From: Micromonospora eburnea
Lineage (GTDB): Bacteria; Actinomycetota; Actinomycetes; Mycobacteriales; Micromonosporaceae
DNA length: 64,000 nt
Assembly: GCF_900090225.1 (NCBI RefSeq)
Contig: NZ_FMHY01000002.1
Location: forward strand, 6,324,001-6,388,000
Reading direction: 5' to 3'
The notes below the pieces were generated by a model. The model was not told the origin of the DNA. It saw only the letters and a program-made list of their open reading frames with translations, and made no database searches. This document shows positions 1 through 64,000 of the stretch, in pieces; position 1 is the stretch's first letter; each line of letters opens with the position of its first letter. A program made the translations under genes and the position numbers.

Positions 1-996
1 GCGGATGGTCGCGCCCCGGAACGCGTAGATCGACTGGTCGGCGTCGCCGACCACGCACAGCTCCGCCGGCTCGACCCCCTCGGTGCCGGAGACCAGCTCC
101 TTGATCAGCACGTACTGGGCGTGGTTGGTGTCCTGGTACTCGTCGACGAGGACGTGCCGGAACCGGCGTCGGTAGCTCTCCGCGACGTGCGGGTGCGACT
201 GGAGCAGGTGCACCGTCGCCATGATCAGGTCGTCGAAGTCCAGGGCGTGCGCCTCGCGCAGCCGCCGTTGGTAGAGCGTGTAGGCCTCCGACAGGGCCCG
301 CTCGTTGGGGCCCTTGGCCCGGGTCGCGAACTCCTCCGGATCGACCAGTTCGTTCTTCAGGTTGGAGACCTGGGCCGCCAGCCCGCGCGCCGGGTAGCGC
401 TTTGGATCGAGGTCCAGCTCCCGGGCGACCAGTTGCATCAGCCGCCGGGAGTCGTCCGCGTCGTAGATCGAGAAGGTGGACTTCAGGCCGGCGTGCTCGT
501 GCTCGGCGCGCAGGATCCGGACGCAGGCCGAGTGGAAGGTCGACACCCACATCAGCCGGGCACGCGGGCCGACCAGCGCGGCCACCCGGTCCTTCATCTC
601 ACCGGCGGCCTTGTTGGTGAACGTGATCGCGATGATCTCGCCCGGGTGCACCCCCCGCGCGCCGAGCAGGTACGCGATCCGGTTGGTCAGCACCCGGGTC
701 TTGCCGGAGCCGGCGCCGGCCACGATCAGCAGGGGGGAACCGGCGTGGGTGACCGCGTCCCGCTGCGGGCCGTTCAGCCCGGCGAGGAGGTCCTGCGGGA
801 CCGACCGGGCCGACGGCTCCAGGTTGCCGCGCGACGACAGACGCGCCGAGCTGGAGCCGTCGCCGGCCGAGGGTGCGGTGGCCGGATCATGGCCGCCCGC
901 CGGGCCGGAGTTGTCGCCTCCGGGCCGGTGCGGCGAGGTCGGCCGGGAGGAATCCGGCGCGGGCGGGGACGCGGGAATGTCGAAGAGAGGATGCAT
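1..996 (-). CDS. pcrA: ATP-dependent DNA helicase PcrA/UvrD (3' end outside window)
   Basis: Superfamily 1A 3'-5' DNA helicase for nucleotide excision repair and clearing of replication blocks. Only the first 332 codons are present; the C-terminal helicase domain lies beyond base 1. After a poorly conserved Pro/Ser-rich N-terminus of about 70 residues, the Walker A motif GAGSGKT is visible with its Lys near residue 99, followed by TFTNKAAGEM (motif Ia). DEYQDTN (motif II) lies near residue 289, and GDADQSIYAFRGA (motif III) at the window edge. The start is the ATG at 994-996, before which no coding continues. A chorismate mutase gene sits next door on the other strand, as with uvrD1 and Rv0948c in Mycobacterium. 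UvrD1-type is therefore likely, but the distinguishing C-terminus is missing. Confidence 0.95.
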   Translation of the reverse strand, partial: MHPLFDIPASPPAPDSSRPTSPHRPGGDNSGPAGGHDPATAPSAGDGSSSARLSSRGNLEPSARSVPQDLLAGLNGPQRDAVTHAGSPLLIVAGAGSGKTRVLTNRIAYLLGARGVHPGEIIAITFTNKAAGEMKDRVAALVGPRARLMWVSTFHSACVRILRAEHEHAGLKSTFSIYDADDSRRLMQLVARELDLDPKRYPARGLAAQVSNLKNELVDPEEFATRAKGPNERALSEAYTLYQRRLREAHALDFDDLIMATVHLLQSHPHVAESYRRRFRHVLVDEYQDTNHAQYVLIKELVSGTEGVEPAELCVVGDADQSIYAFRGATIR

Positions 997-1101
997 CGCA
1001 CGGCGAGTCTATGCCGCCGGCCGGACACTTCCGGTCCGCGCCGGGCGGGACGAGACGAAGCCGTCATCGAGGTGTCACCGCCCACCCGTTGGCGGGATTC
1101 C

Positions 1102-1131
1102 TTGCGCGCCCCGCCCGCCGGTCGGCATACT
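1102..1131 (+). promoter_or_regulatory. Promoter for the aroQ leader transcript
   Basis: A TTGCGC box at 1102-1107 and a CATACT box at 1126-1131 are separated by 18 nt, as in a sigma-70/HrdB-type promoter. Transcription should start about 7 nt downstream, at or next to the GTG at 1139. The leader peptide would then be translated from a leaderless mRNA, which fits the absence of a Shine-Dalgarno sequence. This is inferred from sequence only. Confidence 0.55.
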
Positions 1132-1138
1132 CGACGGC

Positions 1139-1204
1139 GTGTTCGGTCAGCGCTTCTACTTTTACTACGGCACCGGGAGTCCGGCAGCCGTAGGTCGCGC
1201 CTGA
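1139..1204 (+). CDS. Leader peptide rich in Phe/Tyr codons, upstream of aroQ
   Basis: A 21-codon reading frame starts at GTG 1139 and ends at TGA 1202-1204. Codons 6-10 (1154-1168) read Phe-Tyr-Phe-Tyr-Tyr and codon 2 is Phe, so six of 21 residues are the end products of the chorismate mutase branch. The frame lies between a promoter and an intrinsic terminator, with aroQ next. This is the layout of a transcription attenuator such as pheL of enteric bacteria. No Shine-Dalgarno is visible; the start probably coincides with the 5' end of the mRNA. It is too short to have another obvious function. The regulatory role is inferred. Confidence 0.65.
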   Translation: MFGQRFYFYYGTGSPAAVGRA

Positions 1205-1251
1205 TCAACAGACCTGCGAAAGCCCCGGGCTCCTGGAGCCCGGGGCTTTTT
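1176..1251 (+). promoter_or_regulatory. Attenuator: alternative antiterminator and terminator hairpins before aroQ
   Basis: The terminator is an 11-bp perfect stem (arms 1221-1231 and 1237-1247, 5-nt loop) followed by a run of T. Bases 1176-1184 inside the leader frame can pair with 1225-1233, the left terminator arm, with eight Watson-Crick pairs and one G-U pair. This would block terminator formation. A third small stem (1192-1196 with 1211-1215) spans the leader stop codon. Mutually exclusive structures next to aromatic codons suggest ribosome-stalling control. The exact mechanism is not proven by sequence. Confidence 0.6.
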
Positions 1252-1298
1252 CGTCCCGGGATCCGGGCAGCGGGGCCCGAGACCCGAAGGGTACGACG

Positions 1299-1652
1299 AT
1301 GATGACTGACGTGGTGGAGTCCAGCGGTAGCCTGGCGCGGCACGACCAGCCGAACGAGACAGACCCGACCGGGGCCGCGACGGCCCGGACCGGCACCGAC
1401 GACTCGGCCGCGGCCGAGCGGATCGTGGCCATCCGGGAGCGGATCGACGAGATCGACCGCACCATCGTCGCGCTCTGGCAGGAACGCGCCGCCCTGTCCC
1501 AGGAGGTCGGAGCCACCCGGATGGCCGCCGGCGGGACCCGGCTCGTGCTCTCCCGGGAGCGGGAGATCCTGGAGCGGTTCCGTCAGGCGCTCGGCGCGGA
1601 CGGCACCCAGCTCGCGCTGCTGCTACTGCGTGCCGGCCGCGGACCCCTGTGA
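1299..1652 (+). CDS. aroQ: Chorismate mutase, AroQ type
   Basis: Converts chorismate to prephenate, the committed step to phenylalanine and tyrosine. The 117-residue protein has a variable acidic N-terminus of about 40 residues, then a single AroQ helical domain with RIDEIDRTIVALWQERAAL, a central SREREILERF helix and a C-terminal LLRAGRGPL. It resembles the short cytosolic enzymes of actinobacteria such as Rv0948c. That enzyme is known to be weak alone and activated by DAHP synthase; the same partnership is likely here but not shown. The start ATG at 1299 follows a GAAGG box by about 8 nt. The upstream attenuator suggests control by charged tRNA-Phe/Tyr. Confidence 0.92.
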   Translation: MMTDVVESSGSLARHDQPNETDPTGAATARTGTDDSAAAERIVAIRERIDEIDRTIVALWQERAALSQEVGATRMAAGGTRLVLSREREILERFRQALGADGTQLALLLLRAGRGPL

Positions 1653-1710
1653 GGCGAGCCGCCGGGGCGACCGGGCTGCGGCCGGGCGGGCCGGCCGGGC
1701 CCGGATACGA

Positions 1711-1753
1711 CGAACCGCCTGCCGGCGTCGGGCTGACTTCGGCAGGCGGTTCG
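1711..1753. terminator. Bidirectional terminator between aroQ and the opp operon
   Basis: A perfect 14-bp inverted repeat (1711-1724 and 1740-1753) with a 15-nt loop lies in the 107-nt gap between convergent aroQ and the last opp gene. There is no clear T run on either side, as is usual for actinobacterial hairpin terminators. Confidence 0.7.
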
Positions 1754-1759
1754 GGGGGA

Positions 1760-2773
1760 TCACGCCTCGTGGGTGGCCACGATCTCCCGCTGCTCGGCGA
1801 AGTGGCAGGCGCTCGGGTGGTCCGAGCCCCGGCGGATCTGGAGCAGCGGCACCTCCTGGGCGCACACGTCCTGCGCCTTCCAGCACCGGGTGCGGAACCG
1901 GCAGCCCGAGGGCGGGCTCACCGGGGAGGGGACGTCACCGGTAAGCCGGATGATCGCCTTGCTCTCCCGCACCGTCGGGTCCGGCACCGGCACCGCCGAG
2001 AGCAGCGCCTGCGTGTACGGGTGCGTCGGCCGCTCGTAGATCTCGTCCTCGGTGCCGATCTCCGCGATCTTGCCGAGGTACATCACCGCGACCCGGTCGG
2101 AGAGGTGCCGCACGACCGACAGGTCGTGCGCGATGAAGACGTACGACAGACCGAACTCGTTCTGGAGCTTCTCCAGCAGGTTCATCACCTGCGCCTGGAT
2201 GGACACGTCCAGGGCCGACACCGGCTCGTCGCAGACGATGATCTCGGGCCGCAGGGCGAGCGCCCGGGCGATGCCGATGCGCTGCCGCTGGCCGCCGGAG
2301 AACTGGTGCGGGTACCGGTTGATGTGCTCCGGGTTCAGGCCGACCAGGTCGAGCAGCTCCTTGACCTTGCTCCGGCGGGATCCCTTCGGAGCCACCTCGG
2401 GGTGGATCTCGAACGGCTCACCGATCAGGTCACCGACCGTCATGCGCGGGTTGAGCGAGGTGTACGGGTCCTGCATCACCAGCTGGATCTGCCGGCGCAG
2501 GCGCCGCAGCGCCCCACCGGAGAGCTTGGAGATGTCCTGCCCCTTGTAGATCACCTGGCCGGCGGTCGGCCGCTCCAGGTTCATCAGAACCCGGGCCAGC
2601 GTCGACTTGCCGCAACCGGACTCGCCCACCACGCCCAGGGTCTCGCCGGCCTTCAGGTCGAAGGAGACGCCGTCGACCGCCTTGACGTGACCGATGGTCT
2701 TCTTGAACACGACGCCCCGGGTGACCGGGTAGTGCTTGACCAGGTCACGGACCTCGATGATGTTCTCAGTCAC
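1760..2773 (-). CDS. Peptide ABC transporter ATP-binding protein (OppF/DppF-like)
   Basis: One of two ATPases powering uptake of oligopeptides or dipeptides. The 337-residue protein has Walker A GESGCGKS, signature FSGGQRQR, Walker B IIVCDEP and the H-loop in AHDLSV. It ends with the oligopeptide-transporter C-terminal extension carrying a [14 protein letters not shown] cysteine cluster, typical of the Opp/Dpp ATPases. The GTG start at 2773 overlaps the end of the preceding ATPase gene by 8 nt, so translation is probably coupled. It is the last gene of a five-gene operon read leftward (binding protein, two permeases, two ATPases). Substrate range cannot be told from sequence. Confidence 0.93.
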
Positions 2774-3809
2774 GGTTCACGAGCTCCTCGGCGAAGTGGC
2801 AGGCGCTGGCCCTGCCGCGGCCCAGCTGCAGCAGCGCGGGCAGCTTCTCCCGGCACACCGGCTGCGCCATCGGGCATCGGGGGTTGAACGCGCAGCCCGA
2901 CGGGATGTTCATCAGGTTCGGCGGAAGGCCCTTGATGGTACGGAGCTCCTGCCCCTTCTCGTCCATCCGCGGGATCGAGTTGAGCAGGCCGAGGGTGTAC
3001 GGGTGCGCCGGCTTGGCGTACAGGTCGTACACATCGGCTTCCTCGACGATCCGGCCGGCGTACATGACCGCGATCCGGTCCGCGACGTCGGCGACCACGC
3101 CGAGGTCGTGGGTGATCAGGATCATGCCCATCCGCCGCTCCCGCTGGAGTTCGCCGAGCAGGTCCATGATCTGGGCCTGCACGGTCACGTCCAGCGCGGT
3201 GGTCGGCTCGTCGGCGATCAGCACCTCGGGGTCCAGCGCCAGCGACATCGCGATCATGGCGCGCTGCCGCATACCACCCGAGAACTGGTGCGGGTAGTTG
3301 CTGTACCGGCCCTTGGCGTTCGGGATCTTCACCTGGTCGAGCATCTCGATCGCGCGCTTCTTGGCGTCCGAGCGGCTCATGCCGCGACGGATGCGGAACT
3401 GCTCGGCGATCTGGAAACCGACGGTGAAAACCGGGTTGAGGGCGGAGAGCGAGTCCTGGAAGATCATGGCGATGCCTTCGCCCCGGATCCGCCGCCGCTG
3501 CTCGGCGGACATCTTGAGCATGTCCTTGCCGTGGAAGCGGACCTGGCCGCCGGTGACGAAGCCGGGCGGGGTGTCGAGGATGCCCATGATCGTCTGCGCG
3601 GTGACGCTCTTGCCGGAGCCGGACTCGCCGAGCACGGCGAGGGTCTCCCCCGCGTCGACGTGGTACGTCACCCCGTTGATGACCTTGGCGACGCCGTCCC
3701 GGGTACGGAACTCCACCCGCAGGTCGTCGACCTCCAGCAGCCGGCCCGAGGGGCGGCCGGATCCGTCAGCGCCCGGCGCGGACTGCTCGGACACGAGAAT
3801 GTCGGACAA
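2766..3809 (-). CDS. Peptide ABC transporter ATP-binding protein (OppD/DppD-like)
   Basis: The 347-residue companion ATPase of the peptide importer. Walker A GESGSGKS, signature FSGGMRQR, Walker B VLIADEPTTA and H-loop ITHDLGV are all intact. The C-terminal oligopeptide extension (GCAFNPRCPMAQPVC) is present. The start is a TTG at 3807-3809, 8 nt after an AGGGGA box; a GTG six codons later is an alternative. It lies 10 nt downstream of the OppC-like permease gene and overlaps the OppF-like gene, consistent with one transcript. Confidence 0.93.
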   Translation of the reverse strand: MSDILVSEQSAPGADGSGRPSGRLLEVDDLRVEFRTRDGVAKVINGVTYHVDAGETLAVLGESGSGKSVTAQTIMGILDTPPGFVTGGQVRFHGKDMLKMSAEQRRRIRGEGIAMIFQDSLSALNPVFTVGFQIAEQFRIRRGMSRSDAKKRAIEMLDQVKIPNAKGRYSNYPHQFSGGMRQRAMIAMSLALDPEVLIADEPTTALDVTVQAQIMDLLGELQRERRMGMILITHDLGVVADVADRIAVMYAGRIVEEADVYDLYAKPAHPYTLGLLNSIPRMDEKGQELRTIKGLPPNLMNIPSGCAFNPRCPMAQPVCREKLPALLQLGRGRASACHFAEELVNRD

Positions 3810-3819
3810 CTCAGTTCCC

Positions 3820-4788
3820 CTATCGGAGCTTCGGGTCGAGGGCCTCGCGGACCGTCTCGCCGAGCATGACGAAGCTCAGCACGGCGGTGACGAGGAACGC
3901 GGAGGGGAAGAACAGCAGGTACGGCGCGACCCGGATCAGGTTCTGCGCCTCGCTGATCATGATGCCCCAGGACACCACCGGGCTCTTCAGGCCGATGCCC
4001 AGGAAGGAGAGCGTGGCCTCGGTGCCGATGAAGGAGCCGACCATGATCGTCCCGTACACCAGGATCGGCGCGAGGCAGTTGGGCAGCAGGTGCTTGAAGA
4101 TGATCCGGCCCGTGCCGGCGCCCAGCGCCCGAGCCGCGACGATGTAGTCGGCCTCCTTGGTGGCCAGCACCGCGGAGCGCATCAGTCGCATCACGACCGG
4201 CCAGCTCAGCACGGTCAGCGACATGATCACCAGGCCCATGATCGTCCACTCGTTGTTGTCAGTGCCCGAACCGTTGAAGGTGGTCAGGATGACGATCGAG
4301 CCGAGCACGAAGGGCAGGCCGAAGAAGATGTCCGCGATGCGGGAGAGCACCGCGTCCACCCAGCCGCCGCGGTAACCGGCGATCATGCCCATGGCGCCGC
4401 CGATCAGCAGGGTGCCGATCACGGAGAGCAGCGCCACCACGATCGAGGCGCGGGCACCGTAGATCGTCCGGGCGAACACGTCCCGGCCCTGCACGTCATA
4501 GCCGAACCAGGCGTCCGACGACGGCTTCACCAGGCTGCGGGACAGGTCGCCGTTCACCGCGTCGCCGGAGGTGAAGAGCGACGGGAACGCGGCCATCGCC
4601 ACGAAGAACACGATGAACGCGGCGGAGATCCAGAACAGCGGCTTCCGGCGCAGGTCGAGCCAGGCGTCGCCAAGGAGGCCGCGCGGCCGCTGCTGCTTCC
4701 CGGGGGCGACGTTGGTCGGCGCGCCACCCTCGGCAGGCGCCTCGACGCGGGGGGTGCTGACCAGCGATGCGGCACTCGGGTCGCTCAT
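3820..4788 (-). CDS. Peptide ABC transporter permease (OppC/DppC-like)
   Basis: Second membrane subunit of the peptide importer. The 322-residue protein has a cytoplasmic N-terminus of about 45 residues, then six predicted membrane segments. The permease EAA loop, EADYIVAARALGAG, is near the C-terminal third and docks onto the ATPases. ATG 4788 is preferred to the GTG two codons upstream because a GAGG box lies 7 nt before it. A 81-nt gap separates it from the OppB-like gene. Confidence 0.93.
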   Translation of the reverse strand: MSDPSAASLVSTPRVEAPAEGGAPTNVAPGKQQRPRGLLGDAWLDLRRKPLFWISAAFIVFFVAMAAFPSLFTSGDAVNGDLSRSLVKPSSDAWFGYDVQGRDVFARTIYGARASIVVALLSVIGTLLIGGAMGMIAGYRGGWVDAVLSRIADIFFGLPFVLGSIVILTTFNGSGTDNNEWTIMGLVIMSLTVLSWPVVMRLMRSAVLATKEADYIVAARALGAGTGRIIFKHLLPNCLAPILVYGTIMVGSFIGTEATLSFLGIGLKSPVVSWGIMISEAQNLIRVAPYLLFFPSAFLVTAVLSFVMLGETVREALDPKLR

Positions 4789-4869
4789 GCCCACACCTCG
4801 CTTCGCTCGGCGCGGGCCTGAGTGCCCACGCGCATTGCCTTGATGATCGGTTCGCTGTGTTCGCGGCGC

Positions 4870-5796
4870 TCACTCATAGCGAATCCTCGGGTCCAGGGCG
4901 GCGTAGAGCAGGTCTACCAGCAGGTTCATCACGAGATAGACGACCACCAGGACCACCACGATGCCGACAACGGTAGCGCTTTCCTTGGTGACGATCGAGC
5001 GGAGGACCTGGCGGCCGATGCCGTTGATGCCGAAGATGCCCTCGGTGATGATCGCGCCACTCATCAGGGCGCCGAGGTCGGTGCCGAGCAGGGTGATGAC
5101 CGGGATGAGCGAGTTGCGCAGCAGGTGCACGCCCACCACCCGACGCATGGGCAGGCCCTTGGCGATGGCGGTGCGGACGTAGTCGGCGCGCCGGTTCTCC
5201 GCGATGCTGGTGCGCGCCAGCCGGGCGATGTACGCCATCGAGGCGCTACCGAGCACGAAGCCGGGCAGGATCAGCTCGCTGATCCGCATCTCGGAGGAGA
5301 CGGTGGGCGTGACGATGCCCCACTTGACGCCGAAGAACCACTGGAGCACGAAACCGATGACGAAGACCGGCAGCGCGATCAGGAAGAGGGTGGAGACCAG
5401 GACCAGGTTGTCCAGGAAGCCGTTGCGCCGGAGACCGGTCAGCACGCCCGCGCCGAGACCGATGATGGCCTCGATGGCGAGCGCGACCACCGCCAACTTC
5501 AGGGTGTTGGGGTACGACGTCATGATGATGTCGCTGATCGGCCGACCACCGAAGGTGATGCCGAAGTCACCCTGGAACAGGTTCTTCATGTAGCTGGCAT
5601 ACTGCACCAAGATCGAGTCGTCGAGGTGGTACTTGGCGGTCATGACCGCGCGGAAGTTGTCCGGGCAGGCCCGATCGCCGCACTTGCCGGCGAAGGGATC
5701 GCCGGGAACCGACCAGACGAGCCAGTAGATCAGGAATGTCGTGCCGATGAACACCGGCACGAGTTGCAGCAGCCGTCTCAAGAGATAACGGCCCAT
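4870..5796 (-). CDS. Peptide ABC transporter permease (OppB/DppB-like)
   Basis: First membrane subunit of the peptide importer, 308 residues with six predicted membrane helices. The N-terminus MGRYLLRRLLQLVPV is the hallmark of the DppB/OppB group, and the EAA loop (RADYVRTAIAKGLPMRRV) is present. The reading frame is open upstream, but ATG 5796 is chosen because it carries the family N-terminus and follows a GGAGG box at suitable spacing. A large periplasmic-side loop with two cysteines (GKCGDRACPD) after the first helix is typical. Confidence 0.92.
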   Translation of the reverse strand: MGRYLLRRLLQLVPVFIGTTFLIYWLVWSVPGDPFAGKCGDRACPDNFRAVMTAKYHLDDSILVQYASYMKNLFQGDFGITFGGRPISDIIMTSYPNTLKLAVVALAIEAIIGLGAGVLTGLRRNGFLDNLVLVSTLFLIALPVFVIGFVLQWFFGVKWGIVTPTVSSEMRISELILPGFVLGSASMAYIARLARTSIAENRRADYVRTAIAKGLPMRRVVGVHLLRNSLIPVITLLGTDLGALMSGAIITEGIFGINGIGRQVLRSIVTKESATVVGIVVVLVVVYLVMNLLVDLLYAALDPRIRYE

Positions 5797-5888
5797 GGGG
5801 TGGTCCTCCAGACAGGGGGCGCGTCGGTTCGGCCGACACGGTGGCGACAACGTGCGAGGGGTTTGTTGTACACCCCCTCGCGGAACGG

Positions 5889-5928
5889 CCCCGGGTCGGG
5901 CTCACCGGTAGGCGAGCCCGACCCGGGG
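5889..5928 (-). terminator. Intercistronic hairpin after the opp binding-protein gene
   Basis: A perfect 15-bp stem (5889-5903 and 5914-5928) with a 10-nt loop starts 15 nt after the stop of the binding-protein gene and before the permease gene. It lacks a T run. Such a hairpin is expected to protect or partly terminate the message so that binding protein outnumbers the membrane subunits. Confidence 0.65.
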
Positions 5929-5942
5929 TCAGACCGTTCGGA

Positions 5943-7589
5943 TCAGAGCTCGACCGAGGTGATGTCGATCTCGCCGACGTTGGTCAGTTCCATCTTCTTG
6001 ATCTTCTCCGAGTGGCCGGACTGCTGGCCCTGGAAGTAGACCGGAATGGACGGAACGTCCTGGTCGATCTTCTTGACCGCCTCGGCGAACTTCTTGTGCG
6101 ACTCGTCGAGGCTGGGGGCCGCGAGGGCCTCCTTGGCCAGGGCGTCGACCTCCGGGTTGCTGTACAGACCGTCGTTCGAGGAGCCACCGGTCACGTAGAG
6201 CGGCATGATCCAGTTCTCCACGTCCGGGTAGTCCTGCTGCCAACCCGCACGGTAGGGACCGGTCATCTTGTGGGCGTTGATGTTCTGCCGGAAGACCGCG
6301 AAGGTCGGCATGGGGGTGGCGACAGCGTCGATGTTCAGGGTGGTCTTGATCTGCTGGGCCACGGCCTCCATCCACTCCTTGTGGCTGGCGTCACCGTTGT
6401 AGAACAGCTGCATCTTGCCGGTGAAGCCGCTGGACTCCGCGAAGAGCTTCTTGGCCTCGTCCGGGTTGTACTGGCAGGCGGTGCAGTTGCCCGGCTCGGC
6501 GCCCGGGGTCAGCGGGTTGGCCCAGCTGTCGGCCGGCGTGCGGTTACCGAAGAAGATCTTGTCGGTGATCGCCTTCCGGTCGATCGACAGCGAGACCGCC
6601 CGACGCAGCTTCGGGTCCTGGAAGCGCTTGTCGTAGATCGGGAAGGCGATGATGCCCGTCGACGGGGTGATGGAGGCGATGGCCCGGTCGCCCAGGTCGG
6701 CCTTCCACTTGTCGCCGGCCAGGGACGAGACCGGGACCTGCTGCATGAAGTCGATGGTGCCGGAGACCAGCTCGGCGTACGCGGCCGTGTCCTCCTGGAA
6801 GATCTTGACGGTGACGTCCTTGATCTTCATCCGGTCGCGCAGGCTGTAGTCGTCGAAGCGGGTCAGCTTGATCTCGATGTCGTCCTGCCACGAGACAAAC
6901 TTGACCGGGCCGTTACCGATCGGCTTCTTGCCGAACTCCTCCGGCTTCTGCGTGAAGAAGGCGTCCGGCAGCGGCACGAAGGCGCTGTAGCCCAGCTTGG
7001 TCGGCCACACCGCGGTCGGCGCGGCGAGGGTGGCCTCGAAGGTCCAATCGTCGATGACCTTGAGGCCGGACATCTCCTTGGCCTTGGGCTCCGGGGCCTT
7101 CTTCGGGCCGTCCGGGCCGTCCGGGTCCTCGGTGTAGACCTCGTCGAAGCCCTGGATGTCGGCGAAGAAGCTGGCGTTCTGCGCGCCGTTCGGGCCGTAC
7201 GCCGCCCAGTTCCAGGCCTTGACGAAGTTCTCGGCCTTGACGGGGGTGCCGTCGTGGAACTTGGTGTTCTGCTTGAGCTTGATCGTGAAGACCTTGGAGT
7301 CCTTGGTCTCGATCGACTCGGCAACCGCGTTCTGGGGGGCACCACCGTTGTTGGGGTACTCGACCAGACCGGTCCACAGGTAGTCGATGATCGCGCCGCC
7401 ACCGGTCTCGGTGGTGTCCGCCGGAACCAGGGGGCGCTCCGGCTGGGTGCCCTCAATGGTGATCGCGCCGTCCTTGCTGGCGCTGGCGTCGTCGCTGCCA
7501 CCACTGTTGTCGTTCGAGCAGCCGGACGCGACGAGCGCGAACGCCGCACCCACCGCGAGCGCGCCGCTCGCCCGCTTCGAGACTCTCAT
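5943..7589 (-). CDS. Peptide ABC transporter substrate-binding lipoprotein (family 5, OppA/DppA-like)
   Basis: Extracytoplasmic receptor of the peptide importer, anchored by a lipid. The 548-residue protein begins with a signal peptide (MRVSKRASGALAVGAAFALV) and a lipobox ASGC at about residues 22-25, followed by a Ser/Asp-rich linker. The remainder is an SBP family 5 domain, with motifs such as LKQNTKFHDGTPVKAENFV and RRAVSLSIDRKAI. ATG 7589 follows a GGAGG box by about 10 nt. It is the first gene of the operon and is separated from the permease gene by a 15-bp hairpin. A TGAAnTTCA-like palindrome lies in its 5' leader. Confidence 0.94.
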   Translation of the reverse strand: MRVSKRASGALAVGAAFALVASGCSNDNSGGSDDASASKDGAITIEGTQPERPLVPADTTETGGGAIIDYLWTGLVEYPNNGGAPQNAVAESIETKDSKVFTIKLKQNTKFHDGTPVKAENFVKAWNWAAYGPNGAQNASFFADIQGFDEVYTEDPDGPDGPKKAPEPKAKEMSGLKVIDDWTFEATLAAPTAVWPTKLGYSAFVPLPDAFFTQKPEEFGKKPIGNGPVKFVSWQDDIEIKLTRFDDYSLRDRMKIKDVTVKIFQEDTAAYAELVSGTIDFMQQVPVSSLAGDKWKADLGDRAIASITPSTGIIAFPIYDKRFQDPKLRRAVSLSIDRKAITDKIFFGNRTPADSWANPLTPGAEPGNCTACQYNPDEAKKLFAESSGFTGKMQLFYNGDASHKEWMEAVAQQIKTTLNIDAVATPMPTFAVFRQNINAHKMTGPYRAGWQQDYPDVENWIMPLYVTGGSSNDGLYSNPEVDALAKEALAAPSLDESHKKFAEAVKKIDQDVPSIPVYFQGQQSGHSEKIKKMELTNVGEIDITSVEL

Positions 7590-7623
7590 TCCGAGGGGCC
7601 TCCTCTTTCTAACCTGGTTCCGT

Positions 7624-7636
7624 CGTGAACTTCACG
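7624..7636 (-). promoter_or_regulatory. Candidate operator palindrome in the opp leader
   Basis: The 13-bp perfect palindrome CGTGAAnTTCACG lies 35-47 nt before the binding-protein start codon, just upstream of its ribosome binding site. Position and symmetry suggest a dimeric repressor site. No regulator is identified. Confidence 0.35.
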
Positions 7637-8005
7637 CACGTCTTTGGGGGGTGACACCAACCGCCGACCCGAACCACAGGTCGCCGGCTTACCGCAGAGG
7701 AAATCGGGACACCCCAGGGGTACCGATCCGCCGGGCACCACACCCAGGCGAGAGCACCACACAGGGCCGACAACCACCCAACGTCACAAGAAAACGACAT
7801 CGCGTGATCGGCGGACCCGACGAGGTGCCCACACCGAGGGTGAGGTGCTGCCACTGTGACACCCACCGGCCCGTTCCGTGAAGGTGCCGTTATCAAGCCG
7901 TTAGTTGGCCGCCACGTTGCCGATACTTGAGAAAAGATCATGAAACGTGCCGGTCATACCGCTCTGAACAGGTAAGACATGGTCACGTCGAGCCGGACCC
8001 CCGCG
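7637..8005. other. Divergent intergenic region, opp operon / PIG-L gene
   Basis: About 370 bases without a credible gene. The stretch is less GC-rich than its surroundings. A 110-codon frame on the minus strand (7609-7941) has no family resemblance and an unfavourable codon pattern. It should hold the opp promoter, which could not be placed with confidence. Confidence 0.5.
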
Positions 8006-8011
8006 TAGGCT
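8006..8011 (+). promoter_or_regulatory. -10 box (TAGGCT) of the PIG-L deacetylase gene
   Basis: TAGGCT lies 8 nt before GTG 8020, which predicts a leaderless mRNA. The same box and spacing recur before several other genes in this window. No convincing -35 box is seen. Confidence 0.5.
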
Positions 8012-8019
8012 CGGTGGCT

Positions 8020-8754
8020 GTGAGCTTCCCCGCCTCCGCTCCGGCGCTCCCCGACATCCGCCGGACGCTGGCCGTATTTGCCCATCCGGACGATGTCGAC
8101 TTCGGCTGTGCGGGCACCATTGCCCGCTGGCTGGACGAGGGTATCGAGGTGGCGTACCTGATCGTGACCCGGGGGGAGTCCGGCGGGCTCGACGACACTC
8201 CGCGTGAGGAGATACCCGCCCTGCGCGAGGCGGAGCAGCGGGCGGCGGCCGCCGCGGTCGGCGTACACCGGGTCGACTTCCTCGACGGGTACCCCGACGG
8301 CCTGCTCACCCCCGGCCCGGAGCTGCGCCGCGACATCACCGCCGCGATCCGCCGGTTCCGGCCGGACCGGGTGCTCACCAGTTCCCCGCTACGCCGCTGG
8401 GAACTCATCACCGGCCCGAGCCACCCCGACCACCTGGCCGTCGGCGAGGCCACCACCTGCGCGGTCTACCCCGACTCGCGCAACCGGTTCGCCTTCCCCG
8501 AGCTGCTCGCCGAAGGGCTCGAGCCCTGGGTGGTCCGGGAGATCTGGTACGCGGGCGGCCCCGCGCCGGACCACGCCGTCGACGTGACCGACCGGGTCGA
8601 CCGGAAGATCGCCGCGATGCGGGCGCACCACTCACAGACCGCGCAGCTGGACGTGGCGACGTGGGTACACGACCTGCTCAGCCGGATCGCCGGCGACGCC
8701 GGGCTCCCCGCCGGCCGGCTGGCCGAGGCGTTCACCGTGCTGCGTACCGAGTGA
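8020..8754 (+). CDS. PIG-L/LmbE family zinc-dependent deacetylase
   Basis: Predicted N-acetyl hydrolase of the GlcNAc-PI deacetylase superfamily, to which MshB, Mca and BshB belong. Of 244 residues, the metal-binding AHPDDVDFGCAGT is near residue 22, and the second histidine motif SHPDHLAVG is near residue 130. The frame extends upstream, but GTG 8020 is chosen because a TAGGCT box lies 8 nt before it and similarity begins shortly after. It stands alone between the divergent opp operon and the convergent regulator gene. The motif differs from MshB (AHPDDES), so a mycothiol biosynthetic role should not be assumed; the substrate is unknown. Confidence 0.85.
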   Translation: MSFPASAPALPDIRRTLAVFAHPDDVDFGCAGTIARWLDEGIEVAYLIVTRGESGGLDDTPREEIPALREAEQRAAAAAVGVHRVDFLDGYPDGLLTPGPELRRDITAAIRRFRPDRVLTSSPLRRWELITGPSHPDHLAVGEATTCAVYPDSRNRFAFPELLAEGLEPWVVREIWYAGGPAPDHAVDVTDRVDRKIAAMRAHHSQTAQLDVATWVHDLLSRIAGDAGLPAGRLAEAFTVLRTE

Positions 8755-8790
8755 TCGGAGCGGTCCACCCGGCGGGCGGGCCGGTGCCCG

Positions 8791-9477
8791 TCAGACCAGC
8801 CGGCGGTCGGCCGCCCAGCGGGACAGCTCGTACCGGTTGGACATCTGGAGCTTGCGCAGCACGTTGGAGACGTGCGTCTCGACCGTCTTGATCGAGATGT
8901 ACAGCTCCTTGGCGATCTCCTTGTACGCGTACCCCCTGGCCAGCAGCCGGAGCACCTCGCGCTCCCGGTTGGTGAGCTGGTCCAGCTCCGGATCGGCGAC
9001 CGGCGCGTCCGGCCGGGCCGCGAACGCGTCGAGCACGAACCCGGCCAGCCGGGGACTGAACACCGCGTCCCCCTCGGCCACCCGGCGGATGGCGTCGGTC
9101 AGCTCGTCCGGCGAGATGGTCTTGGTGACGTAGCCCCGGGCTCCGGCCCGGATCAACCCGATCACGTCCTCGGCCGCGTCGGAGACGCTCAACGCCAGGA
9201 ACCGCACCTGCGGGTGGGTACGCCGCATCGCCTCCAGCACCGCCCGGCCACCGCCGTCCGGCATGTGCACGTCGAGCAGCACCACGTCGGGCTGGGTCGC
9301 CGTGATCCGGCTGACCGCCTCGGCCACCGTGCTGGCCTCGCCCACCACCTCGACGTGCCCGCCGAGCTCGGCGCGTACGCCGGCCCGGAACATGGCGTGG
9401 TCGTCGACGAGAAACACCCGCAGCCGCCCGTCCCGGGGCGCCGCCGCCTCGACCGGTCCCTGCTCGACCATGGTCAC
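8791..9477 (-). CDS. LuxR/NarL-family response regulator
   Basis: Transcriptional output partner of the adjacent PspC-domain kinase. The 228-residue protein has a receiver domain with the acidic pair in FLVDDH, phospho-acceptor Asp69 in VVLLDVHMPDG, and the conserved Ser/Thr and Lys in LALSVS and YVTKTIS. The C-terminal LuxR helix-turn-helix (LTNREREVLRLLARGYAYKEIA ... SIKTVETHVSNVLRKL) occupies about residues 160-225. The GTG start overlaps the kinase stop codon by 4 nt (GTGA), so the two are translationally coupled. The neighbouring divergent PspC gene and its upstream direct repeat are plausible targets. Confidence 0.93.
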   Translation of the reverse strand: MTMVEQGPVEAAAPRDGRLRVFLVDDHAMFRAGVRAELGGHVEVVGEASTVAEAVSRITATQPDVVLLDVHMPDGGGRAVLEAMRRTHPQVRFLALSVSDAAEDVIGLIRAGARGYVTKTISPDELTDAIRRVAEGDAVFSPRLAGFVLDAFAARPDAPVADPELDQLTNREREVLRLLARGYAYKEIAKELYISIKTVETHVSNVLRKLQMSNRYELSRWAADRRLV

Positions 9478-10799
9478 CTGTCCCTTTCCGCCGTGGAGCC
9501 GGAGCCGCTGATCGGCAGGATCAGTCGGACCTCGGTCCCCTCCCCCGGCCCGGACCGGATCTCCGCCCGGCCGCCGTGCCGCTTCATCCGCCCGATGATC
9601 GAGCCCCGGACGCCGTGCCGGTGATCCTCCACCGTATCCGGATCGAAGCCCTTACCCCGGTCCCGTACGAAGGCGCTGACCTGATCCGGCTCCACCTCGG
9701 CGTAGAGCGACACCGTGCTGACCCCGGCGTGCCGGGCCGCGTTGACCAACGCCTCCCGGGCCGCGGCGACGAGCGCGCCCACCCGCTCGTCGGTCTCGCG
9801 GTCGCCCACCACCACCGCTTCCACGGTGATGGCGAAGGTGTCCTCCACCTCGGCGGCGGCCTGCTCCAGAGCGGCGGCGAAACGCTCCGTCGGCGAGGCG
9901 GTCGGCTTGTAGAGCCAGTTCCGCAGCGACCGTTCCTGGCCGCGGGCCAGCCGCTGCACGGTCTTGACGTCGCTGGCGTTGCGCTGGATCAGGGCGAGGG
10001 TGTGCAGCACCTGGTCGTGCACCATCGCGGCCAGCTCGGCGCGTTCCTGCTCGCGGATCCGCCCCTCGCGCTCCGAACGCAGTTGGTTCCAGGTACGCCA
10101 GAGCACCGGCCCCGTCACGACGCCGACCCCGGCCAGCCCGACCACCGCGAAGATCACACCGTTGAGCACCGCGTCGAAGTTCTGCGCCGGCGAGTAGACC
10201 GCGGCCACGCCGATGATGCCGACCGCGACGAGCACCCCGCCACCGACGAAGCGGAGCACGAAGGCGCGCCGGTCGCTCTCCTCCACCACCGCGCCGAGCC
10301 AGGGCACCGCCATCGACCCACTCCACTGCTGGCGACGCTCGGGCGCGGACTGGTGCCAGATCACGCCGGCGCCGACCGCGATGATCGCGACCAGCCAGCC
10401 GGCGGTGCCGGCGGCGCCGACCGAGTGGAAGGCCATCATCTGGACCAGCAGCACGCCCAGCCCGATCGCCACGAAGGGCAGGAGCTGGGCGAGGTCGCGG
10501 CGGGGCGGGACGGCGGTGTCTCCCGGGCGGGGCGGGACGACCGCCCAGAAGGCGGCGTACAACAGCAGCCCGAGACCGTTCAGCCCGAGCAGCACCATGA
10601 AGGCGATCCGGACACGGAGCACCGAGATGCCGAGGTGCTCGGCGATGCCGGCGGCCACCCCGGCGGCCAGCCGGTGCTCGGTGGCCCGGTAGAGCCGCGG
10701 GGAATGTGGGGTCGCGGTGCTGCTGATCGGAGACTCCCGGGGTCGGGCGGGCGGTCGTGACGATGGGCCGGCCTGCGCCGGCGCCGATTCGATCGTCAC
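9474..10799 (-). CDS. PspC-domain sensor histidine kinase (HisKA_3 type)
   Basis: Membrane sensor of a two-component system, probably for envelope stress. Of 441 residues, about 36-90 form a PspC domain with its membrane hairpin (LYRATEHRLAAGVAAGIAEHLG). Several more membrane segments lie between about 105 and 230. The phospho-acceptor is His261 in AAMVHDQVLHTL, followed by a HATPase_c domain with the N-box REALVNAARHA and G-box DRGKGFDPDT. The architecture resembles MacS-like kinases of streptomycetes, but orthology is not established. The GTG start faces the PspC/LiaF-like gene across a 120-nt divergent region. Confidence 0.9.
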   Translation of the reverse strand: MTIESAPAQAGPSSRPPARPRESPISSTATPHSPRLYRATEHRLAAGVAAGIAEHLGISVLRVRIAFMVLLGLNGLGLLLYAAFWAVVPPRPGDTAVPPRRDLAQLLPFVAIGLGVLLVQMMAFHSVGAAGTAGWLVAIIAVGAGVIWHQSAPERRQQWSGSMAVPWLGAVVEESDRRAFVLRFVGGGVLVAVGIIGVAAVYSPAQNFDAVLNGVIFAVVGLAGVGVVTGPVLWRTWNQLRSEREGRIREQERAELAAMVHDQVLHTLALIQRNASDVKTVQRLARGQERSLRNWLYKPTASPTERFAAALEQAAAEVEDTFAITVEAVVVGDRETDERVGALVAAAREALVNAARHAGVSTVSLYAEVEPDQVSAFVRDRGKGFDPDTVEDHRHGVRGSIIGRMKRHGGRAEIRSGPGEGTEVRLILPISGSGSTAERDR

Positions 10800-10853
10800 A
10801 CGGCCGGGCCGCCGGCGACCATCGGGACGCCCCCGACATTCGGGGCCCCGAGA

Positions 10854-10873
10854 TCTCAGGGTGGCGTCAGGGT
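10854..10873 (+). promoter_or_regulatory. TCAGGG direct-repeat element upstream of the first PspC gene
   Basis: The element reads TCTCAGGG, 5 variable bases, TCAGGGT. The two TCAGGG units are 11 bp apart, about one helical turn. It lies 46 nt before ATG 10920 in the region shared with the divergent kinase gene. The same 20-bp pattern with identical spacing occurs upstream of the other PspC gene at 18225-18244, which makes chance unlikely. It probably binds an activator such as the neighbouring LuxR-type regulator. Confidence 0.55.
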
Positions 10874-10919
10874 CGGGTCCGGAGGACGTTCAGGCGGAGC
10901 GCGCAGCAGGATCAGAGGT

Positions 10920-12788
10920 ATGACCGAGGAAGCTGCCCGTCCGCCCCAGCCCGGGGCGCTGCCACCGGACGGGCCACCGCCACCCCCACCGGCCGGCTCC
11001 GCCGGGCCGCCACCGGGCGGGCCGGCCGCCGGCTCCGCGCCGTTCGGGCCACCGCCCCCCGGGTACGCCCCACCGCCCGGCGGCTTCACCTCCCGGTACG
11101 GGCTGGTCCGCCCGCGCGACGGCCGCTACCTGGCCGGCGTCTGCGCCGCCATCGGCCGGGCCACCAACACCGACCCGGTCCTGTGGCGGGTGATCCTCGC
11201 CGTGCTGGGCTTCTTCGGGGGCGTCGGCATCCTGGTCTACGTCACCGCCTGGCTGCTCATCCCCAGCGAGGGGGACACCGCCTCCCCGGTGGAGTCGATG
11301 CTCGGCCGGGGCCGGTCGAGCATGTCCCCGGTCACTGTGATCGTGCTCAGCATCGTGGTCGCGGTCGGCTTCGGCTACATCGTCACCAACGCCCTCCGGG
11401 CGGTGCTGCTCGGCGCGCTGATCCTCATCGGCGGCGCGCTGCTGCTCAACCGCCAACCGCGCGACCCGTCGGAGCAGGCCGCGTCCGGCCCGGTGCCGCC
11501 GACGGCGGGCTGGCCGGCGTCCGGTCCCACCGCGCCCGGCGCCGGAGCGTCGGCGGGCACGGCCGGACCGACGGGCTGGGCCGGCCCGTACGCCGGCGGC
11601 CCCGCCCAACCGGCCCGGACCCAGCCCTCGGGGCCACCGGCCTGGCCGACGACCGGCGGCAGCGCCCAACCGGCCTGGTCGACGCCGGGCAGCACCCCCC
11701 AACCGGCCTGGCCCGGCGCGGTGCCCGCCGTGCCACCGGCCGGGGACTGGGCCGGCACGGCTCCGGGCGGCCCCGGCTCGGCGACCGGCGACCGCACCGC
11801 CGGGTCGGATCCCGAACACGTGGCCGCCGGTTACGGCCCCGGAGCGGGTGCGGAGCAGACCGCCCGGATGCCCGCCGAACCGACTGCCGTCGAACAGCCG
11901 GGGCCGGCGACCGGGTACGCCGCGGGATCGACCGCGGTCCTGGGTGACCGGACCACCGGGACCTGGGGAACCGAGACGCCGACCGGGCCGGGCACGCCGA
12001 CGACCGGGGGCACCCCGCTCGGGCCGACCGGGCCCGTGCCGCCTCAGTCGCCGGTGGGCGCCCCACTGCCGCCCGGCGGATACCGTCCGCCGTTCGCGCC
12101 GCACGGCCCGTACGCCGGGGCGTACCCGCCGGCGCCACCGGCCCCCACCCGGCCGGCGCGGCCACCGAAGCGGCCGAAGGAGCGTTCGGCGCTCGGCGCG
12201 ATCACCTTCTCACTGATCTTCCTGGCGCTGGGCGTGGTGGCCGTGCTCGACCTGCTCGACGTCTTCGCGGTCGGCGCGGCCGGGTACTTCGCCGCGGCGC
12301 TGGCCACCATCGGGCTCGGCCTGCTGGTGGGCACCTGGTTCGGCCGGGCCCGCTGGCTGATCTCGCTCGGCCTGGTCGCCGCGACCGCGCTCGGCATCGC
12401 CACCGTCGCCGAGTCCTACGACCGGGTACGCGGGATCGACGGCAACGTCACCTGGGCACCGGTCGACTACCAGGCCCTGGCCGTCCGCTACCGGAGCAAC
12501 TTCGGGGACGCGGTGCTCGACCTGCGCTCGGTGGACTTCGCCGGGAAGGACACGGAGATCACTGTGGAGGTCAACTTCGGCACGCTGAGCGTGGTCGTAC
12601 CGCCGAAGGTCGACGTCACCACGGTGACCGACGTGAACGCCGGGGACGCCACCGTCTTCGGCAAGCGCGCCAGCGGGCTCAACGGCCCCAAGTGGGAGAC
12701 CACCGACCTCGGGCCGGACGGCCGGGGCGGAGGCATCCTGCGGCTGTTCATCCACATGAACGCCGGAGATCTGGAGGTGACCCGGTGA
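10920..12788 (+). CDS. PspC and LiaF-like C-terminal domain membrane protein
   Basis: Predicted envelope-stress membrane protein of 622 residues. A Pro/Gly-rich N-terminus of about 60 residues precedes a PspC domain (DGRYLAGVCAAIGRATNTD, then a membrane helix ending VTAWLLIPSEGD). Two more membrane helices follow, then a low-complexity Pro/Ala/Gly/Thr linker from about 180 to 420, four further hydrophobic segments, and a C-terminal beta-rich domain from about 520. That domain (YRSNFGDAVLDLRSVDF ... VNAGDATVFG ... MNAGDLEV) resembles the C-terminal domain of LiaF-type sensors. It overlaps the next gene by 4 nt (GTGA). The long linker makes orthology hard to judge. Confidence 0.85.
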   Translation: MTEEAARPPQPGALPPDGPPPPPPAGSAGPPPGGPAAGSAPFGPPPPGYAPPPGGFTSRYGLVRPRDGRYLAGVCAAIGRATNTDPVLWRVILAVLGFFGGVGILVYVTAWLLIPSEGDTASPVESMLGRGRSSMSPVTVIVLSIVVAVGFGYIVTNALRAVLLGALILIGGALLLNRQPRDPSEQAASGPVPPTAGWPASGPTAPGAGASAGTAGPTGWAGPYAGGPAQPARTQPSGPPAWPTTGGSAQPAWSTPGSTPQPAWPGAVPAVPPAGDWAGTAPGGPGSATGDRTAGSDPEHVAAGYGPGAGAEQTARMPAEPTAVEQPGPATGYAAGSTAVLGDRTTGTWGTETPTGPGTPTTGGTPLGPTGPVPPQSPVGAPLPPGGYRPPFAPHGPYAGAYPPAPPAPTRPARPPKRPKERSALGAITFSLIFLALGVVAVLDLLDVFAVGAAGYFAAALATIGLGLLVGTWFGRARWLISLGLVAATALGIATVAESYDRVRGIDGNVTWAPVDYQALAVRYRSNFGDAVLDLRSVDFAGKDTEITVEVNFGTLSVVVPPKVDVTTVTDVNAGDATVFGKRASGLNGPKWETTDLGPDGRGGGILRLFIHMNAGDLEVTR

Positions 12789-13405
12789 AGGCCCACCGCA
12801 CCGACATCGTGTCGTTCGCATTCGGGCTGGTCTTCCTGGCCCTCTCCGTCTGGTGGCTGCTCGCCCGGATCCTCGGGCTCACCCTGCCCCCGGTCGGCTG
12901 GTTCCTGGCCGGCGCGCTCATCCTCGTCGGGCTGCTGAGCCTGCTCGGCGCGCTCCGGTCGGGGCGGCACACCGACGCCGAGGCCGCCCGCCGGGCGCCG
13001 GAGTCCACCGTCGCCACGCCCTACCTGGGCGGCACCCCGACCAGCGGGGCGACCGCCGCCGGGGCCGACGAGTGGGCCACCGACGTGGTGACCGCCGGCC
13101 CCGTCGAGGCGCGCCAGGATGGCCCCGCCGAGGTGGCGTACGGGTCATCGGTCGAGGCGCCGTCGACCGCCGGCCCGACCCCGACCGGCGATCCGGGGGG
13201 CGCGACGCGCGACCCGATGGCGGGGCCGGGCGAGCCGGCCGGCAGCCCGCCGACGCCTTCGCCGGCCCCGCTCGGGGACGGACAGGATGTCGACCCCGAA
13301 CCGGTGACCCGCGAGCTGCCCGCCGCCGGCCCTCCGCAGTGGCCGGCCGAGAGCCCGCGTACCGACGGGGACGTGCCCGGCCACGACGAGCGCTCGACGG
13401 GCTGA
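12785..13405 (+). CDS. Small membrane protein of the PspC operon
   Basis: A 206-residue protein with two closely spaced membrane helices in the first 65 residues (FAFGLVFLALSVWWLLARIL and WFLAGALILVGLLSLLGAL). A hydrophilic, Pro/Gly/Ala/Thr-rich tail without recognisable domains follows. GTG 12785 is chosen because it overlaps the stop of the PspC/LiaF-like gene by 4 nt, implying coupled translation and a shared function. The family is not recognised beyond its place in PspC operons of related actinobacteria. Confidence 0.75.
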   Translation: MKAHRTDIVSFAFGLVFLALSVWWLLARILGLTLPPVGWFLAGALILVGLLSLLGALRSGRHTDAEAARRAPESTVATPYLGGTPTSGATAAGADEWATDVVTAGPVEARQDGPAEVAYGSSVEAPSTAGPTPTGDPGGATRDPMAGPGEPAGSPPTPSPAPLGDGQDVDPEPVTRELPAAGPPQWPAESPRTDGDVPGHDERSTG

Positions 13406-13499
13406 CGGCGACGGTGCGGGACGCCAGCGGCGACGCATATGCTGGCTGGCGGAGATCCCGCCTCCGCCGGCCGGCCCACCCGTGGCGCCCGACTGTCCG

Positions 13500-13535
13500 C
13501 CGGTCGCGGCGCGACGCCAGACGCGCCGCGACCGG
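13500..13535 (+). terminator. Hairpin after the PspC operon
   Basis: A perfect 14-bp stem (13500-13513 and 13522-13535) with an 8-nt loop lies 95 nt after the last PspC-operon gene and about 100 nt before psd. It has no T run. It probably separates the two transcripts. A TATGCT box at 13438-13443 could be a -10 for psd but lacks a clear -35. Confidence 0.5.
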
Positions 13536-13638
13536 ACGGCCGTAGCCACCGGCGCTCCCGGTCGCAGGGGCCCGCCCGCGGCCCGGCCGGCCAGGTCCCA
13601 CCACGTCCCGCCTCTACCTCGTCAGGAGCCCGCCCGAC

Positions 13639-14886
13639 ATGACCGAGTCCCCCGCCGTGCGTACCCCCGGGCTGCCCGGCCCGGTCCGCGTCGGCGAGCG
13701 CGCCGCCCGTACCCTCGTCGCCGAATTCGCCCGCCGCAACGACCCGAAGGCCGGCCTGCTGGTCGGCGCGGCCCCGGAGTCCGCGGTACTGGCCGCGGCG
13801 ATCGACGCGCTGCTCCCCGGCGACCGGCTCACCGTCGTGCCGGCCGAGGGCTGCGCCGCCGCCGCGCTCCGCGCGCATGTGGCGGCCCAGGGCCCCTGGG
13901 TCGCCGACCGGGTACGGGTCGCCGACACCCTCGCCGAGGCGGACGCCGCCGAGTTGGTCATCGCCGCCGAGGCGTTCACCGGCACCGCCGCCGAGACCCG
14001 GACGGCCGTCGACGGGCTGTCGAAGTACCTCACCGAGGGTGGTGTGCTGAGCGTGGCCGCGCCGCTCTTCCGCACCGAGGGCGCCGGTGCCGAGTTGGAC
14101 CGGCAGGGCCTGCTGCACGGTGTGCGCACCGACCTGGTGCTGCGCAACTCCCCGCCGGTCCGGGTGCACCATCTCCGCTTCACTCCGGCGGCCGTCGCGC
14201 TCGCCGCCCAGCTCTCGCCCGCGTACCGGCCGTCGAGCGTGCCGCTCACCAGGAGCATGCACATCGACTCCAACGGCGTGGCGGCCGCCGGGATCAGCCT
14301 CGGCCTGGCCGCGCTCGCCCGGGTGGCCCGGCCGAAGTCGAAGCTCTGGCTACTGCCGGCGCTGGCCGCCGCCCCGGTGGCCGCGTTCTTCCGGGACCCG
14401 GAGCGGGACGTGCCGGAGGACCCGGCGGCCGTGGTGGCCGCGGCGGACGGCAAGGTCCTCTCGGTGCAGCGGCTGCACGACGAGCGCTTCGGCGACGGCG
14501 AGTGGCTGCGGATCGCGGTCTTCCTCTCCGTGCTGGACGTGCACGTCAACCGCTCCCCGGTGGCCGGCAAGGTGGTTGACTACTTCGTCGCGGACGGCGG
14601 GTTCGTCAACGCGATGAAGCCGGACGCCGAGCACAACGTCGCGGCGTACACGGTGCTCGACACCGAGCACGGCACGGTGGTGGTCGCGCAGCGCACCGGC
14701 CTGATCGCCCGGCGGATCGTGCAGCGGGCGCCGGTCGGCGCGCTGCTGGCCCGGGGCGAGCGCTTCGGCCTGATCCGGTTCGGCTCGCGCACCGACGTCT
14801 ACCTGCCGGCGGACGCGGCCGAGCCGCTGGTGGGGCCCGGCGACAAGGTGGTCGGCGGCTCGACCGTGATCGCCCGCTGGAGCTGA
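13639..14886 (+). CDS. psd: Phosphatidylserine decarboxylase proenzyme with methyltransferase-like N-terminal domain
   Basis: Decarboxylates phosphatidylserine to phosphatidylethanolamine. The C-terminal half (about 195-415) is a short-type Psd domain: FFRDPERDVPEDP, VFLSVLDVHVNRSPVAG and, near the end, GGSTVIARW. Self-cleavage before the Ser of GGST would create the pyruvoyl group and an 8-residue alpha chain. The first 190 residues are extra compared with Psd of Mycobacterium (about 230 residues). They look like a degraded Rossmann methyltransferase (AGLLVGAAPESAVLAAAID, then YLTEGGVLSVAAP) without a proper glycine motif. The start ATG 13639 precedes this domain and the frame has no break, so it is a fusion. 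The gene converges on pssA, which makes its substrate. Confidence 0.9.
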   Translation: MTESPAVRTPGLPGPVRVGERAARTLVAEFARRNDPKAGLLVGAAPESAVLAAAIDALLPGDRLTVVPAEGCAAAALRAHVAAQGPWVADRVRVADTLAEADAAELVIAAEAFTGTAAETRTAVDGLSKYLTEGGVLSVAAPLFRTEGAGAELDRQGLLHGVRTDLVLRNSPPVRVHHLRFTPAAVALAAQLSPAYRPSSVPLTRSMHIDSNGVAAAGISLGLAALARVARPKSKLWLLPALAAAPVAAFFRDPERDVPEDPAAVVAAADGKVLSVQRLHDERFGDGEWLRIAVFLSVLDVHVNRSPVAGKVVDYFVADGGFVNAMKPDAEHNVAAYTVLDTEHGTVVVAQRTGLIARRIVQRAPVGALLARGERFGLIRFGSRTDVYLPADAAEPLVGPGDKVVGGSTVIARWS

Positions 14887-14896
14887 TCCCCGGACG

Positions 14897-14935
14897 CGAA
14901 GAAGGGGCGCCGCTCGTCGCGGCGCCCCTTCTTCG
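14897..14935. terminator. Bidirectional terminator between psd and pssA
   Basis: A perfect 17-bp stem (14897-14913 and 14919-14935) with a 5-nt TCGTC loop lies in the 59-nt gap between convergent psd and pssA. The A-rich left flank and T-containing right flank serve both strands. Confidence 0.85.
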
Positions 14936-14945
14936 TCGGCAGGAG

Positions 14946-15695
14946 TCAGGCGGTGCGGCGCTGGTGCAGCCACAGCAACGGGCCGCTGGCCAGGTAGCCC
15001 AGCACCACGAGGGCGAAGGTGAGCCGGATGTCGACCAGCGCGCCGACCACCGGGGCGAGCCAGAGCCACGGCGGCAGCTTCACCAGCCGGGCGAGCTTCG
15101 CGTACGGGAAGCTGGAGACCATGGCGAAGGCGAGCAGCGCCACCCCGCCGACCAGCACCCGGCCGGAGACCGGCACCCCGATCGCCACGGTCAGGGCCAG
15201 CACGGCCGCCGCCATGGTGGTCGGTACGCCGGAGAAGAACCGGCCGTCCTTCGGTGAGACGTTGAACCGGGCGAGCCGGATCGCGGCGCAGGCCGCGACC
15301 AGGGCGCAGGCGACCGCGGCCGCCGCCGGCCGGACCGAACCGGCGAGTGAGGCGTAGACCACCACCGGGGCGGCGATGCCGAACGAGCACATGTCGGCCA
15401 GCGAGTCCATCTGGGCACCGAACGGGCTGGCCACCCCGAGCTTGCGGGCGAGCGCGCCGTCCAGCCCGTCGAACGCGACGCAAGCGATCAGGCAGAGCGC
15501 CGCCGTGCGGACCTGGCCCCCCATGGCCAGGAAGATCGCCAACATGCCGAGCATCACGCTGCTCAGGGTGCAGGCGTTGACCAGGGCGAACTTTGCTCGA
15601 CGAGCGGCGCTGCGCTCGCCGGGCAGCAGGGGGATCGACATCGCCGGCGCCTCGTCGGCCACCGCCGCGGGGGCCAGGGCCGGGCTGACCGGCAT
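14946..15695 (-). CDS. pssA: CDP-diacylglycerol--serine O-phosphatidyltransferase
   Basis: Integral membrane enzyme that makes phosphatidylserine from CDP-diacylglycerol and serine. The 249-residue protein carries the CDP-alcohol phosphotransferase signature: DGLDGALAR, then GAQMDSLAD 8 residues on, with both essential aspartates. Six to eight membrane helices are predicted. The frame is open far upstream to 16034, but homology begins only near MSIPLLPGERSAARR. The start is placed at ATG 15695, 11 nt after a GGAGG box; the adjacent GTG 15698 is equally possible. Together with convergent psd it completes phosphatidylethanolamine synthesis. Confidence 0.92.
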   Translation of the reverse strand: MPVSPALAPAAVADEAPAMSIPLLPGERSAARRAKFALVNACTLSSVMLGMLAIFLAMGGQVRTAALCLIACVAFDGLDGALARKLGVASPFGAQMDSLADMCSFGIAAPVVVYASLAGSVRPAAAAVACALVAACAAIRLARFNVSPKDGRFFSGVPTTMAAAVLALTVAIGVPVSGRVLVGGVALLAFAMVSSFPYAKLARLVKLPPWLWLAPVVGALVDIRLTFALVVLGYLASGPLLWLHQRRTA

Positions 15696-16202
15696 CACCG
15701 CCTCGACCTCCGAATCGAGTCGACCGTAGCGAAGACGCTGGCGATCGGTCCGGCGGTGGTCGGGGGCGACCAGGTCGGTCGCGGGTGCCGTACCGGCATC
15801 CCGCCGGCCCACCCGGACCAGCAGCACCTGGCGGGCGAATGTACTGCTGCGGCGCAACCCGCCCGCCCATCGACGCCCTGCGGGGCGCGGGCTGTCAGTC
15901 GTACGACGCCGGCGCCATGGGGCTCTCGGCACGTTTCCTCCATCACCGGATCGGCTGGCCGCCAGCGGGGCGGGTGTCCGGCTGTCTCGTGCCGGGCCTT
16001 TCTGGCCCGGCAGCCCGTTTGCGGAGTACACCATTGCACAGGGGAAGGGGGCTTGGCGATAGCTGCCGGCGCTACTTATAACTCCCTTAACCGCGCGAAC
16101 CGCTCAGGTCTTCCCATCGCGGGCGTCATCGCCCGTTTTCCATCGGCCAACCCCGACTTCCGACTCTACCGGAGCCACCCCACCCGACCGGACGAGCGCC
16201 CG
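15696..16202. other. Intergenic region upstream of pssA
   Basis: About 500 bases with no convincing gene. The only clear structure is a 9-bp hairpin with a TTTCT loop (15990-16012). A frame running on from pssA (to 16034) is rich in Arg and Pro and looks non-coding. A somewhat AT-richer stretch near 16070-16095 could hold the pssA promoter, but no boxes are convincing. Confidence 0.5.
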
Positions 16203-17126
16203 TCACCTGCCCCGGCACCCGGTTGCCAGGGCCGCCACCCCGGTCATCGGCAGGTCGCTGACCTGCTCCGATGCGAACCAGGCGGCCCGGGCGGTGGAGC
16301 CGCCCGCGAGTTCGGTCACCACCGCCTCGGTCGGGGCGTCGACGCGTACCCGGTAGATCACCCGGACGCCGTGCCAGTCCAGCGGTCGCCCCTCCGGGCC
16401 GAGCGCGGCGGGATTGTGCAGGTTGTCCACGGCCAGCAGGTCGACCACCCGGCCGAGCTGGCCGGCCTCCTCCACCAGCTCGCGCAGCAGCCCGGCCGCC
16501 GGCTGCTCGCCGTGATCGGTGCCACCGCCAGGCAGGTGCCAGAGCCCGGCCCCCGGATACCCGTCGGCGATCATGGTGAGCAGCACCCGCCCGACCGGAT
16601 CGGTGACCATCCCGTACGCGGCGAAGCGCTGCCGGCGGTCGACGGCGGCCGGGGCGGGCGGCAGGGCCCGGGGCAGGTCGGCCGGCAGGGGGAGGACGGG
16701 AATGCCGAGCAGCTCGGCGGTGAACGGCATCAGCCGCAGGCCGGCCGCCTCGTCCGGCGTGAACCAGCCCAGTTCGTCGCTGCCCCCGGCCGGCTCGGGG
16801 CGGAGCGCGCCGCCACGCGCCTCGACGTCGAAGACCAGCCGGTCGGTGTGCACCGCGACGCCCGCGTCCCGGAAGACGGCCACGTCCGCGACGGCGGCCC
16901 GGATCGCGGCCACCGCGACGGCGAGCCCGGTCTCCTCGGCGAACTCGCGTACCACGGCATGCTCCGGGTGCTCCGCGTGCTCGATGCCGCCACCGGGCAG
17001 CTGCCACACCCCCGGGTACGGGCACCCGGCCGACCCGCGGGCCAGCAGCACCCGCCCGCGCTCGTCCCGCAGCACTCCGTACGCCCCGATCCGCCGCCGC
17101 TCCTCCACCAGCCCGCCTCCGCTCAC
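16203..17126 (-). CDS. Tandem-domain Nudix hydrolase
   Basis: A 307-residue protein with two Nudix domains in one chain. Each contains a complete Nudix box (G-x5-E-x7-REUxEExGU): one ends REFAEETGL near residue 68, the second ends RELVEEAGQ near residue 222. Nudix enzymes hydrolyse nucleoside diphosphates linked to another group; the substrate cannot be read from sequence. The GTG start at 17126 follows GGGGTGA. A paralog of the same design lies immediately upstream (17208-18155) with roughly half of residues alike by eye, so the pair arose by tandem duplication. An inverted repeat lies between them. Confidence 0.85.
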   Translation of the reverse strand: MSGGGLVEERRRIGAYGVLRDERGRVLLARGSAGCPYPGVWQLPGGGIEHAEHPEHAVVREFAEETGLAVAVAAIRAAVADVAVFRDAGVAVHTDRLVFDVEARGGALRPEPAGGSDELGWFTPDEAAGLRLMPFTAELLGIPVLPLPADLPRALPPAPAAVDRRQRFAAYGMVTDPVGRVLLTMIADGYPGAGLWHLPGGGTDHGEQPAAGLLRELVEEAGQLGRVVDLLAVDNLHNPAALGPEGRPLDWHGVRVIYRVRVDAPTEAVVTELAGGSTARAAWFASEQVSDLPMTGVAALATGCRGR

Positions 17127-17136
17127 TCACCCCGTC

Positions 17137-17186
17137 GATCATGAGGTTAGCGGCACCGGGACGGTCATACCGCCGACCTCATGATC
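17137..17186. repeat. GATCATG-type inverted repeat
   Basis: Arms GATCATGAGGT (17137-17147) and ACCTCATGATC (17176-17186) are perfectly complementary, extend by about 4 further pairs after one mismatch, and enclose a 28-nt loop that can pair internally. It lies between two co-directional Nudix genes. A relative with the same GATCATG core occurs at 26322-26392. Such dispersed hairpins probably act as terminators or mRNA stabilisers. Confidence 0.65.
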
Positions 17187-17207
17187 AACGGACGGGCGGG
17201 CGAGGGG

Positions 17208-18155
17208 TCAGATGAGTTGGGCGGCCTGGACGGCTTCGGCCGTCACCTCGGTCAGGCGGTCGGTGGGGAGGGCGCCGAGCTCCTCCCGGCGGAACCAGCG
17301 GGCCTCGCAGGTGGAGCCGCCGACGTCCGCCACCGTGGGCGGGGCCGGCTGGTCGACGACCACCCGGTAGAAGGCGCGTACGCCGTGCCAGTCGATCGGA
17401 TAGCCCTCCGGACCGAGCGAGGCGGCGTCCCGGTGGCTGGCCACGCCGAGCAGCTCGACCAGGCGGCCGGTCTGCCCGGTCTCCTCGACCAGCTCACGGA
17501 TCAACGCGGCGCCCGGCTGCTCGCCGTAGTCGGTGCCGCCACCGGGCAGGTGCCAGCACCCGGCGCCCGGATAGCCGTCGGAGACCCGGGTGAGCAGCAC
17601 CCGCTCCTCCGGGTCGGTCACCACCGCGTACGCGGCGAAGCGCTGCGCCCGGTGCAGCCCGTCCGGGCCGGGGACCGCGTAGAACGAGGGGAACTCCGGG
17701 ACCTCTTCCGGCACCACGTCGGCGGTGGCGGAGGGCAGGCCCAGGGCGCGCGCGGTGAACGACCGCAGCGGCAGTTCCCGGGCCTCGTCCAGGCTGACCC
17801 AGCGTGCCAGGTCGGTCGGGCGGTCCACCCGGTCGGTGAGCGTCCCGCCGCGCACCGAGACCGTGTAGAGCAGGCGATCGGTGTGGATGGTGATGCCGCG
17901 CTCGGGCAGCGCCCGCATGTCGGCGATCACGTCCTGAAGGCCGGAGACCGCCACCGAGAGGCCGGTCTCCGCCGCGGTCTCCCGGACGACGGTGTGGTTC
18001 GGGTCCTCACCGTGGTCGACCGCCCCGCCCGGCAGGGACCAGGTGCCGGGTGTGCCGGAGCGCCCCGATGCGCGAACCAGCAACACTCGGTCGTCTGAAT
18101 CGGCACAAACTGCGTATGCCGCGATCCTGCGCAGCGGCTCCAGCGAGGTGGTCAC
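17208..18155 (-). CDS. Tandem-domain Nudix hydrolase (paralog)
   Basis: A 315-residue double-Nudix protein, paralog of the next gene downstream. The first domain has a Nudix box ending RETAAETGL, in which one of the two adjacent metal-binding glutamates is Ala; this domain may be inactive or altered. The second domain is intact (RELVEETGQ near residue 238). The frame runs on upstream to 18536, but GTG 18155 is chosen: homology to the paralog starts at once (RRIAAYAVCADSDDRVLLVRA) and the upstream part looks non-coding. The region before it is divergent to a small PspC gene. Confidence 0.85.
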   Translation of the reverse strand: MTTSLEPLRRIAAYAVCADSDDRVLLVRASGRSGTPGTWSLPGGAVDHGEDPNHTVVRETAAETGLSVAVSGLQDVIADMRALPERGITIHTDRLLYTVSVRGGTLTDRVDRPTDLARWVSLDEARELPLRSFTARALGLPSATADVVPEEVPEFPSFYAVPGPDGLHRAQRFAAYAVVTDPEERVLLTRVSDGYPGAGCWHLPGGGTDYGEQPGAALIRELVEETGQTGRLVELLGVASHRDAASLGPEGYPIDWHGVRAFYRVVVDQPAPPTVADVGGSTCEARWFRREELGALPTDRLTEVTAEAVQAAQLI

Positions 18156-18224
18156 GGGAGGAAATTCTCCCCCGGTGCGGTTACCGCCATCGAAAAGAGT
18201 CGGATTCCTGACTCTTGGCTGGCG

Positions 18225-18244
18225 TCTCAGGGATCGGTCAGGGT
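18225..18244 (+). promoter_or_regulatory. TCAGGG direct-repeat element upstream of the second PspC gene
   Basis: The element is TCTCAGGG, 5 variable bases, TCAGGGT, identical in the conserved bases and spacing to the one at 10854-10873. It lies 55 nt before ATG 18300. It indicates co-regulation of the two PspC genes, probably by the LuxR-type regulator encoded at 8791-9477. Confidence 0.55.
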
Positions 18245-18299
18245 ATGACTCCGGGCGGTCACCGAGGCCCCGGCCGGCCCGACGCGGGACTGTTGAGGC

Positions 18300-18689
18300 A
18301 TGACCTACCCCAGCACCCCTCAGGCCCCGTACAAGCAACTCCGCCGGCCCGTCACCGACCGTATGGTCGCCGGTGTGTCCAGCGGCCTCGGCCGCTACTT
18401 CGCGGTCGATCCCACCCTGGTCCGGGTCGGCTTCGCCATCGCCACCATCTTCACCGGTGGGCTCGCCGCGCTGGCGTACCTGGTCATGTGGTTCCTGATG
18501 CCCGAGGAGCCGAGCGGCGCACCCGCGTGGCCGCACCCGCCCGGCACCACCCCCGGCTGGCCCCCGGTCCCGCCGACCGCGCCGATGCCGCAGCCGGCGG
18601 CCACCCAGCCGGGACCGACCCCGCCGGCCACGCCCACGGCGGAGGCCGGGCCGGCGGCTCAGCCGCCGACCCCGCCCGCGGCGGCCTGA
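18300..18689 (+). CDS. Small PspC-domain membrane protein
   Basis: A 129-residue protein. A PspC domain fills residues about 12-70 (LRRPVTDRMVAGVSSGLGRY, then a membrane hairpin ending LVMWFLMPEEP). A Pro/Ala/Thr-rich tail of about 60 residues ends in PPAAA. PspC proteins sense or transmit membrane stress; in actinobacteria they often accompany LuxR-type two-component systems. The upstream direct repeat links this gene to the PspC operon 7 kb away. It converges on guaA with only 7 nt between stop codons. Confidence 0.88.
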   Translation: MTYPSTPQAPYKQLRRPVTDRMVAGVSSGLGRYFAVDPTLVRVGFAIATIFTGGLAALAYLVMWFLMPEEPSGAPAWPHPPGTTPGWPPVPPTAPMPQPAATQPGPTPPATPTAEAGPAAQPPTPPAAA

Positions 18690-18696
18690 GCCGGGA

Positions 18697-20250
<1,554 letters not shown>

Positions 20251-20331
20251 GCGCAGCAAGCCTACCGACAGTCACCGGAGGTCCGGGCGCGCCCCGGCCG
20301 GGTTGTGCCGTGAGGTGGATGACAGGCCCTC

Positions 20332-22026
20332 CTAACGCAGCGCGGCGGGGGCGTGCCCGGGGACGGCGGGATGGCGCGGGGCGACCGGGGCCAGGCGCCG
20401 GTACGCCGACCCGAGCGGCGGGCGTGGGTCCTTCTCGCCCCGATTGGGCCAGTACGACATGGCCCGCTCGGCCTGGGCGGTGATGGTCAGCGACGGGTTG
20501 ACCCCGAGGTTGGCCGACACCGCCGCGCCGTCCACCACGTGCAGCCCCGGGTGCCCGTAGACCCGGTGGTACGGGTCGATCACCCCGCGCTCCGGGGTGG
20601 CCCCGATCACCGCGCCGCCGAGGATGTGCGCGGTCATCGGGATGTTGAACGGCTCGGTGAGCGCGCCGCCCGGCGTACCGCCGATCTCCTCGGCGAGCAG
20701 CCGGGCGGCCTGGTTGCCGGCCGGAATCCAGGTCGGGCTGGGCACGCCGTGCCCGGGGCCGGAGACCAGCCGCCGACCGAACACGCCCCGCCGGAGCCGG
20801 GTGGTGAGCGAGTTGTCCACCGACTGCATGACCAGGGCGATCACGGTCCGCTCGGACCAGCCGCGGACGGAGAGCATCCGGGCCGCGAGCCCGGGCTGCC
20901 GGAGGATGCTGCCCAGCCAGCGCCAGGCCCGGTGCGGGCCGCCGTCGACCAGCAGCGACTGGAGCAGGCCCATCGCGTTCGAGCCCCGGCCGTAACGGAC
21001 CGGCTCGATGTGGGTCTGCGGATCCGGGTGGAAGGAGCTGGTGATCGCCACCCCCTCGGTGAGGTCGAGCCCGCGCCGCCGGGCCTGACGGGGGGCGACC
21101 GAGGCGCCGAGGATCGCCTCCGAGTTGGTCCGGGTCAGCTCGCCGAGCCGGGGCGACAGCCCGGGCAGCGCACCGGTGGCCCGCATCTCGTGCAGCAGCC
21201 GTTGGGTGCCCAGCGCACCGGCCGCGAAGACCACCTGGTCGGCGTGGATCACCTGGCGCCGCCGGCGCAGCCAGGCTCCGGTGCGTTCGGTGTGCACCGC
21301 GTACCCGCCGTCGGTAGCCGGCCGTACCGCGGTCACCGTGGTCAGCGGATGCACCCGGGCACCCAGCCGCTCGGCCAGCCAGAGGTAGTTCTTGACCAGG
21401 GTGTTCTTCGCGCCGTACCGGCAACCGGTCATGCACGAGCCGCAGTGGGTGCACCCGGCGCGGTCCGGCCCGGCCCCGCCGAAGTACGGGTCGGCCACCC
21501 GCTCGCCGGGCCGGCCGATGTGCACGCCAACCGGGGTGGCGTGGAAGGTGTGCCCCACCCCCATCCGCTCGGCCACCGCCCGCATCGCCCGGTCCGCGCC
21601 GGTGACGATCGGGTACGTGGTGACGCCGAGCATCCGCTTCGCCTGGTCGTAGTGGCGGGCCAGTTCGTCGCGCCAGTCGGTGATGTCCCGCCACTGCGGG
21701 TCGGCGTAGAACGCGTCGAGGGGCTCGTAGAGGGTGTTCGCGTAGACCAGGGAGCCACCGCCCACCCCCGCCCCGGAGAGCACCAGGACACCGCCGCCCG
21801 CCTGCCGGTCGGCCGAGCGCAGCAGGTCGATCCGCTGGAGGCCGTAACAGCCGAGCCTCGGGGCCCACAGGAAGCGCCGGACCCGCCAGGACGTCTCCGG
21901 AAACTCGTCGTCGGCGAAACGCCGGCCGGCCTCCAGAACGCCGACGGTGTAGCCCTTCTCGGCCAGGCGGAGCGCGGTGACACTGCCACCGAAGCCGGAC
22001 CCGACGACGACCACGTCGTACCGCAT
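20332..22026 (-). CDS. GMC-family oxidoreductase (cholesterol oxidase ChoD-like)
   Basis: FAD-dependent oxidoreductase of 564 residues. The N-terminal dinucleotide-binding motif is VVVGSGFGGSVTALRLAEKG (residues 5-24) and the FAD loop is GAGVGGGSLVYANTL. A four-cysteine motif, CTHCGSCMTGC, is near residue 200. The C-terminal GMC motif includes HVVDGAAVSANLGVNPSLTI. The position next to guaB3/guaB matches Rv3409c (choD) of Mycobacterium; steroid oxidation by that group is disputed, so the substrate is open. The frame extends to 22968 without family similarity; ATG 22026 starts exactly at the family N-terminus and has TAATGA 7 nt before it. Confidence 0.88.
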   Translation of the reverse strand: MRYDVVVVGSGFGGSVTALRLAEKGYTVGVLEAGRRFADDEFPETSWRVRRFLWAPRLGCYGLQRIDLLRSADRQAGGGVLVLSGAGVGGGSLVYANTLYEPLDAFYADPQWRDITDWRDELARHYDQAKRMLGVTTYPIVTGADRAMRAVAERMGVGHTFHATPVGVHIGRPGERVADPYFGGAGPDRAGCTHCGSCMTGCRYGAKNTLVKNYLWLAERLGARVHPLTTVTAVRPATDGGYAVHTERTGAWLRRRRQVIHADQVVFAAGALGTQRLLHEMRATGALPGLSPRLGELTRTNSEAILGASVAPRQARRRGLDLTEGVAITSSFHPDPQTHIEPVRYGRGSNAMGLLQSLLVDGGPHRAWRWLGSILRQPGLAARMLSVRGWSERTVIALVMQSVDNSLTTRLRRGVFGRRLVSGPGHGVPSPTWIPAGNQAARLLAEEIGGTPGGALTEPFNIPMTAHILGGAVIGATPERGVIDPYHRVYGHPGLHVVDGAAVSANLGVNPSLTITAQAERAMSYWPNRGEKDPRPPLGSAYRRLAPVAPRHPAVPGHAPAALR

Positions 22027-22173
22027 GAACGCATCATTACCGATGAGTAGCCATAGCGCCAGCAAGAGATTTTCACGGATCATCCAGAGCGCTCGACGAT
22101 GCGGGGACCGGGCGGGCGAACGCCCGGCGCCCCCGTGACACGGTCGAGCGACACCCGGGGGAAGGGGCCCACG

Positions 22174-23292
22174 ATGACCGGCGCGAGGCCGAGACGACGG
22201 TGGCTGCTGGGGCTGGCCGCCCTGGTCGCCGTACTGCTGGTCGCCGCCGGCGCGGTAGTGCTCGCCCGGCTGGCCTCCCAACCGGGCCCCGAGGGGTCCC
22301 CGGGCCCGGTCGCCGCACCCACCTCGCCCACCGGCGCGCCCACCCCGACCCCGGCCAGCCCCACCCCGCCGCCGGGGGCCGACCTCACCGGTCCGCTGAA
22401 CCTGCTGCTGGTCGGGGTGGACACCCGGGTCAGCGTGCCGGGCTGGGAGCCGCACGCCGACGCGGTGCTGGTGCTGCACGTGCCGGCCGGGCTGGACCGC
22501 GCGTACCTCTTCTCCCTGCCCCGCGACCTGGTGGTGGACATCCCGGCCTACCCGAAGGCCGGCTACCCGGGCGGCCGGACCAAGCTGACCCACGCGATGA
22601 GCTACGGCAGCCGGGTGCCCGGCGACAAGGGTCACCCCAGCACGGCCCAGGGGTACGAGCTGTTGCGCACCACGGTCAGCAAGTACACCGGCCTGCGCAT
22701 CGACGCGGGCGCGGTGATCACCTTCGGCGGCTTCGACAAGCTGGTCGACACCCTCGGCGGCGTGGACCTCTACGTCGACCAGCGGGTCGCCTCGATCCAC
22801 CGCCGTCCCGACGGGCGGATGAGGAACCTGACCGGCAGCACCTACACCGGACCGCAGATGGTCTACGAGAAGGGCAACCGGCACCTGACCGGCTGGCAGG
22901 CGCTGGACTACGCGCGGCAGCGCTACACGGCCGGCGGCGACTACACCCGGCAGCGCCACCAGCAGCAACTGATCCGGGCGCTGGCCCGGAAGATCCTCGA
23001 CCAGGGGCTGGCCCGGGACCCGGCCCAGGTCGAGCAGGTGGCGGACGCCCTCGGCGACACCCTGGTGTACGTCGGTGGCGGACGCCGGCTGGTGGAATTC
23101 GCGTACGCCCTGGGCGGACTCTCCGCGGACGCCTTCGTCCTGGTCGGGCTCCCCGGCGACGCGGTCGGCAGCGGCGGCTCCTACCGGGGCGAGCAGCTCC
23201 TGCCGGTGGGCCGGCAGTTCCTCACCGCCCTACGCGACTCCACCGCCGACACCTTCCTGGCCGCGCACCCGAAGCTGCGCGTGCAGACCTGA
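22174..23292 (+). CDS. LytR-CpsA-Psr (LCP) family protein
   Basis: Predicted phosphotransferase that attaches undecaprenyl-linked glycopolymers to peptidoglycan. The 372-residue protein has a short cytoplasmic N-terminus, one membrane helix (about residues 10-35), a Pro/Thr-rich linker and an LCP domain from about 75. The domain has NLLLVGVDTR, the conserved arginine motif FSLPRDLVVDIP, and DYARQRYTAGGDYTRQRHQQ. ATG 22174 follows a GGAAGGGG box at 6 nt. It is divergent from the GMC oxidoreductase gene, and its stop is 8 nt before a 53-bp dispersed repeat. Confidence 0.9.
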   Translation: MTGARPRRRWLLGLAALVAVLLVAAGAVVLARLASQPGPEGSPGPVAAPTSPTGAPTPTPASPTPPPGADLTGPLNLLLVGVDTRVSVPGWEPHADAVLVLHVPAGLDRAYLFSLPRDLVVDIPAYPKAGYPGGRTKLTHAMSYGSRVPGDKGHPSTAQGYELLRTTVSKYTGLRIDAGAVITFGGFDKLVDTLGGVDLYVDQRVASIHRRPDGRMRNLTGSTYTGPQMVYEKGNRHLTGWQALDYARQRYTAGGDYTRQRHQQQLIRALARKILDQGLARDPAQVEQVADALGDTLVYVGGGRRLVEFAYALGGLSADAFVLVGLPGDAVGSGGSYRGEQLLPVGRQFLTALRDSTADTFLAAHPKLRVQT

Positions 23293-23300
23293 CCCCGCCT

Positions 23301-23353
23301 TGATTGCAGGGGCCCCCTGCTATGCAGCAGGCGTTAACAGGGGGCCCTTCCTT
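23301..23353. repeat. 53-bp dispersed repeat, copy A
   Basis: The reverse complement of this stretch matches 36207-36259 at 48 of 53 positions by hand alignment. Both contain GGAAGGGCCCCCTGTTAACG at one end and the nearly palindromic GCAGGGGGCCCCTGC at the other. This copy sits between the convergent LCP and M1 peptidase genes and overlaps the peptidase stop codon by 2 nt. It can fold and may serve as a terminator. No transposase or clear target duplication is seen. Confidence 0.8.
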
Positions 23354-24815
23354 ACAGCGCCTTGGGGGCGGCAGGGCGGTCGGTGCCGTAGAGCCAGGCG
23401 TCGAAGACCTTGCCGAGCTTCTTGTGCGAGATCCGCTCCGCGTGGGCCACGAACTCGGCCGTGGTGGCGTTGCCGTTCCTCTTCTCCGCCGCCCAGGTCC
23501 GCAGGATGGCGAAGAAGTCGGCGTCCCCGACGGCCACCCGGAGCGCGTGCACGGCCATCCCGCCCCGGTCGTACACCGAGCGGCTGAACAGGTTCGCCAC
23601 CCCCGGTTTCCCCGGCGGCGTACGCCAGACCTGCCCCGTCGCGGTGGCGTACTTCTGCTCGAAGGTGTGCTGCACGGTGGACTGGCCGGTGTGCTCGGCC
23701 CACAGCCACTCGGCGTACGTGGCCAGGCCCTCGTTGAGCCAGATGTCCTGCCACTTCTGCAACGACACGCTGTTGCCGAACCACTGGTGGGCCAGTTCGT
23801 GCGCGACCACCCCGGTGTTGTCGCCCTGGCGGAAGAAGCTGGCCGCGTAGACCGGACGGCTCTGCGCCTCCAGCGCGTACCCGATCCGGTCGTCGGCGAC
23901 CACCACGCCGCCGTACGCCTCGAACGGGTACGGCCCGAAGACGCTCTCCAGGTAGTCGGCGACCTCGGTGGTCCGGGCGATCGACCGGTCCGGGGCGCCC
24001 TCGGCCACCTTCGTGGTGACCGCGCTGTACACCGGCCGTCCCTTGTGTTCCCCAGTGGTCACCCGGAACTTCCCGATCACCACGGTGGTCAGATAGCTGG
24101 CCATCGGGGAGCCCTCCGACCAGGTCCAGGTGGTCCAGTTGCCCTTGGTGGTCCGCCCCTTCGGGACACCGTTGCTGACCGCGGTGAGCCCCTTCGGCAC
24201 GGTGATCTCGAAGTCGTAGGTGGCCTTGTCGGACGGGTGGTCGTTGACCGGGAACCAGGTGCTCGCCGACTCGGGCTGGCCGAGCGCGATCGCCCCGTCC
24301 GAGGTGTGCAGCCAGCCGCCCCCGCCGAGCACGGTGTTGTCCAGCGCCGCCGGCTCGCCGTCGTACCGGATCTCGGCGACGAAGCCGTTGCCGGCGGTGA
24401 GGCCGGTGGCCGGGGTGACGACCAGTTCGTCGTCGGTGCGCGCGTGGCTGGCCCGGGCCCCGTTCACGGTGACCGACCGCACGGTCAGCCCGGCCAGGTC
24501 CAGGTTGAACGCGGAGAGGTCACCGGTCGCGGTGGCCCGCAGCGTGGTGGTGCCGGTGAGCCGGTTCTTCCCCGGGTCGTAGCGGATCTGGACGGTGTAG
24601 TGGGCGACGTCGTAGCCGCCGTTGCCGTAGCTCGGGAAGTACGGGTCGCCGGCCCCGGCCGCGCCGGGCGCGAAGCTCCGGGTGCTGATCGGCGTGGGCT
24701 GCGTCGTCCCCGGGTCGGGTCGCTCCACGCCGGTCGAGCCGCAGCCGGCGAGCAGCAGCGTGCCGGAGACCAGCAGCCCCAGCCGTCGTCGTCCGCCTCG
24801 CAGCGCCAGCACCAT
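23352..24815 (-). CDS. M1-family metallopeptidase, lipoprotein
   Basis: Predicted surface-anchored zinc aminopeptidase of 487 residues. It has a signal peptide with lipobox LLAGC at about residues 21-25, a Thr/Pro-rich linker, then an M1 N-terminal beta domain. The catalytic domain holds the zinc motif HELAHQWFGNSVS and the third ligand in WLNEGLATYAEW. The exopeptidase GxMEN motif is replaced by YALEAQSRPVY, as is common in this bacterial subgroup. Neither a substrate nor strict aminopeptidase activity can be claimed. Its tandem paralog lies 83 nt upstream. Confidence 0.9.
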   Translation of the reverse strand: MVLALRGGRRRLGLLVSGTLLLAGCGSTGVERPDPGTTQPTPISTRSFAPGAAGAGDPYFPSYGNGGYDVAHYTVQIRYDPGKNRLTGTTTLRATATGDLSAFNLDLAGLTVRSVTVNGARASHARTDDELVVTPATGLTAGNGFVAEIRYDGEPAALDNTVLGGGGWLHTSDGAIALGQPESASTWFPVNDHPSDKATYDFEITVPKGLTAVSNGVPKGRTTKGNWTTWTWSEGSPMASYLTTVVIGKFRVTTGEHKGRPVYSAVTTKVAEGAPDRSIARTTEVADYLESVFGPYPFEAYGGVVVADDRIGYALEAQSRPVYAASFFRQGDNTGVVAHELAHQWFGNSVSLQKWQDIWLNEGLATYAEWLWAEHTGQSTVQHTFEQKYATATGQVWRTPPGKPGVANLFSRSVYDRGGMAVHALRVAVGDADFFAILRTWAAEKRNGNATTAEFVAHAERISHKKLGKVFDAWLYGTDRPAAPKAL

Positions 24816-24898
24816 CGCCTCGACCCCTCCTCGGGCACGACCGTCGCGGCCCGGCCGCTCCGCCCGCGGCAGCCTACCGAGAAACGATCACGTGCGCG

Positions 24899-26293
24899 TC
24901 ACGGCAGGGCGGGCGCGGTGGCGCCGGCCAGCCAGGCGTCGAACAGCGGGCGTAGCGGGCGGCCGGCGACCCGCTCGGCGTACCCGACGAAGTCCGCGGT
25001 GGTGGCGGTAGCGTCCCGCCGCTCGGCCAGCCACCCGCGCAGGATCCGGAAGAAGGTCTCGTCGCCGACCGCGCGGCGTAGCGCGTGCACGGCCAGTGCG
25101 CCTCGCTGGTAGACCGCGTCGCCGAACATCGCCGCCCGGCCCGGGTCCACCGACGGCTTCGTCCAGTCGGTCACCGCGTACCGGTCGGCGAAGGCCCGCG
25201 CCGCGCTGCGGACGCCGTCGTGCTCGTTCCAGAGCCATTCCGCGTACGTGGCGAAGCCCTCGTTGAGCCAGATGTCGCGCCACCGGGACAGCGAGACGCT
25301 GTCGCCGAACCACTGGTGGGCCAGCTCGTGCGCGACCACCTCCGTGTTCGGCCGGCCGTCGCGGAAGAAGCCCGGCCCGTAGACCGGGCGGGTCTGCGTC
25401 TCCAGCGCGTACGAGATGCGCTCGTCGGCGACCGCGATCCCGCCGTACGCGTCGAACGGGTACGGCCCGAAGCGGTCGGCCAGGAAGTCGGCGATCTCGC
25501 CGGTACGCGCCAGCGCGGCAGCCGCCGGCCCGTCCGGCGGCAGCCCGGCGGCGACCGCGGTGACCAGTGGTTTCCCGGCGTGCGTACCGGTCGAGACCCG
25601 GTAGTGGCCGATCACCAGGGTGGCCAGGTAGCTGGCCATCGGGGAGCCCTCGGACCAGCGCCAGGTGGTCCAGCCGTCCTGGCTGGTCCGTCCCCCGGGC
25701 ACCCCGTTGCTCAGCGCGGCGAGCCCGTCCGGGACGGTCACCTCGACGTCGTAGGTGGCCTTGTCGGAGGGGTGGTCGTTGACCGGGAACCAGGTGCTCG
25801 CCGACTGGGGCTGGCCGAGCGCGATCGCCCCGTCCCCGGTGGCCTGGAAGCCGCCGTCGCCGAGTTCGCTGGAGAGCGGTCGCGGCACGCCGCCGTACGC
25901 CACCTCGACGGTGAACCGCTTCCCCGCCGGCAGGCCGTGCGCCGGGGTGACCACCAGCTCGTTACCGTCACGCCGGTGTTTCGCCGGGGCGCTGTCGACG
26001 CGTACCCGGTCGACGGTGAGGCCGGCGAGGTCGAGGTTGAACCGGGACAGACCGCTGGTGGCGGTGGCGGCGACGGTGGCCTGGCCGGTGAGCCGTTTGC
26101 CGGCCGGGTCGTAGCGGACCTTCAGCGCGTAGTGGTCGACGTCGTAGCCGGCGTTGCCGGCCCCCCGCACGTACGGGTCACCGACATCCCCCGCCCCGGC
26201 CCGAAACCGCCCGTCGTGGTCCCCGGTGCACCCCGCGCCCAGCACGGCGACACCCAACACCACCCCCGCCGTACGCCACCCCCGCCCCCGCAC
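24899..26293 (-). CDS. M1-family metallopeptidase, lipoprotein (paralog)
   Basis: A 464-residue paralog of the preceding lipoprotein peptidase, about half of residues alike by eye across the whole length. The signal peptide has lipobox LGAGC at about residues 18-22. Zinc motif HELAHQWFGDSVS and WLNEGFATYAEW are intact, and the exopeptidase site again reads YALETQTRPVY. Tandem arrangement on one strand indicates duplication. A GATCATG-type inverted repeat lies 30 nt upstream, separating it from guaB3. The start codon is GTG or ATG at 26293 at the head of the signal peptide. Confidence 0.9.
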   Translation of the reverse strand: MRGRGWRTAGVVLGVAVLGAGCTGDHDGRFRAGAGDVGDPYVRGAGNAGYDVDHYALKVRYDPAGKRLTGQATVAATATSGLSRFNLDLAGLTVDRVRVDSAPAKHRRDGNELVVTPAHGLPAGKRFTVEVAYGGVPRPLSSELGDGGFQATGDGAIALGQPQSASTWFPVNDHPSDKATYDVEVTVPDGLAALSNGVPGGRTSQDGWTTWRWSEGSPMASYLATLVIGHYRVSTGTHAGKPLVTAVAAGLPPDGPAAAALARTGEIADFLADRFGPYPFDAYGGIAVADERISYALETQTRPVYGPGFFRDGRPNTEVVAHELAHQWFGDSVSLSRWRDIWLNEGFATYAEWLWNEHDGVRSAARAFADRYAVTDWTKPSVDPGRAAMFGDAVYQRGALAVHALRRAVGDETFFRILRGWLAERRDATATTADFVGYAERVAGRPLRPLFDAWLAGATAPALP

Positions 26294-26321
26294 AGGCCGA
26301 GCCTAAGCCGGCACACCGCGG

Positions 26322-26392
26322 CGATCATGGAGTTGCGGCAGATGACGAACCGGAAGATCCGGGGCGTTCCGAAAGCCACAACTCCATGATCG
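26322..26392. repeat. GATCATG-type inverted repeat, second member
   Basis: Perfect 14-bp arms (26322-26335 and 26379-26392) with the core GATCATGGAGTTG enclose 43 nt. The core is shared with the hairpin at 17137-17186. It lies between guaB3, whose transcript it would end, and the M1 peptidase gene downstream. Confidence 0.7.
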
Positions 26393-26401
26393 GCGGCAGG
26401 G

Positions 26402-27520
26402 TCAGCGGTCCAGGACCAGGCCGACCTTCTGGAATTCCTTGAGATCGCGGTAGCCGCACTTGGCCATCGCGCGGCGCAGGCCACCGAAGAGGTTGAGCTG
26501 GCCGTCCGGCTCGTCGGCCGGGCCGAAGAGCAGCTTCTCCATCGAGCCGAGCGGCTCGCCGGCCACCTCGAACGCGCCCCGGGGCAGGGACGGGTGGCTG
26601 GCCGCCGAGTGCCACCAGGCGCCGCCGGCCGGGGCCTCCTCGCAGAGCGAGAGCGGCTCGCCGAGCATCACCGCGTCGGCGCCGCAGCCCAGCGCCTTGG
26701 CGATGTCGCCGGAGGTCTGGATGTCGCCGTCCGCGATCAGGTGCACGTACCGGCCGCCGGTCTCGTCCAGGTAGTCACGGCGGGCCGCGGCGGCGTCGGC
26801 GATGGCGGTGGCCATCGGCACCCGGATGCCGAGCACCGACTCGGTCGTCGACCAGCCGTCACCACCGACGCCGACGATCACCCCGGCGGCACCGGTACGC
26901 ATCAGGTGCAGCGCGGTCTTGTAGTCGGTGCAACCGCCGACGATGACCGGCAGGTCGAGGTCGGCGATGAACTCCTTGAGGTTCAGCGGCTCGTCGGTGG
27001 TGGAGACGTGCTCGGCGGAGACGATGGTGCCCTGGATGACCAGGATGTCCACGCCCGCGTCGAGGATCACCGGGGCGAGCGCGAGGGTGTGCTGCGGGGA
27101 GACCCGGACGGCCACCGTGCCGCCGCCAGCCCGCAGCTCGCGAACCCGCTCGGCGATCAGCTCGGGGCGGATCGGCTCGGCGTAGACCTCCTGGAGCCGC
27201 CGGGTGGCCGGAGCCTCCTCGTCCAGGCCGGCCAGTTCCTCCAGCACCTTGGTCGGGTTCTCGTACCGGGTCCAGAGGCCCTCGACGTTGAGCACGCCGA
27301 GGCCGCCGAGCTGGCCGAGCCGCACCGCCGAGGCGGGACTCATCGTCGCGTCGGACGGGTGCCCGACGCAGGGGATGCCGAACTGGTACGCGTCGAGCTG
27401 CCACGCCGTGGAGACGTCGTCGACGTCCCGGGTGCGGCGGCTCGGCACGATGGCGATGTCGTCCAGGTGGTAGCCGCGTTGCGCGGTCTTACCCAGCCCG
27501 ATCTCGACCACGTCACGCAT
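26402..27520 (-). CDS. GuaB3 family IMP dehydrogenase-related protein
   Basis: A 372-residue (beta/alpha)8-barrel protein related to IMP dehydrogenase, corresponding to GuaB3 (Rv3410c) of Mycobacterium. It has no CBS domains. In place of the IMPDH catalytic loop GxGSICxT the sequence is VGGDGWSTTESVLG, so the catalytic cysteine is missing. The phosphate-binding [20 protein letters not shown] is kept. Its role in purine metabolism is uncertain; members in other phyla have been reported as distinct IMPDH/GMP-reductase-like enzymes. It follows guaB by 30 nt on the same strand, probably in one operon. Confidence 0.88.
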   Translation of the reverse strand: MRDVVEIGLGKTAQRGYHLDDIAIVPSRRTRDVDDVSTAWQLDAYQFGIPCVGHPSDATMSPASAVRLGQLGGLGVLNVEGLWTRYENPTKVLEELAGLDEEAPATRRLQEVYAEPIRPELIAERVRELRAGGGTVAVRVSPQHTLALAPVILDAGVDILVIQGTIVSAEHVSTTDEPLNLKEFIADLDLPVIVGGCTDYKTALHLMRTGAAGVIVGVGGDGWSTTESVLGIRVPMATAIADAAAARRDYLDETGGRYVHLIADGDIQTSGDIAKALGCGADAVMLGEPLSLCEEAPAGGAWWHSAASHPSLPRGAFEVAGEPLGSMEKLLFGPADEPDGQLNLFGGLRRAMAKCGYRDLKEFQKVGLVLDR

Positions 27521-27550
27521 GGGGGACTCCAGGTGTTTGGGGGGGGAAGG

Positions 27551-29197
<1,647 letters not shown>

Positions 29198-29297
29198 TCA
29201 TCGTACCCACTGCGCTGCGCCGGCCTGGGCAGCGGCGGGCCGGGGGTAGGCCCCGCCACAGGTGCCCCAGGGGCGGACTTTCCGGTGTGTCGGGGTC

Positions 29298-29303
29298 TAC
29301 GGT
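29298..29303 (+). promoter_or_regulatory. -10 box (TACGGT) of the DUF5319 gene
   Basis: TACGGT lies 6 nt before GTG 29310, predicting a leaderless transcript. A weak GGACTT at 29275-29280 with 17-nt spacing could be the -35. Confidence 0.45.
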
Positions 29304-29309
29304 GAGGGG

Positions 29310-29720
29310 GTGCACGACGAGCCCATCGACCCCTTCAACGGCGACCCGGCCGATCCGGCTGCCGGCCTGCACGACCCGCGCGAGGACGACCCGCTCGACC
29401 CGCTGACCGAGGTCGAGCGGCAGGACGTCCTGGAGGATCTGGCCGACCTGGAGATCTACCAGGCCCTGCTCCAGCCGATCGGGGTGCGCGGGCTGGTCAT
29501 CGAGTGCGAGGACTGCCGCGAGCCGCACTACTTCGACTGGGACCTGCTCCGGGGCAACCTGCGCCACCTGCTCGACTCCGGCCGTCCCCGGGTGCACGAG
29601 CCGGCGTACGACCCGGACCCGGACCACTACGTGAGCTGGGACTACGCCCGGGGCTACGCGGACGGCGTGCACGACACCCTGACCGAGGGCACCGAGGACG
29701 ACGCCCCCGCCGAGGGCTGA
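29310..29720 (+). CDS. DUF5319 family protein
   Basis: A 136-residue acidic, soluble protein without signal peptide or membrane segment. It contains a CEDC pair (IECEDCREPHYFDWDLLRGN), which might bind a metal, and many Asp/Glu residues at both ends. It corresponds in position and character to Rv3412, next to guaB in many actinobacteria; the function is unknown. GTG 29310 is chosen because of a -10 box 6 nt before it; the longer frame from 29262 would overlap that promoter. It converges on the BldM-like gene with 9 nt between stops. Confidence 0.8.
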   Translation: MHDEPIDPFNGDPADPAAGLHDPREDDPLDPLTEVERQDVLEDLADLEIYQALLQPIGVRGLVIECEDCREPHYFDWDLLRGNLRHLLDSGRPRVHEPAYDPDPDHYVSWDYARGYADGVHDTLTEGTEDDAPAEG

Positions 29721-29729
29721 CCGGCCGGC

Positions 29730-30533
29730 TCAGGCGACCAGGCCGGCGCGGAAACCCGCTGCCACGGCGTGCGCCCGGTCACGGGCGCCCAGCTTGCGGA
29801 AGAGCCGGCGGGCGTGCGTCTTGACGGTGTCCTCGGAGACGAACAGCTCCCGCCCGATCTCCGCGTTGCTCTTGCCCTCGGCCATGCCGAGCAGCACCTG
29901 GAGTTCCCGCTCGGTAAGCCCGACCGCGCTGCGGGCGTTGGCGCGCTGCTGCGGGCCGTTGGCCGGGGCCGACTCCGGTTCGCCGCCGGCCGGGTCGGCC
30001 GGGTCGTCGCCGCGCTGCGCCGGGACCATGGTGGGGGCGCCCTCCGCGGGGCCCGCCGACCAGGCCGGCCCGCCCTGGGTACGTCCCGGTGCGGCCGGGC
30101 GGGCCGACCCGCCGACGGCGGCGGCGTCCCGGGCCGGGTCGGTGACCCGGTGCCGGGCCGGTCGCCCGGGGGCGGCGAGCAGCAGCAACGCCTTCGCGAC
30201 CGCGCTGGTCAGATCGTGGTCGGCGCCCTGGATGAGCCCTCGCGCGCCGGCGCTGATGGTGGCCGCCGCCGCCTCCGACTCCTCGACGCCGAGCAGCAGC
30301 ACCGCGGCCTGGGGCGCGCGGGCGAGCACCCGGCGGACGAAGCCCGCGCTGTCCGGTCGGGTGAGGGCGGTGTCGGCGAGCACCACGTCGACCGGGCGCT
30401 CGGCGAGCCGCAGCATCACCTCGGGATCGGAGACCGCCGTCCGGACCGCTCCGGACAGCCCGAGCCGCGCCGCCGCGGAGGTCAGGTGCTGGGCCGCGAG
30501 TGGTGTCCGAACGCACACGAGAACGCTACGCAC
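29730..30533 (-). CDS. BldM-like atypical response regulator with degraded receiver
   Basis: A LuxR-type transcription factor of 267 residues. The C-terminal helix-turn-helix (LTERELQVLLGMAEGKSNAE, then SEDTVKTHARRLFRKLGARD) is very close to the DNA-binding domain of BldM, the Streptomyces developmental regulator, which also lies next to a whiB-like gene. The N-terminal 115 residues keep a receiver fold, but the acidic pair near residue 8 is replaced (VCVRTP) and the Asp in VLADTAL stands without its partners. Phosphorylation is therefore unlikely. An Ala/Pro/Gly linker of about 80 residues separates the domains, longer than in BldM. GTG 30533 follows GGAG by about 8 nt. Confidence 0.8.
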   Translation of the reverse strand: MRSVLVCVRTPLAAQHLTSAAARLGLSGAVRTAVSDPEVMLRLAERPVDVVLADTALTRPDSAGFVRRVLARAPQAAVLLLGVEESEAAAATISAGARGLIQGADHDLTSAVAKALLLLAAPGRPARHRVTDPARDAAAVGGSARPAAPGRTQGGPAWSAGPAEGAPTMVPAQRGDDPADPAGGEPESAPANGPQQRANARSAVGLTERELQVLLGMAEGKSNAEIGRELFVSEDTVKTHARRLFRKLGARDRAHAVAAGFRAGLVA

Positions 30534-30747
30534 AGTGGTCTCCTCTCCGCCTCAGAGCAGACCACGACGGGGTCGGCCAGGGAGGAGGTTCCGGGCAATC
30601 ATCCGAACTTTTCCGGCAGATGGGGCATATGCCGCAAGTTGTCCGAGGTTTCGATCACAGATGTGTGAGCGCGGGAGCGCCGGGGTACCGAGGGGCCAGG
30701 CCGGAACGGTGGCCCGCGCGGACCGCCGCGCGGGAGGAGGGGTGCTG
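30534..30747. promoter_or_regulatory. Divergent control region between the BldM-like gene and whiB
   Basis: The 214-nt region separates two divergent developmental-type regulators. It contains the 10-bp palindrome GGCATATGCC at about 30625-30634, within a larger CGGCA/TGCCG repeat, which is a candidate operator. The whiB side ends in a strong GGAGG ribosome site. No promoter boxes could be fixed with confidence. Confidence 0.4.
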
Positions 30748-31134
30748 ATGTCGAACGTACGCAGACTGCCTGGACCCATCATCGACCTCTGGGACTGGCA
30801 ACGGCTCGGCGCCTGCCGCGGACGGGACAGCGCGCAGTTCTTCCACCCGGACGGTGAACGCGGCTCGTCGCGCCTGCGCCGCGAGTCCGGCGCCAAGGCC
30901 GTCTGCCGGACCTGCCCGGTACGGGCAGAGTGCGCCGCGCACGCCCTGTCGGTCCGCGAGCCGTACGGCGTATGGGGCGGCTTCAGCGAGTCGGAGCGGC
31001 TGCGCCTGCTCGCCCTCGGCTGGGAGGACCTGGCCGACCGCCGGCAGGCCCGGGTCGACGTGGCCCGGCTGGAGGCCCGCCTCGGCGCGCCGCACAAGTC
31101 CACCGTGCCGCAGCAGCAGCGCAGGATCGCCTGA
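30748..31134 (+). CDS. WhiB-family iron-sulfur regulator (WhiD/WhiB3-like)
   Basis: A 128-residue WhiB-like protein that should bind a [4Fe-4S] cluster and partner the principal sigma factor. All four cysteines are present: one in LGACRGRD and three in VCRTCPVRAEC. The turn motif GVWGGFSESER follows, then a basic C-terminus. Location between groEL and guaB, divergent from a BldM-like gene, matches whiD/bldM in Streptomyces and whiB3 in Mycobacterium. ATG 30748 has a GGAGG box 8 nt upstream; longer readings of the frame are rejected. Confidence 0.92.
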   Translation: MSNVRRLPGPIIDLWDWQRLGACRGRDSAQFFHPDGERGSSRLRRESGAKAVCRTCPVRAECAAHALSVREPYGVWGGFSESERLRLLALGWEDLADRRQARVDVARLEARLGAPHKSTVPQQQRRIA

Positions 31135-31234
31135 CCGGCCGGCCTCCGCCCGGGTGCCGCGCCCCGCTCCTCACGCGCCCGAGCCAGTGGCCGCCTGCCA
31201 CGGGCCACGGAAAGTGCGTTTCCTCGCTTCCGAG

Positions 31235-31385
31235 CTGATGTCACAAACGATTCGACGTCCAGCGACGCTGACGCCGGGACAGCCGATGCCCAGAGTCCTG
31301 ACCCCGGTCCCGCGGGGGCGGACCGGGTCTCCGTCCCTGGGCGGTCCGGGCGCCGAAAGCCGCGGTGAATCGTTTACGACATCAG
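31235..31385. repeat. 151-bp element bounded by 19-bp inverted repeats
   Basis: CTGATGTCACAAACGATTC (31235-31253) and its reverse complement at 31367-31385 agree at 17 of 19 positions. They frame 113 bp without a gene; inside is an 8-bp hairpin (31303-31327). The element fills most of the gap between convergent whiB and the molybdoenzyme gene. It could be a MITE-like remnant or a paired binding site. No transposase or target duplication was recognised. Confidence 0.55.
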
Positions 31386-31445
31386 GTCCAAAGGGGGTTG
31401 AGGGGACATGGTCCGCCCGCGCCGCGACCGCAGGCAGGCCCGGGC

Positions 31446-33011
31446 TCAGGCCACCGTGACCCGGACGGTGTGCCAACCGGTGGCCCCGTCCGGCGCGACC
31501 GGGCGGCTCTCCTCCGGCTGCGTCGCGCCGTCGGCGTCGGTGGCCCGCACCTGGAGAGTGTGCTCGCCCGGGCCGGCGTCCCAGCGCCACGACCACTGCA
31601 CCCAGGTGTCCAACGAGACCGCCGGGGCGAGCGTCGCGTCCTGCCAGGGGCCACCGTCGACACGTACCTCGACCTGCTGGACGCCCCGATGCTGTGCCCA
31701 GGCCACCCCGGCGACCATGACCGGGCCGGCGGTGAGCCGGTTGCGCGGGCGGGGCGTGTCGATCCGGGACTGGGTCTTGATCGGCCCCTGCGCCGCCCAC
31801 CCGCGTGGCACCCAGTACGCGTCGAAGTCGGCGAAGCTGGTCAGCTCCAGCTCGGTCACCCACTTGCACGCCGAGACGTAGCCGTAGAGCCCGGGGACGA
31901 CCATGCGTACCGGGAAGCCGTGCTCGACGGGCAGCGGCTCGCCGTTCATCCCGATCGCGAGCAACGCGTCCCGCCCGTCGCGCAGCACCGCCGTCGGGGT
32001 GCCGCAGGTCCAGCCGTCGACCGAGCGGCCGACCACCTGGTCCGCGCCCTCCTCCGGGTCCGCCTCGTCCAGCACTTCCCTGATCGGTACGCCCAGCCAC
32101 CGCGCGTTGCCGATCAGGTCCCCGCCCACCTCGTTGGAGACGCAGGCCAGGGTCACGTACCGCTCGACCATCGGCCGGGCGAGCAGGTCGGCGAAGCTCA
32201 GCTCGATCGGGTTGCGCACCCGGCCGTGGATGCGCAGCCGCCAGGTCGCCGGGTCCACCTGCGGCACCACCAGGGCGGTGTCGATCCGGTAGAAGCCGCT
32301 GTTCGGGGTGACGTAGCGGGCGAGCCGGGCCAGCGACAGGTCCGCGCCGGCCGGCACCGCCGGGGCGGGGGCGGACGGCGTGGGCAGGACGATCGCCTGG
32401 CGGGCCGCCGACACCCCCCGCCGGCCGGCCAGCCAGTGCCCGCCCACCCCGGCCACCGCCGCCGTGCCGGCCAGCGCGCCCACACCGCGCAGAAACCGCC
32501 GCCGGCCGTCGGGGTCGGCCTCGGAGTGTTTTTCGTCCAGGTCGCGCGCGGAGGGCGGGGACCAGGCCCACAACTCGGGCGAGAGCGGGCCGGCCAGCAG
32601 CAGCCAGAGCGTCAGCCCGCCCAGCCCGGCCCCGACCAGCGAGGGCAGCGCGTCGAAGGCGTCCGCGCCGGCCCGGGTCAGCGCGGCGGCCGCCCCGAGG
32701 GCGGCGAACGCGGCGATGCCGGCCAGGCCGATCGCCAGGCGCCGGGCCGCCAGCACGCCGACCAGCGCGGCGAACGCGGCCAGCAGCACCGCCGTCCCGA
32801 CCAGCAGAGCGATCTTGTCGGACGTGCCGAAGAGCGCGATACCGAACCGCTTGAGCGGCTCGGGCACCAGGTCGACGACGAGCCCGCCGACCGCGATCAG
32901 CGGTGCCGAGCGGGGGCCGGTGAGGACGGCCACCGGTTCGGCGACCCCGATCGCCACGGCCGCGGCGGTGATCCCGGCCAGCGCGGCATGACCACGGGAG
33001 GGATTGCTCAC
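31446..33011 (-). CDS. Membrane-anchored molybdopterin-dependent oxidoreductase (sulfite oxidase family)
   Basis: A 521-residue protein. The first 155 residues hold four membrane segments. A twin-arginine-like stretch, GRRRFLRGVGALAG, follows near residue 170, and then an extracytoplasmic molybdopterin domain from about 220. That domain contains the cofactor cysteine in YVTLACVSNEVGG, and the C-terminus is a Mo-co dimerisation domain with immunoglobulin-like fold. The family oxidises or reduces small sulfur or sulfoxide compounds; the substrate here is unknown. GTG 33011 is used. A strong hairpin at 33075-33114 separates it from groEL upstream. Confidence 0.88.
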   Translation of the reverse strand: MSNPSRGHAALAGITAAAVAIGVAEPVAVLTGPRSAPLIAVGGLVVDLVPEPLKRFGIALFGTSDKIALLVGTAVLLAAFAALVGVLAARRLAIGLAGIAAFAALGAAAALTRAGADAFDALPSLVGAGLGGLTLWLLLAGPLSPELWAWSPPSARDLDEKHSEADPDGRRRFLRGVGALAGTAAVAGVGGHWLAGRRGVSAARQAIVLPTPSAPAPAVPAGADLSLARLARYVTPNSGFYRIDTALVVPQVDPATWRLRIHGRVRNPIELSFADLLARPMVERYVTLACVSNEVGGDLIGNARWLGVPIREVLDEADPEEGADQVVGRSVDGWTCGTPTAVLRDGRDALLAIGMNGEPLPVEHGFPVRMVVPGLYGYVSACKWVTELELTSFADFDAYWVPRGWAAQGPIKTQSRIDTPRPRNRLTAGPVMVAGVAWAQHRGVQQVEVRVDGGPWQDATLAPAVSLDTWVQWSWRWDAGPGEHTLQVRATDADGATQPEESRPVAPDGATGWHTVRVTVA

Positions 33012-33074
33012 ACCCTCAGTGTTGTCGATCGGAGCGGCCCTCCGCCATCCACGTCGGCGTTCCGCGACAACACG

Positions 33075-33114
33075 GATCAGGGCACACCGCCCCGCGAGGC
33101 GGTGTGCCCTGATC
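33075..33114 (-). terminator. Terminator of the groES-groEL operon
   Basis: A perfect 17-bp stem (33075-33091 and 33098-33114) with a 6-nt loop lies 22 nt after the groEL stop. It also insulates the next gene on the same strand. Confidence 0.8.
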
Positions 33115-33136
33115 GGCTGCCGTTACGCCCCTGGGA

Positions 33137-35168
<2,032 letters not shown>

Positions 35169-35303
35169 ACCCTCCTGGGGTACTGGTTTCGTTGCCGGTC
35201 GGCGTGCCGACCGGCGTCAATCTGCCACATGCCACCGGGCGGGGCCGTCGTCGCGGGTGCCGGTCCGCCTGGCGTTCAACCCCCGGACACCTGGGCCCGG
35301 GCG

Positions 35304-35330
35304 TTGGCACCCTCAGGGTGAGAGTGCTAA
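35304..35330 (-). promoter_or_regulatory. CIRCE operator 1 (HrcA site)
   Basis: TTGGCACCC, 9 nt, GAGTGCTAA. Compared with the CIRCE consensus TTAGCACTC-N9-GAGTGCTAA there are two mismatches in one arm and none in the other. It lies at and just downstream of the predicted groES transcription start. Confidence 0.75.
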
Positions 35331-35334
35331 TCGC

Positions 35335-35363
35335 AGGTTATGCCTCGGCTAGCACTCCGTCAA
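35335..35363 (-). promoter_or_regulatory. groES-groEL promoter
   Basis: On the minus strand TTGACG (35358-35363) and TAACCT (35335-35340) are separated by 17 nt, a good principal-sigma promoter. The -35 box lies within CIRCE operator 2 and the start point falls in operator 1. Confidence 0.75.
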
Positions 35364-35375
35364 GGAGAGTGCCAA
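35349..35375 (-). promoter_or_regulatory. CIRCE operator 2 (HrcA site)
   Basis: CTAGCACTC, 9 nt, GAGTGCCAA, with one mismatch per arm to the consensus. It covers the -35 box of the groES promoter, so HrcA bound here would exclude RNA polymerase. Confidence 0.85.
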
Positions 35376-35450
35376 CGTGTCGCGCTCGGCCGCGATGATT
35401 CACGCCAACCCCCGCCGCCCAGGTGCCAGGCCGGCCGTGACAATGGCCGG

Positions 35451-36671
35451 GTGGATCTCGACCAGCTCGCCGCCCTGCGTACCCCCGAGGGGTCGGCCGC
35501 GCTCGCGGCGGCCGCCGAGGTCGCCGGCGGCGATCCGCTGGCCGCGGCGGCCCGGCTCCGCGCGGCCGGAGTCCCGGCCGGGCTGGCCGCCGCCGCGCTC
35601 ACCCAGGCCGAGCTGCGCCGCCGGGCGGCCGGCAAGTTCGGGCCGGAGGCCGCCGGCATGTTCCTCACCCGCCCCGGGCTGGAGCAGGCCACCCGCCGGG
35701 TGGTCGCCGACCGGCGGGCCGCACGGCTGCGCGCCGCCGGGGTCCGTACCCTCGCCGACCTGGGCTGCGGTCTCGGCGCGGACGCGCTCGCCGCCGCCCG
35801 CGCCGGCATCCGGGTGTACGGGGTGGAGGCCGACCCGGTGACCGCCGCGATGGCCGCCGCGAACGCCGAGGCGGTTGGGCTGGCCGAATTGTTCACCGTG
35901 GAGTGCGGGGACGCGACGGCGTTCGACGTCACCCGGGTCGAGGCGGTCTTCTGCGACCCGGCTCGCCGGGCGGCCGGCACCGGCCGCCGGATCTTCGACC
36001 CGAACGCCTACTCGCCGCCCTGGGACTTCGTCACCGGGCTGGCCGAGCGGGTACCGCGCACCGTGGTCAAGGTGGCCCCGGGACTGGACCACGCGCTGAT
36101 CCCGGCCGGCGCCGAGGCCGAGTGGGTCAGCGTCGCCGGCGACCTGGTCGAGGCCGCCCTCTGGTGCGGCGCGCTGGCCGAGGTCCCCCGCCGCGCCACG
36201 CTGTGCAAGGAAGGGCCCCCTGTTAACGCCTCCGGTAGAGCAGGGGCCCCCTGCAATCAGCTCACCGGCAGCGGCAACGCCGAGGCGACCGTCGGAGCCG
36301 TCCGGCGGTATGTGTACGACCCGGACCCGGCAGTGGTCCGCGCGCACCTGGTCGCCGAGCTGGCCGCGGAACTGGACGCGACCCTGGCCGACCCGAGCAT
36401 CGCCTACCTCTACGCCGACGCTCCCGTGGCCACGCCGTTCGCCCGGGGCCTGGCGGTCACCGACGTGTTGCCGTTCTCGCTGAAGCGGCTGCGCGCCCTG
36501 CTCCGGGAGCGCCGGGTGGGCCGGGTGGAGATCCTCAAGCGCGGCTCGGCGCTGGAGCCGGAACGGCTGCGCCGGGACCTAAGGCTGGCCGGCGAGGCGG
36601 CGGCCAGCCTGGTGCTGACCCGGGTGGCCGGCGCGCCGACCGTGCTGATCTGCCAGCCGCTGTCCGGCTGA
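35451..36671 (+). CDS. Class I SAM-dependent methyltransferase with THUMP-like C-terminal domain
   Basis: A 406-residue protein. After a helical N-terminus it has the SAM-binding motif DLGCGLGADALAAARAG (from about residue 105) and an acidic residue at the end of the next strand (YGVEADP). The motif FCDPARR is near residue 166. The C-terminus resembles the THUMP-like domain of this actinobacterial family (RRYVYDPDPAVVRAHL ... VLPFSLKRL). A stretch of about 18 residues, CKEGPPVNASGRAGAPCNQ, between RRATL and LTGSG is encoded by a 53-bp dispersed repeat inserted in frame. GTG 35451 is preferred because GACAAT lies 6 nt before it. The substrate, possibly RNA, is unknown. Confidence 0.85.
   Translation: MDLDQLAALRTPEGSAALAAAAEVAGGDPLAAAARLRAAGVPAGLAAAALTQAELRRRAAGKFGPEAAGMFLTRPGLEQATRRVVADRRAARLRAAGVRTLADLGCGLGADALAAARAGIRVYGVEADPVTAAMAAANAEAVGLAELFTVECGDATAFDVTRVEAVFCDPARRAAGTGRRIFDPNAYSPPWDFVTGLAERVPRTVVKVAPGLDHALIPAGAEAEWVSVAGDLVEAALWCGALAEVPRRATLCKEGPPVNASGRAGAPCNQLTGSGNAEATVGAVRRYVYDPDPAVVRAHLVAELAAELDATLADPSIAYLYADAPVATPFARGLAVTDVLPFSLKRLRALLRERRVGRVEILKRGSALEPERLRRDLRLAGEAAASLVLTRVAGAPTVLICQPLSG
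36207..36259 (+). repeat. 53-bp dispersed repeat, copy B, inside a coding sequence
   Basis: Matches the reverse complement of 23301-23353 at 48 of 53 positions. The whole copy lies within the methyltransferase gene and is translated without a stop, adding a Cys/Gly/Pro-rich loop. The internal HpaI-like palindrome GTTAAC and the G/C-rich ends are kept. The reading frame resumes normally after it. Confidence 0.8.
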
Positions 36672-36710
36672 GCGGCGGTTTTCGGCTCGCCCGCCGCTCC
36701 GGCGCCGGGC

Positions 36711-36716
36711 TAACTT
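36711..36716 (+). promoter_or_regulatory. -10 box (TAACTT) of the YbaK gene
   Basis: TAACTT lies 7 nt before ATG 36724 in the 52-nt gap after the methyltransferase gene. It predicts a separate leaderless transcript. Confidence 0.45.
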
Positions 36717-36723
36717 GTCGGGC

Positions 36724-37203
36724 ATGGCGGGACAGGGCACTCCAGCGACGGCACTGCTGGCGAAGCGCAAGATCAAGCACAGCACCCACCCGTACGACGT
36801 CTCCCCGGACGCGCCGAACTACGGTGCGCTGGTCGCGGCGGCCCTCGGGGTGCCGCCGGAGCGGGTGTTCAAGTCGCTGGTCACCGAGGTCGACGGCGGA
36901 CTGACCGTGGCGGTCGTACCGGTCACCGGGGAACTGGATCTCAAGGCGCTCGCCGCCGCGGTGGGCGGCAAGCGGGCCGGTATGGCGGATCGGACCGTGG
37001 CCGAGCGGGCCACCGGTTACGTCCGTGGCGGGATCAGCCCGCTCGGTCAGCGCAAGCGGCTGCCCACTGTGGTCGACGCGTCGGCGCTGGACCATCCGAC
37101 CGTCTACGTCTCGGCGGGCCGCCGGGGCCTGCAACTGCAACTCGCCCCGGCGGATCTGGTCGCCCTGACCGACGCCGTCACCGCGCCCATCGCGGCCGCC
37201 TGA
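36724..37203 (+). CDS. ybaK: YbaK/EbsC-type Cys-tRNA(Pro) deacylase
   Basis: Editing factor that hydrolyses mischarged Cys-tRNA(Pro). The 159-residue protein is a single YbaK domain with the conserved Lys in VFKSLV, the strand AVVPVTGELDLKALA and the loop GYVRGGISPLGQRKRLPTVVD typical of YbaK proteins. The start at ATG 36724 is three codons inside the longest frame and has a -10 box 7 nt upstream. Its closeness to the methyltransferase gene suggests a shared link to RNA metabolism, but no operon is needed. Confidence 0.9.
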   Translation: MAGQGTPATALLAKRKIKHSTHPYDVSPDAPNYGALVAAALGVPPERVFKSLVTEVDGGLTVAVVPVTGELDLKALAAAVGGKRAGMADRTVAERATGYVRGGISPLGQRKRLPTVVDASALDHPTVYVSAGRRGLQLQLAPADLVALTDAVTAPIAAA

Positions 37204-37295
37204 TCCAGTTCGGACCACCGGCGCGGGTGTTGCCGCACCTCGCGGCGGGAGCGCTCTCAGCGGGGCAGGCGTCCGGGGACAGTGGCGTTGCTGAA

Positions 37296-37318
37296 TTGTT
37301 ACTGCCACCAACAAACTT
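37296..37318 (+). promoter_or_regulatory. Candidate ROK/XylR-type operator before the sugar transporter operon
   Basis: TTGTT, 9 nt, AACAA, with the right half extended to AACAAACTT, lies about 105 nt upstream of the binding-protein gene. The half-site resembles the XylR box arm AACAAACTAA. The ROK regulator at the end of the operon is the likely ligand-responsive factor. Only the position and half-site resemblance support this. Confidence 0.35.
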
Positions 37319-37421
37319 CCGACCTCGGCAGTCTTGCGTGCCCGACGACGGGGGAATACGTTGCCGGACACAACAAAAGCACCGACCACTACTCCCCCAC
37401 CCTCGGAAAGGACCCGTGCAC

Positions 37422-38522
37422 ATGCGCAAGGGCTTCCTCACCTTCGCCGCCGTCGGCCTCCTGGCCACCGGCAGCATGGCCGCCTGTGGTGACGACAGCG
37501 GCTCCGACCAGGCCGGTGGCTCGAACGACAAGAAGCCGAAGATCGGCGTCATCCTCCCGGACAGCAAGTCCTCCGCCCGCTGGGAGACCGCGGACCGCAA
37601 GTACCTGGAGGAGGCGTTCAAGGCCGCCGGCGTCGATTCCGTCATCCAGAACGCCCAGAACGACAAGAACGCGTTCCAGACCATCGCCGACCAGATGATC
37701 ACCGACGGCGTGACCGTCCTGATGATCGTCAACCTGGACTCCGGCACCGGCAAGGCCGTGCTGGAGAGGGCAAAGTCCCAGGGTGTGGCCACCATCGACT
37801 ACGACCGGCTGACGCTGGGCGGCTCCGCCCAGTACTACGTCAGCTTCGACAACGAGGCGGTCGGCAAGCTCCAGGGCGAGGGCCTGGTCAAGTGCCTGAC
37901 CGACAAGGGCGTCAAGAACCCGGCGATCGCCTACCTCAACGGCTCGCCGACCGACAACAACGCCACCCTGTTCAAGAACGGGTACGACTCGGTGCTCAAG
38001 CCGAAGTTCGACTCGAAGGAGTACACCAAGGCCGCCGACGACTCCGTGCCGGACTGGGACAACGCGCAGGCCGCCACAATCTTCGAGCAGCAGCTCACCA
38101 AGGCCGGCGGCAAGATCGACGGGGTGCTCTCCGCCAACGACGGCCTCGGCAACGCGGCCATCTCCGTGCTGAAGAAGAACAAGCTCAACGGCAAGGTGCC
38201 GGTGACCGGCCAGGACGCCACGGCCGAGGGCCTGCAGAACATCCTCGCCGGCGACCAGTGCATGACCGTCTACAAGGCGGTCAAGAAGGAGGCGGACGCC
38301 GCCGCCGCGCTGGCCATCGGGCTCGCCAAGGGGGAGAAGAAGGACACCGACCAGACGGTCAAGGACCCGGAGGGCGGCCGGGACGTGCCGGCCGTGCTGC
38401 TGGAGCCGAAGGCGATCTACAAGGAGAACGTCAAGGACGTCGTCGATGACGGCTACGTGACCAAGGACGAGCTCTGCAAGGGCGCCTACGCCAAGCTCTG
38501 CGCCGACGCCGGCATCAGCTGA
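37422..38522 (+). CDS. Sugar ABC transporter substrate-binding lipoprotein (XylF/RbsB-like)
   Basis: Extracytoplasmic receptor of a pentose-type sugar importer, 366 residues. The signal peptide MRKGFLTFAAVGLLATGSMA leads to lipobox AACG at about residues 19-22. The periplasmic binding protein type I fold is clear (IGVILPDSKSSARWETADRK, VATIDYDRLTLGG, NDGLGNAAISVLKK). The DYDRL motif fits the XylF group, so xylose is the best guess, but the ligand is not determined. ATG 37422 has a GGAAAGGA box upstream. A 19-bp hairpin separates it from the ATPase gene. Confidence 0.92.
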   Translation: MRKGFLTFAAVGLLATGSMAACGDDSGSDQAGGSNDKKPKIGVILPDSKSSARWETADRKYLEEAFKAAGVDSVIQNAQNDKNAFQTIADQMITDGVTVLMIVNLDSGTGKAVLERAKSQGVATIDYDRLTLGGSAQYYVSFDNEAVGKLQGEGLVKCLTDKGVKNPAIAYLNGSPTDNNATLFKNGYDSVLKPKFDSKEYTKAADDSVPDWDNAQAATIFEQQLTKAGGKIDGVLSANDGLGNAAISVLKKNKLNGKVPVTGQDATAEGLQNILAGDQCMTVYKAVKKEADAAAALAIGLAKGEKKDTDQTVKDPEGGRDVPAVLLEPKAIYKENVKDVVDDGYVTKDELCKGAYAKLCADAGIS

Positions 38523-38543
38523 CCCTTCCGTACCCGCATCAGA

Positions 38544-38587
38544 CGACGCGCCGCCCGGCACGGATGTCCGTGCCTGGCGGCGCGTCG
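38544..38587 (+). terminator. Intercistronic hairpin after the sugar-binding protein gene
   Basis: A 12-bp outer stem and 7-bp inner stem, separated by a single C-T mismatch, close on a 4-nt loop (38544-38587). The hairpin starts 21 nt after the receptor gene stop and has no T run. It probably favours receptor over ATPase/permease expression. Confidence 0.7.
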
Positions 38588-38631
38588 CCGGACGGGATCC
38601 GAGATCTTCCCTCCAGCCAAAGGAGACCCCC

Positions 38632-39456
38632 GTGTCCGCAACCCCCCTGCTGGAACTACGCGGGATCGACAAGAGCTTCGGTCCCGTCCAGGTGCTGCGC
38701 GACGTTGCCTTCACCGCCCACGCCGGTGAGGTGACCGCGCTGGTCGGCGACAACGGTGCCGGCAAATCAACCCTGGTCAAGTGCATCAGTGGCATCTACC
38801 CCACGGATGCCGGCCAGTTCCTCTTCGACGGGCGGCCGGTGAGCATCCACGGCCCCCGGGACGCCGCCGCGCTCGGCATCGAGGTCGTCTACCAGGACCT
38901 CGCGCTCTGCGACAACCTCGACATCGTGCAGAACATGTTCCTCGGCCGGGAGAAGCGCACCGGGATCGTGCTCGACGAGCCGACCATGGAGCAGATGGCC
39001 GCCGAGACCCTGGCCGGGCTCAGCGTCCGTACGGTGAAGTCGCTGCGCCAGCACGTCTCCAGCCTCTCCGGCGGCCAGCGCCAGACCGTGGCCATCGCCA
39101 AGGCGGTGCTCTGGAACAGCCGGCTGGTCATCCTGGACGAGCCGACCGCCGCGCTCGGCGTCGCGCAGACCGCCCAGGTGCTGGAACTGGTCCGCCGACT
39201 GGCCGACAACGGCCTGGCGGTCGTCCTCATCTCGCACAACATGAACGACGTCTTCGCCGTCTCCGACCGGATCGCCGCGCTCTACCTCGGCCAGATGGTC
39301 GCCCAGGTGAAGACCACCGACATCACCCACTCGCAGGTGGTCGAGCTGATCACCGCCGGCCGCTCCGGCAGCCTCGGCCTCCCCGCCGACCCGGCCCCGG
39401 GCAGCAACGGCAACGGCGCCGAGCCCGCCGACCCCACCCCAGGAGCCGCTCGATGA
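38632..39456 (+). CDS. Sugar ABC transporter ATP-binding protein (single nucleotide-binding domain)
   Basis: Energises the sugar importer. The 274-residue protein has one ATPase domain with Walker A GDNGAGKS (residues 39-46), signature LSGGQRQTVAIAKA, Walker B LVILDEPTAA and H-loop ISHNMND. XylG/RbsA/MglA ATPases of enteric bacteria carry two such domains in about 500 residues; this half-size form must work as a homodimer, as in several actinobacterial pentose systems. GTG 38632 follows AAAGGAG by 6 nt. The stop overlaps the permease start (ATGA). Confidence 0.93.
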   Translation: MSATPLLELRGIDKSFGPVQVLRDVAFTAHAGEVTALVGDNGAGKSTLVKCISGIYPTDAGQFLFDGRPVSIHGPRDAAALGIEVVYQDLALCDNLDIVQNMFLGREKRTGIVLDEPTMEQMAAETLAGLSVRTVKSLRQHVSSLSGGQRQTVAIAKAVLWNSRLVILDEPTAALGVAQTAQVLELVRRLADNGLAVVLISHNMNDVFAVSDRIAALYLGQMVAQVKTTDITHSQVVELITAGRSGSLGLPADPAPGSNGNGAEPADPTPGAAR

Positions 39457-40712
39457 CCACCACAGCCGTCAAGAAGGAAGGGCCCGCCGCGGTCGCACCG
39501 GCGCCCACCGTCGGCAGTCACCTCCACAACTACTGGGGCCGGGTACGCGGTGGCGACATCGGCGCGCTCCCCGCCGTCGGCATGCTCGTCGTGCTCTGTG
39601 TCGGCTTCTCGATCGCCCGCCCGTCCTTCCTCACCGCCGGCAACTTCGCCAACCTCTTCACCCAGGGCGCGGCGACCACCCTGATCGCGATGGGGCTGGT
39701 CTTCGTCCTGCTGCTCGGCGAGATCGACCTCTCGGCCGGCTTCGCCAGCGGGGTCTGCGCGGCGGTACTGGCCAACGTGGTGACCGTGCTCGGCCACCCC
39801 TGGTATCTGGCGCTGCTCGCCGCGGTCGCCACCGGCCTGGTCATCGGCACGCTCCTCGGCTTCCTGGTGGCGAAGGTCGGCATTCCCTCCTTCGTGGTGA
39901 CCCTCGCCGGCTTCCTCGCCTTCCAGGGCATCGCGCTGATGCTCATGAAGGAGGGCGCGAACATCTCTGTGCGGGACGACGTGCTGCTGGCCATCGCCAA
40001 CCGGAACCTTCCCCCCGCCGTCGGTTGGCTGCTGGCCGCCGTGGCGGTCGTCGGCTACGCGACGGTCCAGTTGCACCGGCACTGGCAGCGCTCCACCCGG
40101 GGCCTGCTGACCGACCCGATCGCGGTGGTCCTCACGCGGATCGGCGGGCTGGCGCTGATCCTCGGCGTCGCGGTTTACATCCTCAACCTGGAGCGCAGCC
40201 GCAACATCCTGATCACCTCGCTCAAGGGCGTGCCGATCGTGGTGCCGATCATCGCGGTGCTGCTGATCGTATGGACCTTCGTGCTCCAGCGCACCACCTA
40301 CGGCCGGCACGTCTACGCGGTCGGCGGTAACCGGGAGGCGGCCCGCCGCGCCGGCATCAACGTCGACCGGATCCGGATCTCGGTCTTCGTGATCTGCTCC
40401 GGTATGGCGGCCATCGGCGGCATCGTGGCGGCGAGCCGGGCCAACTCGGTCGACCCGAACACCGGCGGCAGCAGCGTCCTGCTGTACGCCGTCGGCGCGG
40501 CGGTCATCGGCGGCACCAGCCTCTTCGGCGGCAAGGGCCGGGTGCTCGACGCGGTACTCGGCGGCGCGGTGATCGCCGTCATTGACAACGGGATGGGCCT
40601 GATGGGATACAGCTCGGGCGTCAAGTACGTGGTCACCGGCGTCGTCCTGCTCGGGGCCGCCGCCATCGACGCGCTGTCCCGACGGCGGGCCGCCGCCACG
40701 GGCACCCGCTGA
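39453..40712 (+). CDS. Sugar ABC transporter permease (XylH/RbsC-like)
   Basis: Membrane channel of the importer, 419 residues with about ten membrane helices. Family motifs include MGLVFVLLLGEIDLSAGFAS, TYGRHVYAVGGNREAARRAG (the ATPase-contact loop) and AAVIGGTSLFGGKG. The 35-residue hydrophilic N-terminus is variable. ATG 39453 overlaps the ATPase stop codon and has an AGGAG box. The long central loop around QLHRHWQRSTRG is typical of XylH. It is followed after 13 nt by the ROK regulator gene. Confidence 0.93.
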   Translation: MTTTAVKKEGPAAVAPAPTVGSHLHNYWGRVRGGDIGALPAVGMLVVLCVGFSIARPSFLTAGNFANLFTQGAATTLIAMGLVFVLLLGEIDLSAGFASGVCAAVLANVVTVLGHPWYLALLAAVATGLVIGTLLGFLVAKVGIPSFVVTLAGFLAFQGIALMLMKEGANISVRDDVLLAIANRNLPPAVGWLLAAVAVVGYATVQLHRHWQRSTRGLLTDPIAVVLTRIGGLALILGVAVYILNLERSRNILITSLKGVPIVVPIIAVLLIVWTFVLQRTTYGRHVYAVGGNREAARRAGINVDRIRISVFVICSGMAAIGGIVAASRANSVDPNTGGSSVLLYAVGAAVIGGTSLFGGKGRVLDAVLGGAVIAVIDNGMGLMGYSSGVKYVVTGVVLLGAAAIDALSRRRAAATGTR

Positions 40713-40725
40713 CCCGCTTACGGAA

Positions 40726-41919
40726 ATGGCTGTGGCAATGCGCGCAGGACCGAGCCAGGACGAGATCCGCCGGCAGAACCTGGGCGCATTGCTGCGGTAC
40801 GTGCACGTGCACGGCGCCACCAGCCGCGCCGAGCTGACCACCGCCCTCGGGCTGAACCGCAGCACCATCGGCGCGCTGACCGCCGACCTGGCCGGCGCCG
40901 GTCTGGTCAGCGAGGGCGCACCGAAGGAGACCGGCCGGGCCGGGCGACCGTCGCTGGTCGTCCGGCCCGAGTCGGAGCGGGTCTACGCGTACGCGTACAG
41001 CGTCGAGGTGGACCGGCTGCGGGCCGCACGGGTCGGTCTCGGCGGCGAGGTGCTCGACCGCTGGGAGCTGGACCGGCCCCGGAACCTGATCGCCGGGGAG
41101 GCCGCGCCGCTGCTGGCCGGCGCGGTCAAGAAGATGCACCCGTCGGTGCCGCCGGATGCCATCTGCGTCGGTGCCGGGCTGGCGGTCTGCGGCCTGGTCC
41201 GGCGGGAGGACGGCCTGGTCCGGCTGAGCCCGACCAACGGCTGGGTGGACGAGCCGATCGGCGCGGCGCTCGCCGCCGAGCTGGGCACCGACGTACCGAT
41301 CACGGTGGGCAACGTGGCGGACGTGGCGGCCTTCGCCGAACACGCCCGGGGCGTCGCAACCGGCTGCGACAACGTCATCTACCTGTACGGGGACGTCGGC
41401 GTCGGGGCCGGCATCATCGCCGGCGGGCGGCGGCTCACCGGGCACGGCGGGTACAGCGGCGAGGTCGGCCACATGGTGGTGGTCCGCGACGGGCTGCCCT
41501 GCGACTGCGGGCGCCGAGGCTGCTGGGAGACCGAGATCGGCGAGCACGGGCTGCTACGGGCCGCCGGCCGCTCCGACGCCCGGGGCCGGGACGCGCTGCT
41601 GGCCGTCTTCGACGCCGCCGACCGGGGCGACGCCCGCGCCCAGACGGCCGTCCGGCAGGCCGGCGACTGGCTCGGCTTCGGCGTGGCCAACCTGGTCAAC
41701 ATCTTCAACCCGGAGATGATCATCTTCGGTGGCACCATGCGCGACCTCTACCTGGCCGCCGCCGCCCAGGTCCGCAGCCGGCTCAACGCCAACGGGCTGC
41801 CCGCCTGCCTGGAGCACGTCCGGCTGCGTACGCCGACGCTGGGCGAGGACGGGGCGCTGATCGGGGCCGCCGAACTCGCCTTCGAACGCCTCCTCGCCGA
41901 CCCCCTCGACGTCGGCTGA
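40726..41919 (+). CDS. ROK-family transcriptional regulator
   Basis: A 397-residue repressor-type ROK protein. The winged helix-turn-helix is at residues about 25-70 (SRAELTTALGLNRSTIGALT). The ROK domain keeps the zinc motif CDCGRRGCWE and the sugar-contact GEVGHM. The ATP-binding LDxGGTxxR of ROK kinases is absent (VEVDRLRAARVGL), so it is a sensor, not a kinase. Linked to a xylFGH-like operon, it is best explained as the sugar-responsive repressor of that operon (XylR-like). An alternative start, ATG 40738, is possible. Confidence 0.9.
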   Translation: MAVAMRAGPSQDEIRRQNLGALLRYVHVHGATSRAELTTALGLNRSTIGALTADLAGAGLVSEGAPKETGRAGRPSLVVRPESERVYAYAYSVEVDRLRAARVGLGGEVLDRWELDRPRNLIAGEAAPLLAGAVKKMHPSVPPDAICVGAGLAVCGLVRREDGLVRLSPTNGWVDEPIGAALAAELGTDVPITVGNVADVAAFAEHARGVATGCDNVIYLYGDVGVGAGIIAGGRRLTGHGGYSGEVGHMVVVRDGLPCDCGRRGCWETEIGEHGLLRAAGRSDARGRDALLAVFDAADRGDARAQTAVRQAGDWLGFGVANLVNIFNPEMIIFGGTMRDLYLAAAAQVRSRLNANGLPACLEHVRLRTPTLGEDGALIGAAELAFERLLADPLDVG

Positions 41920-41953
41920 CGGCTCCCCGGACGGGCCGCCGGGGTGCGGCCGT

Positions 41954-43714
41954 TCAGCCGTGCCAGGAACGCCAGAGCGCCGCGTACGAGCCGTCGGCGG
42001 CGACCAGTTCGTCGTGCGAGCCCAGCTCGGTGATCCGGCCGTCCTCCACCACCGCCACCCGGTCGGCGTCGTGCGCGGAGAACAGCCGGTGCGCGATGGC
42101 GATGACGGTCCGCCCCTCCAGCACGGCGGCCAGGGAGCGTTCCAGCGCCCGGGCGGCACGCGGATCGATCAGCGAGGTGGCCTCGTCCAGCACCAGCGTG
42201 TGCGGGTCGGCGAGCACCAGCCGGGCCAGCGCGAGCTGCTGCGCCTGGGCCGGGGAGAGCGGCTGCCCGCCCGCCCCGACCCGGGTGTCCAGCCCGTCCG
42301 GCAGCGCCTCCGCCCAACCCAACGCGTCGACGGCGGCCAGCGCGGCGCGCACCTCGGCCGGTTCCGCGTCGGGGCGGATCATCGCCACGTTCTCGGCCAG
42401 GGTGCCGATGAAGACGTGGTGCTCCTGGCTGACCAGCGCGACGTGGCCGCGCAGCTCGGCCAGGGGCAGCCCGGTGAGCGGACGGCCGTCCACGGTGACC
42501 GAGCCGGAGCGGGGCGGATACACCCCGGCGAGCAGCCGCCCCAGCGTGGACTTCCCCGCGCCGGACGGGCCAACCATGGCCAGCTTCTCCCCCGGCCGAG
42601 GCACCAGGGTCACGCCGTGCAGCACGTCGTGCCCGTCCCGGTAGGCGTACCGGATGTTGTGGGCGGCCAGCCGGCCGTCGCCCCGCCCCGGCCCCTGACG
42701 AGCGGGCGCCACCGCGGCGTCGGCCGGATCGGCGGCGGGGCCGTTCGCCACCCCGAGCAGCCGGGCCAGTGAGGCGCCGCCCACCTGTAGCTCGTCCAGC
42801 CAGGCGAGGAGCCGGTCGACCGGGTCCACCAGTTGCTGCGCGTAGAGGGTGGCGGCGGTGACCTGCCCCAGGCTCGCCCAGCCCTTGAGGTGGAACCAGC
42901 CACCGATGAGCAGGGTGGCCACCGCCGGTACGACGTACCCGAACTCGGCCACCGGCCAGAAGACCGTACGCAGGTGGAGGGTGTACCGCTCGGCCGCGTA
43001 CGACCGGCGGATGTCGGCGTCGGTGCGGGCCCGGCGGCGGGTCTGCTGCCGCAACGCCTCCGTGGTCCGGGCCCCCTCCACCACCTCGCTGATCCCGTCG
43101 GTGATGTCCGAGTACGCGGCGTTCTCCCGCAGGTAGCCCTCGGGCGCGCGGCGCAGGTACCAGCGGGTGCCGGCGACCAGCACCGGGACCGCGAGCAGCG
43201 CGGGCAGCACCAGCAGCGGGCCGGTCAGCAGCAGCGCGCCGAGGATCAGCAGCACGGTGACCGCCGAGATCAGCGTCTCGGGCGCGGCGAACCGCACCGT
43301 CCGGGAGAGCGCGGAGACGTCCCGGGAGGTACGGGTGAGCAGGTCGCCGGTGCCGGCGCGCTCCACGGTGGCCAGCGGCAGGGTGAGTACCCGCTCGACG
43401 AACTCCTCGCGCAGCTCGGCGAGGACCCGCTCGCCGAGCCGGGCCGAGGCCAGGTGGGCGAAGCGGACCAGCACCGACTGGACGACCACGAAACCGGCGA
43501 TGGCCAGCGCGATCCGGTCGACGGTGACGGTGCCGACACCTCGCGAGATCCCCTCCACCAGGTCGCCGAGGAGCCGGGGCGCGATCAGGCCGGCCGCGGC
43601 GGCGAGCGCGTGCAGGCCGAGCGCGGCGGCCAGACCGCGCGGATGCCGGCGGATCAGGGTGCGCGCGTACCGGCGGACCTGGCCGGCGTCGGCGACGGGC
43701 AGGGCGGTGCTCAC
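41954..43714 (-). CDS. ABC exporter subunit with intact Walker motifs and degenerate signature
   Basis: Half-transporter of 586 residues: six membrane helices (about 20-310) fused to an ATPase domain. Walker A GPSGAGKST, Walker B TLVLDEATS and H-loop IAHRL are intact. The signature motif, normally LSGGQ, reads LSPAQAQQLALARL. Its partner gene overlaps by 4 nt and has the opposite defects, so the two must form a heterodimer with one working and one degenerate ATP site. Exporters of this type move drugs, lipids or peptides; the cargo is unknown. It converges on the ROK regulator gene. Confidence 0.92.
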   Translation of the reverse strand: MSTALPVADAGQVRRYARTLIRRHPRGLAAALGLHALAAAAGLIAPRLLGDLVEGISRGVGTVTVDRIALAIAGFVVVQSVLVRFAHLASARLGERVLAELREEFVERVLTLPLATVERAGTGDLLTRTSRDVSALSRTVRFAAPETLISAVTVLLILGALLLTGPLLVLPALLAVPVLVAGTRWYLRRAPEGYLRENAAYSDITDGISEVVEGARTTEALRQQTRRRARTDADIRRSYAAERYTLHLRTVFWPVAEFGYVVPAVATLLIGGWFHLKGWASLGQVTAATLYAQQLVDPVDRLLAWLDELQVGGASLARLLGVANGPAADPADAAVAPARQGPGRGDGRLAAHNIRYAYRDGHDVLHGVTLVPRPGEKLAMVGPSGAGKSTLGRLLAGVYPPRSGSVTVDGRPLTGLPLAELRGHVALVSQEHHVFIGTLAENVAMIRPDAEPAEVRAALAAVDALGWAEALPDGLDTRVGAGGQPLSPAQAQQLALARLVLADPHTLVLDEATSLIDPRAARALERSLAAVLEGRTVIAIAHRLFSAHDADRVAVVEDGRITELGSHDELVAADGSYAALWRSWHG

Positions 43715-45417
43715 CGGTCCTCCTCCCGGCTCACCGTGGCCGCGTAGCGCGGCTCGGCGGCGAGCAGGTCCTCGTGGCGGCCCTCCGCGACCACCTTGCC
43801 GTCCTCCACGAACACCACGTGCTCGGCGCGGCCGAGCACCAGCGGACTGGTGGTGCAGACGAGCGTGGTCCGGCCGTCGCGCGCGGCGCCCAGCCGGTCG
43901 GCGATCCGCGCCTCGGTGTGCGCGTCCACCGCGCTGGTCGGCTCGACCAGGATCAGCGTCTCCGGGTCCGCGACCAGCGCCCGTGCCAGCCGGAGCCGCT
44001 GCCGCTGCCCGCCGGAGAATTCCCGGCCGCGTTCGGCCACCCGGCTGTCCAGCCCGTCGGGCAGCGCGTCGACGATGTCGGTCGCGCCGGCCGCGACCAG
44101 CGCCGCCTCGACCGAGGCCCGGTCGCCCCGGTCGTGCGGGTCCAGCTCCACGCGGAGCGGGCCGGCGAAGAGCTGCGCGTCGTTGTCGACCACCAGAATC
44201 CGCTCGCGCACCGTCGCCAGTGCCACGTCACGCAGCGGTACGCCGTGCAGCGTCACGTCCCCGTCGACGTACCGGCCGAGCCGGTCGGCGATCTCGGCCG
44301 CGTCCTCGGGCGCGGTGGCGGCCAGCGCGGTGAACCGACCCGGCCGCAGCACCAGCCCCGACCGGACGTCCACCAGTTCGCCCGGCCCGTCGGGCAGCGG
44401 CACCGGGCGGGCCGGGTCGGTGAACTCCGGGGTGAGGCGGAGCAGCCGGACCACCCGACGGGCGGCGACGTGCCCCCGGGTCAGCTTGTCGGCCGCCTCG
44501 GTGAGGTTGCGCAGCGGGCTGACCAGGAAGGCGGTGTAGCCGTAGAACGCGACGAGCTGACCGGCGCTGATCTCGCCGGCCAGCGCGAACCGGGCCCCCA
44601 GCCAGGTCACCAGCACCAGGAAGACCCCGGGCAGCAGGATCTGCGCCGCCTGGAGCAATGACTCCACCCGGGCCACCCGCAGGCTGTCGGCGCGCAGCGC
44701 CTGGGACTGCTCCCGGTAGCGGGCGCCCAGCACCGGTTCCCCGCCCACCCCGCGCAGCACCCGCAGCCCGGAGACGATGTCGGCGGCACGGGCGGTGAGC
44801 CGCCCGGTCGAGTCCCGGTACGCCGCCTGCTGTCGGTGCAGCGGCCGGATCAGCAGCGCCACCAGGCCCATCAGCAGTGGCACGCCGAGCACCACGACCA
44901 GCCCGAGCGGCAGCGACGCGGTGAGCAGAATCGCCGCGACGGTGACGATCGCCACCACCGATCCGGTGCCCCGGGCGGTGATGTCGATGGCGCTGCCGAT
45001 GTGCTCGATGTCGGACGTACCGATGCTGACCACCTCGCCCGCGGCGGCCCGGCGGGGCAACGCGGCGCCGAGTCGGTTGGTGGCGTCCACCGCGACCTGC
45101 ACGGTCCGGTACGCGGCGCCGAGCCAGTTGTGCACCGCGCAGCGGTGCCGGAGGATGCCGGCGGTGGCCTGGAGGACGCCCAGCCCCAGCAGTACGAGTC
45201 CCCAGCGCAGCAGCGCGTCCGGGTCACGGTGGGCGAGGCCGGCGTCGACGGCCCGCCCGACGGCGGCCGGCATCAGCGCCTGCGTCACCATCCAGACGAC
45301 GCCGAGCGCGAGGCCGGCGCCGAAGATCAGCGGGTGTCGACCGGCCAACCAGACCAGGTAACGGGTGGCGGACCGGGCGTCGGGGGTGCCGGGATCGCCG
45401 GCCGGTGAGAAACGCAT
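43711..45417 (-). CDS. ABC exporter subunit lacking a P-loop
   Basis: First gene of the exporter pair, 568 residues with an ABC membrane domain (about 25-310) and an ATPase domain. The Walker A P-loop is gone (FTALAATAPEDAAEIADRLG where GxxGxGKS/T should be). Walker B is altered (LILVEPTSA) and the H-loop histidine is Ser (CTTSPLVL). The signature [15 protein letters not shown] is perfect. It can therefore only supply the signature to the partner's ATP. The conserved frame and motif spacing argue against a pseudogene. The start is at 45417 with a TAGCGT box 9 nt before it. Confidence 0.9.
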   Translation of the reverse strand: MRFSPAGDPGTPDARSATRYLVWLAGRHPLIFGAGLALGVVWMVTQALMPAAVGRAVDAGLAHRDPDALLRWGLVLLGLGVLQATAGILRHRCAVHNWLGAAYRTVQVAVDATNRLGAALPRRAAAGEVVSIGTSDIEHIGSAIDITARGTGSVVAIVTVAAILLTASLPLGLVVVLGVPLLMGLVALLIRPLHRQQAAYRDSTGRLTARAADIVSGLRVLRGVGGEPVLGARYREQSQALRADSLRVARVESLLQAAQILLPGVFLVLVTWLGARFALAGEISAGQLVAFYGYTAFLVSPLRNLTEAADKLTRGHVAARRVVRLLRLTPEFTDPARPVPLPDGPGELVDVRSGLVLRPGRFTALAATAPEDAAEIADRLGRYVDGDVTLHGVPLRDVALATVRERILVVDNDAQLFAGPLRVELDPHDRGDRASVEAALVAAGATDIVDALPDGLDSRVAERGREFSGGQRQRLRLARALVADPETLILVEPTSAVDAHTEARIADRLGAARDGRTTLVCTTSPLVLGRAEHVVFVEDGKVVAEGRHEDLLAAEPRYAATVSREEDR

Positions 45418-45488
45418 GACGCCCCGACGCTAGGCCGACGGCAGCCGGCCACGCCAACGAATTCCCGCCGGTCAGGGGCGGTGCCGGG

Positions 45489-45743
45489 TCAGCGGTCGAC
45501 CTGGGTGAAGTCCCAGGTGTGCGGCGGGCGGGCGACCAGGGTCGGCGGCGGGTCGGGCAGCTCCCGCGGGTTGCTCCGCCACTTCGAGATGACCACGAGT
45601 CGGAAGTCGGTGGAGGAGAACACCTCGCTGGACAGGTGCAGCGGGTCGTGCTCGAACTCGGGCAGCACGGTCTCGCAGACCCAGGTGATCAGGTCGGCGA
45701 AGCCGTACGACTCGGCCTTCGCCTCCCACATCCGGACGATCAC
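45489..45743 (-). CDS. Small conserved-type protein next to tsaD, unknown function
   Basis: An 84-residue soluble protein starting MIVRMWEAKAESYGFADLITWVC. It has strong coding character, a plausible ATG and a position 15 nt downstream of tsaD on the same strand. The size and the opening strand (IVRMWEAK) recall antibiotic-biosynthesis-monooxygenase-like ferredoxin folds, but no family is recognised. It contains one cysteine and no signal peptide. It may be co-transcribed with the t6A genes. Confidence 0.65.
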   Translation of the reverse strand: MIVRMWEAKAESYGFADLITWVCETVLPEFEHDPLHLSSEVFSSTDFRLVVISKWRSNPRELPDPPPTLVARPPHTWDFTQVDR

Positions 45744-45758
45744 AGCACTCCCTCCCGC

Positions 45759-46805
45759 TCAGACGCTGACCACGGTCAGCGGCATCGCCGAGTCGGCGGG
45801 CAGGTCGAGGCGGCTCGGCGCGACGCCCGAGGCGACCAGGTGTGAACCCAGCGCCGCCACCATCGCGCCGTTGTCGGTGCAGAGCCCCGGCCGGGGCGTA
45901 CGCACCCGGATGCCGTGCTTCGCCGCCCGGTGCTCGGCCATCGCCCGCAGCCGCGAGTTGGCCGCCACCCCACCGCCGATCACCAGCGTCTCGATCCCGC
46001 TGCTGCGGCAGGCATCCAGCGCCTTGCCGACCAGCACGTCACAGACCGCCTCCTGGAAGGACGCGGCCACGTCGGCGACCGGCACCGGCTCGCCGGCCCG
46101 CTGCCGGGCCTCCACCCAGCGGGCCACCGCGGTCTTCAGTCCGGAGAACGAGAAGTCGTAGCGGTGGGCGGCCAGGTCCTTGGGCGCGGTCAGCCCGCGC
46201 GGGAAGGCGATGGCCGCCGGATCGCCGGCCCGCGCCTCCCGGTCGATCCACGGGCCGCCGGGGAACGGCAACCCGAGCAGTCGGGCCACCTTGTCGAACG
46301 CCTCCCCGGCGGCGTCGTCGATGGTCGAGCCGAGCGGGGTGACGCCCCGGGCCAGGTCGTCGACGCGCAGCAGCGAGGAGTGCCCGCCGGAGACCAGCAG
46401 GGCGATCGCCGGCTCGGGCAGCGGGCCGTGTTCCAGGGTGTCCACGGCGACGTGCGCGGCGAGGTGGTTCACCCCGTACACCGGCTTCTCGGCGGCGACC
46501 GCGTACCCCTTCGCGGCGGCGACCCCGACGAGCAGCGCGCCGGCCAGGCCGGGGCCGGAGGTGACGGCGATCGCGTCGATGTCGGCGATCGTCACACCGG
46601 CCTGCTTCAGCGCCCGGTCCATGGTCGGCACGATGGCCTCCAGGTGGGCTCGGCTGGCCACCTCGGGCACCACGCCGCCGAACCGGGCGTGCTCCTCGAC
46701 GCTGGAGGCCAGCGCGTCGGCGAGCAGGGTGTGCCCACGTACGATGCCGACCCCGGTCTCGTCGCAGGAGGTCTCGATGCCGAGGATCAGTGGTTCGTCA
46801 GCCAT
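45759..46805 (-). CDS. tsaD: tRNA N6-adenosine threonylcarbamoyltransferase TsaD
   Basis: Transfers the threonylcarbamoyl group to A37 of ANN-reading tRNAs (t6A). The 348-residue protein is full length: [14 protein letters not shown] at the N-terminus, the metal-binding [18 protein letters not shown], the nucleotide motif [20 protein letters not shown] and [13 protein letters not shown] 46805 lies 5 nt after the rimI stop. It acts with TsaB and TsaE, both encoded nearby on the same strand (tsaB-rimI-tsaD operon; tsaE 3 kb upstream). Confidence 0.97.
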
Positions 46806-46810
46806 GCTCG

Positions 46811-47263
46811 TCAGTCCTCGTTGCGCTGCATGACCAGCGCGTCGGTGTTGCTCGGTTGGTAGTAGCCACGGCGCACGCCGATCGGCTCGAAGCCGTACGT
46901 GGCGTAGAGCCGTTGGGCCGGGGCGTTGTCCGCGGCGACCTCCAGCAGCGTGCTGCGCACGCCGCGCCGGGCCGCCTCGGCGAGCAGCGCCTCCAGCAGC
47001 GCCCGCCCGATCCCCCGGCGCTGGGCGTCGCGGCGGACCGCGATGTTCTGCACCCATGCCTCGTCGGGCGGCGACACCAGCAGCCCGGCGTAGCCGAGCA
47101 GGCTCCCGTCGTCGTCGGTGGCGACCAGGTAGAAGTGCCCGTTGGCCAGCTCGTTCCAGAACATCGCCGGAGACCACTGCTCGGCGCCGAAGAGGTCCTT
47201 CTCAAGGGGCAGCACCTGGTCGATGTGCCACCAGCGGAATCGCTCCAGTCGCACGCCCGTCAC
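46811..47263 (-). CDS. rimI: Ribosomal protein S18-alanine N-acetyltransferase-like GNAT (RimI)
   Basis: GNAT-fold N-alpha-acetyltransferase of 150 residues. The acetyl-CoA motif is [14 protein letters not shown] (about residues 83-96), preceded by [11 protein letters not shown] and followed by [20 protein letters not shown], a classic RimI pattern. GTG 47263 overlaps the tsaB stop by 4 nt (GTGA) and the stop is 5 nt before tsaD, so the three are translationally coupled. In actinobacteria RimI can acetylate several N-termini besides S18. Confidence 0.93.
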
Positions 47264-47937
47264 CGCAGGACCGGCTTGTGGCCGGTGGCCGCGACGGCGT
47301 CCGGGCGACGCAGGTAGAGCGGGGTGAGCGGCTCGCCGGGGGCACCCGCGCGGATCCGCTCGGCGGCGAGCCGGGCCAGCGCCGTCGCGTCCGGGTAGCG
47401 CGGCTCGACCCGCAGCGGCAGGCCGAGCACGTCCGCGTACCGGTGCGCGCCGTCGCCGACCGCGACCGTGACGGCCAGGTCGCGGGCGCGCTCCGCGGCG
47501 ACCGCGGGGACGTCCACGTTCGGGCCGGCGATCCGCTGCCCGGCGCCGTCGTAGACCGCCCAGTAGACCTCGCGTCGCCGCGCGTCGCTGGCGGCCAGGA
47601 CCGGCTCGCCGGCGGCCGCCGGGTGGCCGATCCCGTCCAGCGAGCAGACCCCGTACGTGGGGATGCCCAGCACCTGCCCCATGGTGGCGGCGGTGACCAG
47701 GCCGACCCGCAGTCCGGTGAAGGGACCCGGGCCGAGCCCGGCGACGATCGCGGCGAGGTCGCGGGGACGGGCGTCGGCGTCGGCCAGCACCGCGTCGACC
47801 TGCGGGGCGAGCAGCTCTCCGTGGGCCCGGGCGTCGACCGCACACCGCTGCGCGCGGGCCATGACGCCGTCAGCCGAGACCTCGACCAGGGCCGCGGTCA
47901 CCGCGGGCGTCGATGAGTCCACCACGAGTACGAGCAC
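47260..47937 (-). CDS. tsaB: t6A biosynthesis protein TsaB
   Basis: Scaffold and activator partner of TsaD, with a degenerate ASKHA fold. The 225-residue protein shows VLVVDSSTPAVTAAL at the start and GPGPFTGLRVGLVTAATMGQ, both diagnostic of TsaB. GTG 47937 heads the tsaB-rimI-tsaD operon. A TAGGCT box lies 8 nt before it (47946-47951), so the operon mRNA is probably leaderless. Confidence 0.95.
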   Translation of the reverse strand: MLVLVVDSSTPAVTAALVEVSADGVMARAQRCAVDARAHGELLAPQVDAVLADADARPRDLAAIVAGLGPGPFTGLRVGLVTAATMGQVLGIPTYGVCSLDGIGHPAAAGEPVLAASDARRREVYWAVYDGAGQRIAGPNVDVPAVAAERARDLAVTVAVGDGAHRYADVLGLPLRVEPRYPDATALARLAAERIRAGAPGEPLTPLYLRRPDAVAATGHKPVLR

Positions 47938-48020
47938 GGTATGCCAGCCTAGCCGCCACCGCGGTTACCAGCGGTGACGCCCCTCCCTCCCTCGGCCGGC
48001 ACCGGGCGGGGCCGGCGGGC

Positions 48021-48872
48021 TCAGCTCGGGGTGCGGAACACTCGCAGGAACGACGGCAGCAGCCAGGGGCGCGGACCCCCGATCCGCACCCGGCCGGTGA
48101 GCACCGCGCGGGCTCGGCTGACCCGACCGAACATCATCAGATTGAGCGTCGCCGGGTCGAAGCGGATCGTCACGTCCGGCCGCTCGTCCGGCGCGGCGAA
48201 CCGCACCCGCCCGTGGTCGAGGGCGAGCGTGAGGGGCGCGGAGTGGGCCGAGGTGAACAGCACGACGATCCGGGGCCGGCGCGGCGGGTCGACCCCGTCG
48301 AACAGCCGGCCGTAGCCGTGCCGGATTATCCCGGCCAGGAACAGCTCCAGGAACAGCACAGCGTCCCGGGGTGGCAGGGTCCACGGCCGGCGGCCCGCGC
48401 GAGCGATGTCGTGGCCGTGCACCAGCAGCTCGTTGACCAGATGGGCGAGCAGGCCGGCGAGCGGCACCCGGGCGTCACCGAGCCAGGGCACCACCTCGTC
48501 GGGCCGGCGGCCCGCGCAGCCCGCCAGCAGCCGGTCGACGTCCTCACGCAGCCGGTCGAGCAGGGGCTCGGGGTCACGCTCCGTCAGGTGACGGAGCACC
48601 AGGTCGTTGGCGTCGGCCACCGTGTCGACGGTGACCAGCGGGAGCCGCTCGTCGAGGCCGGGGACCGGCAGCGGCTCGCTGGCCGGGTCGACCAGCCGGA
48701 CGTAGTACCAGGCCAGTGAGACCAGGTGAGCCAGGGTGTCGGTGACCGTCCAGTCGGCGGTCACCATGGTGTCGGGCGGGACGGAGCGAGCCAGCGCGAG
48801 GAAGCGGTCGGCGTTGGCCGCGAGCGCGGCGGGCGCGGTCGACCACCCGTCCGAGGTGATGGTCGCCGACAC
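48021..48872 (-). CDS. Mycothiol-dependent maleylpyruvate isomerase-type protein (MDMPI/DinB-like, SCP2-like C-terminus)
   Basis: A 283-residue protein with an N-terminal DinB-like four-helix domain (DWTVTDTLAHLVSLAWYYVR, and GLLAHLVNELLVHGHDIA with histidines that could bind a metal). The C-terminal sterol-carrier-like domain runs from about residue 195 (PLTLALDHGRVRFAA ... VRIGGPRPWLLPSFLRVF). Such actinobacterial proteins are annotated as mycothiol-dependent isomerases or transferases; the reaction here is not known. GTG 48872 follows GGGGAGG by 5 nt. The longer frame to 48923 runs through this ribosome site and is rejected. Confidence 0.85.
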   Translation of the reverse strand: MSATITSDGWSTAPAALAANADRFLALARSVPPDTMVTADWTVTDTLAHLVSLAWYYVRLVDPASEPLPVPGLDERLPLVTVDTVADANDLVLRHLTERDPEPLLDRLREDVDRLLAGCAGRRPDEVVPWLGDARVPLAGLLAHLVNELLVHGHDIARAGRRPWTLPPRDAVLFLELFLAGIIRHGYGRLFDGVDPPRRPRIVVLFTSAHSAPLTLALDHGRVRFAAPDERPDVTIRFDPATLNLMMFGRVSRARAVLTGRVRIGGPRPWLLPSFLRVFRTPS

Positions 48873-48989
48873 GTTTCCTCCCCGCCTGTCGTAACCGGGG
48901 CAGAGCGTACTACCGTCCGCCACGAAACGACAACCGTGCGTCGATGGGTGCCCGAGTCCGGGCCGGGGCTGCCGGCCCGGAGTCGGCGG

Positions 48990-49691
48990 TCAGCCGGCTG
49001 AGCGCTCCCAGTCGATGGTGGGCAGCCCGGCGTCGGCGAGAGCCTTGTTGGCCGCGCTGAACGGGCGGCTGCCGAGGAAGCCACGCGGGTTCATCGGGCT
49101 GGGGTGACCGGCCTCCAGCACCACGTGCTGCGGGTTGGTGACCAGGGCCGCCTTCTTGCGGGCGTAACCGCCCCAGAGCAGGAAGACCACCCGCTGATCG
49201 AGGGCGTCCAGGGCCCGGATGGTGGCGTCGGTGAACTCCTCCCAGCCCTGGTTGGCGTGCGAGCCCGGCTTGGCCTCGCGGACGGTGAGCACCGAGTTGA
49301 GCAGCAGCACGCCCTGCGCCGCCCAGCCGGTCAGGTTGCCGCTCGCCGGCTTCGGCACGCCCAGGTCCTCGCCCAGCTCCTTGAAGACGTTGCGCAGCGA
49401 CGGCGGCACCGACACCCCCTCGCGCACGCTGAAGCTCAGCCCGTGCGCCTGCCCCGCCTTGTGGTAGGGATCCTGCCCGAGGATCAGCACCCGGCAATCC
49501 GCCGGCCCGCACAGCCGGTAGGCGGAAAACAGGTCCTCGACCGGCGGGTAGACGGTCTGGGTCGCGTACTCCCCGGCGACGAACTCGGCCAGCGTCGCGG
49601 TGCGGGCCGGGTCGAGGTGCGGGGTGAGCACGGACTGCCAGGCGTCGGGCAGGAGCGCCAGCAGGTCGAGGGTGGGGGCGTCGTCGGGCAT
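48990..49691 (-). CDS. ung: Uracil-DNA glycosylase (family 1)
   Basis: Removes uracil from DNA to start base-excision repair. The 233-residue protein has the catalytic GQDPYHKAGQAHGLSFSV (Asp in motif A), LLLNSVLTVREAKPGSH and the DNA-minor-groove loop GHPSPMNPRGF. ATG 49691 follows GGAAGG by 7 nt and is preferred to the TTG two codons upstream. It lies between tsaE and the MDMPI-like gene on the same strand. Confidence 0.96.
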   Translation of the reverse strand: MPDDAPTLDLLALLPDAWQSVLTPHLDPARTATLAEFVAGEYATQTVYPPVEDLFSAYRLCGPADCRVLILGQDPYHKAGQAHGLSFSVREGVSVPPSLRNVFKELGEDLGVPKPASGNLTGWAAQGVLLLNSVLTVREAKPGSHANQGWEEFTDATIRALDALDQRVVFLLWGGYARKKAALVTNPQHVVLEAGHPSPMNPRGFLGSRPFSAANKALADAGLPTIDWERSAG

Positions 49692-49752
49692 CGGCAACCT
49701 TCCGCCGGTGGAGATCGGTCCCGGGCACTGTAGGCGCCGGGTACGACAGTCG

Positions 49753-50235
49753 TCAGTCGAGGGTGGCCAGGCGTCGCGCCCAGTCTCCGCCGACCGGCTC
49801 GCACGTGACCACCCGGGTGTCGTCGTCCCGGCGGTCGATGCGGACCCGCAGATGCGCGTCGACCAACTGCTCGACCACCCCCTCGCCCCACTCGACCACG
49901 GTGACCGCCTCGTCCACCGAGGCGTCCAGGTCCAGGTCGTCGATCTCGGCGCGCGGGTCGGCGGACTCCCCCAGGCGGTACGCGTCGGCGTGCACCAGGG
50001 TCACCCGCCCGCCCCGGGCCGGATCGGGGCGGTGTACCCGGGCGATCACGAAGGTCGGCGAGGTGATGTCGCCGCGTACGCCGAGGCCGGCGCCGATGCC
50101 CTGGGTCAGCGCGGTCTTCCCGGCCCCCAACGGGCCGCTGAGCAGCAGCAGGTCACCGGCGTGCAGCACCCGGGCCAGCCGGCGGCCGAACTCGTGCGTG
50201 TCGTCGACCGTCTTCAACTCCACGACGACGGTCAC
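49753..50235 (-). CDS. tsaE: t6A biosynthesis ATPase TsaE
   Basis: ATPase that resets the TsaB-TsaD complex during t6A synthesis. The 160-residue protein has the P-loop GPLGAGKTALTQGIGAGLG (from about residue 34), SPTFVIARVH and VTLVHADAYRL, and the Walker B-like VTVVEWGEGV. The start overlaps the alpha/beta hydrolase stop by 4 nt, so it is translated in the coupled series alr-hydrolase-tsaE, as in other actinobacteria. Confidence 0.95.
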   Translation of the reverse strand: MTVVVELKTVDDTHEFGRRLARVLHAGDLLLLSGPLGAGKTALTQGIGAGLGVRGDITSPTFVIARVHRPDPARGGRVTLVHADAYRLGESADPRAEIDDLDLDASVDEAVTVVEWGEGVVEQLVDAHLRVRIDRRDDDTRVVTCEPVGGDWARRLATLD

Positions 50236-51323
50236 AACCCCTCCAGAAAAGCTTCGAGCGCCGCGCTCACCTCGTCGGCGTGCTCCAGCATCACCACGTG
50301 CCCGCTGTCGTGGATCTTCACGAACTCGGCGTGCGGCAGCCGCCGGACGATCTCCTCGGAGTGGGTCACCGGAGTGATCATGTCCTTGTCCCCCACGATC
50401 ACCAGCACCGGTGTGTCGGCCAGCGCGGCCAACGCCGGAAACCGGGAGTGGGTGGCCAGCGTACGCAGGTAGCGGGTGACCGTGTCGGCCGAGGTCCGCG
50501 AGTTCATCGTCTCGACGTACGACACCAGGGCGGGGCTGGGCCTCGATGTGCCGAAGCCGTACCTGCGGGTGAGCAGCCAGGCGACGTCGGACGTCGACTT
50601 CCGGGCCCGGTCGATCACCGTGCCGCCGTACCGGGCGGCGTTGCTCATCATGTAGAGCACCGGCGCGCCGACCCGGCCGAGCAGCGCGGGCGCCACCAGC
50701 CTGGTCTCGGCGAGCACACCTCCCGAGGTGGCCATCAGCACGGTGCCGACCACCCGTTCGCCGAACAGCTCCGGGTACAACTCGGCCAGCGCCATGATCG
50801 TCATACCGCCCATGGAGTGACCGACCAGCACCAGCGGCCCCTCCGGAGCCACCTCGTCGATCACCCGGCGCAGGGTCCGGCCCAGCGCGACCAGGTCGTA
50901 GTCGCCGGCTTCCAGCCTGCCGGAGCGGCCGTGCCCCGGCTGGTCGTACGCGACGATCCGGTAGTCGCCGCGCGCGGCGAGCATCTCGCGCTGGAAGTGG
51001 AAGGTCCCCATGTCCAGGCAGAAGCCGTGCACCAGCACCACGGTCGGGTGCCCCTCGACCGGCCGGGTCGGCTCGACCACCTCGACGTGGATGTCGGTGC
51101 CGTCCGGCATCTCCAGCCGGAACGCCTCGTCGTACCGCTGCTCGCCGAAGACCTCGTGGGCGTACGGGTCCGCGGGGTCGTTCTTGAGGCGGCGGACCAG
51201 GATCCGCTCGCCCACCACGCCGGCGGCGAGCCCGGCGGCGGCGACACCGACGGCGGCGCCGACCACCCCGGCGACCCGGCCGGCCGCGGTGCGCGGCCGG
51301 GGGACGCGGAAGCGGTGATTCAC
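50232..51323 (-). CDS. Alpha/beta-fold hydrolase
   Basis: A 363-residue hydrolase with a hydrophobic N-terminal segment (about 15-40: AGRVAGVVGAAVGVAAAGLA) that may anchor it in the membrane or act as an uncleaved signal. The catalytic serine is in GHSMGGM (about residue 168), the acid in VIVGDKDMITP, and the histidine in HDSGHVVMLEH. The oxyanion motif VHGFCLDMG is present. It overlaps alr upstream and tsaE downstream by 4 nt each, so it is part of a coupled operon; this arrangement is widespread in actinobacteria but the substrate is unknown. Confidence 0.9.
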   Translation of the reverse strand: MNHRFRVPRPRTAAGRVAGVVGAAVGVAAAGLAAGVVGERILVRRLKNDPADPYAHEVFGEQRYDEAFRLEMPDGTDIHVEVVEPTRPVEGHPTVVLVHGFCLDMGTFHFQREMLAARGDYRIVAYDQPGHGRSGRLEAGDYDLVALGRTLRRVIDEVAPEGPLVLVGHSMGGMTIMALAELYPELFGERVVGTVLMATSGGVLAETRLVAPALLGRVGAPVLYMMSNAARYGGTVIDRARKSTSDVAWLLTRRYGFGTSRPSPALVSYVETMNSRTSADTVTRYLRTLATHSRFPALAALADTPVLVIVGDKDMITPVTHSEEIVRRLPHAEFVKIHDSGHVVMLEHADEVSAALEAFLEGL

Positions 51324-52437
51324 GGCCTTTCGCCGTCGTAGACGCGGGGTACCCGGACCCCGCCGAACCGGGTCACGATCTCGTAGTTGATCGTGCCGAC
51401 CGCCTCGGCCCAGTCGTCGGCGGTGGGCTCGCCGTCCGCGCCGCTGCCGAAGAGCGTCGCCACGTCCCCGGCCGCCACCTCGTCGTCACCGCAGTCCAGC
51501 ACGAACTGGTCCATGCAGACCCGGCCCGCGATGGTCCGCCGCTTGCCACCGAGCTGCACCGGACCGGTGCTGGAGGCGTGCCGGGGCACCCCGTCGGCGT
51601 ACCCGAGCGGAACGACGGCCAGGTTGGCCTCCCGCTCGGTGACGTAGGTGTGGCCGTACGACACGCCGGTGCCGGACGGGACCCGCTTGGTCAGCATCAC
51701 CCGGGCCCGGGCGGTCATCGCCGGGCGCAGACCGAACCGCTCGCCGGCCACCGGGGAGAGCCCGTAGATGGCCAGGCCGGGGCGGACCAGGTCGAAGTGG
51801 GTGTCCGGGCGGGTCAGCGTGGCGGCCGAGTTGGCCAGGTGCCGGTAGCGGGGGCGCAGCCCCGCCTTCTCGGCCATGGCCACCCCCTCCTCGAAGACGG
51901 CGAGCTGCCCGTCGATGGTGGGGTGGCCGGGCGAGTCCGCGTACGCGAAGTGGCTCCACACCCCGACCACCTCGACCAGGCCGTCGGCCTGGGCCTTCGC
52001 GGCGGCCTCCAGCAGGACGGGCCAGTCGGCGACGGTCGCCCCACCGCGCGACAGGCCGGTGTCGATCTTCAGATGCACCCGGGCCGGGCGGTCCGCCCGG
52101 CGGCCCGCCTCGACCAGCTCGTCCAGCTGGGTGAGGCTCGCGCAGCCCAGGTCGATACCGACCGCGACACCGTCGTGCAGCGGCAGCCCGGGGCGAGCAG
52201 CCAGGCCAGCACGGGCGCGGTGACCCCCTCCCGGCGCAGGGTGAGCGCCTCGTCGAGGGTGCAGACCCCGAGCCAGTCCGCGCCGGCGTCGAGCGCCGCG
52301 CGGGCGGCCGGAGCCATGCCATGGCCGTACCCGTCGGCCTTCACCACCGCCATCAGCTCGGCGCTGGTGCCCGTCCTGAGCTGGGCCACGTTCTCCCGGA
52401 TCGCGTCCAGGTCGACGCGCACCTCCGACTGCCACAT
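51320..52437 (-). pseudogene. alr: Alanine racemase, interrupted by a one-base frameshift
   Basis: PLP enzyme supplying D-alanine for peptidoglycan. Residues 1-85 are in one frame ([17 protein letters not shown] lysine in [11 protein letters not shown], ending WLLAPG). The rest continues at once in another frame ([18 protein letters not shown] ... VSYGHTYVTE with the catalytic Tyr, CMDQFVLD). One missing G or C in the C4-G3 tract near 52187-52194 explains the break. Both halves are otherwise perfect, and Alr is normally essential, so a sequencing error is the likeliest cause. ATG 52437 has TAGGCT 6 nt upstream. Confidence 0.85.
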
Positions 52438-52529
52438 GCCCCCAGCCTACTTCCGCGGCTGATCATCGCGGCCGAGAGCCGTGCGGTCCGCCGACCCGGG
52501 ACGCGGGACGTCGGGTCGGGCCACCGTGG

Positions 52530-53999
52530 TCAGCGCAGGCGGGCGAGCACCGGGCGGAGGGCGGCCGCCACGTCGGGCGCGGTCACCGGACCGCCCCGGG
52601 CCGCCTCCCGGCCGGCCAGCCCGTGCAGGTACGCCGCCGCGGTGGCCGCCCGCTCGGCCGGCAGCCCGGCGGCGAGCAGCGAGCCGAGCAGCCCGGCCAG
52701 CACGTCGCCGGTGCCCCCGGTGGCCAGCACCGGGGTACCGGTCGGGTTGACGTACGCCCGGCCGTCCGGGGTGCCGACGATCGTGCGGTCGCCCTTGAGC
52801 AGCACCACCGCGTTCATCCAGGCGGCCAGCCGCAGCGCGGCCCCCACCCGGTCCGCGCCCGGGGTCTCCCCACAGAGCCGGGCGTACTCCCGGTCGTGCG
52901 GGGTCACCACGATCGGCGCGTCCCGGCCGCGCAGCCGGTCGGCCATCGAGCCGTCGACCAGCAGGGTGAGCGCGTCGGCGTCGAGCACCACCGGCACCGG
53001 GGCGCTGAGCACCGTACGCAGCTCGGTGACCGACTGCTCGCCGGTGCCCAGCCCCGAGCCGCAGACCCAGGCCTGCACCCGGCCGGCGTCGGCGACCCGG
53101 CCGGTGGCGATCACCGACGGGTGCTCGTGCAGCACCTCGGCGCGGGCGCTGCCCGCGTACCGGACCATGCCGGTCGGGCCGGCCAACGCGCCGCCCACCG
53201 AGAGCACAGCGGCACCCGGGTACGCGGCCGAGCCGGTCGCCACCCCGACCACGCCCCGGCTGTACTTCTCCGACGTCGGGCCCGGTCGGGGCCACCAGTC
53301 GACCACGTCCGACCACTCGGTGACCCGCAGCGCCGGGGTGCCGCGCAGCCACGGCTCCAGCCCGATGTCGACCAGCTCGACGTGCCCGGCGAGCGCGGCG
53401 GCCGGGCCGACCACCAGGGCCGGCTTCAGCGCGCCGAAGGTCACCGTCACGTCGGCGCGTACCGCGCAGGGCCGGCCGGCGGCGGTGAACGGCACGTGCC
53501 CGGTGTCCACCGCGACGCCGCTCGGCACGTCCACCGCCACCACGGTGGCCCGGGCGCCGTCCCGCCCGCAGCGCTCCGCCAGGCTCGCGGCGAGCTGATC
53601 GGCGGTCTCCCGCAGCCCGCCGGTGCCCCCGATCCCGACGATGCCGTCGAGCACCAGGTCCACCGGGGCCGGTGGCCGGTCGACGAGGCGCCCGCCGGCG
53701 GCCCGCAGCGCGGCCAGCCCCTCGGCGTGCGCCCGGCCGGGGGTGAGCAGCAGGGCGGACACCGCCGCGCCCCGGCGGGCCAGCCGCGCGCCCGCGTACA
53801 GGGTGTCGCCGCCGTTGTCGCCGGAGCCGACCAGCAGCAGCACCCGGGCGCCGTAGACGCCGCCCCGGTCGGCGAGCAGCAGCGCGCAGCGGCGGGCCAG
53901 GCCGGCGGCGGCCCGCCGCATCAGCTCCCCCGGCGGGAGGGTGGCCATCAGGCCGGCCTCCGCCGCGCGTACGTCCGCGACCCGCCACACCCGTCTCAT
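52530..53999 (-). CDS. nnr: Bifunctional NAD(P)H-hydrate epimerase / ADP-dependent hydrate dehydratase
   Basis: Repairs hydrated NADH and NADPH. The 489-residue protein fuses a YjeF_N epimerase domain (residues about 1-215; LLVGSGDNGGDTLYAGARLA, LVLDGIVGIGGTGGL, VVAVDVPSGVAVDTG) to a carbohydrate-kinase-like dehydratase domain (about 230-489; YSRGVVGVATGS, VLDADALTLL, VLLKGDRTIV, TGGTGDVLAG). ATG 53999 has GGGG 6 nt upstream. It is 47 nt downstream of acpS and upstream of alr, an order shared across actinobacteria. Confidence 0.95.
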   Translation of the reverse strand: MRRVWRVADVRAAEAGLMATLPPGELMRRAAAGLARRCALLLADRGGVYGARVLLLVGSGDNGGDTLYAGARLARRGAAVSALLLTPGRAHAEGLAALRAAGGRLVDRPPAPVDLVLDGIVGIGGTGGLRETADQLAASLAERCGRDGARATVVAVDVPSGVAVDTGHVPFTAAGRPCAVRADVTVTFGALKPALVVGPAAALAGHVELVDIGLEPWLRGTPALRVTEWSDVVDWWPRPGPTSEKYSRGVVGVATGSAAYPGAAVLSVGGALAGPTGMVRYAGSARAEVLHEHPSVIATGRVADAGRVQAWVCGSGLGTGEQSVTELRTVLSAPVPVVLDADALTLLVDGSMADRLRGRDAPIVVTPHDREYARLCGETPGADRVGAALRLAAWMNAVVLLKGDRTIVGTPDGRAYVNPTGTPVLATGGTGDVLAGLLGSLLAAGLPAERAATAAAYLHGLAGREAARGGPVTAPDVAAALRPVLARLR

Positions 54000-54046
54000 G
54001 CCACCCCGTCCCGTCCGTTCGTCGCCGGGCGGCCCGCCCGGTCGGC

Positions 54047-54415
54047 TCAGCGTTCCGCGACCACCATCGCCGACGCGATGCCGCCGTCGTGCGACAGCGA
54101 CAGGTGCCAGCGGTTGATCCCCCGTTCGGCCGCGGCGGCGGCCACCGTGCCGGAGACGGTCAGCCAGGGCCGGCCGTCCGGATCCGGCACGACCTCGCAG
54201 TCGTGCCAGCTCAGCCCGGCCGGCGCGCCGAGCGCCTTGGCCACCGCCTCCTTCGCCGCGAAGCGGGCGGCCAGGGACTCGGGCGAGCGCGGGTTGCCCG
54301 AGCGGGTGTACCGCTCGGGCTCGCTGAAGAGGCGGTCGGCGAGCAGCGGCGTCCGCGCCAGGGCTCGGGCGAACCGGTCCACCAGCACGACGTCGATGCC
54401 GACAGCCACGATCAC
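54047..54415 (-). CDS. acpS: Holo-[acyl-carrier-protein] synthase
   Basis: Attaches 4'-phosphopantetheine to acyl carrier protein. The 122-residue protein has the AcpS signature: [11 protein letters not shown] at the start, then [17 protein letters not shown] with the Mg-binding Glu. It ends with [22 protein letters not shown] 54415 is chosen over the GTG three codons earlier because a TAGGGT box (54423-54428) lies 7 nt before it, predicting a leaderless mRNA. It heads acpS-nnr-alr. Confidence 0.95.
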
Positions 54416-54646
54416 GCACCTCACCCTACCGGCGGTTCCGGCCGGAGATTAGCCGCCGGGTGCGCGGTGGACAACGCTTGTGGACAACCCACGGGTACGG
54501 CCACCGCCGGTTGTCCACAGGGCCGGTGCCGGCGGCCGGCTGTCCCCTAGCGTCCCCGTTGCCCGATCCGCCCGCTGCTCCGGCGCGGGCGTCCGTCATT
54601 GCCGCCGTCAGCCGTCGGCGGCCCATGCCACCCGGGGAGGTCACCG

Positions 54647-54943
54647 ATGACCGGGGAGCCGTTCACCGTCGAGCCGGAGCTGCTGCGCGGTGTCGCACGA
54701 GGGCTGGGCGACGACGCGTACCGGCTGGCGCGGTCACTGGCCGGCGCGCACGGGCTGGTGGCGCCGGCCGACGGCTGGCGGGCCGGGGTGGCGCTGGCCG
54801 ACCTGGAGGCGGCGACGCACCGCTGGTGCGGGGCGCTCGCCGCCCGGTTGGCGACCACCGCCGAGTCGGTCCGGGCCGCCGCCGACGACTACGAGGCGGC
54901 GGACGAGCGGGCCGCCCGCCGGCTGACCGGGATACCCCGTTGA
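54647..54943 (+). CDS. EspC/WXG100-like small helical protein
   Basis: A 98-residue all-helical protein resembling type VII secretion partner proteins of the EspC kind: two helices joined by a turn with PADGWRAG (compare the WxG turn), and no signal peptide. The C-terminal YEAADERAARRL approximates the YxxxD/E secretion signal. ATG 54647 follows GGGGAGG by 6 nt. The stop codon overlaps the TTG start of a DUF1023 hydrolase with its own WXG-like N-terminus, so the two are probably co-produced partners. ESX export is an inference. Confidence 0.7.
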   Translation: MTGEPFTVEPELLRGVARGLGDDAYRLARSLAGAHGLVAPADGWRAGVALADLEAATHRWCGALAARLATTAESVRAAADDYEAADERAARRLTGIPR

Positions 54944-56610
54944 GGCTCCGCGCGGGCACCCCCGGCACGACCGGCACCACCACTGGACGCGGCGCCGACC
55001 CGGGCGCGGCTTCGGCGGCCGGCTACGCCCAGCTCTGGCGGGCCGACCCAGGTGCCTGGGCCGCGGCCGGGGTGGCCTGGCGCGGGCTCGCCGATCCGCT
55101 CCGGCAACGGGCCGCCGGGCTGGACGCCCGGGTCGCCGCCCTTCGTCTCGGCTGGTCCGGCGCCGCGGCCAGCGCGGCATGCGGTCAGGTCGGCCGGCTG
55201 CGTGACGCGCTGGCCGACGTGCTGCCCGCGCTGATCGAGGTCGACCAGGCGCTCGCCGAGTTCGCCGCCCGGCTGGGCGCGGCGAAGGCCCGGCTCGCCG
55301 CGGCGGTGGCGCACGCCGACGCGGGCGGCCTGCTGGTGGACCGGGCGGGGGCGGTTCGGCCCGATCCGGCCCGCCCCCGCCCCGCCGACCGGCTCGGGCC
55401 GGCGGTGACCCAGGTCGCCGCCGAGGTACGCGCCGCGCTGGCGCTGGCCGGCGCGGCGGACCGGGAGGCCACCGCCAGGCTCGGCGAGTTGACCACGGCG
55501 GCGGCCACCGGCTGGGTGAGCGTCCCGCCCGGCTGGCGGCCGTCGCCCGCAGCCGGCCCGGCCGAGGTCAGCCGCTGGTGGGCCGGGCTCACCCCGGCGG
55601 AGCGCCGCTGGCTGACCGGGCACGAGCCGGCCCGGGTCGGCCGGCTCGACGGGGTGCCGGTGGCGGCCCGGGACCAGGCCAACCGGCTGCTGCTGGCCGG
55701 GCGGCGGGAGGAGCTGGTGGCCCGACTCCGACGGGTGTCGAAGCCGCTGCCGCCGGGGCCGCTCGAGCTGGCCAGGGTGGCCCGGCTCGCCCGGGTGGAG
55801 GCGGCGCTGCGCGGCCTCGACGCGCTGGGTCGACGGCTGGCCGTGCCGGGGCCGCCCCGGGCCTATCTACTCGGGCTGGATCCTGGCGGGGACGGGCGCG
55901 CGGTGGTGGCGCTGGGCAACCCGGACCGGGCCGGTGCGGTGCTGACGTACGTCCCGGGGATGACCGCGGACCTCGCCGACGCCCCGGGCGAGCTGGGCCG
56001 GGCCGCCCGCGTGCTGGACCGCTGCGCGTCGCTCGGGCCGGGCGAGGAGACGGCGGCGGTGCTCTGGCTGGACTACGACGCGCCGGACTTCCTGCCCGAG
56101 GCGGCCCGCTCCCGGCAGGCGGAGGACGCCGGGCCGGCGCTGCACCGGTTCCAGGAGGGGCTGCGGGCCTCACACGAGGGTCCGCCCGCCCGGCAGACCG
56201 TGCTCGGCCACAGCTACGGCTCGCTGGTGGTCGGCCTCGCGGCCCGCGACCACGGGCTGAGCGCCGACGCGCTGGTCTTCGTCGGCTCCCCCGGGGTGGG
56301 CGTCGAGCACGCGGGCGAGCTGCGGGTGCCGCCCGGGCAGGTCTGGGCCAGCACCGCACCGGACGACGTGATCCGGCTGGCCCGGCCACCGGAGGAGCTG
56401 GCCCGCCGGGCGATTCTGGCCGGGACACCACTCGGCCCGGCGGCGGCGATGCTGGACGGCCGCGACCACGAGCTGTGGTTCGGGCGCGACCCGAGCGACC
56501 CGGGCTTCGGCGGGCGGCGCTTCCCCAGCGGCCGGTACGGCCACACCGGCTACTGGGAACCCGGCAACCCGGCGCTGGACGGGATGGCCCGGATCGTGCT
56601 GGGCCGGTGA
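54940..56610 (+). CDS. DUF1023 alpha/beta hydrolase with WXG-like N-terminal domain
   Basis: A 556-residue protein. Residues about 20-130 are helical with LRLGWSGAAASAA, a WXG-type turn. A linker leads to a DUF1023 hydrolase domain from about 300: nucleophile Ser in GHSYGSLVVG, TYVPGMTADL, VFVGSPGVGVEHA, and a C-terminal SGRYGHTGYW. The TTG start at 54940 overlaps the stop of the EspC-like gene (TTGA). The frame open upstream to 54460 is only the other frame of that gene. WXG plus DUF1023 fits a type VII secreted hydrolase; the substrate is unknown. Confidence 0.8.
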   Translation: MRLRAGTPGTTGTTTGRGADPGAASAAGYAQLWRADPGAWAAAGVAWRGLADPLRQRAAGLDARVAALRLGWSGAAASAACGQVGRLRDALADVLPALIEVDQALAEFAARLGAAKARLAAAVAHADAGGLLVDRAGAVRPDPARPRPADRLGPAVTQVAAEVRAALALAGAADREATARLGELTTAAATGWVSVPPGWRPSPAAGPAEVSRWWAGLTPAERRWLTGHEPARVGRLDGVPVAARDQANRLLLAGRREELVARLRRVSKPLPPGPLELARVARLARVEAALRGLDALGRRLAVPGPPRAYLLGLDPGGDGRAVVALGNPDRAGAVLTYVPGMTADLADAPGELGRAARVLDRCASLGPGEETAAVLWLDYDAPDFLPEAARSRQAEDAGPALHRFQEGLRASHEGPPARQTVLGHSYGSLVVGLAARDHGLSADALVFVGSPGVGVEHAGELRVPPGQVWASTAPDDVIRLARPPEELARRAILAGTPLGPAAAMLDGRDHELWFGRDPSDPGFGGRRFPSGRYGHTGYWEPGNPALDGMARIVLGR

Positions 56611-56634
56611 GCCGCGCGGGTGGGGATACGACGC

Positions 56635-56662
56635 GGCCCCTCCGCCGTCGGGCGGAGGGGCC
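56635..56662. terminator. Bidirectional terminator between the DUF1023 gene and glmS
   Basis: A perfect 12-bp stem (56635-56646 and 56651-56662) with a GTCG loop lies in the 65-nt gap between convergent genes. No T run follows. Confidence 0.8.
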
Positions 56663-56675
56663 TGGTCGGGGCGGA

Positions 56676-58589
56676 CTACTCGACGGTGACCGACTTGGCC
56701 AGGTTGCGCGGCTGGTCGACGTCGTGCCCGCGGCCGGCGGCGATCTCGGCGGCCAGCACCTGGAGCGGCACGGTGGTCACCAGCGGCGCCAACAGCGTGG
56801 GCGTACGCGGCACGTAGATCAGGTGGTCGGCGTAGCGGACGACGGCCTCGTCGCCCTCCTCCGCGATCACGATGGTGCGCGCGCCCCGGGCCCGCACCTC
56901 CTGGATGTTGGAGACGACCTTGTCGTGCAGCATGCCCCGGCCGATCGGCGACGGCACGATGCAGATCACCGGCGTGCCCTTGTCGATCAGCGCGATCGGG
57001 CCGTGCTTCAGCTCGCCGGCGGCGAAGCCCTCGGCGTGCATGTACGCCAGTTCCTTGAGCTTCAGCGCGCCCTCCAGCGCCACCGGGTAGCCCACGTGCC
57101 GGCCGATGAAGAGCACGGTCGGCTCGGACTTCAGCTCGCGGGCGAGTTCGCGGACCGGCTCGATCCGGTCGAGCAGCTCGCGCAGCTTGCCCGGCATCTC
57201 CTGGAGCTGGGCGACGACCGCGCCCACCTCGTCGGCGAACTTGATGCCGCGCACCTGGGCCAGGTGCAGGCCGATCAGGTAGCAGGCGACGAGCTGGGTG
57301 AGGAACGCCTTGGTGGAGGCGACCGCGATCTCCGGGCCACCGTGGGTGTAGAGGACGGCGTCGGACTCACGCGGGATGGTGGACCCGTTGGTGTTGCAGA
57401 TGGCCAGCACCCGGGCCTTCTGCTCCTTCGCGTGGCGCAGGGCCATCAGGGTGTCCATGGTCTCGCCGGACTGCGAGATCACCACGATCAGCGTGGAGCG
57501 GTCCAGCACCGGGTCGCGGTAGCGGAACTCGCTGGCCAGCTCCACCTCACAGGGGATCCGGGTCCAGTGCTCGATGGCGTACTTGGCGACCAGTCCGGAG
57601 TGGTACGCGGTGCCGCAGGCGACGATGAAGATCTTGTCGACGTCGCGCAGGTCCTGCTCGCTGAGGCGGACCTCGTCGAGGGCGATCTCACCGGTCTCGG
57701 TGAGCCGGCCGAGCAGCGTGTCGGCGATCGCCTGCGGCTGCTCCTCGATCTCCTTGAGCATGAACCAGTCGTAGCCGCCCTTCTCCGCGGCCGAGGAGTC
57801 CCAGTCGATGTGGAAGTCCTTGCCGGTGGCGGGCTGCCCGGCGAAGTCGGTGATCTCGATGCTGTCCGGGGTGATCAGGACGATCTGGTCCTGGCCCAGC
57901 TCGACCGCGTCACGGGTGTGCTCGATGAACGCGGCCACGTCGCTGGCCAGGTAGTTCTCGCCGTCGCCGCGGCCGACCACCAGGGGCGAGTTGCGCCGGG
58001 CGCCGACCACCGCGCCGGGAATCCCGGCGTCGACGGCGAGCAGCGTGAAGGCGCCCTCCAGCTGCTGGCAGACCAGCCGCATGGCGGAGGCGAGCAGCTG
58101 CGGGCTGTCGGCCTCGCCGGCCGCGCGCAGGCCGGTCAGCGCACGGGCGAGCAGGTGCGCTGCGCACTCGGTGTCGGTGTCGCTGGCGAACTCGACGCCG
58201 TCGTCCTCCAGCTCGGCGCGGAGCTTGGCGAAGTTCTCGATGATGCCGTTGTGGATCACCGCGACCCGGCCGTCGGGAGACAGGTGCGGGTGGGCGTTGC
58301 GGTCGGTCGGCCCGCCGTGGGTGGCCCACCGGGTGTGACCGATACCGGTGGTGCCGTCGCCGATGCCGATCGGGCTGGCGGCGCAGGACTCCGGGTCGCT
58401 GGCGGCCCGCTCGGCGAGGACCTTCTCCAGGTTGGCCAGCTTGCCGGCCTTCTTCTCGATCAGCAGCTCGTCGTCGCAGACGACGGCCACGCCGGCCGAG
58501 TCGTAGCCCCGGTACTCCAGCCGCCGCAGTCCGTCGAGCACGATGCCGAGCGCCGGGCGCGCGCCGGCATAACCCACGATTCCACACAT
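56676..58589 (-). CDS. glmS: Glutamine--fructose-6-phosphate aminotransferase (isomerizing)
   Basis: Makes glucosamine-6-phosphate, the entry to UDP-GlcNAc and peptidoglycan. The 637-residue protein starts MCGIVGYAG with the nucleophilic Cys2 of the class II glutaminase domain (to about 250). Two SIS sugar-isomerase domains follow (VACGTAYHSGLVAKY, ISQSGETMDTLMAL, and the C-terminal end VDQPRNLAKSVTVE). A TAGGCT box 7 nt before ATG 58589 predicts a leaderless mRNA, so no glmS ribozyme can precede it. glmM lies 2.5 kb upstream. Confidence 0.97.
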   Translation of the reverse strand: MCGIVGYAGARPALGIVLDGLRRLEYRGYDSAGVAVVCDDELLIEKKAGKLANLEKVLAERAASDPESCAASPIGIGDGTTGIGHTRWATHGGPTDRNAHPHLSPDGRVAVIHNGIIENFAKLRAELEDDGVEFASDTDTECAAHLLARALTGLRAAGEADSPQLLASAMRLVCQQLEGAFTLLAVDAGIPGAVVGARRNSPLVVGRGDGENYLASDVAAFIEHTRDAVELGQDQIVLITPDSIEITDFAGQPATGKDFHIDWDSSAAEKGGYDWFMLKEIEEQPQAIADTLLGRLTETGEIALDEVRLSEQDLRDVDKIFIVACGTAYHSGLVAKYAIEHWTRIPCEVELASEFRYRDPVLDRSTLIVVISQSGETMDTLMALRHAKEQKARVLAICNTNGSTIPRESDAVLYTHGGPEIAVASTKAFLTQLVACYLIGLHLAQVRGIKFADEVGAVVAQLQEMPGKLRELLDRIEPVRELARELKSEPTVLFIGRHVGYPVALEGALKLKELAYMHAEGFAAGELKHGPIALIDKGTPVICIVPSPIGRGMLHDKVVSNIQEVRARGARTIVIAEEGDEAVVRYADHLIYVPRTPTLLAPLVTTVPLQVLAAEIAAGRGHDVDQPRNLAKSVTVE

Positions 58590-58596
58590 GGTCCGC

Positions 58597-58602
58597 AGCC
58601 TA
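58597..58602 (-). promoter_or_regulatory. -10 box (TAGGCT) of glmS
   Basis: TAGGCT on the minus strand lies 7 nt before the glmS ATG, which implies a start of transcription at or next to the start codon. Confidence 0.5.
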
Positions 58603-58848
58603 ACCCAGTTTCGCTCACCATGGGTGCTCGGAAGCCGGGTAAACGATCACTGAATTTGAGCGAACGGGTGGACGCAGGTCGCGGATCGGATAAACCACCC
58701 AGGGCAGGCATCGGTGGAGCGGAGCGCGGGGTATGGGGACGAGCCACCGTCACATACATTGAAGTCCCTGCTCCGATCGGCTGCCCGATCCGGACGTGCC
58801 CATCCCTCTCGCGGACGTGTCCGCGCCCGTCCCCTGCGAGCTGACCTG

Positions 58849-59754
58849 ATGTCCGAGGCAACGCCGTCCCCCGATCCGCTGCCCGGCGGGAGCCCGACCG
58901 ATCCCACCGCGCCACCGGCCGTCCCGACGTCCACGCCCTGGGCGCCGCCGGACCCGCTGGCCGCCCCGGCGCCCTGGGCCTCGCCGGCGCCCTGGGTACC
59001 CGCCGACGAGCCGGCCGCCACCGGCCTACCCGGCCCGCCCGGGCACCCGGCCGCCACCGGCCTGCCCGGCGGCACCGGCGCGCCCGGCACGCCCGGCCCG
59101 GCCGGGTACCCGGCCCCGACCGGACCGGCGGATCCGTTCGGCGGGCCGTCGCCGGTGCCGGGCGGCGTCACCCCGCCGCCCCAGCACCCCTGGCCCGGCT
59201 ACCCCGCGCCGGCCTGGCCTCCGGCCGGCTACCCGCCGCCGTACGCGTACCCCGGACAGACGCCGCCGCCCCGGACGAACAGCGGCCGGACCGTGGCGAT
59301 CGTGGTGAGCGCCCTGGTCGCCGTTCTGGTGCTCGCCGTCTGCGGTTGCATCGGCCTGGGCGCGTTGGGCAGCGTCTACGACGAGGAGGTCGGTTCCAGC
59401 GAGTCCTACGAGCCCGGCTACGGCGTAACCGACGACGACGGGGTCACCTCGTTCCCGCCGCACCGCAGCCCGGCCACCACGCCGTCGGGCGGGGTCGGCA
59501 GCCTGACGGTCAGCTACGAGGTGACCGGCAGCGACTCGGCGTACGTCCAGTTCTACGACGCCAACGGGGACTTCTTCCAGGTCGAGGATGTGCAGACGCC
59601 ATGGCGGATGGCGTTCACCTCCAACGACCGCGAGCGGGTGCAGATTCTCGCGTCGCCCTCCCAGTCGGGCGAGGTGAGCTGCAAAATCACCATCAACGGG
59701 AAGGTCGTCTCCGAGGACTCGGGCGAGTACGGAGCGACCTGCTTCGGCTGGTGA
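58849..59754 (+). CDS. MmpS-like membrane protein with Pro-rich N-terminus
   Basis: A 301-residue protein. The first 140 residues are a Pro/Gly/Ala/Thr-rich cytoplasmic region with PGxP and GYPAP-like repeats. One membrane helix follows (TVAIVVSALVAVLVLAVCGC), then an acidic linker. The C-terminal beta domain (VSYEVTGSDSAYVQFYDANG ... WRMAFTSNDRERVQI ... CKITINGKVVSEDSG) resembles the MmpS family. MmpS proteins assist MmpL lipid exporters in mycobacteria; no MmpL gene is present here, so the role is open. ATG 58849 begins the low-complexity part; the frame upstream is not credible. Confidence 0.75.
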   Translation: MSEATPSPDPLPGGSPTDPTAPPAVPTSTPWAPPDPLAAPAPWASPAPWVPADEPAATGLPGPPGHPAATGLPGGTGAPGTPGPAGYPAPTGPADPFGGPSPVPGGVTPPPQHPWPGYPAPAWPPAGYPPPYAYPGQTPPPRTNSGRTVAIVVSALVAVLVLAVCGCIGLGALGSVYDEEVGSSESYEPGYGVTDDDGVTSFPPHRSPATTPSGGVGSLTVSYEVTGSDSAYVQFYDANGDFFQVEDVQTPWRMAFTSNDRERVQILASPSQSGEVSCKITINGKVVSEDSGEYGATCFGW

Positions 59755-59779
59755 CGCCGACGGCTGGGGCACGACGGTC

Positions 59780-59807
59780 TTGCGGTGCCGGCGGTGGGCC
59801 GTAGGCT
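59780..59807 (+). promoter_or_regulatory. Promoter of the aminotransferase gene
   Basis: TTGCGG (59780-59785) and TAGGCT (59802-59807) are separated by 16 nt. The -10 box ends 6 nt before GTG 59814, again a leaderless arrangement. Confidence 0.55.
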
Positions 59808-59813
59808 GGCCGC

Positions 59814-61004
59814 GTGACGATGACGACCGATGCGTTGGTGGCCCGGATGCGGCCGTTCGGCACCACCGTCTTCGCCGAGATGTCCGCGCTCGCCGTACGC
59901 ACCGGCGCGGTCAACCTCGGGCAGGGCTTCCCGGACACCGACGGCCCGCCGGAGATGCTCGCGGCGGCCGCCGACGCGCTGCGCTCCGGGCACAACCAGT
60001 ACCCGCCGGGGCCGGGCCTTCCGGTGCTGCGCGCGGCCGTCGCGGCCCACCAGCGCCGGTTCTGGGGCCTCGAATACGACCCGGACGGCGAGATCGTGGT
60101 GACGGCGGGCGCCACCGAGGCGATCGCGGCCAGCATCCTCGCCCTGTGCGAGCCGGGCGACGAGGTGGTCTGCTTCGAGCCGTACTACGACTCGTACGCC
60201 GCCTCGATCGCGCTGGCCGGTGCGGTCCGTCGACCGGTCACCCTGCGGCCCGCCGCCGACGGCCGGTACGCCGTGGACCCGGCCGAGCTACGCGCCGCGT
60301 TCGGGCCGCGTACCCGGCTGGTGCTGCTGAACTCCCCGCACAACCCGACCGGAAAGGTCTTCACCCCCGACGAGCTGGCCCTGGTCGCCGAGCTGTGCCA
60401 GGAGCACGGCGCGTACGCGGTCACCGACGAGGTGTACGAGCACCTGGTCTTCACCGACGCCGCCGCCGCGCACGTGCCGCTGGCGACGCTCCCCGGCATG
60501 CGGGAGCGGACGTTGCGGATCTCCTCGGCCGGCAAGACCTTCTCCTGCACCGGCTGGAAGGTCGGCTGGGTGAGCGGGCCGGCGGCGCTGGTCTCCGCGG
60601 TGCTGCGGGTGAAGCAGTTCCTCACCTTCGTCAACGCCGGGCCGCTGCAACCGGCGGTCGCGGTGGCGCTCGGGCTGCCGGACGCGTACTTCGCCGAGTT
60701 CGCCGCCGGCATGCAGCGCCGACGGGACCAGCTCGTCGCCGGGCTCGCCGACGCCGGGTTCGACGTGCTCACTCCGGAGGGCACGTACTTCGTCACCGCC
60801 GACGTCACCCCGCTCGGTGGCCGGGACGGGGTGGAGTTCTGCCGGTCGCTGCCGGAACGCTGCGGCGTGGTGGCGGTGCCGACCCAGGTCTTCTACGACC
60901 ACCCGGAGGCGGGGCAGCAGCTGGTCCGGTTCGCGTTCTGCAAGCGGCCCGAGGTGCTGGCCGAGGCGGTGACCCGCCTACGCCGCCTGGAGGGGGAACG
61001 CTGA
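59814..61004 (+). CDS. Class I/II PLP-dependent aminotransferase (DapC/kynurenine-aminotransferase-like)
   Basis: Fold-type I aminotransferase of 396 residues, full length. Features are NLGQGFPDTDGP, TAGATEAIAASIL, FEPYYDSYAAS, NSPHNPTGKVF with the PLP-contacting Asn, the aspartate in VTDEVYEHL, and PLP Lys241 in SSAGKTFSCTGWKVGW. It resembles the group holding N-succinyl-diaminopimelate aminotransferase (DapC) of actinobacteria and methionine/kynurenine aminotransferases. Context does not decide between these. A TAGGCT promoter lies 6 nt before the GTG start. Confidence 0.9.
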   Translation: MTMTTDALVARMRPFGTTVFAEMSALAVRTGAVNLGQGFPDTDGPPEMLAAAADALRSGHNQYPPGPGLPVLRAAVAAHQRRFWGLEYDPDGEIVVTAGATEAIAASILALCEPGDEVVCFEPYYDSYAASIALAGAVRRPVTLRPAADGRYAVDPAELRAAFGPRTRLVLLNSPHNPTGKVFTPDELALVAELCQEHGAYAVTDEVYEHLVFTDAAAAHVPLATLPGMRERTLRISSAGKTFSCTGWKVGWVSGPAALVSAVLRVKQFLTFVNAGPLQPAVAVALGLPDAYFAEFAAGMQRRRDQLVAGLADAGFDVLTPEGTYFVTADVTPLGGRDGVEFCRSLPERCGVVAVPTQVFYDHPEAGQQLVRFAFCKRPEVLAEAVTRLRRLEGER

Positions 61005-61039
61005 CCGACACCCCGCCCGAGATCGTGCTCGATCTGGGA

Positions 61040-61074
61040 AGTGGTGTCCTCGTTCGCCGTGACACCACTGTTTT
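61040..61074 (+). terminator. Intrinsic terminator of the aminotransferase gene
   Basis: A 9-bp perfect stem (61040-61048 and 61061-61069) with a 12-nt loop is followed by GTTTT. It lies 36 nt after the stop codon. Confidence 0.8.
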
Positions 61075-61084
61075 CCGGGAGTGA

Positions 61085-61126
61085 GCATGCCTCGGCGCGG
61101 GTCTGCGGGCCCGCGCCGGGGCGTGC
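61085..61126 (-). terminator. Hairpin terminator of glmM
   Basis: Arms 61085-61101 and 61110-61126 pair over 17 positions with a few G-U pairs, and enclose an 8-nt loop. It lies 15 nt after the glmM stop and back to back with the aminotransferase terminator. Confidence 0.7.
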
Positions 61127-61140
61127 GAGGTGCGTGAACG

Positions 61141-62496
61141 TCAGCCGGCGGGGCTGGCGGTGCGTACCTGCTCGGCGATCCGCTCCGCGACGGAACGGGC
61201 GGTGGCCTCGGTGGCCGCCTCGACCATGACCCGGACCAACGGCTCGGTGCCGGAGGGGCGGAGCAGCACCCGGCCCGTCTCGCCCAGCTCGGCCTCGGCC
61301 CGCTCCACCTCGGCGCGGACGGCCGGCGCGGCGGAGCCCACGGTCCGGTCGCCCACCGGCACGTTGATCAGCACCTGGGGCAGCTTGGTCACGACGGAGG
61401 CCAACTCGGCGAGCGACTTGCCGGTGGCGGCCATCCGGGCCATCAGGTGCAGTCCGGTGAGCACCCCGTCACCGGTGGTGGCGTACGCCGGCATCACGAT
61501 GTGTCCGCTCTGCTCGCCGCCGAGGGCGAGGCCGGACGCACGCAGTTCCTCCAGCACGTACCGGTCGCCGACCTTGGTCTCGACCAGCCGGATACCCTGC
61601 GCGGACATGGCCAGACGCAGGCCGAGGTTGCTCATCACGGTGGCGACCAGGGTGTCCTCGGTCAGCCCGCCGGCCTCGCGCATCGCCAGGGCGAGGATCG
61701 CCATCACCTGGTCGCCGTCGACCTCGACGCCGTCGGCGGTCACCGCGACGCAGCGATCGGCGTCCCCGTCGTGCGCGATGCCCAAGTGCGCGCCGTGCTC
61801 CACCACGGCGGCCCGCAGCGCGTCGAGGTGGTTGGAGCCGCAGTCGTCGTTGATGTTGAGCCCGTCCGGCTCGGCGCAGATCGCGATCACCTCGGCGCCA
61901 GCCTCCTGGTAGGCCGCCGGGGCGACCTCGGCGGCGGCGCCGTTGGCGCAGTCAACCACCACCTTGATCCCGTCCAGCCGGTTCGGCACGGTGCCGACCA
62001 GGTGCTGGACGTAGTGGTCGGCACCGTCGAGCAGGTCGTGCACCCGGCCCACGCCGGCGCCGACCGGGCGATCCCAGGCGGTGGTGGCGTTCGCCTCGAC
62101 GGCCGCCTCGATCCGCAGCTCGATCTCGTCGGGCAGCTTGTGCCCGCCGGCGGCGAAGAGCTTGATCCCGTTGTCCGGCATCGGGTTGTGCGAGGCGGAG
62201 AGCATGACGCCCAGGTCGGCCTTGGCCTCGGCGGTGAGGAACGCCACCGCGGGCGTGGGCAACACGCCGACCCGAACCACGTTGGCGCCGGCGCTGGTGA
62301 GCCCGGCCACCACGGCGGCCTCCAGCATCTCGCCACTGGCCCGGGTGTCCCGACCGACCACGGCGAGCGGCGGATGGCTCTTGTCCGTCTCGGCCAGCGT
62401 GTGGGCGGCGGCGACCGCCACCGCGAGCGCCAACTCCGGGGTGAGATCCGCGTTCGCGCGCCCGCGTACGCCGTCCGTGCCGAACAACCGGCCCAT
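61141..62496 (-). CDS. glmM: Phosphoglucosamine mutase
   Basis: Interconverts glucosamine-6- and -1-phosphate, the step after GlmS. The 451-residue protein is full length: [13 protein letters not shown] at the start, the phosphoserine loop [18 protein letters not shown], the metal-binding [10 protein letters not shown], the sugar-binding GGEQSGHI and the phosphate-binding [15 protein letters not shown] 62496 is preferred over the TTG three codons earlier; GGAGG lies 9 nt before the ATG. It follows rpsI after a strong hairpin, the usual actinobacterial order rplM-rpsI-glmM. Confidence 0.97.
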
Positions 62497-62540
62497 ACCC
62501 GCCAACCTCCGATGGAAGTGCCGTTGAGAGAGAAAGCGAA

Positions 62541-62584
62541 ACGGCCGGGCCCGCCTCCCTGGATAGAGAGGCAGACCCGGCCGT
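62541..62584 (-). terminator. Terminator after rpsI
   Basis: An interrupted stem (arms 62541-62549 and 62576-62584 perfect, with further inner pairing of CGCCTC with GAGGC) lies 23 nt after the rpsI stop. A pyrimidine-rich stretch follows on the minus strand. Some read-through into glmM is likely, since no other glmM promoter is evident. Confidence 0.65.
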
Positions 62585-62606
62585 CAGAAGTACAAGGTGC
62601 TGATGA

Positions 62607-63071
62607 TCAGCGCTTCGAGTACTGGGGAGCCTTACGGGCCTTCTTGAGACCGTACTTCTTGCTCTCCTTGACCCGGGCGTCACGGGTCAGGAAGCCGGCC
62701 TTCTTCAGGGCCGGGCGGTCGTCCGGCTCGCTCACGATCAGCGCCCGGGCGATGGCGAGGCGCAGCGCGCCGGCCTGGCCGGTGGTGCCGCCGCCACGGA
62801 GGTTGGCGATCACGTCGAACGCCTCGGCCTTCTCGGCGGTCACCAGCGGGTCCTTGATGAGCTGCTGGTGCACCTTGCTCGGGAAGTAGGCCTCGAGGTC
62901 GCGGCCGTTGCAGGTGATCTTGCCGCTGCCGGGGACGATGCGGACCCGGACGATGGCCTCCTTGCGCCGACCCACGGTCTGGATCGGGCGGTCGCCACGA
63001 GGCGCGCGGGCGACGGGCGCCGGCGCCTCGGTGGCCTCGGGGGCAACCTCGGTGACGGTGATGTCGGTCAT
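62607..63071 (-). CDS. rpsI: 30S ribosomal protein S9
   Basis: Small-subunit protein whose C-terminal tail reaches the P-site tRNA. The 154-residue protein has a variable acidic/Pro-rich N-terminus of about 30 residues, then [20 protein letters not shown] and [20 protein letters not shown]. It ends with the invariant [20 protein letters not shown] 63071 follows GAAGGA by 6 nt; the longer frame includes the ribosome site. It is 20 nt downstream of rplM. Confidence 0.98.
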
Positions 63072-63091
63072 GCTGCTTCCTTCGCCCGCGC

Positions 63092-63535
63092 TCACTGCGC
63101 GATCTGCTTGATCTCGAACGGCACCGGCTGCTGCGCGCCGTGCGGGTGCTCGGCGCCAGCGTAGACCTTCAGCTTCTTGATCAGCTGACGGCCGAGCTTG
63201 TTGTGCGGGAGCATCCCCTTCACGGCCAGCTCCACGGCCCGCTCGGGGCGCTTGGTGAGCAGCTCGTCGTAGCCGACCTGCTTCAGACCACCCGGGTAGC
63301 CGGAGTGGCGGTAGGCGATCTTCTGCTGGCGCTTGTTGCCGGTCAGCGCGACCTTGCCCGCGTTCACGATGACGACAAAGTCGCCCGTGTCGACGTGCGG
63401 CGCGAAAGTCGGCTTGTGCTTGCCACGCAGCAGCGTGGCGGCGTGGGTCGCCAGGCGGCCCAGCACGACATCAGAGGCGTCGATGACGTGCCACTGACGC
63501 TCGATCTCACCCGGCTTCGGGCTGTACGTACGCAC
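63092..63535 (-). CDS. rplM: 50S ribosomal protein L13
   Basis: Early-assembly large-subunit protein, 147 residues, the usual length. It shows [50 protein letters not shown] and [24 protein letters not shown] 63535 follows AAGG by 7 nt. It is the first gene of rplM-rpsI; a leader of roughly 70-90 nt is expected if the TACGCT box near 63625 is its -10. Confidence 0.98.
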
Positions 63536-63861
63536 AGGTCTACCTTGTCTCGTCGTCGGTCTGGGGTCGCGCGCCGAGGTGACCAGGGCTTCCCAGTCGA
63601 ACCAGCGCGCACGAACGACCAAGCGTACCTGATGCGGCACGCCTCTGAATGTCGTACAACAGCAGGCAACGATACCCGGCCGCCCGGTGGCAGGTCAAAA
63701 CGGGGTGCCATCCCGCATGGCCAGCGATTTCGGCATGGCAGAGGTCACACGCGCGGACAGCTTACGCGGCCTCGACGCGCGGGCGGCCGGCGCGGTGCCC
63801 GCCGCGCGTCGAGGCGGAAACGGAGCACGGCACGGCCCCGCGGAACCGGTGGGTGAGCCGC
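63536..63861. other. Intergenic region upstream of rplM
   Basis: About 325 bases without a gene. It holds a possible -10 (TACGCT on the minus strand near 63622-63627) for rplM, and a strong hairpin at 63769-63815. The rplM leader may carry ribosomal-protein autoregulation, but no known L13 leader structure was recognised. Confidence 0.45.
63769..63815 (-). terminator. Hairpin terminator of the upstream gene
   Basis: Arms 63769-63780 and 63804-63815 pair perfectly over 12 bp, with GGGC/GCCC (63781-63784 and 63797-63800) pairing inside. It lies 46 nt after the stop of the partial gene at the window end. Confidence 0.7.
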
Positions 63862-64000
63862 TCAGAGCTCCTGGAGGATGCGCAGCGCCCGGCCCACCCG
63901 CTGCATGGTCTCGGTGTCGGCGACGTCCACGCACTCGGTGAACCACTTCTTCATCGGCGAGGAGAGCCGGTCGGGCATCACCACGTACTCGCCCATCGAC
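63862..64000 (-). CDS. 3' end of an unidentified gene
   Basis: The last 45 codons of a minus-strand gene whose start lies beyond base 64000. The visible peptide runs SMGEYVVMPDRLSSPMKKWF, then TECVDVADTETMQRVGRALR and ILQEL before TGA at 63862-63864. Codon use and the hairpin after it support a real gene. The family is not recognised; in other actinobacteria type VII secretion genes or truA lie near here, but nothing in this tail identifies either. Confidence 0.6.
   Translation of the reverse strand, partial: SMGEYVVMPDRLSSPMKKWFTECVDVADTETMQRVGRALRILQEL

Follow-up and report, generated by a model that had tools for sequence, protein, structure and literature searches.

Leader-peptide attenuation is a textbook mechanism, and in Escherichia coli the pheL leader senses Phe only, has a Shine-Dalgarno sequence and lies before the gene for a fused chorismate mutase-prephenate dehydratase. 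Chorismate mutase is the first enzyme of the Phe/Tyr branch and serves Phe and Tyr, not Trp. Control of pheA by pheL is described for enteric bacteria (PMC11802643), and in Corynebacterium glutamicum the AroR leader, which contains Phe-Tyr-Phe, stands before aroF (PMC11802643, citing Neshat et al. 2014; PMC4046766, PMC7356990). Actinobacterial leader peptides without a ribosome-binding site have also been reported (PMC8079986; ilvBNC reference in PMC4046766), a comparative survey of attenuators across actinobacteria deals with Trp, Cys and branched-chain genes (PMC1262725), and a list of eight leader peptides from Streptomyces lividans includes none at a chorismate mutase gene (PMC8079986). 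We found no description of a leader at an actinobacterial chorismate mutase in the open-licence literature, an absence that is weak evidence because the search was limited to open-licence papers.

The region upstream of aroQ in Micromonospora eburnea is, on our reading of its sequence and that of its relatives, very probably a ribosome-mediated transcription attenuator of a chorismate mutase gene that senses Phe and Tyr. Its kind of mechanism is known from pheL and from corynebacterial AroR, while the chorismate mutase case seems to be undescribed. Like pheL-pheA of E. coli, it combines a leader rich in aromatic codons with a terminator/antiterminator switch and would control a chorismate mutase activity; unlike pheL, the leader has both Phe and Tyr codons and no Shine-Dalgarno sequence, and its target is a monofunctional AroQ. 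It shares with AroR an actinobacterial leader peptide carrying Phe-Tyr-Phe before a gene of the aromatic pathway, but AroR controls DAHP synthase, not chorismate mutase, and is described as responding to Phe limitation. The leaderless leader peptides of ilvB, trpE and leuS (PMC8079986, PMC1262725) resemble its predicted arrangement in being short frames at the mRNA 5' end that lack a Shine-Dalgarno sequence and are followed by hairpins, but they involve other amino acids and other genes.

Methods

All coordinates refer to the window, the whole 64-kb stretch of DNA analysed. Chorismate mutase relatives were drawn from two sets of genomes and gave 110 loci, 109 of which were parsed by one rule; some genomes are present in both sets, and the leaders comprise 92 different sequences. 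A covariance model, R1, was built from 38 diverse leaders. Covariation was counted on a 38-sequence alignment, and scores were compared with those of 500 shuffles.

Results and discussion

A conserved aromatic leader precedes aroQ

The putatively regulated gene (Table 1) matches PF01817 (E 9.7e-11), and the solved structures closest to its product are those of the mycobacterial chorismate mutase Rv0948c and its kin. The neighboring gene, at positions 1 to approximately 1000 on the minus strand, is divergent from the aroQ promoter, which leaves the terminator between promoter and aroQ without any preceding gene that it could serve to end. The promoter proposed in the initial annotation reads directly from the sequence with its 18-nt spacer; in upstream listings the -35 element is seen as CTTGCG in nearly all Micromonosporaceae loci, and the ATACT of the -10 element is found in all 109 parsed relatives.

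Table 1. Positions of the features of the aroQ leader region in the window.
Feature	Position	Strand	Basis
-35 element TTGCGC	1102..1107	+	sequence; upstream listings of relatives
-10 element CATACT	1126..1131	+	sequence; relatives
Leader peptide frame of 21 codons from GTG, then TGA; lacks a Shine-Dalgarno; predicted to lie at or beside the mRNA 5' end	1139..1204	+	frame and start spacing kept in 109/109
Control codons TTC TAC TTT TAC TAC (Phe-Tyr-Phe-Tyr-Tyr)	1154..1168	+	relatives; position-by-position codon table
Hairpin 1 (1:2), 1165-1171 CUACGGC with 1187-1193 GCCGUAG, inner 1173-1176:1181-1184	1165..1193	+	pair cells formed in 38 sequences; energies
Antiterminator (2:3), helix 1173-1184:1225-1236 enclosing 1189-1196:1211-1218	1173..1236	+	covariation; folding
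Intrinsic terminator (3:4), stem 1220-1232:1236-1248 plus T run	1220..1251	+	paired cells in 38 sequences
aroQ, chorismate mutase (AroQ, mycobacterial Rv0948c type), putatively regulated gene, start codon ATG	1299..1652	+	PF01817; nearest PDB 2qbv/5hub

The previously noted leader frame was likewise borne out in its length, its run of five aromatic codons and its GTG start 7 nt past the -10 element; it ends at TGA 1202-1204 and encodes M(V)FGQRFYFYYGTGSPAAVGRA. On both strands of the window, it is the sole ATG or GTG frame of 8-45 codons with five consecutive aromatic codons. Given the spacing from the -10 element to the start codon, transcription probably begins at, or within 1-2 bases of, the GTG. 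We strongly infer, for both the mRNA 5' end and translation, a leaderless mRNA on which the leader is translated without a Shine-Dalgarno sequence.

Comparison across Micromonosporaceae favors the original proposal, both in the conservation of the aromatic codons and in the lack of a Shine-Dalgarno sequence at the leader. In all 109 parsed loci the leader frame is open, no motif resembling a Shine-Dalgarno sequence stands before its start, and the peptide contains three to six Phe/Tyr codons and no Trp, a codon content that matches the pathway because chorismate mutase feeds Phe and Tyr but not Trp. The start lies 7 nt (101 loci) or 6 nt (8 loci) after ATACT and is GTG in 107 loci and ATG in two. 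Leader length is 60, 63 or 66 nt and so differs only by whole codons, whereas the gap from stop codon to terminator varies by single bases between 20 and 26 nt, as expected for a translated frame. At the one locus outside the parse rule (L103, from a metagenome-assembled genome), the leader, VTCQAWHYFTYGSGSPAAGGHV, has diverged further but occupies the expected position. Model R1 matches 199 of 201 Micromonosporaceae genomes and 43 of 44 genera, including every one of the 185 genomes that are at least 90% complete with at most 5% contamination; in the subset of genomes compared by eye, each match adjoins aroQ on its upstream side. Conservation this strict makes the element well suited as a natural test of whether leaderless translation can drive attenuation.

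The RNA is predicted to form a complete set of competing helices

The sequence can form the helices of a classical attenuator. The terminator described at 1221-1251 is present as an 11-bp core (1222-1232:1236-1246) that reaches 13 bp (1220-1248) when two A-U pairs are counted and is followed by TTTTT. In most relatives its T run is moderate, with 3-5 T in nine positions, and in the Actinoplanes group it is weak (CTTGATG). The alternative pairing 1176-1184:1225-1233 also exists, but the reported 9 bp fall short of its full extent, 1173-1184:1225-1236, a 12-bp helix that includes two G-U pairs. Two further helices were absent from the initial annotation: 1165-1171:1187-1193, which belongs to hairpin 1 and overlaps the control codons, and 1189-1196:1211-1218, which is nested in the antiterminator and shares bases with hairpin 1, so that the two compete. 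With strands 1 (1165-1171), 2 (1173-1196), 3 (1211-1236) and 4 (1236-1248), the parts form the full 1:2, 2:3 and 3:4 layout, and the mechanism is complete only once hairpin 1 and the inner helix are added. Region 1130-1260 folds 4.3 standard deviations below dinucleotide shuffles, and the fold of 1173-1236 scores -36.8, compared with -22.9 +/- 3.0 for 1000 shuffles, none of which is as low.

A terminator opposed by a competing helix would suit any antitermination signal, and the same terminator could in principle be used by a protein, by a T-box or by a metabolite-binding leader instead of a translating ribosome. We consider such sensing highly improbable: none of 4227 Rfam families, T-box included, reaches its gathering score at the locus, and the upstream part is a conserved reading frame in which Phe and Tyr exchange and indels span whole codons, features that a purely RNA- or protein-sensed leader would not require.

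Covariation supports the antiterminator and the terminator

Compensatory change was sought in both helices of the switch, as the first reading of the locus had advised, and both covary beyond all 500 shuffles. Across the 38 sequences the antiterminator helix is paired in 88.9% of cells, with its outer three pairs poorly conserved; 11 cells have both sides changed, and no shuffle of 500 matches either this count or the covariation score. The terminator helix is paired in 97.2% of cells and shows 10 further pair types. Pair 1177-1232 occurs as G-C in 27 sequences, A-U in eight, G-U in two and C-G in one and is never broken; on the tree of aroQ coding DNA it has changed six times. In the Actinoplanes group base 1232 falls within the terminator loop, and the change at this pair is therefore not accounted for by the terminator. 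In the same 38 sequences, hairpin 1 is paired in 98.1% of cells with covariation just slightly above the shuffles, and the inner helix is paired in 87.4% with no covariation beyond them.

These data bear on another account, in which the leader is translated and a constitutive, partial terminator only sets the level of aroQ without any response to Phe or Tyr. Such an arrangement would leave unexplained both the compensatory change in the antiterminator and the placement of the aromatic codons at an exact distance from hairpin 1, and of all the accounts weighed here we regard it as the least probable, with hardly any chance of being right.

Constraint on the leader tail falls mainly on the RNA

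The most conserved part of the peptide is its tail, GTGSPAAVGRA, which raises the prospect of nascent-peptide arrest, whereby the tail would stall the ribosome from within the exit tunnel, perhaps with free Phe or Tyr as ligand, and the codons would matter less. The bases conserved in the tail, however, coincide with hairpin 1 and the antiterminator, and the third positions of paired codons hardly vary: codons 12, 15 and 17, within or beside helices, are near-invariant even at their third positions, and at codon 16, where the third base is left unpaired, GCA, GCT and GCG interchange freely. When the same peptide was recoded at random with synonymous codons at local usage, 42 of 2000 sequences gave an antiterminator no less stable than the real one. 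In Streptomyces-like relatives, offsetting one-base indels yield tails reading NRPAGCHGRAA or TGPSGCHGRAA with the hairpin intact, and in one such relative (L146, positions approximately 250-330) a single inserted base throws off the frame, and with it the tail, beyond the aromatic codons, again with hairpin 1 intact. Because third positions follow pairing and indels alter the tail while sparing the hairpin, the conservation of the tail appears to reflect mostly constraint on the RNA, and we judge arrest by the peptide very unlikely.

A proposed kinetic switch that would respond to Phe and Tyr

In silico, when 1165-1171 is masked, as by a stalled ribosome, in RNA extending to 1236, the lowest-energy structure is the antiterminator including its inner helix (approximately -37 kcal/mol), and when a ribosome is placed at the stop codon the terminator is the only stable fold. 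In the full-length leader, however, the terminator is favored at equilibrium in every masked state, and control must therefore be kinetic, as is usual for known attenuators. Unmasked RNA ending at 1236 also prefers the antiterminator, so hairpin 1, as the first structure to form, is likewise assumed to protect kinetically.

With its elements, their conservation and covariation, the mutual exclusivity of the helices and the order of folding in silico in view, attenuation sensed by the translating ribosome would proceed as follows. Transcription would start at or near GTG 1139, and the leader peptide would be translated without a Shine-Dalgarno sequence. When charged tRNA-Phe and tRNA-Tyr are ample, the ribosome would clear the five aromatic codons and reach UGA 1202, covering approximately 1188-1216; this UGA sits within the loop that the inner helix closes, and a ribosome ending translation there would therefore cover that helix. 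With 1189-1196:1211-1218 blocked, no antiterminator would form, and the terminator at 1220-1248 would halt transcription before aroQ. When tRNA-Phe or tRNA-Tyr is short, the ribosome would stall at 1154-1165 and cover 1165-1171, preventing hairpin 1; strand 1173-1196 would then pair with 1211-1236 once this is transcribed, seizing the left arm of the terminator and letting RNA polymerase continue into aroQ. Where translation fails altogether, hairpin 1 would form and sequester strand 2, and the terminator would follow. On this scheme, charged tRNA would very probably control termination in response to Phe and Tyr.

The leader in its own genome and in other actinobacteria

Within its own genome, R1 finds only the aroQ locus, with no second copy above noise; an antisense match there is the palindromic terminator and not a second element. 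Regions upstream of pheA and of the class II DAHP synthase gene in this genome lack an aromatic leader. As the target is a monofunctional aroQ and the genome's own pheA has no such leader, the element does not belong to the pheL family, taken as a homologous leader before pheA.

Beyond Micromonosporaceae, R1 also matches directly upstream of chorismate mutase in family f4, a family of the same class with large, Streptomyces-like genomes, where leader peptides such as MLTHPTFLFTYGNRPAGCHGRAA start approximately 6 nt past CATACT. All 21 of the f4 aroQ upstream regions examined have the same leader, two of them with fewer aromatic codons. Family f2 belongs to the order of Micromonosporaceae, and within its genus g45 five of six genomes (L164, L165, L167, L169, L170) have an aroQ leader reading VLDKRRFFYGYRSAVPVV or a close variant, which starts 7 nt after a GGCACACT-like -10 element and has a strong hairpin 1; four of these five have a hairpin resembling a terminator, with a poor T run, and L165 has lost it. 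The remaining f2 genera examined have no such leader, and some appear to start aroQ itself at the promoter. The switch, of an ordinary kind and very well supported, has an unexpectedly wide range, extending throughout Micromonosporaceae, with related forms in Streptomyces-like and other actinobacteria. It would give large antibiotic-producing groups (Micromonospora, Actinoplanes and Streptomyces-like genomes) and, as a variant, family f2 a definite means of controlling chorismate mutase, and its removal or retuning would be a direct route to altered flux toward products derived from Phe and Tyr.

Several details of f2 and other loci stand apart. The tail codons of the g45 leader form a near-perfect hairpin, UACGGGUACCG with CGGUGCCCGUG. 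In the relatives L177 and L180, aroQ itself appears to begin right behind a promoter of similar kind, as though the entire attenuator were gone. At L166 and L171, in f2 genus g46, a short frame beginning MVCPFVKQPLRLC occupies the leader position without an aromatic cluster, and the conserved TCTGTTTCACGGTGAA(G/A)GAACT comes after it; this may be another type of control element.

In distant actinobacterial classes, R1 matches precede DAHP synthase genes (MRDYFWFYGTSGSPEADAR, MKRYFWFFGTSGSPEADAS). When 30 DAHP synthase regions were checked with a threshold of three aromatic residues in six, approximately 22 yielded a credible aromatic leader, a few of which may be due to chance; 18 of these leaders carry Trp, as against none of 109 at Micromonosporaceae aroQ. 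It is possible, and we put it forward tentatively as a little short of an even call, that an old, phylum-wide aromatic attenuator of one lineage ([FY]-[FY]-Y-G plus hairpin) serves both DAHP synthase in distant classes (Phe/Tyr/Trp) and Actinomycetia chorismate mutase (Phe/Tyr). Were this so, codon content would track the amino acids fed by the controlled enzyme.

Weak R1 matches such as those at L118, L122, L123, L124, L126, L127 and L131 have no matching gene or peptide and were set aside as chance matches to a GC-rich terminator. Aromatic leaders before DAHP synthase in distant classes were seen at L119, L121, L135, L184-L188, L191, L194-L199, L201, L202, L207, L208 and L210, mostly with Trp plus Phe/Tyr, and several of them have terminator hairpins downstream.
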